Below are positions 1-44,121 of a stretch of 44,121 bases of DNA, in pieces. The position numbers and the translations under genes are program-made. Each line of letters opens with the position of its first letter. The stretch's first letter is position 1. The notes under the pieces were generated by a model. That model was not told the origin of the DNA, searched no databases, and worked only from the letters and a program-made list of their open reading frames with translations. The stretch lies in the NCBI GenBank assembly GCA_944376295.1, contig CALWCE010000016.1:1-44121 (forward strand), given 5' to 3'. This DNA comes from an uncultured Clostridia bacterium (GTDB lineage: Bacteria > Bacillota > Clostridia > Christensenellales > Borkfalkiaceae).

Positions 1-266
1 AGCCCGCGCACATAGAAGCGGGTGTTTTCTTTTTTCAAAAGGTCGACGATGACGCCGTCCCATGCGAGCACTTTGACGCGCGGCTCGTTTTCATAGGTCT
101 TTTGCACCATTTGAAGGCGCTCTTCGAGCGAAAACATGCAGTGCTTTCGCTTGTTTTCGGCAATGGCGACAACGACTTCGTCAAAGAGGGCGAGGCACTT
201 TTTCACGGTGTCGTCATGCCCGAGCGTGAAGGGATCGAACGTCCCCGCGAATACGCATTTTTTCAT
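1..266 (-). CDS. coaD: Phosphopantetheine adenylyltransferase, C-terminal part outside the window
   Basis: Transfers AMP from ATP to 4'-phosphopantetheine, the penultimate step of coenzyme A synthesis, in the cytosol. The first 88 codons are present. Reading from the ATG at 264-266, the protein begins MKKCVFAGTFDPFTLGH, which carries the nucleotidyltransferase T-x-G-H motif near residues 14-17. The RFYVRG segment at the window edge matches the family's substrate loop. The start is preceded by GGAGGAG. It overlaps the stop of rsmD by 4 bases (ATGA), and the rsmD-coaD pair is common in Bacillota. The remaining part of roughly 160 residues lies beyond position 1. Confidence 0.93.
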   Translation of the reverse strand, partial: MKKCVFAGTFDPFTLGHDDTVKKCLALFDEVVVAIAENKRKHCMFSLEERLQMVQKTYENEPRVKVLAWDGVIVDLLKKENTRFYVRG

Positions 267-805
267 TGCTCTCCTCCTTGCGCAAGGCGGAAAAAGGTCA
301 CCCGCGTGCGGCCGTAGCGGCGCGCATCGGCTATTTCCCAGCCCTCGGGGGCGCTCTCCTCGCGCTCCCCTTCGAAGACGACGAGCCCGCCCTCTTCCAA
401 AAGCCCGCGCTCCTTCACGAGCGCCAGAATTTCCGCAAGGCACTCCATGCGGTAGGGCGGGTCGCAGAAGATGAGGCGGAACTTGCCCGAAACGCTCCTC
501 AAACAGCTCTTATAATCGAGGTTGTAAACGGCAGCGCTTTCGCCCACTTTCTGCAAATTGGCGCGGCAGACTTTGAGGCTTTCCTTGGAACTGTCGTTGA
601 AGACCGCTTCCTCCGCCCCGCGCGAAAGGCTCTCGATGCCGAGCGCCCCGCTCCCCGCAAAGAGATCGAGAACACGCGCCCCTTGAAAGCAGGGCGTCAG
701 GATCTGAAAGACGGACTCCTTGACGCGGTCGGCAGTGGGGCGGATGTCCGTGCCCCGGAATTCCTGCAGGACGCGACCGCGGTATTTTCCCGCAACGATC
801 CTCAT
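263..805 (-). CDS. rsmD: 16S rRNA (guanine966-N2)-methyltransferase RsmD
   Basis: SAM-dependent methyltransferase that modifies G966 of 16S rRNA during 30S assembly. The 180-residue length is normal. The N-terminus MRIVAGKYRGR and the IRPTADRVKES segment are family hallmarks. The SAM-binding motif VLDLFAGSGALGIE is at about residues 45-58, and the catalytic DPPY is at about 115-118. Start and stop each overlap the neighbouring genes by 4 bases, so it is translationally coupled to the membrane gene upstream and to coaD downstream. Confidence 0.95.
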   Translation of the reverse strand: MRIVAGKYRGRVLQEFRGTDIRPTADRVKESVFQILTPCFQGARVLDLFAGSGALGIESLSRGAEEAVFNDSSKESLKVCRANLQKVGESAAVYNLDYKSCLRSVSGKFRLIFCDPPYRMECLAEILALVKERGLLEEGGLVVFEGEREESAPEGWEIADARRYGRTRVTFFRLAQGGEQ

Positions 806-1560
806 TTCTTTTTCTTGGATTGCAGCGTCTTTAAGCGCTGCGCCTCCGTCTGTTCGTGATGGAGACGGGCTTGACGCGCCTCTTCCGCAGCCCGTTTGAC
901 GGCCTCTTCGCGCGCCTCTTTTTCGGCGCGCTTACGCTTGTTCCTGTATGCGCCGAGGATATAGAAGGCGCCGCTCACGAGGATGGGCACGAGGACGGCA
1001 GTCAGCGTCCAATACCAGGAAAGCCCTTCTGCTGCGGGAACATAGCGGTTGAGCCAGCTGAACGGGATGACCGCGCAGCCCGCGAACATGGCGAACGCCT
1101 GAAGGAAGCCGTCCCCCGTCGTCGTTCCCTGCAGCGCTCCCGACAAAATGCCGAAAAGAAAGACGGGAACGCCGATGAGCGCGCCGATGAAGAAGCCCTT
1201 CCAGGGGCGGTACTCCTTTTCGACGTGATGATCGGGGGAAGCGTCGATGCCCTCCTGTTCCCGCAGGCGGTAGACCTGCCCGGAAAGGAAGACGTCGTAA
1301 TGTGCGCTCCCGAAATGCATGAGCAGATGCGCATTGAAAAAGATGCCTCCCGCGATGCAGGCAACGCCGAGCACGATGCTCAGCCAGACGATCGTGACCG
1401 CCTGCGACGCGAGCATAAGAAGGCTCATGAAAAAGTACATGAGCGCGGGCGTGATCGCTCTCCGCCATCCCTCCTTCTGCAGCCGCCAGAAGAGCTGCCA
1501 GCCGTTCGGATGCGCGTAGTCGATCTTTTTTTTGGGTTTCTTGGGTGCTTCGTTGAGCAT
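802..1560 (-). CDS. Multi-pass membrane protein with charged C-terminal tail, function unknown
   Basis: I do not recognise this 252-residue protein. It begins with a lysine-rich cytosolic stretch, followed by about four or five hydrophobic segments (roughly residues 35-55, 58-80, 122-145, 150-170 and 180-205). It ends in a highly charged K/E/A-rich tail of about 45 residues that probably forms a coiled coil. I chose the ATG at 1558-1560 because it follows GGAGGG with good spacing; the open frame extends 18 codons further but into the 5' leader. It is first in the operon with rsmD and coaD and lies directly behind a consensus promoter. A scaffold or transport role would be a guess. Confidence 0.75.
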   Translation of the reverse strand: MLNEAPKKPKKKIDYAHPNGWQLFWRLQKEGWRRAITPALMYFFMSLLMLASQAVTIVWLSIVLGVACIAGGIFFNAHLLMHFGSAHYDVFLSGQVYRLREQEGIDASPDHHVEKEYRPWKGFFIGALIGVPVFLFGILSGALQGTTTGDGFLQAFAMFAGCAVIPFSWLNRYVPAAEGLSWYWTLTAVLVPILVSGAFYILGAYRNKRKRAEKEAREEAVKRAAEEARQARLHHEQTEAQRLKTLQSKKKK

Positions 1561-1600
1561 AGATCCCTCCGTGCAGGCGGCGGTGCGCCGCAGCCTCTCT

Positions 1601-1630
1601 ATTATACCGCACAACTGCGCGCGCTGTCAA
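1601..1630 (-). promoter_or_regulatory. Sigma-A promoter of the membrane gene-rsmD-coaD operon
   Basis: On the minus strand, TTGACA (1625-1630) and TATAAT (1601-1606) are both perfect consensus boxes separated by 18 bases. The leader between here and the ATG at 1560 can form a GCGGCG-cac-CGCCGC hairpin just ahead of the ribosome binding site. The promoter overlaps the 3' edge of the upstream folate gene. Confidence 0.85.
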
Positions 1631-1634
1631 GCAT

Positions 1635-2162
1635 TCACAAAAAGCGCGTGACGCCCTTCTCGGTGACAACTGCGTGAAGAGGCATGTCCGTCTTTTCGCG
1701 CGGCAGCCCTTCCACGGCTTGCCCCGCATAAGAAAGCCCCACGCGCAGCACGTCGGGATGCAGGACGAAGTACTTATCGTAGTACCCTCCCCCGTAACCG
1801 AGGCGGTACCCCTCCCCGTCCACGGCAAGCAGCGGCGTGAGCGCGACGCGGCAGGTCGTCTCCTCTCCCCCTTCGGGCTGCAAGATGCCGTATGCGCCCG
1901 CTTCGAGGGGCTCTGCATAGGGCACGGAGCGCATGACGCCCCCTTCGATGCGCGGCACGCACACCTTCTTCCCGCAGGCAAGCAGGGCGCGGATCAGCCC
2001 CTTTGTCGAAACTTCCGACCCGAAGGAAAGATAGACAAAGAAGCTCTCCGCTTCCCCGAAGGCGGAAAGCACGTTCTCTTCGATCAGCTTGTCCTTTTCG
2101 GGGCTTTTGAGCTCCGCGCGCACTTCTTTCATGCGCGCTCTTATCGTTTTCTTTTCATCCAT
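1635..2162 (-). CDS. 5-formyltetrahydrofolate cyclo-ligase
   Basis: Converts 5-formyl-THF to 5,10-methenyl-THF with ATP in cytosolic one-carbon metabolism. The protein is 175 residues, slightly short for the family. The diagnostic GYGGGYYDKY substrate/ATP loop is at about residues 122-131, and KKVCVPRI near 65-72 is also typical. I chose the ATG at 2160-2162 over far-upstream starts because the N-terminus (KKTIRARMKEVR) aligns with family starts and GGCGGAG precedes it. It overlaps the 3' end of alanine racemase by 8 bases, implying coupling. Confidence 0.92.
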   Translation of the reverse strand: MDEKKTIRARMKEVRAELKSPEKDKLIEENVLSAFGEAESFFVYLSFGSEVSTKGLIRALLACGKKVCVPRIEGGVMRSVPYAEPLEAGAYGILQPEGGEETTCRVALTPLLAVDGEGYRLGYGGGYYDKYFVLHPDVLRVGLSYAGQAVEGLPREKTDMPLHAVVTEKGVTRFL

Positions 2163-3144
2163 ATCTCTTCTCCGCCCCCTGCAAGACGCGCAGAAGGGCC
2201 TCATATTCCGTTGTCCCGTGGGCGCGGGCGTACCGGGTGACATTGCAAAGGACGAGCTTCTGCGCCCCGACCCTCGCTCCGCCGCCGCGCACGCAGGCGT
2301 CCATGCAGAGCGTTTCGCCGCAGAGCCCGCCCGTGCGGAAGAAACCGTCGCCGTAGCCCAGCCGCAATGTGTGAAAGCGCTGCTCCTTTCCTGCGCGGCA
2401 GTACCCCGCGCCGTCGCCGACGCGCGTACAGGTATGGGAAACGGGCGCATAGATGCGGGCGGCGGGAGACAAGGGAAGCTCGCCCTCAAAGCCCGCGGGC
2501 GCATACCCGTAGAGCCCGATGCCCGGCCGCACGGCGTCCAAACAGTACTCCCTTCCCGCCAGAATGCCGCCCGTCGCCGCAAGATGGCGCACGGCATCCG
2601 GGAAGACGGAACGCACCTCCTCCGCCGCCCGTTGAAAGAGGGCGAGCTGGCTTTTCCGCACAGCCTCCTCCTGCGGCGCCCAAAGATGGGAATAGACGCC
2701 CGTAAGACAAGCCCCGAGCGCTTTTGCCCGCCGCGCCATGCGCCCCGCATCCGCGGGAGGGACGCCGTAGCGGTTCATGCCCGTGTTGACGGCAAGATGA
2801 AAGGGAACGCCCGCCTCTGCCGCGAGCAGAAGGGAGCGGGAGGAAGAGACGGTCGCGGTGAGGTCGTATGCCCGAAGGCGCAGGGCGTCCTCCCGATCGA
2901 GAGGCGGGGCAAAGACCAGAACGGGTACGCGGATGCCCGCAATGCGCAGAGCCGCGCCCTCTTTGACGGTCGCCGTGCAAAAACCCGAAGCGATATCGTC
3001 GAGGGCGTGGGCGACTTGTTCCGCGCCGTGGCCGTAACCGTCGTCCTTGACGACGGCATAAAGCGCCGTGTTTGCCCTTTTTACAAGGAGCCGCGCGTTC
3101 TTCCGGATGCGTCCGAGCGATATTTCCGCCACCACCTGCTGCAT
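2155..3144 (-). CDS. alr: Alanine racemase
   Basis: PLP-dependent interconversion of L- and D-alanine for peptidoglycan. The 329-residue protein has the PLP-lysine motif AVVKDDGYGHG near residues 31-41, where the usual form is AVVKADAYGHG. It also has a fold-III barrel with HLAVNTGMNRYG, the LRLGYGDGFFR segment corresponding to the usual IGYADG, and CMDACV corresponding to CMDQ. It is shorter than the usual 360-390 residues, mostly in the C-terminal beta domain. The ATG at 3142-3144 fits the family N-terminus (VAEISLGRIRKN) better than the start 17 codons upstream; only a weak GGAAG lies close to it. Confidence 0.9.
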   Translation of the reverse strand: MQQVVAEISLGRIRKNARLLVKRANTALYAVVKDDGYGHGAEQVAHALDDIASGFCTATVKEGAALRIAGIRVPVLVFAPPLDREDALRLRAYDLTATVSSSRSLLLAAEAGVPFHLAVNTGMNRYGVPPADAGRMARRAKALGACLTGVYSHLWAPQEEAVRKSQLALFQRAAEEVRSVFPDAVRHLAATGGILAGREYCLDAVRPGIGLYGYAPAGFEGELPLSPAARIYAPVSHTCTRVGDGAGYCRAGKEQRFHTLRLGYGDGFFRTGGLCGETLCMDACVRGGGARVGAQKLVLCNVTRYARAHGTTEYEALLRVLQGAEKRYG

Positions 3145-3301
3145 ACTTCCATTGTATGCAGAACGGGGCAGAGGGAGCGCAATTGCAGCCCCCATCCACG
3201 CGAGAGGCGGCGCGTTATCCGAGGCTTACCTCGGCAACATGACGGAAGGAGTTCTGGCAGGAAAAAGAGAACTGCCGTTTTCGGAAACGAACCTACTAAA
3301 A

Positions 3302-3358
3302 TCAAGGCGACTCCCTCAGTCGCCTTCGGCGACAGCTCCCCCATGGGAGGAGCCAAGA
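3302..3358. repeat. Dispersed palindromic repeat (REP/MITE-like)
   Basis: GGCGACTCCCTCAGTCGCC is followed by TTCGGCGACAGCTCC and then GCTCC-cccatgg-GAGGAGC, giving several nested stems. From general experience, near-identical GGCGACTGAGGGAG/GGAGCTGTCGCC cassettes occur in many copies in gut Clostridia. Only one copy is visible here, so the dispersed nature is inferred. Confidence 0.55.
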
Positions 3359-3512
3359 AGGTTATCTCTCCCCTGTTTCTAAAATGAAATGAGCCGAGCA
3401 GGGACTCACTTCCTCTACAATCACTTCCGCGAGCAAAACCACGCTTTTGCGCTGCGGGACCCAATTTGTACCCGCAGGGCATAAATGCCATACTTGGCAC
3501 TTACTGTATCAT

Positions 3513-3546
3513 AAGGACAAAAAAGCGGGCGGCTGAAACCGCCCGT
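3513..3546 (-). terminator. Rho-independent terminator of the dnaG-rpoD operon
   Basis: On the minus strand the stem ACGGGCGG/CCGCCCGC (plus-strand arms 3525-3532 and 3539-3546) with a six-base loop is followed by TTTTTTGTCC. It lies 64 bases after the stop codon of the zinc-ribbon gene. Confidence 0.85.
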
Positions 3547-3609
3547 TAAATCAACCGACCTCACTCCTCACGGCATTTGTTTTGCGAAGCAAAAGAAATG
3601 CGTGAACTT

Positions 3610-4308
3610 TTATTCTTTATAAATAAACCGATGGCAGTGCTCGCATTCGATGACGTTGCCGCCCTCGAGCGCGCTCTGCTGGGCGATGGCGAAATCCATG
3701 CCGCAGATACACCGCCCGTTCGTCAAAGGCACGATGACGGGGAAGATGCGGTCTTTGCGCTTGGCTTTATAGCGGGCGAGGATATCGGCGGGAATATTCT
3801 TGCCGATCGCCTCGAGGCGGCCGTTGATCTCCTTGACCTCCGCCGCGCGGGACGCCTTGACGTCCTTAAATTTTTCGTTATATTCCTTATACTGCTTCTG
3901 CATGGAGATAGTCTGCTTCTTCATGCGGCGGTACTCTTCGCAGGCGTTCTCGATCTCGGAGACGAGCTTAGTAAGCTCGTTTTTGAGCGAACGCAGCTGA
4001 TCGGAGAGCGTCTGCACCTTCTTTTTGTAGAAGGCAACGTCTCCCCCCGCTTCCACCATCTCGTCGATGCCGGCGTATTCCTGGATCGCCTTGTTGAGCT
4101 CCTGATAGTTGAAGGTGAGGCGCATCGCCATCTCCTTGAGTTCGCGGGCGCGGGCGTCCATCGCTTCGAGCTTTTCCGCCGCCGTCTCCATGAACTTCTT
4201 TGCCTGGACGTACTTCCTGCGCTCGTCGCTTTGGGAAATTTCCTGTTCGATCTTGCGGAGTTCCGCATCCACCTTCTGATATTCGAGTAATTCCTTCGAA
4301 ACTGCCAT
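3610..4308 (-). CDS. Coiled-coil protein with C4 zinc ribbon (COG1579 type)
   Basis: The 232-residue protein consists of a long charged coiled coil (about residues 5-180) and a C-terminal zinc ribbon with Cys200, Cys202, Cys222 and Cys225. This is the architecture of COG1579/zf-RING_7 proteins, which regularly sit next to nif3-like genes; their biochemical role is unsettled, with nucleic-acid binding assumed. The start at 4308 follows AAAGGAG. It is the last gene of the dgt-dnaG-rpoD operon, 36 bases after the nif3-like gene, and is followed by a strong terminator. Confidence 0.85.
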   Translation of the reverse strand: MAVSKELLEYQKVDAELRKIEQEISQSDERRKYVQAKKFMETAAEKLEAMDARARELKEMAMRLTFNYQELNKAIQEYAGIDEMVEAGGDVAFYKKKVQTLSDQLRSLKNELTKLVSEIENACEEYRRMKKQTISMQKQYKEYNEKFKDVKASRAAEVKEINGRLEAIGKNIPADILARYKAKRKDRIFPVIVPLTNGRCICGMDFAIAQQSALEGGNVIECEHCHRFIYKE

Positions 4309-4344
4309 GTTTTGCTCCTTTCCCTGCCGCTTGCGGCAGGCGAT

Positions 4345-5106
4345 TTATAATAGGCGCGCGTCCTCAAAGAACGCACATTCGATGTCTGTCTTTTCCTTCA
4401 CGCGCCCGAAAAAGCGCTTGAAGCCGTAATTTTCCGCCGCGTAGTGGGTGAGGAGCAGCACGTTCATGCCGTTTTCCACCGCCATCGCGACGAGATGATG
4501 CTTGGGATCGGACGAGACGAAGGTATCCGCCCCCGCCTGAAGGGCGAAAGAAACGCTCTTCTCGTCCATGCCCGCGCCGCAGAAACTTGCGACCCGTTTG
4601 ACGTGCCGATCGCCATACACGACGAGCCGTTCGGTGCAAAAGGTCTCTTGAACGCGCGCCGCATATGCAGCAAGCGGCGCTTCTTCCACGTTAAAGACGC
4701 GCCCGTACGCGCCGCCTTCCAACCGTTCATAGAGGGCAAGCGCCTGCTTCCCGCCGAGGCCGCGCATAAGACTCTCGTCGATGCCGCCCGCCGCGATATC
4801 GAGGTTGAGATGGGCGGAAAGGACGGAGATGCCCTCTCTTGCCGCCAAGAGGACGTTTGCCCCCGCGCCTTCGGGCGTCAAGCTTTTGAGGGGCGCGTAG
4901 ATGGCGGGATGATGGGTGACGATGAGCTCCGCCCCAAGCTCCTTCGCCTTTTTGACGGCAGCTGCCGAAAGATCGAGCGAAAAGAGCGCCTTTTTCACGT
5001 CCCGCCCGCAGTCGACGAGCAGCCCGCTGTTGTCGTATGCGCCGAACGCTTCGCAGTACGCCCTGCTCAGAGAGAAGGGCGCGATCGCGTCGACAAGTTC
5101 ATACAT
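4345..5106 (-). CDS. Nif3-like dinuclear metal-centre protein
   Basis: Member of the Nif3/YqfO family (GTP cyclohydrolase I type 2 homologue) with a two-metal site; its cellular role is still poorly defined. The 253-residue length corresponds to the short form without the PII-like insert found in B. subtilis YqfO. Visible metal-site motifs are THHPAIY (about residues 64-70) and THYAAENYG (about 220-228). The ATG at 5104-5106 follows AAGGAG at ideal spacing; an in-frame ATG 15 bases upstream is less favoured. The start overlaps trmK by 8 bases, as in the classical rpoD-trmK-nif3 gene order. Confidence 0.9.
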   Translation of the reverse strand: MYELVDAIAPFSLSRAYCEAFGAYDNSGLLVDCGRDVKKALFSLDLSAAAVKKAKELGAELIVTHHPAIYAPLKSLTPEGAGANVLLAAREGISVLSAHLNLDIAAGGIDESLMRGLGGKQALALYERLEGGAYGRVFNVEEAPLAAYAARVQETFCTERLVVYGDRHVKRVASFCGAGMDEKSVSFALQAGADTFVSSDPKHHLVAMAVENGMNVLLLTHYAAENYGFKRFFGRVKEKTDIECAFFEDARLL

Positions 5107-5767
5107 CTCCTTCGATCGCATCGAGAATGACCTCCAGTTCGTACTGTCTCTTCCTGAGCTCTTCGCGGCTCTCATGGCTCATGGCGGGGGATGAGAGGCG
5201 CCCGCGGAGCTTTTCCCGCTCCCCTCTTATCCACTTCAGAAAGGCGGGAGAGGGAGCGTGCAGATTGTCTCTGCCGAAGCGCAGCTCCCAATCGGTGTAG
5301 TCCGCGGCGGCGCGTTCGGAAGAGGGCGCCTCGCCCGCGATGAGATCGTAAAACTTGCCGTCCTCGAAGGTATAGTCGAGGGTGATGGAGCAGCCCCTTC
5401 CGATCAGGTACCTTCGCACCTTTTCGCTGTTCTTCATGGGCTGCAGGACGAACTTTTCGGGGAGATACCCGCGCTCTAAGATGCGCACGATCTCCTCCCC
5501 GCCCATGCCTGCGATGAGGACGAGATCGCACTCTTTGACGCCGTCCAGCCCGTCCGCGACGACGGGGATGCAGCTGCCCTCTTCCACCTCGCGGGCAAGG
5601 AGGGTGCGCGCTTTCTGCAAACTCCCCGCGCTGATATCCGAGATATAGGCGAGGCGGCAACGGCGGTTTTTCAGCATATACTGCGTGCAGTAGCCGTGAT
5701 CGCAGCCGATGTCGGCAAACACGTCCGCTTCGGGGAGATGGGAGCAGATGATGTCGATGCGGCCCAT
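5099..5767 (-). CDS. trmK: tRNA (adenine22-N1)-methyltransferase
   Basis: SAM-dependent methylation of A22 in tRNA, orthologous to B. subtilis TrmK (YqfN). In this 222-residue protein the SAM motif ADIGCDHGY is at about residues 18-26, AGMGGEE near 85-91, and LQPMKNSE near 107-114 supplies the catalytic loop. It directly follows rpoD: the rpoD stop and this start are adjacent. This synteny (rpoD-trmK-nif3) is conserved across Bacillota. Confidence 0.94.
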   Translation of the reverse strand: MGRIDIICSHLPEADVFADIGCDHGYCTQYMLKNRRCRLAYISDISAGSLQKARTLLAREVEEGSCIPVVADGLDGVKECDLVLIAGMGGEEIVRILERGYLPEKFVLQPMKNSEKVRRYLIGRGCSITLDYTFEDGKFYDLIAGEAPSSERAAADYTDWELRFGRDNLHAPSPAFLKWIRGEREKLRGRLSSPAMSHESREELRKRQYELEVILDAIEGDV

Positions 5768-6823
5768 TTACTCCAAAAAGTCCTTGAGCTTGCGGCTGCG
5801 GCTGGGGTGACGGAGCTTACGCAGCGCCTTCGCCTCGATCTGGCGGATGCGCTCACGGGTGACGTTGAATTCCTTGCCCACTTCTTCGAGGGTGCGCGGC
5901 TTTCCGTCGTCGATGCCGTAGCGAAGGCGCAGCACCTTCTCTTCGCGGGGGGTGAGCGTATCGAGCACGTTCAAAAGCTGCTCTTTGAGCATGATGAAGG
6001 AGACGGAATCGCTGGGCGTCTGCGTCTTATCGTCTTCGATGAAGTCGCCGAGGTGCGAATCTTCCTCCTCGCCGATGGGCGTTTCCAAAGAGACGGGGTC
6101 CTGGGCGATCTTCTGGATCTCCCTCACGCGCGCCACGTCGACGTCCATCGCCGCGGCGATCTCTTCGGGCGTGGGCTCGCGGCCGTTCTCCTGCAAAAGG
6201 ATGCGCGAGACGCGGGTGAGCTTGTTGATGGTCTCCACCATGTGCACGGGGATGCGGATGGTGCGCGCCTGATCGGCAATGGCGCGGGTGATGGACTGAC
6301 GGATCCACCACGTCGCGTACGTCGAGAATTTGAACCCCTTCTGATAGTCGAACTTTTCCACCGCCTTCATGAGGCCGAGGTTGCCTTCCTGGATGAGATC
6401 CAAAAAGAGCATCCCGCGCCCCACATAGCGCTTGGCAATGGAGACGACGAGGCGCAGGTTGGCTTCCGAAAGGCGCTTCTTCGCCGCTTCATCCCCCTCC
6501 TGCATCCTGCGGGCGAGCTCCACTTCCTCGTCGCCCGAAAGAAGGGGCACCCTGCCGATGTCCTTTAAATACATCTTAACGGGGTCGTCGAGCCCGATAT
6601 CCGAAAGGGCCTGTTCGAAGAGCTCCCTGTCGCGCTCGTCTTCGTCGAAGATCTGGATGCCCTGTTCGGGGAGCGCCTTATAGATCTGCTCGATCTGGTT
6701 GGGGCCGAGATCGTACTTTTCGAGCACGTCGCAGAGCGCGTTCGTCGAGACGCTGCCCTTCATCTTGTAGGCGGCGACGAGCCCTTCGACGATCTCAGTT
6801 ACCTTCTGTTCCGATTCCACCAT
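5768..6823 (-). CDS. rpoD: Primary sigma factor of RNA polymerase (SigA/RpoD)
   Basis: Housekeeping sigma factor. The 351-residue protein has a short region 1.1, then region 1.2 ([11 protein letters not shown]), region 2 with [17 protein letters not shown], region 3, and region 4 ending in [20 protein letters not shown] and KLKDFLE. I prefer the ATG at 6821-6823, preceded by GGAGG with ten-base spacing. The frame is open for 45 more codons to an ATG at 6956-6958 that overlaps the dnaG stop (ATGA) but lacks a ribosome binding site. The many TTGACA/TATAAT promoters in this window are consistent with this sigma. Confidence 0.96.
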
Positions 6824-6954
6824 GTGACTTTTTCCTCCGTTCCCCCGCATAGGGGGCGTTTCATGAACGATTTTCCTGTATCTTTCCGCAGCGCGGCTTA
6901 CGCCGCGGTCAAACGCTGATTTGCTTTGTCCGCCTCGGGGCGGCGCTTCCCTGC

Positions 6955-8724
6955 TCATTTGAGCAGCCCGAGCTTTTTGGTGAGCGCATTGATGCGGGAA
7001 AGCATCTCCCGCTTTTCCTCGGGGCTTGCCGCCGTTTCGAAGCGCGAACGGTAGGCGGCGATCTCGCCGCGGATGCCGCGCTCCTTCAGAAGGCGCAGGC
7101 TGTCTGCAAAATACCGCGCGGCGCGCTCGCCCTCCAACGTGTCCCCGAGGTCGAGATCGAGCACTTCGGAAAGTTCCCCTTCCGAGCTCATCTCGTCGAA
7201 GAGCCCGCTCGGGCGGATGTGCCCTTCGCGTCTTCCGCGCTCAATGAAGTCTGCGATCGCGGTGAGCTCTTCGCTCGAAAAGCGGATGTCCGAAAGATCG
7301 CAGTCCCTTGCATAGGGCTTGTCGAAGAGGCAGGCGGCGAGGATGAAGCGCTCCGCCTTCCTGTCCCCCGCGGCGCCGTCTTCCTTGCGGGAAGGCTCGC
7401 TCTCTTTGGGGGCGGCGGGCTTTGGCGACGCTTCGAGGTCGCGCTGCAAGGCGCCGATGCTCACGTCCGCCTCTTCCGAGATACGCTTTAAGAGCTGTTC
7501 GCGTTCGGTGGCGCTCTCCGCCTCCCGCACGATCTGAAGGGCGTCGCGCACATAGTCGCGCCGCTCGTCCGAACGGGAAAGATCGTACTTCGACTTTGCC
7601 GCGTGGATGCGGAAATCGATGAGCGGCATCGCACGGTCGAGGCACGCCTGATACGCCGCCGCGCCCTGCTTTTGGATGACGTCGTCGGGGTCGAGCCCGT
7701 CGGGAAGGGGCACGACGCGCACCTTGAGCCCTTCCTGCTTCATGATGTCGAGCCCGCGAAGATTGGCTTTCTGCCCCGCGAAGTCGCCGTCGTAGCTGAT
7801 GAAGACGTCGTCCGCATACCGCTTGCAAAGGCGCGCCTGGTCTTTGGTGAGCGAAGTGCCCATGCTCGCGACGACGTTACAAAAACCCGCCTGCGCCAGC
7901 GAGATGGCGTCCATATAGCCCTCGACCATGATGAGCGAGTTGAGCCCGCCCGCGCGCCGCAGCTTTTTGACCTGATTGAGATTGAAGAGGGTGCGGCTCT
8001 TGTTGAAGAGCACCGTCTCGCGCGTGTTCTTGTATTTGGCGCGGTCGGACTTTTCGAGAAGGCGCCCACCGAAGGCGATGACCTGATCCATCTGATCGAT
8101 GATGGGCACGATGAGCCTGCCCGCGAGCGAATCGTACAGGCGGCCGTTGGTCTCCGAACAGGCGCCGCTTTCGAGGCATTCCTCCCGCGTATAGCCGCGG
8201 TCCAACAAAAATTCAGGGAGCGACCCGAAATCAAGCGAAGCGCCGAGCCCGAACTTCTTCATAACGGTGGGCGAAAGCCCCCGCTTGGCGGTGTAAGCAA
8301 GATGCGCCTGCGCCTGCCCCGAATAGAGGTTGGAAAGATAGAACCGCGCCGTATCGCGCATGAGAAGGTGCAGCCTGTCGAGCTTCTTCTTGCGGCGGGC
8401 GGACTCCTCTGCCGCCTTATCGTCGTAAGCGGGGACTTGAAGCCCCGCGCGCGCCGCCAAAATTTCCACCGCCTGACGGAAGTCGACGTTCTCGTACCCT
8501 TTGATGAAGCCGATGACGTCGCCCGAAACGCCGCAGCCGAAACAGTGATAGTACCCGTCCCCCGCATTGACGGCAAAAGAGGGCGTCTTCTCGTGATGGA
8601 AGGGGCAGCACGCCCAATAGGTGTAGCCCCTGCGCTCGAGCTTAATATAGGAGCCGATGACTTCGACGATGTCGTTCTTTTGTTTCAACTCCTGCATGAA
8701 CTCGGGCGGATACATGTTCTTCAT
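6955..8724 (-). CDS. dnaG: DNA primase
   Basis: Synthesises RNA primers for replication. In this 589-residue protein the CHC2 zinc finger uses Cys40, His43, Cys61 and Cys64. The primase core follows, then TOPRIM with [14 protein letters not shown] at about residues 260-275, and a helical C-terminal region that should bind the replicative helicase. The ATG at 8722-8724 is preceded by GGAGG; an upstream in-frame start lies inside dgt. The stop lies 131 bases before the preferred rpoD start. Confidence 0.96.
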
Positions 8725-8737
8725 CCCCTGCCCTCCT

Positions 8738-9730
8738 TCATACGCTCCCCTCACGCGGCACGAACAGCCGCTTGAACGTGTTGATCGCATAGCGGTCGGT
8801 CATGGACGAGAGATAATCGGAGACCGCACGCTCGACGCCGTCGCGTTCGGCAAGCGCCGTATAGACGGGCGGCATTTCAGAAAAATGTTTTACAAAATAT
8901 TCAAAGAGTGCGGTGAGCATGCGTTCGGCGCTCTCCTGGATGAGCTTGTTGGCGCGCTCATAGACGTGTTCGAACATAAAGGCGCGGAGCTCGTCCAAAG
9001 CCGCCTGTTTTTCCTCGCTCATGCGCACATAGGGCTTACCGTAAGATTCTTCGTAAATATCAAGGACGGCGGTGTTGATGCGCGCGGAGGTATCCCGCCC
9101 GAAGATGCGCGTCGCGCTCTTGGGGAGCTCGTCGGGCGAAAGGAAGCCCGCGCGCACCGAGTCTTCGATGTCGTGATTGATATAGGCGATGCGGTCGGCA
9201 AGGGAGACGACCATGCCTTCGAGCGTTGCGGGGTTGCCGCTCTTCGTGTGGTTGAGGATGCCGTCCCTCACTTCGAAGGTGAGATTGAGCCCCCTCCCGT
9301 CCTTTTCGAGCACGTCGACGACGCGAAGGGACTGTTCGCTGTGGCGGAAGCCGCCGCTTGTAAGGCGGCTCAAAACGCGCTCCCCCACATGCCCGAAGGG
9401 GGTGTGCCCGAGGTCGTGCCCGAGCGCGATGGCCTCCGCAAGATCTTCGTTGAGGGCGAGGCACCTTGCGGCGGAACGGGCGATCTGCGAAACGTCGAGC
9501 GTGTGCGTGAGACGGGACATATAGTGGTCGCCGTCGGGCGCGTAAAAGACCTGCGTCTTATTTTTGAGACGCAGGAACGCCTTGGAATAGATGATCCTGT
9601 CGCGGTCCCTCTGAAAGTCGGTGCGCATGGGGCACGGAGCTTCCTCGCGCGCTCTGCCGCGGCTTTTTATGGACTTTTGCGCATAGGGAGAGAGGAACAG
9701 GTCTTCTTTTTCGTACGTTTTCTCTTTCAT
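8738..9730 (-). CDS. dgt: Deoxyguanosinetriphosphate triphosphohydrolase-like HD protein
   Basis: HD-domain dNTP triphosphohydrolase, predicted to convert dGTP/dNTPs to deoxynucleosides plus tripolyphosphate and so to control dNTP pools. In this 330-residue protein RDRDRIIYSKAFLRLKNKTQV and RLTHTLDVSQ supply the first metal ligand, and GHDLGHTPFGHVGE carries the HD pair. This is the clostridial dgt type that commonly precedes dnaG. The ATG at 9728-9730 has only weak Shine-Dalgarno similarity. It is first in the dnaG-rpoD operon and lies behind an unusual array of dyads (9817-9930). Confidence 0.9.
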   Translation of the reverse strand: MKEKTYEKEDLFLSPYAQKSIKSRGRAREEAPCPMRTDFQRDRDRIIYSKAFLRLKNKTQVFYAPDGDHYMSRLTHTLDVSQIARSAARCLALNEDLAEAIALGHDLGHTPFGHVGERVLSRLTSGGFRHSEQSLRVVDVLEKDGRGLNLTFEVRDGILNHTKSGNPATLEGMVVSLADRIAYINHDIEDSVRAGFLSPDELPKSATRIFGRDTSARINTAVLDIYEESYGKPYVRMSEEKQAALDELRAFMFEHVYERANKLIQESAERMLTALFEYFVKHFSEMPPVYTALAERDGVERAVSDYLSSMTDRYAINTFKRLFVPREGSV

Positions 9731-9816
9731 TGCCGTAATTCCGTATATTATTACGACAAAACGAGGCAAAAGTCCTCTTTTTAGCGGAAAATTTTAGCAA
9801 AACACGGCAAAAACCG

Positions 9817-9930
9817 AATACTATGTCAGGCATAGTATTGTTATTATGCGTGACATAGTATTACATTCTGAGTGAAATAGTACTCTGTTTGACATAAATG
9901 GACGGTATTATGTCAGGCATAGTACTATGC
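9817..9930. promoter_or_regulatory. Array of five imperfect dyads, candidate operator cluster upstream of dgt
   Basis: Five copies of a TATTATG-N5-CATAGTA-like dyad are visible, with centres at about 9828, 9851, 9873, 9890 and 9915. The best copy is a perfect 9-bp inverted repeat, AATACTATG-tcagg-CATAGTATT (9817-9839). The last copy ends in the perfect 14-bp palindrome GCATAGTACTATGC (9917-9930). The array lies between the SDR terminator and dgt, about 90-200 bases upstream of the dgt start. I do not recognise the cognate regulator; it does not fit the NrdR box. Confidence 0.6.
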
Positions 9931-9937
9931 AAAAGCA

Positions 9938-9976
9938 CAAAAAATGCGATCGCGCTTTTATTTTGCGCGACCGCAT
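9938..9976 (-). terminator. Rho-independent terminator of the patatin-aro-SDR operon
   Basis: On the minus strand a 12-bp stem (arms 9965-9976 and 9944-9955, one G-U wobble, loop AAAATAAAA) is followed by TTTTTTGTGC. It lies 37 bases after the SDR stop codon. Confidence 0.85.
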
Positions 9977-10013
9977 CTCGTTTGGGTCCAATATCAGGTT
10001 TTTGCGTGAAGTT

Positions 10014-10727
10014 TCAGATGTGCCCTCCCCCATTGACCCCGAGGATCTGCCCCGTGATGTACGGCTCGCTCCCCAAAAAGAAGATGGCGCGCGCGATCTC
10101 TTCAGGCTCCCCCATCCTGCCCACGGGGATGTCCTCCTCCATCGCATGTAGCTCCTCGCTTGTGAAGCGCGCGTTCATCGAGGTATGGATAACGCCCGGC
10201 GCCACGCAGTTGACGGTGATCTTCGACGGCGCAAGCTCCTTCGCAAGCGCCTTGGTGAAGGCGATGACCGCGCCTTTTGATGCAGAGTACGCGCTCTCGC
10301 AGCTTCCGCCCGTCTCCCCCCAGATGGAGGACACATTGACGATCGCACCGCCCTCCCCGATGTGCAGCATCTTCTTTACGGCATGTTTGCAGCAGAGGAA
10401 CACGCCGCCCGCGTTGACGCGCATCACGCGCTCCCATTCGGAAAGGCTGATATCCTGCACCTGCGCAAAGGAGGCAACGCCCGCGTTGCACACGAGAAGA
10501 TCGATGCGCTCCATCCCTTCGATGAGCACTTTCACCGCCTCCTCGTCCGTGACGTCCGCCTTCAGAAAGCGGACGCAAGGGAGCGCTTCCCTTGCCCGCG
10601 CCGCATCCTCCCCTTCATGGGAATAGGCAGCCGTCACCAGATAGCCTTCGCTTTGCAAAAGCGCGGCAGTCGCAAAACCGATGCCGCGCGTTCCGCCCGT
10701 CACGAGCGCATATTTTTGTTTTTTCAT
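10014..10727 (-). CDS. SDR-family oxidoreductase, FabG-like
   Basis: The 237-residue classical short-chain dehydrogenase has the NADP-binding motif TGGTRGIG at about residues 10-17, NAG near 84-86, catalytic Ser in NVSSIWG, and YSASK. Overall it resembles 3-oxoacyl-ACP reductases. It sits last in the aromatic pathway operon, five bases after aroK, rather than with fatty-acid genes. Its substrate is therefore uncertain: it could be a fabG paralogue or a dehydrogenase serving another pathway. A strong terminator follows. Confidence 0.88.
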   Translation of the reverse strand: MKKQKYALVTGGTRGIGFATAALLQSEGYLVTAAYSHEGEDAARAREALPCVRFLKADVTDEEAVKVLIEGMERIDLLVCNAGVASFAQVQDISLSEWERVMRVNAGGVFLCCKHAVKKMLHIGEGGAIVNVSSIWGETGGSCESAYSASKGAVIAFTKALAKELAPSKITVNCVAPGVIHTSMNARFTSEELHAMEEDIPVGRMGEPEEIARAIFFLGSEPYITGQILGVNGGGHI

Positions 10728-10732
10728 GATAT

Positions 10733-11263
10733 TCAGTCCTCGGAAGCCTCCCCTTCTTCGGCTTCGCGGAAGATCTTCAGAACGTCCTGAGCGACGTCCT
10801 CCGCCGTTCGGCCGTCTGTATCGACGATATAGTCGGCGACGTGCTCATAGACGGGCGTGCGCCATGCCATCAACTCGCCGAGCTTTTCCGCCGTCTTGCC
10901 CGTATCTTTTAAAAGCGGCCTCGTCTCGTCCGCGCGGACGCGCGCGAGCAGCGTCTCAAAGCTCGCCCGAAGGAAGAAAATTTTGCCGTTTCTTTTGAGC
11001 ATCTCGTTGTTTTCGGGCTTCAAGACTAGCCCGCCGCCCGTCGAAATGACGAGCCCGTCCTGCCCCGAAAGCTCCTTGACGACCTTCGTTTCAAGCTCGC
11101 GGAAATGCGCCTCGCCGTAATATTCGAAGAGGTCCGAGATGCGCCCGTAGCGGTCGGTGATCACGATATCGGTATCGATCCAGCGCCGCCCCGTCAGCTC
11201 CGCGATGCGGATGCCGACCGTCGATTTGCCCACTCCCATCATGCCGCAAAGTACGATATTCAT
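10733..11263 (-). CDS. aroK: Shikimate kinase
   Basis: Phosphorylates shikimate at the 3-hydroxyl with ATP. In this 176-residue protein the P-loop is GMMGVGKST at about residues 7-15, D-T-D near 32-34 and FRELE near 55-59 bind substrate, and STGGG is near 73-77. The ATG at 11261-11263 overlaps the aroQ stop as ATGA; upstream in-frame starts lie inside aroQ. The C-terminal tail is acidic (EEGEASED). Confidence 0.94.
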   Translation of the reverse strand: MNIVLCGMMGVGKSTVGIRIAELTGRRWIDTDIVITDRYGRISDLFEYYGEAHFRELETKVVKELSGQDGLVISTGGGLVLKPENNEMLKRNGKIFFLRASFETLLARVRADETRPLLKDTGKTAEKLGELMAWRTPVYEHVADYIVDTDGRTAEDVAQDVLKIFREAEEGEASED

Positions 11264-11682
11264 AACCAAAAACTCTCCAATGCAAGATAATAACTGTTCT
11301 TCCCGAAGCCGAGGATCTCCCCCTTGCACACTTCGGTGAGGACGGACTTGTGCCGAAACTCCTCGCGCGCATGCACGTTGGACATATGCACCTCGACGAC
11401 GGGGACTTTGACCCCCGCGATCGCGTCGCGGATGGCGTAGGAATAGTGCGTGAACGCGCCCGCATTCAAAACGATGCCGTCATAGACGCCCTCCGCCTGC
11501 CCGATCTTCGTGCAGAGCTCTCCTTCGAGGTCGCTCTGGAAGAAGTCGACCTCATGCCCGTGCGCCTTTACAAATTCCGCAAGACCCTTGTTGATGCTCT
11601 CGAGCGTATCCGCGCCGTACACGCCCTTTTCGCGCATGCCCGTGCGCCCGAGATTGACGCCGTTCAAAACCAAAAACTTCAT
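11260..11682 (-). CDS. aroQ: 3-dehydroquinate dehydratase, type II
   Basis: Dehydrates 3-dehydroquinate to 3-dehydroshikimate by the type II (AroQ) mechanism. In this 140-residue protein the N-terminus LVLNGVNLGRTG is diagnostic, catalytic Tyr22 is in VYG, NAGAFTHYS is at about 73-81, and EVHMSNVHAREEFR carries the catalytic His. An AAGGAG-rich leader precedes the ATG at 11680-11682. About 70 bases, with two copies of a GCCCGCCGCGGTCC-type segment, separate it from aroE. Confidence 0.95.
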   Translation of the reverse strand: MKFLVLNGVNLGRTGMREKGVYGADTLESINKGLAEFVKAHGHEVDFFQSDLEGELCTKIGQAEGVYDGIVLNAGAFTHYSYAIRDAIAGVKVPVVEVHMSNVHAREEFRHKSVLTEVCKGEILGFGKNSYYLALESFWL

Positions 11683-11753
11683 ATCCTTTCTCCTTCTCTC
11701 CGCAGCCCGCCGCGGTCCTTATCCACGTTCCCGCGGCGCCCGCCGCGGTCCGT

Positions 11754-12587
11754 TCAGTCCGCCTGTGCTTTTAAGTATTCCTCATAGAGGCGCTTGGCTT
11801 CCTCCGCCTTGGGCTCCCGCCCCACATAGATGCAGTCGCCGTAGTACGCCTGGTAAAAGAGCATGGGACCGCCCTCCACCGTCTTTTTGCCTAAGGTGCG
11901 CGCGATGCGCAAAAACTCCGACTCCTTGGGCACATAGATGAGATCGACCGCCGTATCGCACAGGGAAAGCAGTTCCTCGCCCACGGGCCGTTCGCCCGCC
12001 TTGGTGCGCACGGAGGGCGTCATGCCCACCGTCTTGTGCATGCCGATGCCCGTGCAGTTGAAGACGACGCCGTACCGCCGCGCCTCCACCTCGGGAAGGG
12101 GAACAAAGCAGCCGAACTCCTTCGCGACCGCTTCGAGGCGCTTTTCGTCGCGCTCGTAGGCAAAGACGTTCGCGCCCGCTTCCGCAAGCTTTTTGATGCA
12201 GCTCCTGCCCGCGCCGCCCGCGCCGAGGACGAGCACGTCCTTCCCGCGCACTTGAACGCCCGCGTTTTCGAGCATCAATAAAAACCCCATGCCGTCGGTG
12301 TTGTAGCCCGTGCGGCTTTCGGAAAGCACGACGTTGACCGCGCCGAACGTCTTGGCATCCCCTTTGAGCTCTTTCAGGTACGGCATGATGTCCGTCTTGA
12401 AGGGGATGGTGACGTTGAAGGCGTCGTACGTCTCGAACAGCCCTTCGGCGCGCTCCCCAAAGTTTTCGGGCGGGATGCTCACCGCCTCGTAGGAACACTC
12501 CTCGCCCAGCGCGTGCAGTAAAAAGGTGTGCATCGCGGGGCTTTGCGACTGAGAAACATCCTTGCCGATGACAGCTAACTTTAACAT
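11754..12587 (-). CDS. aroE: Shikimate dehydrogenase (NADP)
   Basis: Reduces 3-dehydroshikimate to shikimate. In this 277-residue protein the substrate motif SQSPAMH is at about residues 14-20, catalytic Lys is in FNVTIPFK near 57-64, and the dinucleotide-binding loop is GAGGAGRS near 122-129. The ATG at 12585-12587 overlaps the aroB stop by 7 bases, so it is coupled to aroB. Confidence 0.95.
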   Translation of the reverse strand: MLKLAVIGKDVSQSQSPAMHTFLLHALGEECSYEAVSIPPENFGERAEGLFETYDAFNVTIPFKTDIMPYLKELKGDAKTFGAVNVVLSESRTGYNTDGMGFLLMLENAGVQVRGKDVLVLGAGGAGRSCIKKLAEAGANVFAYERDEKRLEAVAKEFGCFVPLPEVEARRYGVVFNCTGIGMHKTVGMTPSVRTKAGERPVGEELLSLCDTAVDLIYVPKESEFLRIARTLGKKTVEGGPMLFYQAYYGDCIYVGREPKAEEAKRLYEEYLKAQAD

Positions 12588-13645
12588 ATTTTTGCCTGTA
12601 TCTCCTCTGCCTCGCGCGCGTATTCCGCATAGGGAAGCGCAATGAGGCGGTATGTTCCGCGGCAGACGGGCGCAGTGACGACCACAGCGTCCTTAGCCGT
12701 ATTTTTCTTATCGAGCAGGGCGAGCGGCGTCCACTCCTTTGCGGGAGGCAGCGCGGGGATACTGCCCAGCACCTCTTTGCAAAGGGAGATGAGCTCAAAA
12801 AGATACCCTTCGTCGCATGTTTCATGGCGGCGGGCGATCTCCGCTTCGAAGATGGTGCCGAGCAGCACGCATTCCCCGTGCGACCGCGTTTTGAGCGCCA
12901 ATTCGAGCGCGTGCGCCGTCGTGTGCCCGAGGTTGAGGGATTTACGGGGCCCGCTCTCTTTGGCGTCCTCGGCGACGACAGACGCCTTAAATGCGATGTT
13001 GTCTGCAATGAGGTCAACGGGCACGCTGAGCGCCATGAGCTCTTTGCGCCGCATGAGCAATTTTTCAAAGAGCTCTTCCTTGAGCGCGCCGTGCTTTACC
13101 ATCTCGCCGATGCCGCAGCGCACCTCGCGCGGGGGGAGAGTCGAAAGAAAGCAGGGGTCTGCGAACACCGCCTCGGGCTGGTTGAACGCCCCCACGAGGT
13201 TCTTGATGCCCAAAAAGTCGATGGCGGTCTTGCCGCCCACCGAGGAGTCGACCTGCGCTAAAAGGGTGGTGGGCACCTGGAAGCAGGCGATGCCGCGCAT
13301 ATAGAGCGCCGCCGCAAGCCCGCCGACGTCGCCCACGACGCCGCCGCCGATCATCACGAGGCAGCCCGTGCGGTGCAGCTGCGCCTTCGCCATCGCTTGT
13401 AAGAGGGCGAAAAGCGTCTCTTCCGTCTTGTGCTCCTCGCCCGCGGGCATCGTGAATACGGGCACGTCGCCCAGCACTTCGCGGATGCGCGCCCCCCACA
13501 GCCGCGAAACGTTGCCGTCGGTGAAGACGAAGCGCTCGGAATAGCTCTCGAGCGCGCGGGGGAGCTCCCTTTCGAACGCGCCCTCGCCGCAGTAGATGGT
13601 GCTTTTTGAGGGCTGCGCCTCTTCGTGTAAGACGATCGTCCTCAT
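12581..13645 (-). CDS. aroB: 3-dehydroquinate synthase
   Basis: Zn- and NAD-dependent cyclisation of DAHP to 3-dehydroquinate. The 354-residue protein shows the NAD-binding glycine-rich loop IGGGVVGDVGG (about 99-109), PTTLLAQVDSSVGGKTAID (about 124-142) and the metal-binding KHGAL and GHTTAHALE segments. The start overlaps the aroC stop by 4 bases. Confidence 0.96.
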   Translation of the reverse strand: MRTIVLHEEAQPSKSTIYCGEGAFERELPRALESYSERFVFTDGNVSRLWGARIREVLGDVPVFTMPAGEEHKTEETLFALLQAMAKAQLHRTGCLVMIGGGVVGDVGGLAAALYMRGIACFQVPTTLLAQVDSSVGGKTAIDFLGIKNLVGAFNQPEAVFADPCFLSTLPPREVRCGIGEMVKHGALKEELFEKLLMRRKELMALSVPVDLIADNIAFKASVVAEDAKESGPRKSLNLGHTTAHALELALKTRSHGECVLLGTIFEAEIARRHETCDEGYLFELISLCKEVLGSIPALPPAKEWTPLALLDKKNTAKDAVVVTAPVCRGTYRLIALPYAEYAREAEEIQAKIC

Positions 13646-14769
13646 TTCATCTCCTCATAGCGGCGCTTGATCTCTTGCATGTTGCTGCCGCCCAGCTGTT
13701 CCAGAACGACGGAACAAAGTTCGAAGGCGAGCGCGCTTTCGAGGACGACGCCGCACGCCGTAAGGGCGCATACGTCGCTGCGTTCGGTGGAAGCGCGGGC
13801 GGGCACGTTGCCGTCCGTATCCACCGTCCGAAGCCCCTTCATGAGGGTGGGGATGGGCTTCATCGCGGCGCGGAGCACGAGCTCTTCGCCGTTGGACATG
13901 CCGCCTTCGATGCCCCCCGCGCGGTTGGTCTTGCGGAAATAGCCGCGCCCTTCCTCAAAGAAAATCTCATCGTGTGCAAGGCTCCCGGGGCGCGAAGCGA
14001 GCGCAAAGCCTTCGCCCACTTCGACGCCCTTCACTGCCTGCACGCTCATGAGCGCGGCAGTCAGGCGGGCGTCCAGCTTCTCGCGGTAGGTCATGCAGCT
14101 GCCGAAACCGCGTTTTAAGCCCTGTACGCGCAGCTCCACCGTGCCGCCGAGGGTATCCCCCTCCGCCTTGGCGCGGTCGATGAGCGCCGTCGCCTCTTGT
14201 TCCTTCTCCGCGTCCATCATGCCGAGGACGGGAGACTTGTTTTGCAGCGCTTCGAAGGGATATTCCCGCCCGTCTGCAACGCTCCCCAACGAACGCACAT
14301 AGTGACGAAGACGGATGCCGAGCGCTTCCAAAAGCTGCGCGCACACCGCGCCCGCCGCAACGCGGGCGGCAGTCTCACGGGCGGAGGCGCGCTCCAGCAC
14401 GTTGCGCGCGTCGTCCGTTGCGAATTTGATCATGCCCGTAAGGTCCGCATGCCCCGGGCGCACGCGCGTTACGCGCCGCGCCGACACGTCGCACCCCTCG
14501 GGCGCCATATACTGCTTCCAATTTTCAAAGTCGCGGTTGAAGACGGCAAGCGTCAACGGGCTCCCCAGCGTGACGCAATTCCTCACGCCCGTCACGATCT
14601 CGGCGTGGTCTTTTTCGATCTTCTGCCTGCCGCCCCTGCCGTAGCCGCCCTGGCGGAGCGCAAGCGCGCCGTCGATGCGCGAAAGGTCGAGGGTCAGCCC
14701 CGCGGGCACCCCCTCTAAAATGGCAAAGAGCCCTTTGCCGTGTGATTCTCCCGATGTCGTCAAACGCAT
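13642..14769 (-). CDS. aroC: Chorismate synthase
   Basis: Flavin-dependent elimination of phosphate from EPSP to give chorismate. In this 375-residue protein the N-terminus LTTSGESHGKGL is diagnostic, RVTRVRPGHADL (about 98-109) lines the active site, and the ERASARETA and GIEGGMSNGE motifs are present. AGAGG lies five bases before the ATG at 14767-14769. It is the first aro gene, nine bases after the hydrolase gene. No aroA is present in the window. Confidence 0.96.
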   Translation of the reverse strand: MRLTTSGESHGKGLFAILEGVPAGLTLDLSRIDGALALRQGGYGRGGRQKIEKDHAEIVTGVRNCVTLGSPLTLAVFNRDFENWKQYMAPEGCDVSARRVTRVRPGHADLTGMIKFATDDARNVLERASARETAARVAAGAVCAQLLEALGIRLRHYVRSLGSVADGREYPFEALQNKSPVLGMMDAEKEQEATALIDRAKAEGDTLGGTVELRVQGLKRGFGSCMTYREKLDARLTAALMSVQAVKGVEVGEGFALASRPGSLAHDEIFFEEGRGYFRKTNRAGGIEGGMSNGEELVLRAAMKPIPTLMKGLRTVDTDGNVPARASTERSDVCALTACGVVLESALAFELCSVVLEQLGGSNMQEIKRRYEEMK

Positions 14770-14777
14770 AATAACCT

Positions 14778-15794
14778 CTATGTCTGATAACTGAGGCGAT
14801 ATTCTCCGCCCTTAACGGAGAGGACGATATCGCCCAACTCGTCCGTTCTGTATATTTCCGCCCCGGCTGCCTCGGCGCGGGAAAGCGCTTCGGGCGCAGG
14901 GTGACCGTAGCTGTTTCCTTTCCCGCAAGAGACGACCGCCTGTTCGGGCGAAAGCAGCGCAAGCCACTCCTCGGTATTCGAGGACGCCGACCCGTGATGG
15001 GAAAGCTTCAAAATATCCGTCTCTTCGAGGCGCACGCGGTAACCGCCGCTGTCGAAGATGCCCTCCGCGAGCGCAGATTCTTTGACGAGGCCGCGCTCCA
15101 CGGCGGCGGAGATATCCCCCGCCAGCAGGACGCCCACGCCCTCATAGCGCAGATAGAGGACGGAGGAAGCTTCGTTCCCCTCCTCTTCGTCCGTACTGCG
15201 CGGCGAAACGCAGGCAAGATAGGCGCCCGAGCCGTCTGCAACGACGTCATAGCGCGTCATCGTATCCGTCTTCGCGCCGCTCTTTTCAACGGCTTGAAGG
15301 AGCGCCGCGTATTCGGGCGTCTCTTCCCCGTATGCGGGGAGATAAAACACATCCGCGCCGAACGCTTCTATGAGCGCCTGAAAGCCGCCGTAATGGTCGG
15401 CGTCGGCATGAGTCAGGATCATCGTGAGCTTACTCGGCGCGAGCGCCTTTAAGAAGCGCACCGTGTGATTGCGGTTTGTGAAACTGCCGTCGCCCGCGTC
15501 GATGACGACAACGTCCCCCGAAGGGAATTCGACGACGGTGCAGTCCCCCTGCCCGACGTCCAGAAAGTGGACGCGGAGCTCCCCTTCCTCCCGCGCCGCC
15601 AACTTGTAGGCGGGCAGAAGGGAGGAAAGCGGCACACACATGTGCAAGAGCGCAATGACAGCAACAAGGAGCAGAGCGCAGAGGGCGGGCAACGCCCGTT
15701 TCAGCTTTTTCAGCCGCTCTTCTTTTCGGACGGCTTTTTCGCGTTCTTCCCCTTCGAGAAGGTCTGTATCGCGCTTTCGATCTCCTCCATGCAT
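14778..15794 (-). CDS. Membrane-anchored ComEC-like metallo-hydrolase
   Basis: The 338-residue protein has a basic N-terminus, one transmembrane helix (about residues 35-55) and an extracellular metallo-beta-lactamase domain like the C-terminal domain of ComEC/Rec2. LDVGQGDCTVVEFP, THADADHYGG (HxDxDH), LLAGD and KLSHHGS metal motifs are all visible. The ATG at 15792-15794 lies 85 bases inside the patatin gene and is preceded by a perfect AGGAGG, which is why I accept the long overlap. The family is assigned to nuclease or phosphodiesterase activity; a role in DNA uptake is not shown because the ComEC channel domain is absent. Confidence 0.85.
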   Translation of the reverse strand: MHGGDRKRDTDLLEGEEREKAVRKEERLKKLKRALPALCALLLVAVIALLHMCVPLSSLLPAYKLAAREEGELRVHFLDVGQGDCTVVEFPSGDVVVIDAGDGSFTNRNHTVRFLKALAPSKLTMILTHADADHYGGFQALIEAFGADVFYLPAYGEETPEYAALLQAVEKSGAKTDTMTRYDVVADGSGAYLACVSPRSTDEEEGNEASSVLYLRYEGVGVLLAGDISAAVERGLVKESALAEGIFDSGGYRVRLEETDILKLSHHGSASSNTEEWLALLSPEQAVVSCGKGNSYGHPAPEALSRAEAAGAEIYRTDELGDIVLSVKGGEYRLSYQT

Positions 15795-16582
15795 CGCTTG
15801 GCCTCCTCATAGCCGAGGGCATACATCTCTTCCATCGCCGCCTCCGAGATATCGGTGGAGCGGAACGCCCCGAGGGGCGGGCGCAGCATATAGTCGGCGT
15901 TTTGATATCCCCGTTCGCGCTGGTCCTTCGTATAGTGAACGGGCTGGATATGCGTCAACGCGCTGCCCAGAAGGCGGGAAAAGCGCCCCTTCTCCTCTTC
16001 GGGCTTTGCAAAAGCGCCCAAATCGATGCCGATGACGAACTGAGCTCCGAGCGCGCGGCACACGTCGGTGGGGATGGCGTTCGTGAAGGCGCCGTCGTAT
16101 AGTTCGCGCCCGTCTGTTTCCACCGCCTTGAAGAGGGGCGGGATGGCGGAAGACGCCGTGACGGCGCGGGCAAGCTTCCCCTTTCTCAGGACGACGAGGC
16201 GGTTGTCCTTCCCGTCCGTCGCGCAGGCGGCAAAGGGAAGGCGGAGCGTCGTAAAGTCGCCTTCGAGATAGTTTTCAAGGAAGCGTTCGGCAAAGGAAAG
16301 GTCGGCAAAGGGGCGCAGGTTTTTGGAAAATTCCCTGCGGTTGACCGCTTCCACGATGCGGCGCATGTCCTCCGCGGAATACCCCTTTGCAAGCAGCGCC
16401 CCGACGACCGCGCCGATGGACGTGCCCGCAACAAAGGAAAAGGTGATGCCCGCCTCCTCGAAGGCTTTCAGTGCCCCGAGGTGCGCCATGCCCTTCGCGC
16501 CGCCGCTGCCGAGGGCGATCCCCAAGCGCACGGGCGGCTTTTTGGGAAGGAAGAGCTGCCTGAGCCGTTCGAAGATCTTCAT
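15710..16582 (-). CDS. Patatin-like phospholipase/esterase (RssA type)
   Basis: The 290-residue serine hydrolase has oxyanion loop GSGGAKG (about residues 25-31), nucleophile elbow GTSIG (about 54-58) and catalytic Asp in YDGAFTNAIP (about 160-170), so the Ser/Asp dyad is complete. It probably acts on acyl lipids at the membrane face; the actual substrate is unknown. The ATG at 16580-16582 follows AAAGGAGG. It is the promoter-proximal gene of the operon that continues through the hydrolase and aro genes. Confidence 0.88.
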   Translation of the reverse strand: MKIFERLRQLFLPKKPPVRLGIALGSGGAKGMAHLGALKAFEEAGITFSFVAGTSIGAVVGALLAKGYSAEDMRRIVEAVNRREFSKNLRPFADLSFAERFLENYLEGDFTTLRLPFAACATDGKDNRLVVLRKGKLARAVTASSAIPPLFKAVETDGRELYDGAFTNAIPTDVCRALGAQFVIGIDLGAFAKPEEEKGRFSRLLGSALTHIQPVHYTKDQRERGYQNADYMLRPPLGAFRSTDISEAAMEEMYALGYEEAKRCMEEIESAIQTFSKGKNAKKPSEKKSG

Positions 16583-16633
16583 GATGCCCCTCCTTTGTGC
16601 GCTATTTTAGTGGTTTTCCCCGATTTTACCCCC

Positions 16634-16662
16634 ATTTTACTGCATTTTCGGGAAAATGTAAA
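16634..16662 (-). promoter_or_regulatory. Promoter of the patatin-hydrolase-aro operon
   Basis: Minus-strand TTTACA (16657-16662) and TAAAAT (16634-16639) have a 17-base spacer. It is divergent from the plus-strand promoter at 16715-16743. Confidence 0.65.
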
Positions 16663-16714
16663 CTGCTTTGAGGAAATTTCCCCGCGGCGGAACGCAAATT
16701 CGGGAGGCGGGCGG

Positions 16715-16743
16715 TTGACGGAGCGGGAAATTCGGGCTATAAT
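16715..16743 (+). promoter_or_regulatory. Sigma-A promoter of the YjdF-like gene
   Basis: TTGACG (16715-16720), a 17-base spacer and a perfect TATAAT (16738-16743), 31 bases before the ATG with a GGGAG ribosome binding site. Confidence 0.85.
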
Positions 16744-16774
16744 ATCATGGAGAACATTATTTCGGGAGCTTACC

Positions 16775-17542
16775 ATGACCCATTCCGCATCCGCACAAAC
16801 GAGAAAACGCGTTCTGATCGTCTCGATGGCAGTCTGCGCGCTCATCCTCATCGGCGGCATCGTCTTCACCGTCTGCATGTACTCGGGCGGCGACTTTGCA
16901 CGGGGAGAGCTTATGCGCCGCCTGTGGTACGCCGTACTCTGCATCGCCATGATCGCCGCCATTTTTTTGGTGGAGCTTTTGTTCCGCATCCGCTTCCCGC
17001 TCGCCCTCGAAGTCTCCCTCATGGCGTTCGCCGTCGCCGCGCTGTGCGGCGGAAACTTATACGGGCTCTACGGCTATGTCCCCTTCTGGGATAAGCTGCT
17101 GCACACGCTGAGCGGCCCGCTCTTTTCCATCGTGGGGCTCTCCTTCGGGGCGCTGCTTTTAAAAGACATGCTCGAAGGCGTAGGGAAGGCGATCGCCGTC
17201 GCCCTGTTCGCCTTCCTCTTTTCGCTCGCCGTGGGATATTTGTGGGAGGTCTTCGAATACTCCGTCGACAGCCTGATGCCGGGCGGCTACAACAACCAGC
17301 GCTGGCAGAACGGCGTCGTGGGGCAGCTCGAAAACGGGAATTGGGAGGTGACCGAGCCGCGCGGAAGCGGTCTTATCGACACGATGAGCGATCTCATCTG
17401 CAATCTTGTAGGTACCCTCTGCATCCTCGTGCCCGTCCTCGTCCTCTTTGTCAGGAAGCCTTCGCGCGCCGGGCTGTTCGCCCTCGAACGCCGCCAAAAG
17501 CGCACAAAAAAAGCCCGCCCCTCACCCGAGGAACGGGAATAA
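16775..17542 (+). CDS. YjdF/DUF2238-like integral membrane protein
   Basis: The 255-residue protein has about six hydrophobic segments (roughly residues 12-32, 47-67, 72-92, 102-125, 132-155 and 215-240) and a basic C-terminus. Conserved polar motifs WDKLLHTLSG, WEVFEYSVDS and DTMSDL match the DUF2238/YjdF family, whose function is not established. The ATG at 16775 follows GGGAG and a near-perfect promoter; the frame is open upstream, but those starts precede the promoter. It is an isolated monocistronic gene on the opposite strand to its neighbours, ended by a strong terminator. Confidence 0.8.
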   Translation: MTHSASAQTRKRVLIVSMAVCALILIGGIVFTVCMYSGGDFARGELMRRLWYAVLCIAMIAAIFLVELLFRIRFPLALEVSLMAFAVAALCGGNLYGLYGYVPFWDKLLHTLSGPLFSIVGLSFGALLLKDMLEGVGKAIAVALFAFLFSLAVGYLWEVFEYSVDSLMPGGYNNQRWQNGVVGQLENGNWEVTEPRGSGLIDTMSDLICNLVGTLCILVPVLVLFVRKPSRAGLFALERRQKRTKKARPSPEERE

Positions 17543-17558
17543 ACGCCGAAACGTTTGC

Positions 17559-17597
17559 GGCGCAGCCCCTCACCCGAGGAGCTGCGCCAATTTTTTT
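17559..17597 (+). terminator. Rho-independent terminator of the YjdF-like gene
   Basis: GGCGCAGC (17559-17566) pairs with GCTGCGCC (17581-17588), with an inner CCTC/GAGG stem, followed by AATTTTTTT. It overlaps the last codons of the convergent phosphatase gene, so one sequence serves both as terminator and as coding DNA. Confidence 0.85.
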
Positions 17598-18394
17598 GCG
17601 ACGCCGTCCTCCTCGTTGCTGCCGATGACCGCCGTCGCCCGCTCTTTTAAGGAAGGCACGGCGTTGGAAACGGCATAGCTCTCGTCGGCAACTTCGAAGA
17701 GGGGGATGTCGTTCTCCGCATCGCCGAAGACGACCAGCTTTTGCGCGCCCAGCCGCGCTTTGAGCGCAAGGGCGGCGGAGGCCTTGCTCACGTCCTTTTT
17801 GACGACTTCCAGCCACTGCGCTTTGAGGTAGATGTCGGGCGCGAAGAAGCAGCGGTAGCGGGCGCGGAGCGCCTCACAGACGGGCAGAAGCTTTTCCTTT
17901 TCCCCGAGGCAGGCAAAATAGAAGACGTCGCCGTCCAGAATGCCGTCGGCGGAGAAAAGTTCGCGGGCGCGCTCGCTGCCCGCCGCGCTTCCCGTGCGCG
18001 TTGCGATGAACGCCCGCTGCGCCTCCCCGCTGCGCTCCCAAAAGTAGGAAAAACGGTTCTTGCCAGCAAGGAAGGAGTAGGTGACGGGGAACAGCCCGTT
18101 CGCAAGAAACGCCGCCAAAATTTCCCCCTTTTCCGCCTCGGAGAAGCGAGCGACAGAGAGCGGCTTTTTCTGCACGGGGTCGGAGACGACCGCGCCGTTG
18201 TGCAGGATGACGGGATCGGAAAAGCGGATGCCGCGCGTGACGGCGGAAGAGGTTTCCAGCGAGCGCGCCGTGGCATAGGAGATGTGCGCGCCTTTTTCAA
18301 GGAGCGCGTTGAGCGTCTCTCTCGTCCGCTCGCTCACCGTCTGCGCGGGCGAGAGCAGCGTGCCGTCGAGATCGGCAAGATAGAGGGTGAGCAT
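17570..18394 (-). CDS. Cof-type HAD phosphatase
   Basis: The 274-residue HAD-superfamily subclass IIB hydrolase has nucleophile motif DLDGTLL (about residues 8-14), a motif II threonine/serine in YATARS, Lys in motif III (KKDVSK, about 205) and GDAENDIPLFEVA (about 226-238). The cap is of the Cof type. Likely substrates are sugar phosphates or flavin/pyridoxal phosphates, not predictable further. AGGAG lies eight bases before the ATG at 18392-18394. Confidence 0.88.
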   Translation of the reverse strand: MLTLYLADLDGTLLSPAQTVSERTRETLNALLEKGAHISYATARSLETSSAVTRGIRFSDPVILHNGAVVSDPVQKKPLSVARFSEAEKGEILAAFLANGLFPVTYSFLAGKNRFSYFWERSGEAQRAFIATRTGSAAGSERARELFSADGILDGDVFYFACLGEKEKLLPVCEALRARYRCFFAPDIYLKAQWLEVVKKDVSKASAALALKARLGAQKLVVFGDAENDIPLFEVADESYAVSNAVPSLKERATAVIGSNEEDGVAKKLAQLLG

Positions 18395-18444
18395 AACGGG
18401 GCTCCTTGATGTTTTTTGAGGGGGGTAACTTCGGAAAGCGCTTG

Positions 18445-19284
18445 TCAGATCGACAACGTCAACCCGTCGTAAGCGGCGATGACGCCCAGCTCTTCCTCCG
18501 CGCGGCGGAGCTTTTCTTCCGTCGGTTCGCTGTTGTGCGAAAAGTGGGTGATGACCGCCTTCGTGTGCCCGTCGACAAGCCCCATTTCCCGCAGCCGCCG
18601 CAAAAGTTCCGCATTCTCTTTCACGCCCATGTGGCGCGCGGAGTGGGGCGCATCGTCATAGAGGAAGGTGCAGTCGAGCGTCACAAGATCGCAGGGAGCG
18701 CCGCCCAAGCCCTGCAAATAGGTATAGCTCTCTTCGGGCAGCGGGCCCGTATCGGTGAGGTGCAGGATGCGCTTGCCCTTCCCCTCGAGAAGATAGACGA
18801 AGGGCTCTAAGGAGGAATGCATCGCCTTTAAGGGGTGCGCCGTCCAGCCGCCGAAGGAGACGGGAGAAAACGCTTTCAGACAGGTGAAGGAGAAGGTTTC
18901 TTCCACTTCGGGGCGCATCTCGCGGCGGACGCTCTCGTAAAACACGTTGAGAACATCCGCATTGCCCAGAATGTGCAGGGCGGGCGAAGTCATGTTTTTG
19001 GCGTATTTATAGCCGCGCAGCACAAAGTCGTGCGCGTAGAAATGGTCGCAATGGGAGTGCGTGACCAAAAGAAAACGGACGGCAGAGAGATCGACGCCCG
19101 CCCCCAGCCCGTGATAGAAGGCGTCGGGCGGGAAATCGATGCTGAGCTCCCCGTCTACGAGCACCTGCGCGCGCGAGCGCACCGCCCTGCCGCCACGGAG
19201 ACGAACGGAGCGGCAGAAGTTACAGTTGCAAAAGAGCGCGGGGATGCCCTCCGCCGCGCCCGTCCCGAGAAATTGGATGTTCAT
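18445..19284 (-). CDS. PhnP-like metallo-beta-lactamase-fold phosphodiesterase
   Basis: The 279-residue protein begins MNIQFLGTGAAEGIPALFC, with a cysteine cluster CNCNFC near residues 19-24 as in PhnP, and the metal motif THSHCDH near 75-81. LTDTGPL, DCTFL and ITHFSHN supply further metal ligands. The PhnP family cleaves cyclic phosphodiesters; no phosphonate genes are nearby, so the role here is open. No Shine-Dalgarno sequence is evident before the ATG at 19282-19284. It lies 50 bases upstream of the Cof-type phosphatase and probably shares its transcript. Confidence 0.82.
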   Translation of the reverse strand: MNIQFLGTGAAEGIPALFCNCNFCRSVRLRGGRAVRSRAQVLVDGELSIDFPPDAFYHGLGAGVDLSAVRFLLVTHSHCDHFYAHDFVLRGYKYAKNMTSPALHILGNADVLNVFYESVRREMRPEVEETFSFTCLKAFSPVSFGGWTAHPLKAMHSSLEPFVYLLEGKGKRILHLTDTGPLPEESYTYLQGLGGAPCDLVTLDCTFLYDDAPHSARHMGVKENAELLRRLREMGLVDGHTKAVITHFSHNSEPTEEKLRRAEEELGVIAAYDGLTLSI

Positions 19285-19288
19285 AAGT

Positions 19289-19311
19289 AAGTATTGCGAA
19301 GAAAATCTTCC
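19289..19311. repeat. Direct repeat copy 1, shared with the right end of the MITE-like element
   Basis: Twenty-three bases beginning AAGTATTGCGA and ending AAAATCTTCC, matching 19421-19443 at 22 of 23 positions. The two copies lie 132 bases apart. Confidence 0.75.
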
Positions 19312-19328
19312 TCATCCACGTCCCCCAT

Positions 19329-19446
19329 CAAGGAAAAGTTTCGAGCAAGACGAGGAGCCCGAGGAAAACCCGAAGGAGTTTACAAGGAAGTAAATGACTG
19401 AGGGTTGCCGCAGGGCGACAAAGTATTGCGACGAAAATCTTCCTTG
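19329..19446. repeat. MITE-like element with imperfect terminal inverted repeats
   Basis: The left end CAAGGAAAAGTTTCG and the inverted right end CAAGGAAGATTTTCG form imperfect terminal repeats around a roughly 118-base, non-coding segment between dtd and the PhnP-like gene. No protein is encoded. The copy number in the genome cannot be judged from one window. Confidence 0.45.
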
Positions 19447-19454
19447 CGCCTGTT

Positions 19455-19892
19455 TTAACATTCAAAGATGATCGTTACGGGTCCGTCGTTATGCTGCTCT
19501 ATCTGCATATCCGCGCCGAAGACGCCCGTTTTGACGGGAACGCCCAGAGAACGGAGATAAGAGACGGCGTGCTCATACAGAGCGTCGGCGCGTTCGGGGC
19601 GCTCCGCCTCGGAAAAAGAGGGGCGGTTGCCCTTTTTTGCATCGCCGTAGAGGGTGAACTGCGAAACGAGCAGCACCTCTCCCTTTACGTCGCGGACGGA
19701 GAGATTCATCTTACCCGCCTCGTCTTCGAAGACGCGTAAAAGAGCGACTTTTTCCATCGCCTTTTCCGCCTGTTTTTCGTTATCGCCCGCTTTCACCCCG
19801 AGATAGACGACGAGCCCGCGCCCGATCTCGGACACGAGCTCACCGCTCACACACAGGGCCGCGGAGGCGACGCGCTGTGCCACAAATTTCAT
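19455..19892 (-). CDS. dtd: D-aminoacyl-tRNA deacylase
   Basis: Hydrolyses D-aminoacyl-tRNA (and Gly-tRNA-Ala) for chiral proofreading. The 145-residue length is normal. The catalytic SQFTLYGD (about 77-84) and cross-subunit NDGPVT near residues 135-140 are both present. It starts two bases after the efp stop, so it is probably co-translated with efp despite a weak ribosome binding site. Confidence 0.95.
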   Translation of the reverse strand: MKFVAQRVASAALCVSGELVSEIGRGLVVYLGVKAGDNEKQAEKAMEKVALLRVFEDEAGKMNLSVRDVKGEVLLVSQFTLYGDAKKGNRPSFSEAERPERADALYEHAVSYLRSLGVPVKTGVFGADMQIEQHNDGPVTIIFEC

Positions 19893-19894
19893 GC

Positions 19895-20458
19895 TTAGAC
19901 TCTGCCCATGTACTCGCCCGTGCGGGTGTCGATGCGGATGGTATCGCCCTCGTTGACGAACATGGGGACCTGGAAGGTCGCGCCCGTTTCGACTTTGGCT
20001 GCCTTGGTGACGTTGGTCGCCGTGTTGCCGCGCACGCCGGGTTCCGCTTCGATGACTTTGAGTTCGACGAAGTTTTCGGGCTCGACGGAGAATGCGCTGC
20101 CGTAGAGGAACTTGACGGTGACGGTGTCGTTCTCGCGGATGTAGCGGAGCGCGTCCTCGACCTGGGAGAAGTTGAGAGGGGTCATGTTGAACTCATCGTC
20201 CATGAAGTAGTAGAACTCGCCGTCCGTGTAGGAATAGGTCATCTTCTTGGTCTCGACCTGCGCCGTCTCGAGCTTTGCGGTGGGGTTGAAGGTCTCGTCG
20301 GAAAGCACCTGCCCCGTCACCACGTTCTTGAGCGTGCAGCGGACGAACGCCGCGCCCTTGCCGGGCTTGACGTGCTGGAATTCCGTCACGGTGTAAACGC
20401 CGCTCTTGTATTCGAAGGTAACGCCCTTTCTGATGTCGCCTGCCATGATCTGTGCCAT
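19895..20458 (-). CDS. efp: Translation elongation factor P
   Basis: Binds stalled ribosomes between the P and E sites and relieves polyproline stalling. The 187-residue protein has the three beta-barrel domains of the family. The modifiable lysine is Lys34 in [10 protein letters not shown]. No EpmA/B or YmfI-type modification gene is present in the window. AAGGAG precedes the ATG at 20456-20458. It is placed immediately downstream of the M24 peptidase gene, the usual arrangement in Bacillota. Confidence 0.96.
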
Positions 20459-20494
20459 AATTCGTTCTCCTTGTTTTATCTAAAATTTATGCTC

Positions 20495-21550
20495 TTACAG
20501 AATGAGGAGATCTCTCTCCGTCTTGCCCATGAAGGAATGCACCCTGCCCTCTTTGAGGCATACCGTATCTTCGATGCGGATGCCGAATGCGCCCGCTTCG
20601 TAGATGCCGGGCTCGTCCGAGAACACCATGCCGTCCGAAAGCACCTCTTCGCTCACGGGCGAAAGGCGGGGGAATTCGTGGATGAGGAGCCCCACGCCGT
20701 GCCCCAAAGAATGGGTGAAGAGTTTGTCGAGCCCCGCTTGCCGCAGCGAACCGCGGGCGATCTCGTCCGCCTCTTTGCCCGTCATGCCGGAAGTGAGCTT
20801 CTCTTTGACGAGCTCGTGCGCTTTCAGCACTTCCGCGTAGGCGCGCTTGAAGTCTTCGTGCTTTTTATCGTCGCCGAAGAGGAAGGTGCGCGTGATATCC
20901 GAACAGTACCCCTCCACCTTGCAGCCGAAGTCGATGAGGATGGGGTCGCCGAATCTGAGTTTCGTTTCCCCCGTCTCGTGATGGGGCACGCTCGCGCCCG
21001 CCCCGAAGGCGCAGATGGTCTCGAACGAGGTGCCGCTCGCGCCGAATTTTCTCATGTTGTATTCGAGCAGCGCCGCGACTTCCGATTCCGTCATGCCCTC
21101 TTTGATCTCGGGCAGCGTTGCAAGGAACCCGTCCTCTGCGATGGTGCACGCCCTTTGGATGAGGGAGAGCTCCTGTTCCGTCTTGAAGAGCATCGCGTCC
21201 TTCAAGGCGGGCATGCAGTCCTCGAGGGCAAAGCCCTTCTTTTTCAGCTCTTCCGCACGCGCAAGGTCGGTGTAAGGGTAGGGCACGCCGAGCGTCTTAT
21301 AGGCGCTCAGAAGCTCCATCGCTTCCTTGTAGGAGCCCTCGACGACCTCGATGCAGCTCGTCTTCAATGCCTTCTCCGCCGCTTCGAAGTAGCGGAGGTC
21401 GGCAACGTAGCGGCAGTGCTCCCCGTCGAGGATGACAAAGCCGTCCGTCGAATAAAATCCCGTGAGGTATCTGCGCAGGAAATCTGCCTCGACAAAGAGC
21501 GCGTCCGCGCCCGATGCCTCAAAAATACGCCTGAGTTTTTCTTCCAACAT
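20495..21550 (-). CDS. M24-family Xaa-Pro aminopeptidase
   Basis: Removes N-terminal residues preceding proline, or cleaves Xaa-Pro dipeptides. The 351-residue protein has an N-terminal creatinase-like domain and a pita-bread catalytic domain with all five metal ligands: Asp207, Asp218, His284, Glu313 and Glu327. The ATG at 21548-21550 has no ribosome binding site. It lies six bases after the TATAAT box, so the transcript is predicted to be leaderless. It forms an operon with efp and dtd; the pairing of a proline peptidase with EF-P is common. Confidence 0.92.
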   Translation of the reverse strand: MLEEKLRRIFEASGADALFVEADFLRRYLTGFYSTDGFVILDGEHCRYVADLRYFEAAEKALKTSCIEVVEGSYKEAMELLSAYKTLGVPYPYTDLARAEELKKKGFALEDCMPALKDAMLFKTEQELSLIQRACTIAEDGFLATLPEIKEGMTESEVAALLEYNMRKFGASGTSFETICAFGAGASVPHHETGETKLRFGDPILIDFGCKVEGYCSDITRTFLFGDDKKHEDFKRAYAEVLKAHELVKEKLTSGMTGKEADEIARGSLRQAGLDKLFTHSLGHGVGLLIHEFPRLSPVSEEVLSDGMVFSDEPGIYEAGAFGIRIEDTVCLKEGRVHSFMGKTERDLLIL

Positions 21551-21556
21551 AGCTTT

Positions 21557-21585
21557 ATTATAACAAAGCGGTGCGGCAAAGTCAA
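21557..21585 (-). promoter_or_regulatory. Sigma-A promoter predicted to give a leaderless peptidase-efp-dtd mRNA
   Basis: Minus-strand TTGACT (21580-21585), 17-base spacer, perfect TATAAT (21557-21562), then six bases and the ATG. The expected +1 coincides with the A of the start codon. Confidence 0.85.
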
Positions 21586-21691
21586 TGCTTTTTGAGATTT
21601 TCTTGCCCTTTCCGCCGTGATTTGCGCTGAAAACGCGCCCGAATTGCGCCCCTTCCGCAGAAAAACCGCCCGCTTGGGAAGCGCCGAAAAG

Positions 21692-22546
21692 TCAGTTTCC
21701 CGCCGCGGCGAGATAGACGCGCTTCATCTCGGCGGCGTCCTCCGCCTGCGTGCCGTCCGACTCGCTGACGATATACGGCTCGAGCTTCAGATCGCAAAGG
21801 ACGCGGGCAAGCGGCTCGAATTCGGGACCGTACACCTCGTCTTCGAAGGTGAGGTGCTTGATCTCCCCTTTCGCGCCGTACATGATCTTGGAAAAGTGCA
21901 CATGGAAGTGCTTCATGCGCTCGTAGCCCAGAACGTCTAAAAAGCCTTCGAGGAGACGGCGGTAGTCCTCTGCCGTTCTGAGGCTCCCCTGCGTGCGGGC
22001 GTTGACGTGCCCGAAGTCGATGCAGGGCGTGAAGACGGGGTCGATGGAACAAAACGCCGCAATTTCTTCGGGCGTGCCGATCTGCGCGAGCTTGCCCATC
22101 GTCTCGGGGCAGAACATCATGTCCTGCATCCCGTTGAGATAGATGTAGTCGCGGAGCACTTTCAGCCTGTCGACGCAGCGCATGACGGCGACGGAGCGCT
22201 CGTCTTTCCCTTGCGCCGCAGGGTGGAAGACGACGCGCTTTCCCCCCATCAGCCGCAGCATCTTTGCGCTGTCGAGGACGTAGCCGAAGGACTTTTGCGC
22301 CATCTCGTCGTCGGGGTTTGCAAAGTTGATGAAGTAGGGCGCATGGACGGAGAGCTCGACGCCCTCCTTTGCAAAGGCGCTGCCGATGGAGCGCGCCTTC
22401 TCCGCGCCCATGCGCACGCCGCGGCCGAAGGAATATTCGAAGCAATTAAGGCCGCGCTCTCTGCAGTAGTGCGCCGCCTCTTCGGTGTGCTCGTAGCCTT
22501 CCTGAAAAAAGCTTTCGGAATTGCCGCTCGGGCCGAATTTGATCAT
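21692..22546 (-). CDS. Nfo-like TIM-barrel (AP endonuclease family 2)
   Basis: The 284-residue TIM barrel starts MIKFGPSGNS and retains endonuclease IV-type metal ligands: SVHAPYF, VFHPAAQ, CPETMGK, CIDFGHVNAR, HFHVHF and a C-terminal IVSESDG. It may therefore be an active AP endonuclease; isomerase-like members share the fold, so substrate assignment is provisional. The ATG at 22544-22546 follows AGAGGAG. It is the last gene of the long rimP-nusA-infB transcription unit, one base after ribF. Confidence 0.78.
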   Translation of the reverse strand: MIKFGPSGNSESFFQEGYEHTEEAAHYCRERGLNCFEYSFGRGVRMGAEKARSIGSAFAKEGVELSVHAPYFINFANPDDEMAQKSFGYVLDSAKMLRLMGGKRVVFHPAAQGKDERSVAVMRCVDRLKVLRDYIYLNGMQDMMFCPETMGKLAQIGTPEEIAAFCSIDPVFTPCIDFGHVNARTQGSLRTAEDYRRLLEGFLDVLGYERMKHFHVHFSKIMYGAKGEIKHLTFEDEVYGPEFEPLARVLCDLKLEPYIVSESDGTQAEDAAEMKRVYLAAAGN

Positions 22547-22547
22547 A

Positions 22548-23429
22548 TCATTTCTCCTCTTTTGCGCCGACAAGCTCCAAAGCCGCCGTGCGGTCGGCTT
22601 CGAGCTGCTTTTCAAGCGCCTCTTTGCTTTGGAATTTTCGGACGGGGCGCAGCAGCCTGACGGGGAAGAGCGTCACTTCTTCGCCGTAGAGATCGCCTTC
22701 AAACCCGATAAGGTGCGCCTCCGTCTTGCGCGCCTCCACCCCGAAGGTAGGGCAAGGCCCGAAATTGACGATAGCGGGATACTCCTCCCCGTTTTTTAGC
22801 CGCGCCCGCGCCGCATACACGCCCTCTTTCAAGGGGAATTTGCCCGCAGGAAGGCGAAGATTGGCGGTCGGGAAGCCGTAGGTGCGCCCCACCGCCCTGC
22901 CGTGTTCCGCTACGCCCCGCACGAAATAGGGGGTGCATAAAAGCGCGTTGACCTTCTCGATCTCCCCCTCTGAAAGGAGCTGTTTGATGCGCGTCACCGC
23001 GATCTTCTCCCCGCCGAGGGCGGCAAGGGGCAGCACGGTGACGGGGCAGGGCGCTTTTTCTTTCAAGAGCGCGGGCGTGCCCGCAGCGTCCTTCCCGAAG
23101 CGGAAATCTTCGCCGCAGAACACCGCCTTTGCGGGGATGCGGGCAAAGAGATCGCATAAAAAATCTTCGGCGGGCGTTTCGCGGAATGCCCCGTCGAGGA
23201 TATGCTCGTCGGCAAAAGAAAAGCCGAGGGCGCGGAAGATCTCTTCTCGCTCGGGAAGGGGAAAAAGTTCGCCCCCCTTGCCGCCCGAAAGCGCCGTGAG
23301 CCCCACGGGAAGACCGGTCTTCTTCGCGGCGGAAAGCAAACTCCCGTGGCCCTTGTGAAAGCCGTCGAACCCACCCAGAAGCAGGGCGCATGGCCTGCCT
23401 TTCGCCCCTTCGTCAAAGTATTTCAGCAT
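22548..23429 (-). CDS. ribF: Bifunctional riboflavin kinase/FMN adenylyltransferase
   Basis: Makes FMN and then FAD from riboflavin. In this 293-residue protein the N-terminal nucleotidyltransferase domain has LGGFDGFHKGH at about residues 18-28. The C-terminal kinase domain has RTYGFPTANL (about 182-191) and a VNFGPCPTF loop. The start overlaps the truB stop by 7 bases; truB-ribF adjacency is a conserved order. No FMN riboswitch is visible upstream. Confidence 0.94.
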   Translation of the reverse strand: MLKYFDEGAKGRPCALLLGGFDGFHKGHGSLLSAAKKTGLPVGLTALSGGKGGELFPLPEREEIFRALGFSFADEHILDGAFRETPAEDFLCDLFARIPAKAVFCGEDFRFGKDAAGTPALLKEKAPCPVTVLPLAALGGEKIAVTRIKQLLSEGEIEKVNALLCTPYFVRGVAEHGRAVGRTYGFPTANLRLPAGKFPLKEGVYAARARLKNGEEYPAIVNFGPCPTFGVEARKTEAHLIGFEGDLYGEEVTLFPVRLLRPVRKFQSKEALEKQLEADRTAALELVGAKEEK

Positions 23430-24256
23430 AACTTCTTTTCGGGGCGGAGCTCCCCGCCCTCCACGCGGCCGAGCCCGTAAAAGCCCTCCGCCGAGTAAAT
23501 TTTATACAGTCCGTCCTCGCGCGCGCAGGGGAGCCGCACGCCCTGAAAGTAGCGCTTATCCTCCACCGTGATGGACGGGAAGGGCAGCACGCTGTCCGTC
23601 GGGATGAGGTATTCTGCGACGTTCTCGGGCGTGAGATCGGAAAGGCGCACCGCCGTTTCCAGCGAAAAGGGGCCGCTTCTCTCGCGCAGGAGCCCGCTCA
23701 TGTACGCCCCCGTGCCGAGCTTTTGCGCAATGTCGCGGGCGAGCGCGCGGATGTAAGTGCCGCCGCCGCAGGTGATGCGGAAGGAAAATTCGTCCGCCCC
23801 CGTCTGCTCCAAAAGTTCGACGCCCTCGATGCGCACGCGCTTGGGAGAAAGGGTCACCTCTTTCCCCGCCCGCGCGAGCTCATAGCTGCGTTTCCCCCCC
23901 ACGCTCTTGGCGCTGAAAATAGGCGGGAGCTGATCGATCTCCCCCACGAAGCAGGGCAGCACGCTTTCGATCTCCGCCGCCGAAGGCACTCTCCCCGCGG
24001 GCCGCACGGCGCCCTCGCCGTCCAGCGTATCCGTCGTCACGCCGAAGCGGAAGTGCGCGAGATAAACTTTCGTCTTATCGAGGAAGAAGTCAAACAGCCG
24101 CGCCGCATTGCCGACGCCGACGGGCAGCACGCCCGAGGCGAGCGGGTCTAAGGTGCCCATATGCCCCGAAGGGGTGTGCGTGAGCTTTTTCACGCGCGAA
24201 ACGGCGAAGGTCGAGGTATCCCCCGCCTCTTTGTAGATATTCAGAAAGCCCGTCAT
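23423..24256 (-). CDS. truB: tRNA pseudouridine-55 synthase
   Basis: Isomerises U55 in the T-loop of tRNA. In this 277-residue protein GFLNIYKEAGDTS and HMGTLDPLASGVL, with the catalytic Asp near residue 37, identify the family; SYELARAGKEV and GTYIRALARDI also match. The ATG at 24254-24256 overlaps the nrnA stop by 4 bases. Confidence 0.95.
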   Translation of the reverse strand: MTGFLNIYKEAGDTSTFAVSRVKKLTHTPSGHMGTLDPLASGVLPVGVGNAARLFDFFLDKTKVYLAHFRFGVTTDTLDGEGAVRPAGRVPSAAEIESVLPCFVGEIDQLPPIFSAKSVGGKRSYELARAGKEVTLSPKRVRIEGVELLEQTGADEFSFRITCGGGTYIRALARDIAQKLGTGAYMSGLLRERSGPFSLETAVRLSDLTPENVAEYLIPTDSVLPFPSITVEDKRYFQGVRLPCAREDGLYKIYSAEGFYGLGRVEGGELRPEKKLC

Positions 24257-25224
24257 GCGTCCCCCATGTGGCTGTAAACGGCATAGCGGAGGCGGTCGAC
24301 GACTTCTTCGAGATCGCCGAACACCATGCAGCCCGAAGCGAGGATATGCCCGCCGCCGCCGAAGACTGCCGCGACTTCGTTGACGTTGACCTTGCCCTTG
24401 GAGCGGAAGGAAGCCTTATACTGCCCCTTCTTGACTTCCATCAGGCAGATGCTCACCTCGACGGGATCGACGGTGAGGGCGTAATCGACGATGCCCTCGG
24501 TATCCGCCTGCGAGAGCCCGCCCTTTGAAAGCGCTTCCAGCGAGACGACGGCGACGGCGAGCTTATCGCAGAGAAGATAGCGCAGGCGGGAAAGAACGCC
24601 GAGATAGAGCTCGGAGCGCGCCTTGCTCTGGCGGCGGAAGAGCTCGTTGGTGATGCGATCGACCTTCGCCCCGCCGTCTGCGGCTTGGGCTGCCGCGCGG
24701 AAGGTATCGCCGTTGACGTCCGAATGCGAGAAGCTGCCCGAGTCGGTGATGATGCCCGTCATAAGGGCGGAGGAGATGACTTCGTCTTTCGGCACGCCGA
24801 GTTCTTCGATGAGCTCGGCGATGTTCTCGCAGTTGCTCGAACGGCAGCGCACGAAATTATACTGACAATAGCGCGTGTTGGAGATGTGGTGATCGATGTT
24901 CACCGTCACCTTGCCCTTGCCCGCGCCCTTCAAAAACAGCTTGCAAAGTTCGCCGAGGCGGCGCTCGTCGCTCGAATCGACGCAGATATACCCCTCCGCA
25001 TCCAGCGTGGGGCGCGTTAAAAACTTCTCCGCGCCTGCAAGGAAGCGGAATTTTTGCGGGAGCTCCCCCTCGTTCACGAGCTGATTGGGGATATTGAGAA
25101 GATCGAGCGCGCGCGAAAGGGCGATGCCCGAACCCACGGCGTCGCCGTCGGGGCGCATATGCGTGAAGATGACCGCGCTCTTCAAGGAGCGGAGAACGGC
25201 TGCGATCTCGGGGATGGTATTCAT
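24253..25224 (-). CDS. nrnA: DHH-DHHA1 phosphoesterase, NrnA-like
   Basis: Predicted nanoRNase/3'-phosphoadenosine-5'-phosphate phosphatase. In this 323-residue protein motif I is THMRPDGDAVGS (about 21-32), the DHH motif NIDHHISN is near residues 108-115, and the C-terminal DHHA1 signature GGGGHILASG is near 290-299. AGGAGG lies a few bases upstream of the ATG at 25222-25224. It sits between rbfA and truB, as in many Bacillota. Confidence 0.93.
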   Translation of the reverse strand: MNTIPEIAAVLRSLKSAVIFTHMRPDGDAVGSGIALSRALDLLNIPNQLVNEGELPQKFRFLAGAEKFLTRPTLDAEGYICVDSSDERRLGELCKLFLKGAGKGKVTVNIDHHISNTRYCQYNFVRCRSSNCENIAELIEELGVPKDEVISSALMTGIITDSGSFSHSDVNGDTFRAAAQAADGGAKVDRITNELFRRQSKARSELYLGVLSRLRYLLCDKLAVAVVSLEALSKGGLSQADTEGIVDYALTVDPVEVSICLMEVKKGQYKASFRSKGKVNVNEVAAVFGGGGHILASGCMVFGDLEEVVDRLRYAVYSHMGDA

Positions 25225-25286
25225 GAGGCCTCCTGAAAAAGCGCCGAGGGGACGCCGAAAGCGCGCCCCCTCGGACCGAGAAGTTG

Positions 25287-25643
25287 TTATTTTTCGTTGA
25301 GTTCGTCCAAAAGCTTATCCATGCGGGCGCCGTACGCCATGCTGTCGTCTTCGATGATGGTCAGCTCGGGCACGGTGCGCATGCGCATGATAAGCGCAAG
25401 CTCATGGCGCAGAAATCCCGCGTTCTCGCGGAGGATCAAAAACGCCTGCTTCTTGTCCTCCTCGTTCTTCGCGAGCACGCTCACATAAATTTTCGCGGTC
25501 TTGAGGTCGGGCGCGACGTCCGCCTCCGTCACCGAGATGAGCCCGTGCAGCTCGGGCTCTTTATTTTTGAGAGGGCCCTGGATGAGCGCGGAAAGCTCCT
25601 TCTGCATCTCGCTGTTCACCCTCTGAGAACGCTGTCCTTTCAT
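25287..25643 (-). CDS. rbfA: Ribosome-binding factor A
   Basis: Binds the 30S subunit during late maturation. The 118-residue protein is a single KH-like domain: RVNSEMQKELSALIQ at the start, VTEADVAPDLKTAKIYVSV in the centre, and RTVPELTIIEDDSMAYGARM near the end, all typical. The ATG at 25641-25643 overlaps the infB stop by 4 bases; in-frame upstream starts lie within infB and are not needed. Confidence 0.94.
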   Translation of the reverse strand: MKGQRSQRVNSEMQKELSALIQGPLKNKEPELHGLISVTEADVAPDLKTAKIYVSVLAKNEEDKKQAFLILRENAGFLRHELALIMRMRTVPELTIIEDDSMAYGARMDKLLDELNEK

Positions 25644-28204
25644 ACCGGCTTGATCTCCTCGATGAGATAGCATTCGATGAAGTCGCCCACGCGGATCTCG
25701 TTGAAGCCTTCGATCGCGCAGCCGCACTCGAAGCCGCCCGAAACTTCCTTGGCGTCGTCCTTGAAGCGTTTGAGCTGCTTGACGTTGCCTTCGACGATCA
25801 TCACGTTGTCTCGGTAGATGCGCAGCTTCCCGCCGCGGACGAGCTTGCCTTCGGTCACATAACAGCCCGCGACCGTGCCGACGCCCGTGATGTTGAAGGT
25901 CTGACGAACTTCCGCCTTGCCCATGTAGATCTCCTGATACTTGGGCGAGAGCATGCCCTTGAGCGCCGCTTCCATGTCGTCGAGGAGCTCGTAGATGATG
26001 CGGTACATCCTTACATCCACCTTGCTGTGCTCGGCGAGCTGTTTTGCCTTGGTATCGGGGCGGACGTTGAAGCCGATGATGACGGCGTTCGCGGAGGAGG
26101 CGAGCATGACGTCGCTCTCCGTGATGGCGCCCGCGGCGGCGTGGATGACGCGCACGCGCACTTCCTCGTTCTCGAGCTTTTCGAGCGCGCCCTTGACGGC
26201 TTCGACCGAGCCCTGCACGTCGGCTTTGACTATGAGCTTGAGCTCCTTCATCTTGCCTTCGGCGACCTGGGCGAACACGTCGTCGAGCGTCACCTTCTGC
26301 GTCTCCTTGATCATGGATTCGCGCTGCTTGTTTTTGCGCTCTTCCTGCACCTGCTTCATGAGCGCCTGGTCGACGGCGAAGATGGTGTCGCCCGCGTTGG
26401 GGACGTCCTCAAGGCCGAGGACGGAGACGGCGGTCGAAGGACCTGCCTCCTTGACCGTCCTGCCCTTATCGTCGATCATGGCGCGGACGCGGCCCATCGT
26501 CGTGCCCGAAATGAGGTTGTCGCCCGTGTGCAGCGTGCCGTTCTGCACGAGCACGCTCGCCATGGGGCCCTTGCCCTTATCGAGCTTGGCTTCGATGATG
26601 ACGCCCTTGGCGTTGCGGTCGGGATCGGCGGTGAGTTCCTGCATCTCGGCGACCAGCCAGATGTTTTCGAGAAGGTCGTCGATGCCTGCGCCCGTCTTGG
26701 CGGAGACGGGCACGACGATGACGTCGCCGCCCCACTCCTCGGGCACGAGATCGTATTTCATGAGCCCTTGCTTGACCTTATCGGGGTCCGCCTGGGACTT
26801 ATCCATCTTGTTCATGGCGACGATGATGGGGACATCGGCTGCCTTCGCGTGGTTGATGGCCTCCACCGTCTGCGGCATGATGCCGTCATCCGCCGCAACG
26901 ACCAAAACGACGATATCGGTGACGGACGCGCCGCGCGCACGCATGGCGGTGAACGCCGCGTGGCCGGGGGTATCGATGAAGGTGACCTTCTTGCCCTCGC
27001 CGAAGGAGACGGTATATGCGCCGATGCTCTGCGTGATGCCGCCCGCCTCGCCTTCCGTGACGTTGGTCTTGCGGATGGCGTCAAGGAGGGAGGTCTTGCC
27101 GTGGTCGACGTGGCCCATGACGGTGACGACGGGCGCGCGCGGCACGCTCTTTTCCGCGTCGTTCGCGCTGTCGTACTGTTCGAGGAGGGCGTCTTCCGCC
27201 GTCTTCGGGGGCTTGTATTCGAGGTCGATGCCGAGCTCTAAGGCGATATACGCCGCGTTGTCGTAATCGACGGACTCGTTGACCGTCTTCATCACGCCCT
27301 CGCGGAAGAGGCGCTTGGTGATCTCCACCGCGGAGATGCCCAGCTTTTCGGAGAGCGTCTTGATGGGGATCTCGCGGCTCGTCACGACGGCATGGTCGAT
27401 CTTGACGGCGCTCGCCTCGCGCTTGGCGCCCTTCTTGTTGAAGCGCGCCTTGCGGTAGCCGCTCTTATCCTCGTCGAAATCGCCCACGTCCATGCCCTGC
27501 TGGCGCTGGAGCGCCCGCTTGTTGACGGGGTGCTTTTCGACGTACGTCTTTTCAAATTTCTTGGGAGAAGAGAACTCCCTTCTCGGCGCCGAAGGCTGCG
27601 GCGCGGGCGCGACGGGGCGCGGGATGCGGGGAGCGCCCGTACCCATCGGACGGGATCCTCTTGCGGGACCGTTCTGCCCCTGCGGGCGCATATTCTGCCC
27701 CTGCGGGCGCGCAAAACCGCCCTGTCCCTGCGGACGCATGTTCTGCCCCTGCGGACGGTCGGGACGATAGGTGGGACGTCCCTGTCCCTGCGGCGGGCGG
27801 TCGCCGCGCGGCGACGGCTGAGGGCGAGGGCGTTCGGGCTCTGCGGCGCGTTCGGGCCGCTGTTCTTCGCGCGCCCTCTCGCGTTCTTCGGGTGCGGACA
27901 CGGCCTCGACGGGCTGCGGCGCGGGCGCGGCTTCGGCGGGCTGAGGCTGAGGCGCCGCTTGGGCGGCCTCAACGGGCGCGGGCTCGCTCTTTTGCTCCCG
28001 CTCCGCCTCCGCTTCGGCGGCGCGCGCTTCCTCTTCCCTGCGCGCCTCCTCTTCCCTGCGGCGGTCGATGACGGTCTCCCACTCGCTGAGCTTTTTCGAG
28101 ACTTCTCCGAGCTTTCTCTCGCTGCCCGCGACTGCCTTCAAAAGCGCGCGGATCTCGTTGTCCCCCAGAAGGGAGCTCAATTTTTCGATATTCTCGTATG
28201 CCAT
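25640..28204 (-). CDS. infB: Translation initiation factor IF-2
   Basis: GTPase that brings initiator tRNA to the 30S subunit. In this 854-residue protein a charged, then Pro/Gln/Arg-rich N-terminal region (about residues 1-230) is followed by the IF2-N domain, the G domain ([25 protein letters not shown]) and the C-terminal beta barrels. The N-terminal tail contains RPQGQ/NM repeats (DNA 27672-27795). GGAGG is five bases from the ATG at 28202-28204. Confidence 0.96.
27672..27795. repeat. Low-complexity RPQGQ repeats inside infB
   Basis: The plus strand repeats a CTGCCCCTGCGG(G/A)CG-type unit about six times at irregular 15-30 base spacing, encoding RPQGQ/NM repeats in the disordered N-terminal tail of IF-2. 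Length variation between strains would be expected here. Confidence 0.8.
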
Positions 28205-28282
28205 GGATCCTCCATACCCTCTTGCGGAACGCTCCGCCTGACTTAAACTTTCTTCATTTTGCCCCCGAAAGGGGCGCTCTTT

Positions 28283-28576
28283 TTATTGCGGCGCTTCGGG
28301 ACTTTCCCGCAAGATAGCGTCCGCCAAAGCCCTGTCGCGGACGGCGGCGAGCTTGCAGCCCTCCTTGCCCGTCATCGCGCCCAGCTCCTCCGCCCATATC
28401 AAGGGGCAGGAGAAGCGCTCTTTGAGCTTTTGTATCTCTTTTTTGGAATTTTCGGATGCGGTCACGTCCGCGACGAGCAGGAACACCTTCCTCGAAGCCG
28501 CCGTGCCGTTGATGCCGAGCGTCAGTTTCCCCGCGCGCCTTGCAAAGCCCAGATAGCTTGCGATCTTACTGCGCAC
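28283..28576 (-). CDS. L7Ae/L30e-family RNA-binding protein (YlxQ type)
   Basis: The 97-residue protein contains YLGFARRAGKLTLG, a FLLVADVTASENSKKEI core and a C-terminal VRDRALADAIL, matching the small L7Ae-like protein encoded between rnpM and infB in Bacillota. It probably binds a kink-turn RNA. I chose the GTG at 28574-28576 because AGGAGGAG precedes it at good spacing and the N-terminus fits; an ATG nine codons upstream lies deeper inside rnpM. It overlaps rnpM by 11 bases. Confidence 0.86.
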   Translation of the reverse strand: MRSKIASYLGFARRAGKLTLGINGTAASRKVFLLVADVTASENSKKEIQKLKERFSCPLIWAEELGAMTGKEGCKLAAVRDRALADAILRESPEAPQ

Positions 28577-28838
28577 GATGAAACTCCTCCTCGATGCCCG
28601 CATACACCGCCTCGGGCACGTCGCACGAGAACGTCTTGTGCAGCAGTTTCTGCTTTCTGAGGCGGGCGATGCACGCCGCGTTGTTGCAGATATATGCCCC
28701 GCGCCCCGGGAGCTTGCCCGAAAGATCGAGCCTGATCTCCCCCGCCGCGTTGCGCACGATGCGCAGCATCTCCTTCTTGGGCTTTTCCTCGCGGCAGGCG
28801 ATGCAGGTGCGCATGGGGATCTTCTTTTGCGCGGGCAT
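28566..28838 (-). CDS. rnpM: YlxR/DUF448 family protein (RnpM)
   Basis: The 90-residue protein has the family signature RTCIACREEKPKKEMLR near residues 10-26 and GRGAYIC near 46-52, with four cysteines overall. In B. subtilis the orthologue binds RNase P RNA and modulates its activity, hence RnpM. The ATG directly abuts the nusA stop, with GGAGG inside the nusA 3' end. Confidence 0.92.
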   Translation of the reverse strand: MPAQKKIPMRTCIACREEKPKKEMLRIVRNAAGEIRLDLSGKLPGRGAYICNNAACIARLRKQKLLHKTFSCDVPEAVYAGIEEEFHRAQ

Positions 28839-30014
28839 TTATTCCTCCGTGCCTTCCTGAGGCGCTTCGGCTTCCGCCGCTTCCGCAGGAACAGCGGGCT
28901 CTTCGGCTTCGGCGGCAGTTTCGAGCGCCGCGGAGAGCGCTTCCTGCGCTTCCTTCGCCTGCTGCTCCAGCTTGGCGGCGACAGACTCGCTCTTGACGTC
29001 GATCTTCCAGCCCGTGAGGCGCGCAGCCAGGCGGGCGTTCTGCCCGTCGCGGCCGATGGCGAGGGAGAGCTTGTCGTCGGGCACGACGGCGATCGCCGAC
29101 TTCTCGCCCGTCTGCGTCACCGAAACGACGGTCGCGGGAGAGAGCGCCTTGGCGATGAATTCGAGGGGATTTTCGCTCCAGAGGATGATATCCACCTTCT
29201 CGCCGCCCAGCTCCTGTACGACGGCGTTGACGCGCGCGCCCTTGTTGCCGACGCACGCGCCGACTGCGTCCACGCGCGCATCTTCGGAAGCGATCGCCAT
29301 CTTGGTTCTGTGGCCCGCCTCGCGGGAGATGGACTTGATGACCACCGTGCCCTGTTTTATTTCGGGCACTTCCTCTTCGAAAAGGCGCTTGACGAGCCCG
29401 GGCGCCGTGCGCGAGACGAGCACCTGCGCATTCCTGCCGCCGCTTCTCACGCGCTTGACGAACACCTTGATGCGGTCGCCCGCTTCGTATTTTTCGCCGG
29501 GGACCTGATCCTGCGGGAGCATGAGCCCCTCGATCTGCCCCTTGCCGAGCTCGACGTAGACGTTCTTCATGTCGATCTTGCGGACGAGCCCGCTCATGAG
29601 TTCGCCCTCTTTATCGGAAAATTCGCTGAGCGTGTTGTCGCGCTCCGTCTCGTGGATCTTCTGCAGAATGACCTGCTTTGCGGTCTGCGCGGCGATGCGC
29701 GTGAAATCTTTGGGGACGAACTCCTCGGAAAGGACGTCGCCTACCTTGGCGGATTTTTTGATCTTGAGCGCCTCTTCGAGGGTGATCTCCCCTTCCTGCG
29801 CCTCTTCGCTGTCGACGACGACGTGCGTCAGGAAGAACCGCAGCGTTCCCTTTTCCTCGTCCGCGCGCACTTCGACATTGCCCGTTTCGCCCTCGAACTG
29901 CTTCTTATAGGCAGAGGCGAGCGCCGCAGAGAGCGCATCGAGGAACACCTGTTCGCTGATGCCCTTTTCCCGTTCCAGATCGGCAAGCGCCGCAAAGAAA
30001 TCTTTATTGATCAT
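28839..30014 (-). CDS. nusA: Transcription termination/antitermination factor NusA
   Basis: Modulates pausing and termination by RNA polymerase. In this 391-residue protein the N-terminal polymerase-binding domain is followed by an S1 domain (LVRKIDMKNVYVELGKGQ), KH1 (VGACVGNKGARVNAV) and KH2 (AIGRDGQNARLAARLTG). An Ala/Glu-rich tail of about 45 residues replaces the acidic repeats of enterobacterial NusA, as in other Gram-positives. AAGGAG precedes the ATG at 30012-30014. Confidence 0.96.
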   Translation of the reverse strand: MINKDFFAALADLEREKGISEQVFLDALSAALASAYKKQFEGETGNVEVRADEEKGTLRFFLTHVVVDSEEAQEGEITLEEALKIKKSAKVGDVLSEEFVPKDFTRIAAQTAKQVILQKIHETERDNTLSEFSDKEGELMSGLVRKIDMKNVYVELGKGQIEGLMLPQDQVPGEKYEAGDRIKVFVKRVRSGGRNAQVLVSRTAPGLVKRLFEEEVPEIKQGTVVIKSISREAGHRTKMAIASEDARVDAVGACVGNKGARVNAVVQELGGEKVDIILWSENPLEFIAKALSPATVVSVTQTGEKSAIAVVPDDKLSLAIGRDGQNARLAARLTGWKIDVKSESVAAKLEQQAKEAQEALSAALETAAEAEEPAVPAEAAEAEAPQEGTEE

Positions 30015-30060
30015 AATTTACTCCTTCCGAAATGATCGTCCTTCGGTATTTTTCCGTGAT

Positions 30061-30516
30061 TCAGACTTCGATATAGAGGCAGACTTTGGCAGCCTTTTCC
30101 CGTTCGAAGGTGCGCTCGCCCTTGTCCGTTAAAATGGTGAAGGTCTTTTCGTCGAAGGATACAAGCTCCCCTTCATATTCCTTCTTCCCGTCGACGGGCG
30201 CATAGAGGCGCACTTCCACCTTCTCGTGCAGCCGCCGCGCAAAGTCGCGGTCGGTCTTGATGGGCCTGTCGAGCCCCAGAGAAGAGCAGGTGAGCGTGTA
30301 CGCCGCCCCGAAGGTGGGGTCGATGTCGTCAAGGAGCGCGTCCGCCGCACGGTGGAAGCGTTCGCACATATCCATATCCACGCCGCCCTCCGCGTCGATC
30401 CAAAGGGTGAGCGAACGCTCGCGCATGTTCCACGCCCCGTCCACGAGCTCCACGCCCGCCTCTTCGGCGGCAGGGGCAAGCGCTTCCAGAACTTCGGCAA
30501 TGGGTTTGACTTTCAT
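30061..30516 (-). CDS. rimP: Ribosome maturation factor RimP
   Basis: Supports 30S assembly. The 151-residue protein shows the two-domain RimP pattern: GVELVDGAWNMRERSLTLWID, CERFHRAADALLDD, TLTCSSLGLDRPIKTDRDFARR and a C-terminal Sm-like barrel. The ATG at 30514-30516 is preceded by GGGAGG. It is the first gene of the nusA-infB operon, behind a consensus promoter. Confidence 0.94.
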   Translation of the reverse strand: MKVKPIAEVLEALAPAAEEAGVELVDGAWNMRERSLTLWIDAEGGVDMDMCERFHRAADALLDDIDPTFGAAYTLTCSSLGLDRPIKTDRDFARRLHEKVEVRLYAPVDGKKEYEGELVSFDEKTFTILTDKGERTFEREKAAKVCLYIEV

Positions 30517-30574
30517 TTCCGCCTCCCTTTTTAGGGGCAGCCGCTTCGCGCGCCGCATGCCCCATATAACAAAT

Positions 30575-30598
30575 TTGAGAGCGGTCGCCCGCTCTCAA
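30575..30598 (-). promoter_or_regulatory. Leader hairpin with GNRA tetraloop in the rimP-nusA 5' UTR
   Basis: A perfect 10-bp stem, TTGAGAGCGG/CCGCTCTCAA, closes a GCGA tetraloop on the minus-strand RNA, roughly 20 bases after the expected transcription start. No U-tract follows, so it is not a simple terminator. It might stabilise the mRNA or serve NusA/RNase autoregulation; that is inference. Confidence 0.6.
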
Positions 30599-30625
30599 TC
30601 TCTGTTTCATCGATCAAGTACCCCG

Positions 30626-30654
30626 ATTATAGCATGCTTTTTGAGAAATTGCAA
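30626..30654 (-). promoter_or_regulatory. Sigma-A promoter of the rimP-nusA-infB operon
   Basis: Minus-strand TTGCAA (30649-30654), 17-base spacer, perfect TATAAT (30626-30631), about 110 bases upstream of rimP. Confidence 0.85.
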
Positions 30655-30720
30655 GCGTTTTTTGCAAACTTGCGCATTTTCCTTGCTGTGCCGAACGGGA
30701 AACAGTGCCGCTCGTGCCCC

Positions 30721-32232
30721 TTATTTGGGGATGCCGCCGAGTTTGACGAGTTCCAGAAAAATTTTGGCGGTGACGAAGGCGTCGTCGAACGCCCGGTGAT
30801 GGCGGAAGGTGAAGCCGAAATGATCGGCGACCGTGTTGAGCTTATAATTGCTCAGCCGCAAAAGCTGCTGGGAAAGGGCGACGGTATCGAACGTCTTGGC
30901 GTCGAAAAGATACCCCTCCTGCTCGCCGTAATAGCGGATGAACTTGTAGTCGAACTGCACGTTGTGCCCGACGAGCGCGCAGCCTTCCGTGAACTTATAA
31001 AAGTCCGCCATGACCGTCTCCACGGGGGGCGCGCCGATGAGCATCTCGTCCTCGATGCCCGTGATGCCGACGATCTCTTCGGTGAGTTTGACGGGGCAGG
31101 CAACGAAGGAGGAGAACTTTTCCGCGATCTTCCCCCCTTCGATCTTGACGGCGCCCACCTCGATGATGCGGTCCATCGGCCCTGCGACGGGGTTGTTGTT
31201 GAGGCCCGTCGTTTCGAGGTCGAAGACGACGTATTTCCCCTCTTCGAACCCTGCGGGGAGCCTGGTCTCGCCGAAGAGCATCCCCTGCACGAGGTCTTCG
31301 CAGGGCTCGGGGAAGACGGCGGTATAGCGGGGCGGGGCGGGGCGGGAGGGCCGCTCTTCGAACACATAGTCCTTGGGCGGCGTACCGTAGTCCACCGCCT
31401 TGGGGCGGAAGGAAAGAGAGCCGTTGAAAAGCTCCATATCCCCCGTGAAGCACACGGAATCTCCCGCCTTCAAAGCGCGCACCTTTTCGAGCGTCGCCTT
31501 GCGCGTGAAATAGGAAAGGCGCAGCTGCCCGCTGCCGTCCGAAACGGTAAAGGAAAAGAAGGGTTTTTCCTTCTTGGTCATACGCTCTTCGAGGAAGGAG
31601 ATCGTGCCGCAGACGGTGACGCCCGTCTGCCCCGCCGCAAGATCGGCGATATACACGGCGAGTTTGGGGGAAGCGCCGTCGATGGGCGCGTAATTTTCGA
31701 TGCGGAAGACGCGGGGCGCGATGATGACCTCGGGCGGGGGCAGCGGCTCCTCGGGGGGCGCTTCCATCGTCTTTGGAACGGAGCGGCAGTCGCCCGTCCA
31801 CGCCCCGGGGAAGGTGCGGCAAAGGTCGGCGGCAACGCCGTCGAGGACGTTCCCCCGCACGAACTGCGTGCGTTCGGATTCGGCAACGCCGATCACGAAC
31901 CGCCCGCCCGCGCCGTCGAGCTCCACTTTGATGTCCTCGGGCGAGACGAACGCCGCCGCCGCGGGGAACTTGTTTTTCAGCACTTCCGCGATGCGCGCCC
32001 GCACGCCCTCTTCGCCCGGCACCGACTTGACGACGCGCACGTCTGCAAGACACCCTTCGGGCACGAACTCGTACGTCACGGCGCGCGCCGAGACGACGTC
32101 TTCCTCGTGATAGGTCTCGTCGGTGACAAGATGAAAGACCGCCGTATTTCCTTCGACGACGATCTTCTTCAGCACCGCGCGGGAGAGCGCGGGGATCTCG
32201 CGGATGCGCTCCAGATATTCACGGCTCTTCAT
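30721..32232 (-). CDS. PolC-derived 3'-5' exonuclease lacking PHP and polymerase domains
   Basis: This 503-residue protein occupies the usual polC position between ispG and rimP. Residues 1-150 form an N-terminal region placed like that of PolC, 204-281 an OB fold (VTVCGTISF to SFRPKAVDY), and 334-497 a DEDDh exonuclease: Asp338/Glu340 in FDLETTG, Asp428 in GHNVQFD, His479/Asp484 in HRAFDD. These align well with B. subtilis PolC from memory. PolC normally has its exonuclease inserted within PHP and followed by about 850 polymerase residues; both PHP halves and all later domains are missing. The catalytic residues are intact, so I infer an active proofreading or repair exonuclease rather than a decayed gene. 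GAGGTGAT precedes the ATG. Confidence 0.85.
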   Translation of the reverse strand: MKSREYLERIREIPALSRAVLKKIVVEGNTAVFHLVTDETYHEEDVVSARAVTYEFVPEGCLADVRVVKSVPGEEGVRARIAEVLKNKFPAAAAFVSPEDIKVELDGAGGRFVIGVAESERTQFVRGNVLDGVAADLCRTFPGAWTGDCRSVPKTMEAPPEEPLPPPEVIIAPRVFRIENYAPIDGASPKLAVYIADLAAGQTGVTVCGTISFLEERMTKKEKPFFSFTVSDGSGQLRLSYFTRKATLEKVRALKAGDSVCFTGDMELFNGSLSFRPKAVDYGTPPKDYVFEERPSRPAPPRYTAVFPEPCEDLVQGMLFGETRLPAGFEEGKYVVFDLETTGLNNNPVAGPMDRIIEVGAVKIEGGKIAEKFSSFVACPVKLTEEIVGITGIEDEMLIGAPPVETVMADFYKFTEGCALVGHNVQFDYKFIRYYGEQEGYLFDAKTFDTVALSQQLLRLSNYKLNTVADHFGFTFRHHRAFDDAFVTAKIFLELVKLGGIPK

Positions 32233-32236
32233 GCCA

Positions 32237-33280
32237 TCACCTCAACAACTCTTCGAGACGGGCAAAGAACGCCTGCTCCGCCTCGCGTGCGGGAACGCGC
32301 ACGTTCTCCTTGCCCTTTTCGAAGATGACGCAGTACTCCTGCCCGCCCGCGATCCCGAGATCGCACTCCTTTGCCTCGCCGGGACCGTTGACGACGCACC
32401 CCATGACGGCGACTTTACACTTTTTCCTGACGTTGTGCACGCGCGCGGAAACCTTGTCGGCAAGCGCCATGCAGTCGTAGCGGCAACGGCCGCAGGTGGG
32501 GCAGGAGACGACTTCGACGAACTCTTGTTCCAGCCCGCAGGCGCGCAGGATATCGTGCCCCGCATAGACTTCGCGCACGGGGTCGGCGGTGAGCGACACG
32601 CGGATGGTATCGCCGATGCCGCAAAGGAGGAGCGCGCCGATGCCGCAGCTGCTCTTGATGAGCCCCGCCCGCTCGGTGCCCGCCTCCGTCACCCCGACGT
32701 GGAGGGGATAATCCGTCCTCTTGGAAAGCAGTTCGTACGCTTCCACGGTGAGGGGAACGTCGGACGCCTTGACGGAGATGACGATGTCCTCAACGCCGTG
32801 CTTTTCCAAAATATTCACGTTATAAAGCGCGCTTTCAACGAGGGCGCGGGCGCTCCTTCCGTACTCTTTCAGAAAGTGCGGCTCGATGCTGCCCGTGTTC
32901 GCCCCCACGCGCACGGGGATATGATGCGCCTTCACGCAGTCCGCGACGAGGGCGATCTCCTTCTCCCCGCCGATGTTGCCCGGGTTGATGCGCAGCTTGT
33001 CCGCGCCCCCCTCCACCGCCATCACGGCAAGGCGGGGGGAAAAGTGGATGTCGGCGACGATCGGCACACGGACGCGCGCCTTGACGAGGGGCAGCGCTCT
33101 TGCGTCCTCCTCGTCGGAAACGGCGACGCGCACGATATCGCACCCTGCCTCCTGAAGGCGCAGGATCTGAGCGGCGCATGCTTCCACGCAGCCCGTCTTT
33201 TCGGTGGTCATGCTCTGGACGGAAACGGGCGCGCCGCCTCCGACCGCGACCCCGCCCACCATCACGCGTTTGGTCGGCAT
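32237..33280 (-). CDS. ispG: 4-hydroxy-3-methylbut-2-enyl diphosphate synthase (flavodoxin/ferredoxin)
   Basis: [4Fe-4S] enzyme of the MEP isoprenoid pathway. In this 347-residue protein VGGVAVGGGAPVSVQSMT at the start, VADIHFSPRLA, RINPGNIG, and the cluster cysteines in SCPTCGRC (about 258-265) and MGCVVNGPGEA (about 294-304) define the family. It sits directly upstream of the PolC-like gene, as ispG precedes polC in many Clostridia. dxr and rseP, often adjacent, are not here; nrdR takes their place. Confidence 0.95.
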   Translation of the reverse strand: MPTKRVMVGGVAVGGGAPVSVQSMTTEKTGCVEACAAQILRLQEAGCDIVRVAVSDEEDARALPLVKARVRVPIVADIHFSPRLAVMAVEGGADKLRINPGNIGGEKEIALVADCVKAHHIPVRVGANTGSIEPHFLKEYGRSARALVESALYNVNILEKHGVEDIVISVKASDVPLTVEAYELLSKRTDYPLHVGVTEAGTERAGLIKSSCGIGALLLCGIGDTIRVSLTADPVREVYAGHDILRACGLEQEFVEVVSCPTCGRCRYDCMALADKVSARVHNVRKKCKVAVMGCVVNGPGEAKECDLGIAGGQEYCVIFEKGKENVRVPAREAEQAFFARLEELLR

Positions 33281-33281
33281 A

Positions 33282-33779
33282 TCAGTTCTTTTCGGCGCGC
33301 CTTTCGCCCTTCTGCTCCTCTTCCGCCTTGTATTCCATCATCTGCTGCAATTCGCGCATGAAGGAAGAGATGTCCTTGAAGGAGCGGTAGACGGAGGCAT
33401 AGCGCACATAGGCGACTTCGTCGAGCTCTTTCAACCCTTCCATCACCATCTCGCCGATCTGCTTGGACGAAACTTCCTGCGCCATGGAATTATAGAGCTT
33501 CTTCGTGATGTCGTCGGCGAGGGCGTCGATCTTTTCGATGGGCACGGGGCGCTTTTCGCACGCCTTGATGATACCGCGCTTGACCTTGCTCACGTCGAAC
33601 GCCTGGCGGGTGCCGTCGTTCTTGACGACGAGGATGGGCTGGACTTCGATCGTCTCGTACGTCGTGAAGCGCCTGCCGCAGCCCATGCACTCGCGGCGGC
33701 GGCGGATGGTGCGGTCGTCGTCCGCCGAGCGGGAATCGATGACCTTGCTCTCCGTGCAGTTGCAGTATAAACAGCGCAT
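33282..33779 (-). CDS. nrdR: Transcriptional repressor NrdR
   Basis: ATP/dATP-sensing repressor of ribonucleotide reductase genes. In this 165-residue protein the N-terminal zinc ribbon is MRCLYCNC...CMGCGRRF (Cys3, Cys6, Cys31, Cys34). The ATP-cone begins at about residue 49 (ILVVKNDGTRQAFD). GGAGG is five bases from the ATG at 33777-33779. It probably shares a transcript with ispG and the PolC-like gene. Confidence 0.95.
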   Translation of the reverse strand: MRCLYCNCTESKVIDSRSADDDRTIRRRRECMGCGRRFTTYETIEVQPILVVKNDGTRQAFDVSKVKRGIIKACEKRPVPIEKIDALADDITKKLYNSMAQEVSSKQIGEMVMEGLKELDEVAYVRYASVYRSFKDISSFMRELQQMMEYKAEEEQKGERRAEKN

Positions 33780-33844
33780 TCTTTCCTCCGTTCCCCCTTA
33801 TTTTGGGTACTGACTCTCTCGGGGGTACCATATATCCAAACGAT

Positions 33845-33873
33845 ATTATAACACGCTTTGCCCGATTTGTAAA
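33845..33873 (-). promoter_or_regulatory. Sigma-A promoter of nrdR-ispG-exonuclease
   Basis: Minus-strand TTTACA (33868-33873), 17-base spacer, perfect TATAAT (33845-33850), divergent from the tcdA promoter. Confidence 0.82.
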
Positions 33874-33935
33874 GGGTTTCCAAGAAAACGCCGCGCGCTT
33901 TTCGCCCGAAGCCGCCCGCAAAAAAGGAGCAGACC

Positions 33936-33964
33936 TTGACAGGGGCGCAAAAAAGTGCTACCAT
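33936..33964 (+). promoter_or_regulatory. Promoter predicted to give a leaderless tcdA mRNA
   Basis: Perfect TTGACA (33936-33941), 17-base spacer, TACCAT (33959-33964), then exactly six bases to the ATG at 33971. No Shine-Dalgarno sequence lies between. Confidence 0.75.
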
Positions 33965-33970
33965 TTATAT

Positions 33971-34765
33971 ATGAACAGGTTTGACAACGAAAACGACAGG
34001 GAGCGCTTCTCCCGCACGCGCGCTCTCCTCGGGGAGGAGGCGATGCAAAAGCTCGCCGCATCCCGCGTGGCGGTGTTCGGGCTGGGCGGCGTGGGCGGAC
34101 ACTGCGCCGAGGCATTGGCGCGTTCGGGCGTCGGCGCGCTCGACCTCATCGATGGGGACTTTGTCGCCCTCTCCAACTGCAACCGCCAGGTATTTGCGAC
34201 GGATCAAACGATCGGCATGCGCAAAGCGGAGGCGGCGAAGGAGCGCATCGCCCTCCTCTCCCCCCGCTGCCGCGTGACGGCGCACGATCTTTTTTTCCTG
34301 CCCGAGAACGCAGGAGACCTCGACTTTTCCGCCTTCGACTATGTGGTGGACGCCATCGACACGGTGAGCGGCAAAATAGCCATTTTGGAGCGCGCCCGCC
34401 TTGCAGGCGTTCGCGCCGTCAGCGCGATGGGCGCGGGCAACAAGCTCGACCCCACCCGCTTCGAAGTCGCGCCGATCGAAGAAACTTCCGTCTGCCCGCT
34501 CGCCCGCGTCATGCGGAGGGAGCTCAAAAAACGAGGCATTGCGGGCGTCAAGGCGGTGTATTCCAAAGAAGAGCCCCGCCTTCCCCGCTTTGACGGCGAG
34601 CTGCAAGACGACCCCGCCGCTGCCCCCGCAGAAGGCGCGGACGGGAGCCCCGCGGACGGAACGGCGAACCGCAGACCCGTCCCGGGGAGCGTCGCGTTCG
34701 TCCCTTCGGTGATGGGGCTCATCCTGGCGGGCGAGGTCATCAAAGACCTGACGGGCATCCGCTGA
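33971..34765 (+). CDS. tcdA: tRNA threonylcarbamoyladenosine dehydratase (TcdA/YrvM)
   Basis: E1-like enzyme that cyclises t6A37 of tRNA to ct6A. In this 264-residue protein RTRALLGEEAMQKL precedes the nucleotide-binding loop FGLGGVGGHCAEALARSG (about 35-52). LSNCNRQ, DAIDTVSGK and SAMGAGNKLDP follow, and FVPSVMGL is near the C-terminus. An Ala/Gly/Asp-rich insert of about 25 residues lies before the C-terminal segment. The ATG at 33971 matches family N-termini; an in-frame ATG at 33803 precedes the promoter and is rejected. Confidence 0.92.
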   Translation: MNRFDNENDRERFSRTRALLGEEAMQKLAASRVAVFGLGGVGGHCAEALARSGVGALDLIDGDFVALSNCNRQVFATDQTIGMRKAEAAKERIALLSPRCRVTAHDLFFLPENAGDLDFSAFDYVVDAIDTVSGKIAILERARLAGVRAVSAMGAGNKLDPTRFEVAPIEETSVCPLARVMRRELKKRGIAGVKAVYSKEEPRLPRFDGELQDDPAAAPAEGADGSPADGTANRRPVPGSVAFVPSVMGLILAGEVIKDLTGIR

Positions 34766-34907
34766 ACCCCACCCCCGCGCCGCATGATTTATAAGGAAAC
34801 CGCCTCATCCCCGCCGCCCCGTGCCCTTCCATAAGGGAGGCGAAAGGCAAACATAAGAGATTTTTATTGCAGCGGGGCAAAAAAGCGCTCCGCCGCCCCC
34901 ATGATAT

Positions 34908-34937
34908 TTGACAATAAAATGCGGTGCGTGTTATAAT
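34908..34937 (+). promoter_or_regulatory. Sigma-A promoter of asnA
   Basis: Perfect TTGACA (34908-34913), 18-base spacer, perfect TATAAT (34932-34937), then AGAGGT and the ATG at 34957. Confidence 0.88.
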
Positions 34938-34956
34938 TCCAAAAAGAGGTAACAAC

Positions 34957-35964
34957 ATGAACCGCATCGTCATCCCCGAAACTTACCGTCCCGCGCTGGG
35001 CGGCTACGATCTTCAGTGCGCCATCGGCTATATCAAACACGGCTTCCAGGCCGAACTCGAGCGCTCCCTGCGCTTGAAGCGCGTCTCCGCGCCCCTCTTC
35101 GTCTCCGCCGACTCCGGCCTCAACGACGACTTAAGCGGCACCGAACGCCCCGTCGCCTTCGACATCCCCGCCATCAGCAAGGAGGGGCAGATCGTGCACT
35201 CCCTCGCCAAATGGAAGCGGCTGGCGCTCAAAAAGTACGGCTTTCAGATGCACGAAGGGCTGTATGCCGACATGAACGCCGTCCGCCGCGACGAAGCACT
35301 CGACAATCTCCACTCCGTCTATGTCGACCAGTGGGATTGGGAGAAGATCATCTCCCGCGAGGACCGCTGCACCGACTTTTTATATGCGACGGTGCGCGCC
35401 ATCGTGAACGCCGTGTGCAACGTGAGCGAGGCGTTGAAGCGCGAATTCCCGCAGATCGCCGTCTCCCTCTCGCGCGAGGTCGCCTTCGTCTCCTCGCAGG
35501 AGCTTGAAGACCGCTGGCCCGAACTTACGCCCGAAGAACGGGAGACCGCCTTCGTTAAAGAACACCCGACCGCCTTCATCACGCAGATCGGCGGGGCGCT
35601 GAAGTCGGGCAAGCCGCACGGCTGCCGCGCGCCCGACTACGACGACTGGCAGCTCAACGGCGATCTCTTCTTTTGGCACGAGACGCTCGGCTGCGCGCTC
35701 GAAGTTTCGTCGATGGGCATCCGCGTGGACAGCGCCTCCCTCGACAGACAGCTCACGATCGCGGGCTGCGACTACCGCCGCGCCTTCCCCTTCCACAAGA
35801 TGCTGCTCGAAGGGGAGCTTCCCCTCACGATCGGCGGCGGTATCGGCCAGTCCCGCCTGTGCATGCTGATGATCGGCTGCGCGCACATCGGCGAAGTGCA
35901 GGCGAGTTTGTGGGACGAGAACACCCGCGCCGTCTGCCGCGAAAAGCACATCCCCCTGCTCTGA
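34957..35964 (+). CDS. asnA: Aspartate-ammonia ligase (asparagine synthetase A)
   Basis: Makes asparagine from aspartate, ammonia and ATP. The 335-residue length is typical. QCAIGYIKHGFQAELER, SAPLFV, SGLNDDLSGTERPVAF, KWKRLALKKY, VDQWDWEK and the C-terminal GGGIGQSRL of the class II aminoacyl-tRNA-synthetase-like fold are all present. Start at 34957 with AGAGGT; a start 33 bases earlier would overlap the -10 box. Monocistronic, with its own promoter and terminator. Confidence 0.96.
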   Translation: MNRIVIPETYRPALGGYDLQCAIGYIKHGFQAELERSLRLKRVSAPLFVSADSGLNDDLSGTERPVAFDIPAISKEGQIVHSLAKWKRLALKKYGFQMHEGLYADMNAVRRDEALDNLHSVYVDQWDWEKIISREDRCTDFLYATVRAIVNAVCNVSEALKREFPQIAVSLSREVAFVSSQELEDRWPELTPEERETAFVKEHPTAFITQIGGALKSGKPHGCRAPDYDDWQLNGDLFFWHETLGCALEVSSMGIRVDSASLDRQLTIAGCDYRRAFPFHKMLLEGELPLTIGGGIGQSRLCMLMIGCAHIGEVQASLWDENTRAVCREKHIPLL

Positions 35965-36000
35965 CCTTTTGGGAACATCACGCCCCACTCGAAAAATCGC

Positions 36001-36031
36001 GCCCCCGAGCCTCCCTCGGCGGGCATTTTTT
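36001..36031 (+). terminator. Rho-independent terminator of asnA
   Basis: GCCCCCGAG (36001-36009) pairs with CTCGG-c-GGGC (36015-36024, one bulge) and is followed by ATTTTTTA, 37 bases after the asnA stop. Confidence 0.8.
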
Positions 36032-36105
36032 ATTGCGCCGCGGCTTTTGTTCTCGTCCGAACCGCGCCGACACGCCGCTCATTTGGTTCCGAGCGCTCCC
36101 GCGCC

Positions 36106-36270
36106 TCAGACGTCATCGCCAAAGCCGTCATCGAAGCCGTCGTCCGAACCGCCCTCATAGGCATCGATGGCAGTCATCGTCTCCAAAAAATCATGCTCCC
36201 CGTCGCCGTCAAAGTCAAACAAGTCCAACGGATCGTACACGTCGCCCATATCATCCCGGAAGTCTTTCAT
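36106..36270 (-). CDS. Small acidic protein with an EF-hand-like loop
   Basis: The 54-residue, strongly acidic protein is unrecognised by name. Its centre reads DFDGDGEHDFLE, which places Asp at EF-hand loop positions 1, 3, 5 and 9, Gly at 6 and Glu at 12. It ends in a DDGFDDGFGDD tail. A single calcium-binding loop is therefore plausible, though position 8 is His instead of a hydrophobic residue. The ATG at 36268-36270 follows AAAGGAG, and a good promoter lies just upstream, supporting a real gene. Confidence 0.72.
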   Translation of the reverse strand: MKDFRDDMGDVYDPLDLFDFDGDGEHDFLETMTAIDAYEGGSDDGFDDGFGDDV

Positions 36271-36298
36271 CACAATTCTCCTTTTGTTGTTCAAAACG

Positions 36299-36327
36299 AT
36301 CATATCATAGTTTACATTGTTTTGCAA
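36299..36327 (-). promoter_or_regulatory. Promoter of the small acidic protein gene
   Basis: Minus-strand TTGCAA (36322-36327), 17-base spacer, TATGAT (36299-36304), about 30 bases before the ATG. Confidence 0.72.
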
Positions 36328-36362
36328 GAGCCGCCCTGCTATTTTCGCCCGAAAGGGCTCGT

Positions 36363-36887
36363 TCAGAGCGTGCTTTTGCAGAGCGTCGCCTCTTCGGGGC
36401 GGCAGATGTCGTAAACGTCGTTGAAGCTGAGATCGAACTGAACGGTCCCGTCCGTCAGCGGCGTCGCTTCCAAGCTGTCTGCGCCCGCAACAAGACGGGC
36501 AAACTCTTTCGGGTCGGAGACCGAGAGCAACGCGCAGGTCACGCTGAGCGACAACGTCGTGCCGAGCAGCGGATCCTGTCTCACTTGAAATACTGCCGAG
36601 GGTTCTTCCCTGCGGAAGAAGTCCTCGAGCTTTGCGATCGCCCCGGTCACCTCTTCAAAGCGTTTTCCGTTCTCCCGCAGACAGACGACGGGCGGCAGCT
36701 TTGCCCTGAGCCAGCCGCAGAAGGCGCCGAGGATTTCATCCGTTTCCTCGGGATCGGGCACGGGCGCGGCGGACGGCTCGCCCGCATCCCGCTCCCCAAA
36801 CCCTTCGTAAAATTCTTTGACGAACAATTCTTCGAGTTCCGCCATCTCGCGCCTTGCAAAGGGCGCACGTCTTGTGTTGTGTTTCAT
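36363..36887 (-). CDS. Hypothetical protein, function unknown
   Basis: The 174-residue, soluble, acidic protein is unrecognised. A basic N-terminus (MKHNTRRAPFARRE) precedes helices with AELEELFVKEFYEGF, a Pro-rich linker and a mixed alpha/beta C-terminal half. No catalytic motif, signal peptide or membrane segment is visible. The ATG at 36885-36887 follows GGAGG by five bases. The region upstream holds a 36-bp tandem repeat that could carry its promoter. Confidence 0.65.
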   Translation of the reverse strand: MKHNTRRAPFARREMAELEELFVKEFYEGFGERDAGEPSAAPVPDPEETDEILGAFCGWLRAKLPPVVCLRENGKRFEEVTGAIAKLEDFFRREEPSAVFQVRQDPLLGTTLSLSVTCALLSVSDPKEFARLVAGADSLEATPLTDGTVQFDLSFNDVYDICRPEEATLCKSTL

Positions 36888-36966
36888 GGTAACCTCCAAA
36901 AATAAAATCAGCTCCGGAGCCGTCTTCCTGCGCTGCGTTTACGGCGCAAGACCGCTATCCAGTACA

Positions 36967-37085
36967 GGGGATAACCCCCTCTCTGAATATAGTCACAAGG
37001 GGGTTACAGTTCCGCTCTATATAAAGAGTAAAATGGGGGTGACAAACGCCGCTCTTTATAAAAGCAACAAGGGGGACACAGCGCA
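36967..37085. repeat. 36-bp-period tandem repeat
   Basis: GGGGG blocks fall at 36999, 37035 and 37071, exactly 36 bases apart. Each full unit carries a GCTCT-wTATA-AA core. A degenerate fourth copy begins at 36967. AACCCCCT (36973-36980) and AGGGGGTT (36998-37005) form an 8-bp inverted repeat. It may be an operator or promoter array for the minus-strand gene at 36363-36887. Confidence 0.65.
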
Positions 37086-37117
37086 CAAAAAAAGCCGTCC
37101 CGAAGCATCGAGACGGC
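37084..37117 (-). terminator. Rho-independent terminator of the candidate RNA
   Basis: Minus-strand GCCGTC-t-CGA/TCG-g-GACGGC (ten pairs including one U-G) is followed by TTTTTTTGTG. Plus-strand arms are 37094-37103 and 37108-37117. Confidence 0.85.
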
Positions 37118-37182
37118 AGGTATGGAAGTCAGGAAAAAGCATAAAGAACAGGACGACGGGCGTTCGTCGGCGCGAATGACAG

Positions 37183-37227
37183 AAAAAAAGGGTAAAAAAA
37201 GAAAGCAGCCGCCAGCCAACAGGCTGC
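37183..37227 (-). terminator. Internal terminator-like hairpin within the candidate RNA
   Basis: GCAGCC and GGCTGC (arms 37222-37227 and 37205-37210) are followed by TTTCTTTTTTTACCCTTTTTTT. A competing CAGCC-tgtt-GGCTG stem occupies the same 5' arm, an arrangement seen in attenuators. Confidence 0.55.
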
Positions 37228-37292
37228 ATGTCGCGGGGCTCCGAGGACGAAAGCCTTACGGCTAACACCGAGCATACTGCTTTCCTATGCTC

Positions 37293-37321
37293 ATGCTATC
37301 ATATCCCGCAAATTAAGTCAA
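37293..37321 (-). promoter_or_regulatory. Promoter of the candidate RNA
   Basis: Minus-strand TTGACT (37316-37321), 17-base spacer, TAGCAT (37293-37298). Confidence 0.55.
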
Positions 37322-37387
37322 CCGATTTTAAGAGAAATATCATAAGTTGCAATGCGGCACCACCTTGCACGCCGTCTTCGGCGTCGC

Positions 37388-37709
37388 GCGAACCGCCGGG
37401 TCCTTCATCCACCCGGCAAGGGAACCAAAACAAAAATTGAGCAGGCATAAACGAAACCCCAACGCCGGGAATACTTCGGCGGCTAAGCCGCCTCGTGCCA
37501 TTGCTCCGCAATGGGGCGAACCGCCGGGTCCATCATCCGCCCGGCAAGGGCGCCACATACAAAAAAATGAGCAGGTACAAGCGACTCCCCAATGCCGGGA
37601 ATCAACCGACACCCCTAAAGGGGTCCCCTCGGTTGGGCTTCGGCGTAAACGCCTCGCGCGAACCGCCGGGTCCATCATCCGCCCGGCAAGGGCGCCACAT
37701 ACAAAAAAA
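37388..37709. repeat. Three copies of a REP-like palindromic repeat
   Basis: Copies begin at 37388, 37516 and 37658. Each starts GCGAACCGCCGGGTCC and continues into CCCGGCAAGGG, forming a GCCGGG/CCCGGC-type stem, followed by an A-rich tract and, in copies 1 and 2, GAGCAGG. Copies 2 and 3 are identical over about 50 bases; copy 1 has diverged. Spacing is 128 and 142 bases, with unrelated palindromes between. Confidence 0.75.
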
Positions 37710-37726
37710 TAAGCACACCATTGTGC
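37702..37726 (-). terminator. Terminator of the recombinase operon
   Basis: Minus-strand GCACA-atgg-TGTGC is followed by TTATTTTTTTG, starting three bases after the recombinase stop. The T-tract coincides with the A-rich end of the third REP-like copy. Confidence 0.7.
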
Positions 37727-37728
37727 AC

Positions 37729-39189
37729 TCATTTTTTTGTTGGTGACCCCTTTGAGGTGAAAGGCGAACTGTTCACTTCCTCAAAACTTACCGTCTTGCT
37801 GCGGCCCTTGTAGTTGTATGTAATGACGAAATGGTCGTCATACAGGTAAATACTGTTCACAAATCCGTCGATGAGCCGTTGCTTGCCCTCCTGCGTGGAG
37901 ATGTCTATCTTGCGGAAGTTGTAGAGAGCGAATAAGATTTGTTCCTTCGTCAGCACGGGATTGCGCGTCTGCGCCTCAAAGAGTTCAATTTCGAGATTGC
38001 GCTTGCGCTCCTCCAGCTCGTCCAGCGCCTTCTTCGTCGCGGAGGAATAGATGCCCTGCGCGATCGCCTCCACCAAGTTATTCAGCTTAGTCTCCACGCC
38101 CGTCAGCTGCGCTTGGATAGAGCTTTCCGCGCTGTCCTCCTGCAGCTGCAATTCATAGACGCGGTCTGCAAGTTCCTCGATGACCTCATCGCTTGCAAGC
38201 AGCTCCTTGATCTCGTCCAACACGAGTTCTTCCAACCATTCCTTTCGGACGGACTTCTTGTCGCACTTACTTTGCTTGGCATGATTGCACTTGTAGTAGC
38301 GGTATTGCCGCGCGGTGTGGCTGCTGCCGATGACGCCCGTCATCATTGCCCCGCATTTCCCGCAAAAGAGGCGCGTCGTGAGCAAGTAATCGTCCTCGCT
38401 TCTGTGCATGGCGGGGGCTTTTTTATTGCGTGCCATGCGCTCCTGCACGGCGTTGAAAGTTTCCTCATCGATAATGGCAGGCATAGCGTTCGGGAGGACG
38501 ATGTCGCCGAACTTATACTCGCCGATATACTTGCGGTTGGTGAGGATACGGAAGACGGCATTGTACTTCATCTCAAAGCCCTTGTGCCGGATGCCGCGCT
38601 CGTTGAGCAGTTTGACGATGTCATTGACGCGCATTCCGTCGAGATAGCGCGTGTAAATTTCACGGACGACGGGTGCGAGGGTCTCGTCGATCTGGTAATG
38701 GTCGGTGTCGTCCACATAGTAGCCGAAGGGCGGGCGCACGCCGTTGCTCTTGGCTTTGAGAGCGTTCTCCGTCATGCCGCGCTTGACCTTCTCGGAAAGC
38801 TCCGCCGAATAGAATTCTGCATAGCCCTCGAGGAGCGATTCGAGCAAGATGCCCTCCGCGCCCTGAGAGATAGTCTCTTTCGCGGAGATGACGCGCACGC
38901 CGTTCTTTTTGAGGACATTTTTATAGTAGGCGGAATCGTAGCGGTTGCGGGCAAAGCGGTCTAATTTCCAGACGAGGATGCAGTCGAAAGCGTGCTTATA
39001 GCTGTCCTTGATCATACGCTGGAATTCGGGGCGGTGGTCGGTCTTGGCAGACTGCGCCCTGTCGATGTAATTCCCGATGACCTCGATGCCATTGAAATTG
39101 GCATACTCCAAACACTCGCGGAGCTGCCCCTCGATACTTGCCTCATTCTGCTTTTCCGAACTGAATCGGGCGTATATTACGGCTTTCAT
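37729..39189 (-). CDS. Large serine recombinase
   Basis: The 486-residue site-specific recombinase has a resolvase domain with YARFSSEKQ (nucleophile Ser10 or Ser11) and VWKLDRFARNRYDS (about residues 70-84). The Recombinase domain follows (PPFGYYVDDTD, RILTNRKYIGEYK), then a zinc ribbon (CGKCGAMMTG...CNHAKQSKC) and a coiled coil (about 335-415). All expected domains are present, so it should be active. The ATG at 39187-39189 is nine bases after AAGGAGG. It lies 41 bases downstream of the unknown A+T-rich gene and probably shares the promoter at 42001-42029. Attachment sites could not be identified. Confidence 0.93.
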   Translation of the reverse strand: MKAVIYARFSSEKQNEASIEGQLRECLEYANFNGIEVIGNYIDRAQSAKTDHRPEFQRMIKDSYKHAFDCILVWKLDRFARNRYDSAYYKNVLKKNGVRVISAKETISQGAEGILLESLLEGYAEFYSAELSEKVKRGMTENALKAKSNGVRPPFGYYVDDTDHYQIDETLAPVVREIYTRYLDGMRVNDIVKLLNERGIRHKGFEMKYNAVFRILTNRKYIGEYKFGDIVLPNAMPAIIDEETFNAVQERMARNKKAPAMHRSEDDYLLTTRLFCGKCGAMMTGVIGSSHTARQYRYYKCNHAKQSKCDKKSVRKEWLEELVLDEIKELLASDEVIEELADRVYELQLQEDSAESSIQAQLTGVETKLNNLVEAIAQGIYSSATKKALDELEERKRNLEIELFEAQTRNPVLTKEQILFALYNFRKIDISTQEGKQRLIDGFVNSIYLYDDHFVITYNYKGRSKTVSFEEVNSSPFTSKGSPTKK

Positions 39190-39230
39190 TTGTTCATGCC
39201 TCCTTTTAATCAAGTGTTAAGGGAAATCCT

Positions 39231-40535
39231 TTATGGTGATTGGGCTATATCATACAATCTGACTGTTTCGGCCAAATATTTATCAAACAATGCAACATAC
39301 GATAATTGACCGCAATCTTTAAATGCTTGTCGTAATTTTCCGGTGATTATACAGATACATAAACCATAAAAGATATGCTCTTTATCACTCGGCAGGTCCT
39401 GTTTTGTATCTTCATACAGCCAATCTAAATCTTCACAAAAGTAGCTTCCATTATAATATGCGCGACTGTATTCATAGAATGTCGCTAACACACACAGTTC
39501 ATCAGTCGGCAAATCATAGATCAAAGATATTCCATCTTCAAAGAAGGACTCGCTGAAATTAGATTGATTTCTCAATTCGGATGCCTCGTAGAAATGCGGT
39601 TCCGTAATGTCAACCCTATCTGTATTTCGATGTGCGGCTAGAAACGCTCTAAGCTTTTCAAAGGTTGATTCAGAAATTGTTTTAAATTTCTGTTTCAATC
39701 CGATATTGTTACAGAACAAATAATGCTTTTTAATCAGAGAAATGGCTTCGCTTAGGTCGTTTTTAGACAGGGCATATTCGTTGCGTATGTTATTCAATAT
39801 GCAGCCAAACTCATTCGATTTCCAATCTTTAACCGGCGGAAGTTTTTTAGATATTTCTTCGATTTGGATTCTATTTAACTTTTTTGTAAAAGTACCGTGA
39901 TATAAGTCATTTAATTTCGCGCAAAAATCATATAGCAGATAATCAAAGCAACTTGAAACAACTTTGTACTTATTATAGAATATTCCAAGGTCAATTAAAC
40001 CTATATCCTTTAGGTTGGTATCAGACCAATTCTTTTTATAAGTGTATCTAAAGGCATCTCCGTCAACATCAAAAGCATAATCGATTAGACTATCGAAGAC
40101 TGGTTTTATCTCATTAAATCTCTCTTCAATTGTTACATCCATCTTTGCAAACGTTAAGAGGCACTCGACCAGTTTTGATATGTCATGCGTTTTTAAACTT
40201 CCCTTTATGGTTTCTGTCGTTTTGTCGTCTGTTTTAATATTGTACTTTCTTCGATAAATCGTTAAAAATTGCTTAATTAATAGCTTCAAGTACAGTTCAA
40301 CGGAATGTCGACAGCAAAACAAAAGTGGATACACCAATACATCTGCAGGGGTTTCCAAGGGTATGATATGCTGTATCAGTATATCTACGGACCTTTTATA
40401 TCCGTCTATAATATTACAATCTCTATCGGCTTCATTTACGCCCGAATTGTCTCCGACGCAAGCGCGAATTTCAAGTGGAGAAATATAATTTTCATAAGGA
40501 TTCAGCTTTAAAAGCTCTATTTCTTCAGGTGTCAT
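39231..40535 (-). CDS. Unknown A+T-rich protein, possibly HEPN-related
   Basis: The 434-residue protein is clearly richer in A+T than its neighbours, suggesting recent transfer. I recognise no family with confidence. The helix PLLFCCRHSVELYLKLLIKQF resembles the conserved helix of some HEPN-like proteins, but the catalytic R-x4-6-H is not obvious. The rest is helical, with many Tyr, Asp and Lys. No signal peptide or membrane segment is seen. The ATG at 40533-40535 overlaps the ATPase stop by 11 bases, so it is translated with the ATPase gene upstream; the recombinase follows. A defence or toxin role is possible but unproven. Confidence 0.6.
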   Translation of the reverse strand: MTPEEIELLKLNPYENYISPLEIRACVGDNSGVNEADRDCNIIDGYKRSVDILIQHIIPLETPADVLVYPLLFCCRHSVELYLKLLIKQFLTIYRRKYNIKTDDKTTETIKGSLKTHDISKLVECLLTFAKMDVTIEERFNEIKPVFDSLIDYAFDVDGDAFRYTYKKNWSDTNLKDIGLIDLGIFYNKYKVVSSCFDYLLYDFCAKLNDLYHGTFTKKLNRIQIEEISKKLPPVKDWKSNEFGCILNNIRNEYALSKNDLSEAISLIKKHYLFCNNIGLKQKFKTISESTFEKLRAFLAAHRNTDRVDITEPHFYEASELRNQSNFSESFFEDGISLIYDLPTDELCVLATFYEYSRAYYNGSYFCEDLDWLYEDTKQDLPSDKEHIFYGLCICIITGKLRQAFKDCGQLSYVALFDKYLAETVRLYDIAQSP

Positions 40536-41982
40536 ATTGTCTCTTCCTCTCATTTCTTACGCGTTCCACATAGCCGAGGAGATACAGGAAGGCGGGGGCG
40601 GGGATGCGGTAGATGCTCTTGTCGCCGTAGGCAAAGAGGCCAAAGTCCTCGGGGCGCTTGGTGATAACGAGGTTGGGGCGCTTGGCGTTCGTCTCCGTCA
40701 CGATGGCGTCGTCTTCCGAAATCTTTGCCTGCTCGCGGTACTTGACTTCGATCATGATGGGCTCAAAACGCTCCGACTTGACGACGATATCGATCTCCTT
40801 CCCCTTGCCGCCGCCGCGATAGTACCCGACCGTGGGGGAGTCGGCATAGTAGAAGGCCTTGATGTGCTTATAGACGGCCGTCTCGGCGATCAACCCCAGT
40901 TCTTCGGGGTCATTGGTGATGTCGTCCTTCATGAGAACGGCGTTGCGCATGGCGGCATCTGCAATATAGATCTTGTTCTGGTTCTTCAAGACCTTCTTTG
41001 CGTCGAGTGTCACGAGCGGACTCACATAGATGAGGCTCGCGCTCTCCAGATAGCCGATATACTTCTCGATGGTCGTGCGGCTGACGCCGTCCATCTCCTT
41101 TCCCATCGTCTGCAAGTTGATGATGTTAGAGGAATTGTAGCAAAGATAGAGGAAGATGCGCTCAATGTCGGCAATATTGCGGATGCCGTAGATGGCGGGA
41201 ATGTCGCGCTTCAAAGCCTTATCGACGATGTCCTCCCGCAGAACGCGCTGGGCATACAGGTCGTCCTTGCTCAAGGCGAGCTCCGGAAAGCCGCCTACCT
41301 GCAAGTAGCGGATAAAATGCACCTGCAGCGCGGAGAGTTTGCGCAGGATGTCCTGCTGCTCGCGCTCGTCGCGAAGATACAGCTGCATCGGGTCGATGTC
41401 CTTGGGAAGTTCTGGCACGGCGATCTGCAGCAGCTCGCAGTATTCATAGAAGGAGAGCGTGGGCACATGAATGAGCTTCCAGCGCCCGAGGCCGCTCTCG
41501 CTCGTCTTATCCGAGAGGATGGGGCTTGCCGAACCCGTCGCCATGATCTTGATCTTCGGGTCGGTATCGTAGAGGATCTTCAGCCAGCTGTTCCAGTCGG
41601 CGGCGTACTGGATCTCATCGAAAAAGCAATACACCTGCTCGCTCGCGGAAATGTTCGCGCGGAAGGTCTGCATGACGGTATCCACCGAGCACAGCTTCAA
41701 GAGCGGGTGATCGAAGGAGACGAACAGGATGTCCCTGGGAGAGATGCTGTCCTCGAGCAGCTTTGCGATGGTCTGATACATGATGGTCGTCTTTCCCGTG
41801 CGCCTTGCGCCGCAGAGTACAACGGAGCGGCGGATGTCCTCCCGCATCATGCAGTCGAGCGCCTCAAAATAGGCGAAGCGGTGCATGGGCTTGACGAAGT
41901 CCTTTTGGATAAACCCCGTCCGCCACCACGGGTTGTACGAAAATAAGAGATCTAAAATGTTTTCCTGATTGACGATCGGCAT
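40525..41982 (-). CDS. AAA-family ATPase with DUF4143 and nuclease-like C-terminus
   Basis: The 485-residue protein has Walker A GARRTGKT (58-65), Walker B CFFDEIQ (119-125), sensor ATGSAS, a winged-helix DUF4143-type middle and a C-terminal restriction-nuclease-like segment with Glu396, Asp398, Glu412 and Lys414 (EIDIVV...IEVKYRE). This matches the AAA_14/DUF4143 family, which is widespread, often mobile and of unknown function. AAGGAG precedes the ATG at 41980-41982; an in-frame start 13 codons earlier overlaps the promoter. It is first in the operon with the unknown gene and the recombinase. Confidence 0.88.
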   Translation of the reverse strand: MPIVNQENILDLLFSYNPWWRTGFIQKDFVKPMHRFAYFEALDCMMREDIRRSVVLCGARRTGKTTIMYQTIAKLLEDSISPRDILFVSFDHPLLKLCSVDTVMQTFRANISASEQVYCFFDEIQYAADWNSWLKILYDTDPKIKIMATGSASPILSDKTSESGLGRWKLIHVPTLSFYEYCELLQIAVPELPKDIDPMQLYLRDEREQQDILRKLSALQVHFIRYLQVGGFPELALSKDDLYAQRVLREDIVDKALKRDIPAIYGIRNIADIERIFLYLCYNSSNIINLQTMGKEMDGVSRTTIEKYIGYLESASLIYVSPLVTLDAKKVLKNQNKIYIADAAMRNAVLMKDDITNDPEELGLIAETAVYKHIKAFYYADSPTVGYYRGGGKGKEIDIVVKSERFEPIMIEVKYREQAKISEDDAIVTETNAKRPNLVITKRPEDFGLFAYGDKSIYRIPAPAFLYLLGYVERVRNERKRQYDT

Positions 41983-42000
41983 AGCATTCTCCTTGTGAGC

Positions 42001-42029
42001 ATTATAACATGGAAATGCCATTTTTGCAA
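42001..42029 (-). promoter_or_regulatory. Sigma-A promoter of the ATPase-unknown-recombinase operon
   Basis: Minus-strand TTGCAA (42024-42029), 17-base spacer, perfect TATAAT (42001-42006). The spacer contains AAATG-g-CATTT and ATGG-cattt-CCAT, two overlapping dyads that could be an operator. Confidence 0.8.
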
Positions 42030-42115
42030 GCCTATTTCGAATTTTTCTTTATATAATTGCTATTATAGTAGTAATTATTTTGCAAAAAATTTCGTTTTTA
42101 TGTGGATAAACAGTA

Positions 42116-42146
42116 GCCGCCCCGCGCCGATTCGGCGCGGGGCGGC
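42116..42146 (-). terminator. Perfect 15-bp inverted repeat, probable terminator
   Basis: GCCGCCCCGCGCCGA and TCGGCGCGGGGCGGC flank a single base. The structure lies just after the minus-strand hypothetical gene (42184-42558). The following sequence is TACTGTTTATCC, with only a weak U-tract, so the terminator call is moderate. Confidence 0.5.
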
Positions 42147-42183
42147 TTTGAACAATTTACATTTCTATATTGCATTAAAAGAA

Positions 42184-42558
42184 TCACTTGGAGGAAAACG
42201 AACAAAAATGGACAAAATCAATAAGTTCTTCCTTTAACGCCAAAATATACGGGTCGACTCCGATTCCAACATAGTCAATTTCGTTGATTTTCAGAAACCG
42301 TATAGAATCGACCAGCATCATTTTAATCCATTCACCAGCCTCGGCAGCTGTGAGAATAGCACTCTCACCAACCGAAACCAACTTTTCATAGCAAATATAA
42401 TTCGATTCTTCGTAGTAGGCTCCAATCGAAAATTGAGTTATCCGTTCTGATTGATTAGCTAAAATCGAAAATACATAATCATATTCTTTACAGCTGTCTA
42501 CATGTTTCCATCCATCATACTCTTCTTTCCTGTTAAAGAAAATCATCAACGCTTTCAT
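42184..42558 (-). CDS. Hypothetical protein, A+T-rich
   Basis: The 124-residue soluble protein is unrecognised. It begins MKALMIFFNRKEEYDGWKH and reads as a compact alpha/beta fold with many aromatic and acidic residues. GAGGTG precedes the ATG at 42556-42558. It lies 21 bases after the surface protein gene and may be co-transcribed with it. The similar small size and neighbourhood would suit an immunity-type protein, but no toxin partner is evident. Confidence 0.6.
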   Translation of the reverse strand: MKALMIFFNRKEEYDGWKHVDSCKEYDYVFSILANQSERITQFSIGAYYEESNYICYEKLVSVGESAILTAAEAGEWIKMMLVDSIRFLKINEIDYVGIGVDPYILALKEELIDFVHFCSFSSK

Positions 42559-42579
42559 AATTTCACCTCATAAATTAAT

Positions 42580-44121
42580 TTACCAGATGACGGGCGTAAC
42601 GCCATCGACATCGTAGTGCCAATAGTTACCAGCCTTCGTCGGCTGAGTTTCACTATAAAAATATACTGTAGCATTCGCAAAAGAGGAACTCTTATCTAAT
42701 ATCTCAATTACCTCCCAATCAGCCTGCGTTGCTGTATAATAAATGATTTTTAAACTACTACAATATAGAAAAGCTTCCGAGCCAATCATTTTTACGCTGC
42801 TTGGTATAACTACACTCGCAAGAGAAGTACAACTTTGAATGGCTTCCGGTGCTATTGTTGTAACACTATTGGGGATAACTAAACTAGTCAGTGCGGTGCA
42901 ACTCCAAAAAGCCCTACCTCCAATAGTACGAACACCCTCTTCTATCGTAACGCTTGTTAAGTAAATACAGCCGCTGAAAGCTTCTGCTCCTATGCTTTTC
43001 ACTGAGCTTGGAATAACAACGCTTTTTAAACCCCGGTAACTATTAAAAGCTCTTGCTGAGATTTGTGTTACTCCCTGAGGAATCACTAATTTCTCTACAA
43101 AAACATCATTCAGATATAATTTCCCTGCTTCTGCTCCTGCTGATAAAGGATTATCTTCGAAATAGACACCACACCATGCAACAATATCACTAAGATATAC
43201 ATTCAGTCCGCTTGTATTTTTAAAAGCATCTTCACATATCTTTTCTATTGTTGATGGCAATTTAATATTTTCAAGTTTACTACAGTTTTCAAAAGCTGAT
43301 TCACCAATTTCTGTTACTGATTCCGAAAGAATAACCGTTTTTAGGGAGCTTGGGATCCAGCTACTATTAAAACTTGGAGAGGTGGCGCCAAAATATTCAC
43401 CTAAATTCTTATTTGCAATTGGCAAAGTAAGCGACTGAAGGGAAGTGCAATACTCAAATGCAGAAAGCCGTATGTCCGTCACGCAATCCGGTACAACTAA
43501 TTCTGTTACTGTCGTATCATAGACGCCGGTAATCACACAGAAATCTTTGCCCGCCACGTATTCAAAATTGGCCATGTCTGCCCGCTCCACAAAGCGAGCT
43601 ACATATTTAATATTTTCGGCCGGCATAGAAAAGCTATATTCTGCATTTTGGGAAACAAGCGCGCTTCCGTTATACCATCCCTCAAACTCATAAATCGAAT
43701 ACGGTTCAGCCTTGATCGTGACCCAAGTCCCACTCATGAAGGTGCCGTTTCCGCTTAATTCACCGCAATCGCTCTCGGAAGTCAGTGTCAAAGTATATGT
43801 ACTCTGCGAGCCGCTGCCTCCAAGGTTGGCGATCTTCTGCCAGGAACCACTGACTTTATTGTAAATATCAAAGGTTACAGAATTGAAATAGAAGTCGCCG
43901 TCTTTCCCTTGTGCGGAATCGGGTGCAGATGTACCCGTCAACCAGGTCGTTCCATCTTCTCCGTCTTCACCTTTATCACCCTTTTCACCCTGAGGGCCTT
44001 GCTCACCTTGTTCGCCTTTCTCACCCTGAGGACCCTGGGCACCGGTTTCGCCCTTTTCACCCTGAGGGCCCTGCTCGCCTTGTTCGCCTTTCTCACCCTG
44101 AGGACCCTGGGCACCGGTTTC
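42580..44121 (-). CDS. Collagen-like, leucine-rich-repeat surface protein, N-terminus outside the window
   Basis: The C-terminal 513 residues are present; the start lies beyond the right edge. In order: Gly-X-Y collagen-like repeats (EKGEQGEQGPQ and similar, about 55 residues visible), a linker with WLTGTSAPDSAQGKDGDFYFN, an InlB/Listeria-Bacteroides-type repeat (EFEGWYNGSALV), and about ten BspA-type LRR_5 repeats of the SVKSIGAEAFSGC kind. The end is GNYWHYDVDGVTPVIW, without LPXTG or a surface-layer anchor. Such proteins are typically exported and bind hosts or neighbouring cells. The DNA is A+T-rich and unlike the core genes, consistent with acquisition. Confidence 0.88.
   Translation of the reverse strand, partial: ETGAQGPQGEKGEQGEQGPQGEKGETGAQGPQGEKGEQGEQGPQGEKGDKGEDGEDGTTWLTGTSAPDSAQGKDGDFYFNSVTFDIYNKVSGSWQKIANLGGSGSQSTYTLTLTSESDCGELSGNGTFMSGTWVTIKAEPYSIYEFEGWYNGSALVSQNAEYSFSMPAENIKYVARFVERADMANFEYVAGKDFCVITGVYDTTVTELVVPDCVTDIRLSAFEYCTSLQSLTLPIANKNLGEYFGATSPSFNSSWIPSSLKTVILSESVTEIGESAFENCSKLENIKLPSTIEKICEDAFKNTSGLNVYLSDIVAWCGVYFEDNPLSAGAEAGKLYLNDVFVEKLVIPQGVTQISARAFNSYRGLKSVVIPSSVKSIGAEAFSGCIYLTSVTIEEGVRTIGGRAFWSCTALTSLVIPNSVTTIAPEAIQSCTSLASVVIPSSVKMIGSEAFLYCSSLKIIYYTATQADWEVIEILDKSSSFANATVYFYSETQPTKAGNYWHYDVDGVTPVIW
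43950..44121. repeat. 72-bp-period repeat coding for collagen-like Gly-X-Y
   Basis: The 72-base unit encoding ETGAQGPQGEKGEQGEQGPQ followed by GEKG occurs twice, almost identically, at the right edge. It is a multiple of the Gly-X-Y triplet, so repeat number can change without breaking the frame. Assemblies may collapse this region. Confidence 0.85.

Follow-up and report, generated by a model that had tools for sequence, protein, structure and literature searches.

The window, a 44,121-nucleotide stretch of DNA from an uncultured Clostridia bacterium, carries on its minus strand the gene order nrdR, ispG, mini-PolC, rimP and nusA, followed by genes that we take, from their sequences, to be ylxR, an L7Ae-type gene and infB (Table 1). 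Mini-PolC is our name for the product of the open reading frame that occupies the polC position, which is present at the coordinates given in the preliminary description of this DNA and lies on the minus strand (32232–30721). The same description held that no polymerase remnant follows the gene, and this stands, as PF07733 and TIGR01405 found none before rimP, although the gap is 162 bases long and not 200. Elsewhere in the window, a dnaG primase gene adjoins that of the primary sigma-70 factor (5768–8790, minus), a common pair, and a gene for a large serine recombinase with Resolvase, Recombinase and zinc-ribbon parts (37729–39213, minus) is a possible trace of a mobile element.

Table 1 Features of the mini-PolC locus in the window
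Feature	Position	Strand	Basis
mini-PolC gene (503 aa, ATG start)	30721..32232	minus	ORF, profile alignment to full PolC, polC locus
N-terminal domain (NTD), residues 1–158: two small alpha/beta domains, the second type II KH-like	31759..32232	minus	
OB fold, residues 205–284	31381..31620	minus	PF01336; model strands 205–284; Geobacillus PolC 3f2b match
QGMLF clamp-binding-type motif, residues 316–320, in a disordered linker in place of PHP-N	31273..31287	minus	conservation, shuffle control
DEDDh 3'-5' exonuclease domain (Exo), residues 333–498	30739..31236	minus	Pfam/NCBIfam matches, catalytic residues, PDB profile search
intergenic gap, mini-PolC stop to rimP, 162 bp	30559..30720		ORF coordinates
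ispG, immediate upstream neighbour	32237..33280	minus	family scan, locus comparison
rimP, immediate downstream neighbour	30061..30558	minus	family scan, locus comparison
nusA, next downstream after rimP	28839..30014	minus	family scan, locus comparison
nrdR, precedes ispG	33779..33282	minus	

Judged by its sequence, mini-PolC is a polC derivative without a polymerase and without either PHP half. A Pfam scan recovers the OB fold (205–275) and an RNase_T exonuclease (335–492), together with one sub-threshold exonuclease model, and the two best NCBIfam models are the PolC equivalogs, which match only over the exonuclease (329–497) and remain far under their whole-protein cut-offs. Profile alignment by hhalign of 76 mini-PolC with 30 full PolC of the same order is collinear over NTD, OB fold and Exo (E = 1.8e-79). 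The NTD, to which Pfam is blind, matches the PolC N terminus on its own in a profile comparison (96.9%, E = 1.3e-10, 11% identity), and mini-PolC has the PolC-type pair of KH-like N-terminal domains. The DEDDh site is complete (D338, E340, D428, H479 and D484). Between OB fold and Exo, the PHP-N segment (HLH..., ITDH...) occurs only in PolC and is missing from mini-PolC; PHP-C and the C-family polymerase core (PF07733, TIGR01405 cut-off) were not found in a protein that ends after Exo, nor was the C-terminal clamp motif of PolC, QLSLF, the C terminus being the end of Exo. The alignment and scans, with the PolC slot of sister families described below, bear out the preliminary description in its claims that all five catalytic residues are present, that both PHP halves and the polymerase are absent from the gene, and that this is a PolC reduced to NTD, OB fold and Exo at the polC locus.

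Structural databases point the same way. In a PDB search with the mini-PolC profile, two PolC exonucleases came out on top (1e-61 and 1.3e-61), far ahead of DinG (2e-39) and epsilon (2.7e-32), and the OB stretch matched residues 8–112 of Geobacillus PolC 3f2b (E = 4.4e-11). No helicase part of the DinG/DnaQ-helicase kind follows the mini-PolC exonuclease. The NTD model gave no convincing whole-length match in the PDB. The NTD of PolC is reportedly related to tau domain V, which is absent among the PDB matches listed for the NTD model; this is no evidence against the relation.

The genome from which the window comes (2,034,942 bases, 30 contigs, 93.59% complete) was searched for polC and dnaE1. 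It has a single PF07733 match, a DnaE of 1195 residues (L008, 3617–7204), and no PolC over the TIGR01405 cut-off; the six matches below that cut-off are mini-PolC, three DnaE pieces, a 182-residue exonuclease-only protein and another exonuclease region. The C-family polymerase found is thus of the DnaE type, as the preliminary description had supposed, with all nine PHP residues (HHDHEHCDH) in place and QLSLF as clamp motif, both of which are reported of clostridial DnaE1 (PMC3919608, PMC12926913); the DnaE1-type assignment rests on these PHP and clamp signatures and not on a DnaE1/DnaE3 tree. Across the lineage, the nine-residue PHP nuclease site is intact in all 40 readable rows (from 38 genomes) of a set of 42, the other two being cut by locus ends (L049, L204), and in all 14 readable rows of a second set of 15. 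One DnaE (G334, contig C116, ~17425–18282) has an insertion of ~290 residues between residues corresponding to 268 and 297 in the DnaE of the window genome, possibly an intein.

Because the PHP site is intact, the DnaE of this lineage probably has its own proofreading, and because this holds for every readable row, present evidence shows no need for a second one. We accordingly rejected the idea that the mini-PolC exonuclease compensates for a dead PHP domain. A 2026 survey credits most Clostridia with three ‘active’ proofreaders, the PHP domain of PolC, the PHP domain of DnaE1 and the DnaQ domain of PolC (PMC12926913); the mini-PolC lineage would keep two of the three.

In the window's family, 147 of 151 genomes match mini-PolC, 142 of them with E ≤ 1.4e-60 and five with weak best matches (E = 1.7e-36 to 8.9e-11), and four have no match. 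PF07733 matches occur in 97 of 101 family genomes, in each case without a further match in a reading frame as long as PolC, and the 13 family genomes searched for PolC yielded none that exceeds the cut-off. An assembly break that deleted the polymerase part, which the preliminary description had named as a possible source of error, is excluded because the short form occurs in so many other genomes, and a frameshifted polC or other assembly artefact is likewise rejected by the genome, family and order searches. Within the order, PolC exceeds the cut-off in 69 of 200 genomes, from 17 families; the 16 remaining families have no such genome in the sample, and each of them yielded the short gene (f1, f3, f6, f8, f9, f10, f14, f16, f18, f19, f20, f24, f28, f29, f30 and f32). 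Mini-PolC was not found by profile A1 in four sampled genomes of PolC-less families (G276, G221, G265 and G233; 62–88% complete), of which G276 has only a 190-residue exonuclease, or by profile A3 in three of 37 (G300, G239 and, again, G276). Candidatus Coproplasma stercoripullorum, placed in Clostridia by NCBI taxonomy, is a named carrier (L111).

The members compared below were gathered in two steps. The first 76 came largely through exonuclease matches; a further 43 loci were picked by family, nine with profile A1 and 34 with A3, which includes members with dead nuclease sites. The counts exclude L101 and L102, candidates of 450 and 499 residues that proved to be DEDDh proteins of another kind. 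Two mini-PolC matches in genus g9 of f1 (G026:C4 and G074:C13) each run over one in-frame TAA. In the class as a whole (291 genomes), among the matches listed, which reach down to about E = 1e-66, full-span ones in frames of ~510–600 residues are confined to 11 genomes, all of the window's order, and the rest are exonuclease stretches, mostly in frames of 1,300–1,600 residues. Most sampled genomes of class families f34, f38, f46, f55, f71 and f82 give weak matches only, perhaps reflecting an Exo-less PolC or no PolC. In a PolC-bearing family, f11, genome G188 (96% complete) has no PolC over the cut-off and a single exonuclease match, in a 307-residue frame (contig C28, ~17.8 kb), from either a missing contig or a separate loss. 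A polymerase-less PolC is not described in the title or abstract of any paper returned by a literature search, most subscription papers lying outside its scope.

Gene order ties the short and the full forms together. Mini-PolC adjoins ispG in all 30 family loci compared (L011–L040) and rimP in 28 of them. Among 18 order loci (L083–L100), ispG adjoins it in 17 and rimP in 13; full PolC adjoins ispG in 27 of 30 order loci (L053–L082), with rimP in 10, the flank there being only 1.5 kb. Since ispG lies next to both forms, mini-PolC and full PolC share one slot, and the position between ispG and rimP–nusA, which the preliminary description took to be that of polC, is indeed the PolC slot of sister families. 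Quick DnaE trees, with SH-aLRT support only and rows labelled mini or full by family rather than by genome (so that G188, L206, is labelled full despite its lack of PolC), separate the two groups. In the unrooted tree, which omits three rows, one branch parts 29 mini rows from 10 full rows; in a rooted tree, whose 12 outgroup rows represent other families of the class and which omits ten rows (fragments and near-copies), 22 mini rows form one clade (SH-aLRT 100), nested among PolC-bearing families of the order. With the mini families forming a single DnaE clade in this position, the most parsimonious history is one reduction of PolC, with no later regain among the genomes sampled. A long branch (0.31) leads to the mini clade, and such a length would be in keeping with altered demands on DnaE.

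In place of PHP-N, mini-PolC has a linker of 36–60 residues between the alignment positions of residues 285 and 333, and this linker carries a conserved Q-x-x-hydrophobic-F/L sequence whose glutamine, Q316, is kept in at least 90% of alignment A1. Among 117 members made non-redundant at 95%, counted without lineage weighting, 95 are catalytically intact; of these, 84 contain the relaxed pattern Qxx[LMIFV][FLMY] (shuffled mean 8, maximum 16) and 68 the strict pattern Qxx[LMI]F (shuffled 1.1, maximum 4). The same motif occurs in none of 57 full PolC within the 110 residues before Exo and in 44 of 57 within the last 130 residues, a count that leaves out 22 of 79 full PolC for which the Exo start was not mapped. 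Sliding-clamp clients carry QL[S/D]LF or QxxLF (PMC12309361) in an accessible segment, and QGMLF of the window protein is such a sequence, in a disordered part of the predicted structure (pLDDT < 50 at 317–321), as would be expected of a tethering motif. The QLSLF of B. subtilis PolC is reported to bind the clamp in the low micromolar range (PMC12309361). Eleven of the 95 intact members lack the relaxed motif, including genus g23 of f6 (3 of 3) and f30 (1 of 1). One protein of f30 (L254, G179; 448 residues) is a further reduced form, with an intact DEDDh site, no OB-region profile match and no linker motif. The clamp-type linker motif and the order-wide distribution, with its apparent single origin, are additions to the preliminary description.

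Taking these observations together, we propose, with a probability of about two in three, that mini-PolC is tethered to the sliding clamp and assists DnaE, the sole replicative polymerase found in the genome, as an accessory and second proofreader. The strongest part of this reading is the ancestry, a PolC stripped of PHP and polymerase and inherited across sixteen families; clamp binding, DnaE binding and proofreading are activities that we infer from sequence signatures. That 95 of 117 members keep a complete catalytic site suggests a proofreader acting in trans. A demonstrated precedent is the PolC exonuclease of B. subtilis, reported to proofread DnaE in trans within a stable complex (PMC5627055).

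The nuclease site, nevertheless, is not universal. DEDDh is destroyed in 22 of the 117 non-redundant members, in all of which the gene is full length and lies beside ispG; the dead sites fall in f16 (10 of 10 loci read), f19 (g36, 8 of 8; g59, 1 of 1; g100, 1 of 1) and f32 (g98, 2 of 2), and relatives with an intact site occur in f19 (g109) and f32 (g77, g86 and g93). With three families affected, two of them with intact relatives, the nuclease appears to have been lost at least three times, if the families are natural groups. All 76 of the first members have an intact site, a figure biased by their recruitment, which relied largely on exonuclease hits. The pentapeptide is no commoner than chance in the 22 dead members (strict, 0; relaxed, 3 versus 2.4 in shuffled sequences), and a pattern chosen after inspecting them, Q[LIMVT]x[LFM], is found in 19 (shuffled, 1.9), with examples such as QLTLGL, QIRFDM and QLSFAM that are close to the six-residue clamp motif QLSLPL given for Hda (PMC12309361). 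We considered small DEDDh proteins of 192–212 residues in f16, f19 and f32 as replacements for the dead nuclease; this is unsupported, since they fall into separate DnaQ groups, one of which, that of f16, includes L219 of G223, a genome with an intact mini-PolC.

Because the gene persists at its locus with DEDDh destroyed, catalysis cannot be its sole conserved role. These lineages give weight to an alternative in which mini-PolC is mainly a structural subunit of the replisome, a clamp- and DNA-binding platform made of NTD, OB fold and clamp motif that steadies DnaE on the clamp, with the PHP domain proofreading and the exonuclease secondary. The dead sites and the post hoc linker motif in 19 of 22 dead members both fit such a platform, as does the DnaE PHP site, intact in the same lineages wherever readable (12 rows). 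Against it, 95 of 117 members retain the complete set of five catalytic residues, at identities to the window protein down to 22% (A1) and in a sample gathered partly via exonuclease matches, so that catalysis is under selection in most of the clade. We regard a mainly structural role as unlikely. The best reading is of a protein that is usually catalytic and sometimes a pseudonuclease, in which the exonuclease is probably helpful and not indispensable; because most members with a dead nuclease retain a clamp-type motif and the NTD–OB front end, a role as tether or platform was probably kept beyond the nuclease. The stand-alone proofreader working with DnaE that was suggested in the preliminary description is thus upheld in part: there is one DnaE and no PolC was found, but stand-alone proofreading is not established, given the intact DnaE PHP site and the dead DEDDh sites of f16 and some members of f19 and f32.

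Two further alternatives detach the protein from the fork or from PolC. It could be an exonuclease that serves repair or trims ends at a distance from the fork, in the manner of ExoX, DinG or RNase T, with PolC ancestry as mere history; the retained PolC NTD and OB fold, the polC locus and the clamp-type linker motif all point to the replisome, and make such a role improbable. It could also be a generic DnaQ-family exonuclease that sits at the locus by chance. Mini-PolC exceeds the cut-off of TIGR00573, a broad epsilon-family domain model (93.1 versus 71.5 bits), and Exo-only trees place DnaQ-like proteins among full PolC, with weak support and no clean root. It does not, however, reach the cut-offs of the specific epsilon equivalogs (72.1 of 196 bits for PRK05711; 67.3 of 222.7 for TIGR01406), and the collinear NTD–OB–Exo homology, PolC as best profile match and the PolC slot of sister families leave a chance DnaQ origin very improbable. 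An exonuclease tree had been offered in the preliminary description as a possible sign of generic DnaQ-like origin; given trees that root poorly, collinearity and locus decide for PolC. In the first Exo-only tree, for which the named outgroup was a poor one, the mini exonucleases need two changes because the family's exonuclease-only proteins mix with them; in a later tree, the two together make up one side of a branch (SH-aLRT 99). The exonuclease-only proteins that group with mini-PolC exonucleases (L009, 2179–2727, minus, at ~89.7 kb of contig C4 in the window genome G000; L216, L217, L220 and L222) are apparently mini-PolC offshoots, and the 182-residue copy of the window genome seems, by eye, to lack the HxxxxD part of the site. 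Finally, that a full-length PolC or a split PHP–Pol half, both raised in the preliminary description, is encoded elsewhere and was missed in a genome 93.6% complete and in 30 contigs is scarcely credible, since the window genome has no PF07733 match but its DnaE, no PolC exceeds the cut-off there, in the 13 family genomes or in the sampled genomes of the 16 families, and PF07733, which matches in 97 of 101 family genomes, gives none of them a second match of PolC length.

Placing the tethered accessory in its history, we give slightly better than even odds to a scenario in which PolC, a single time in the history of this order, shed its polymerase and PHP domains, acquired a clamp motif at the site of the loss and came to serve DnaE as an epsilon-like subunit, at least three lineages then carrying it as a clamp-bound pseudonuclease platform at the polC locus. 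In an ancestor of the sixteen families, PolC would have been cut to NTD–OB–Exo and DnaE would have taken over all synthesis. The lost C-terminal clamp motif would have been replaced by one in the new linker, and this clamp-type motif suggests that mini-PolC would travel on the clamp together with DnaE, in much the same way as epsilon in E. coli. After a misincorporation by DnaE, the DEDDh site would receive the frayed 3' end, alongside the remaining PHP site of DnaE; the NTD and OB fold would bind DnaE, the clamp loader or DNA as a docking partner. The exonuclease would be an add-on that can be lost.

More broadly, how a cell swaps its replicative polymerase is an open question, and Timinskas et al. 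ask which of the two, PolC or DnaE1, copies the clostridial genome (PMC3919608). The order studied here is a natural experiment, in which sister families have and lack the PolC polymerase and the PolC front end is kept in the latter, implying that NTD, OB fold and exonuclease have value apart from PolC's polymerase. The clade also offers a direct test of the poorly understood role of the PolC N terminus, because this region has been retained here after PolC synthesis was lost and, in three families, after some or all members lost the nuclease as well. Drugs directed at the PolC polymerase, such as ibezapolstat, are predicted not to affect bacteria with mini-PolC, and surveys that score polC by locus or by exonuclease could misread their genomes.

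With PolC itself (E. faecium 9QPC, G. kaustophilus 3F2B), mini-PolC has in common the order NTD, OB fold and DEDDh Exo and the ispG–polC–rimP–nusA locus, but it is without PHP-N, PHP-C, the polymerase core and the C-terminal QLSLF, and has a clamp-type motif in the linker instead. The epsilon subunit of Pol III (DnaQ) would be a parallel in arrangement, being a separate DEDDh protein beside a DnaE-type polymerase, with the clamp motif of mini-PolC a predicted likeness. In epsilon the clamp motif follows the exonuclease, whereas in mini-PolC it precedes it; mini-PolC moreover has the PolC NTD and OB fold in front, and by profile it resembles PolC more than epsilon. A PolC without the Exo insertion is described in Clostridia and Negativicutes (Timinskas et al., PMC3919608) and presents the reciprocal case, in which the polymerase stays and Exo is lost, whereas mini-PolC keeps Exo and loses the polymerase. 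The PolC–DnaE pair of B. subtilis places the same two activities on different proteins, although there PolC is also the main polymerase and DnaE is described as without proofreading of its own (PMC5627055). Finally, non-canonical prokaryotic PolX enzymes, reported to act as exonucleases without polymerase activity (PMC9226535), likewise show a polymerase family member serving as a nuclease; they belong to a different polymerase family (X), whereas mini-PolC has dispensed with the polymerase domain altogether.
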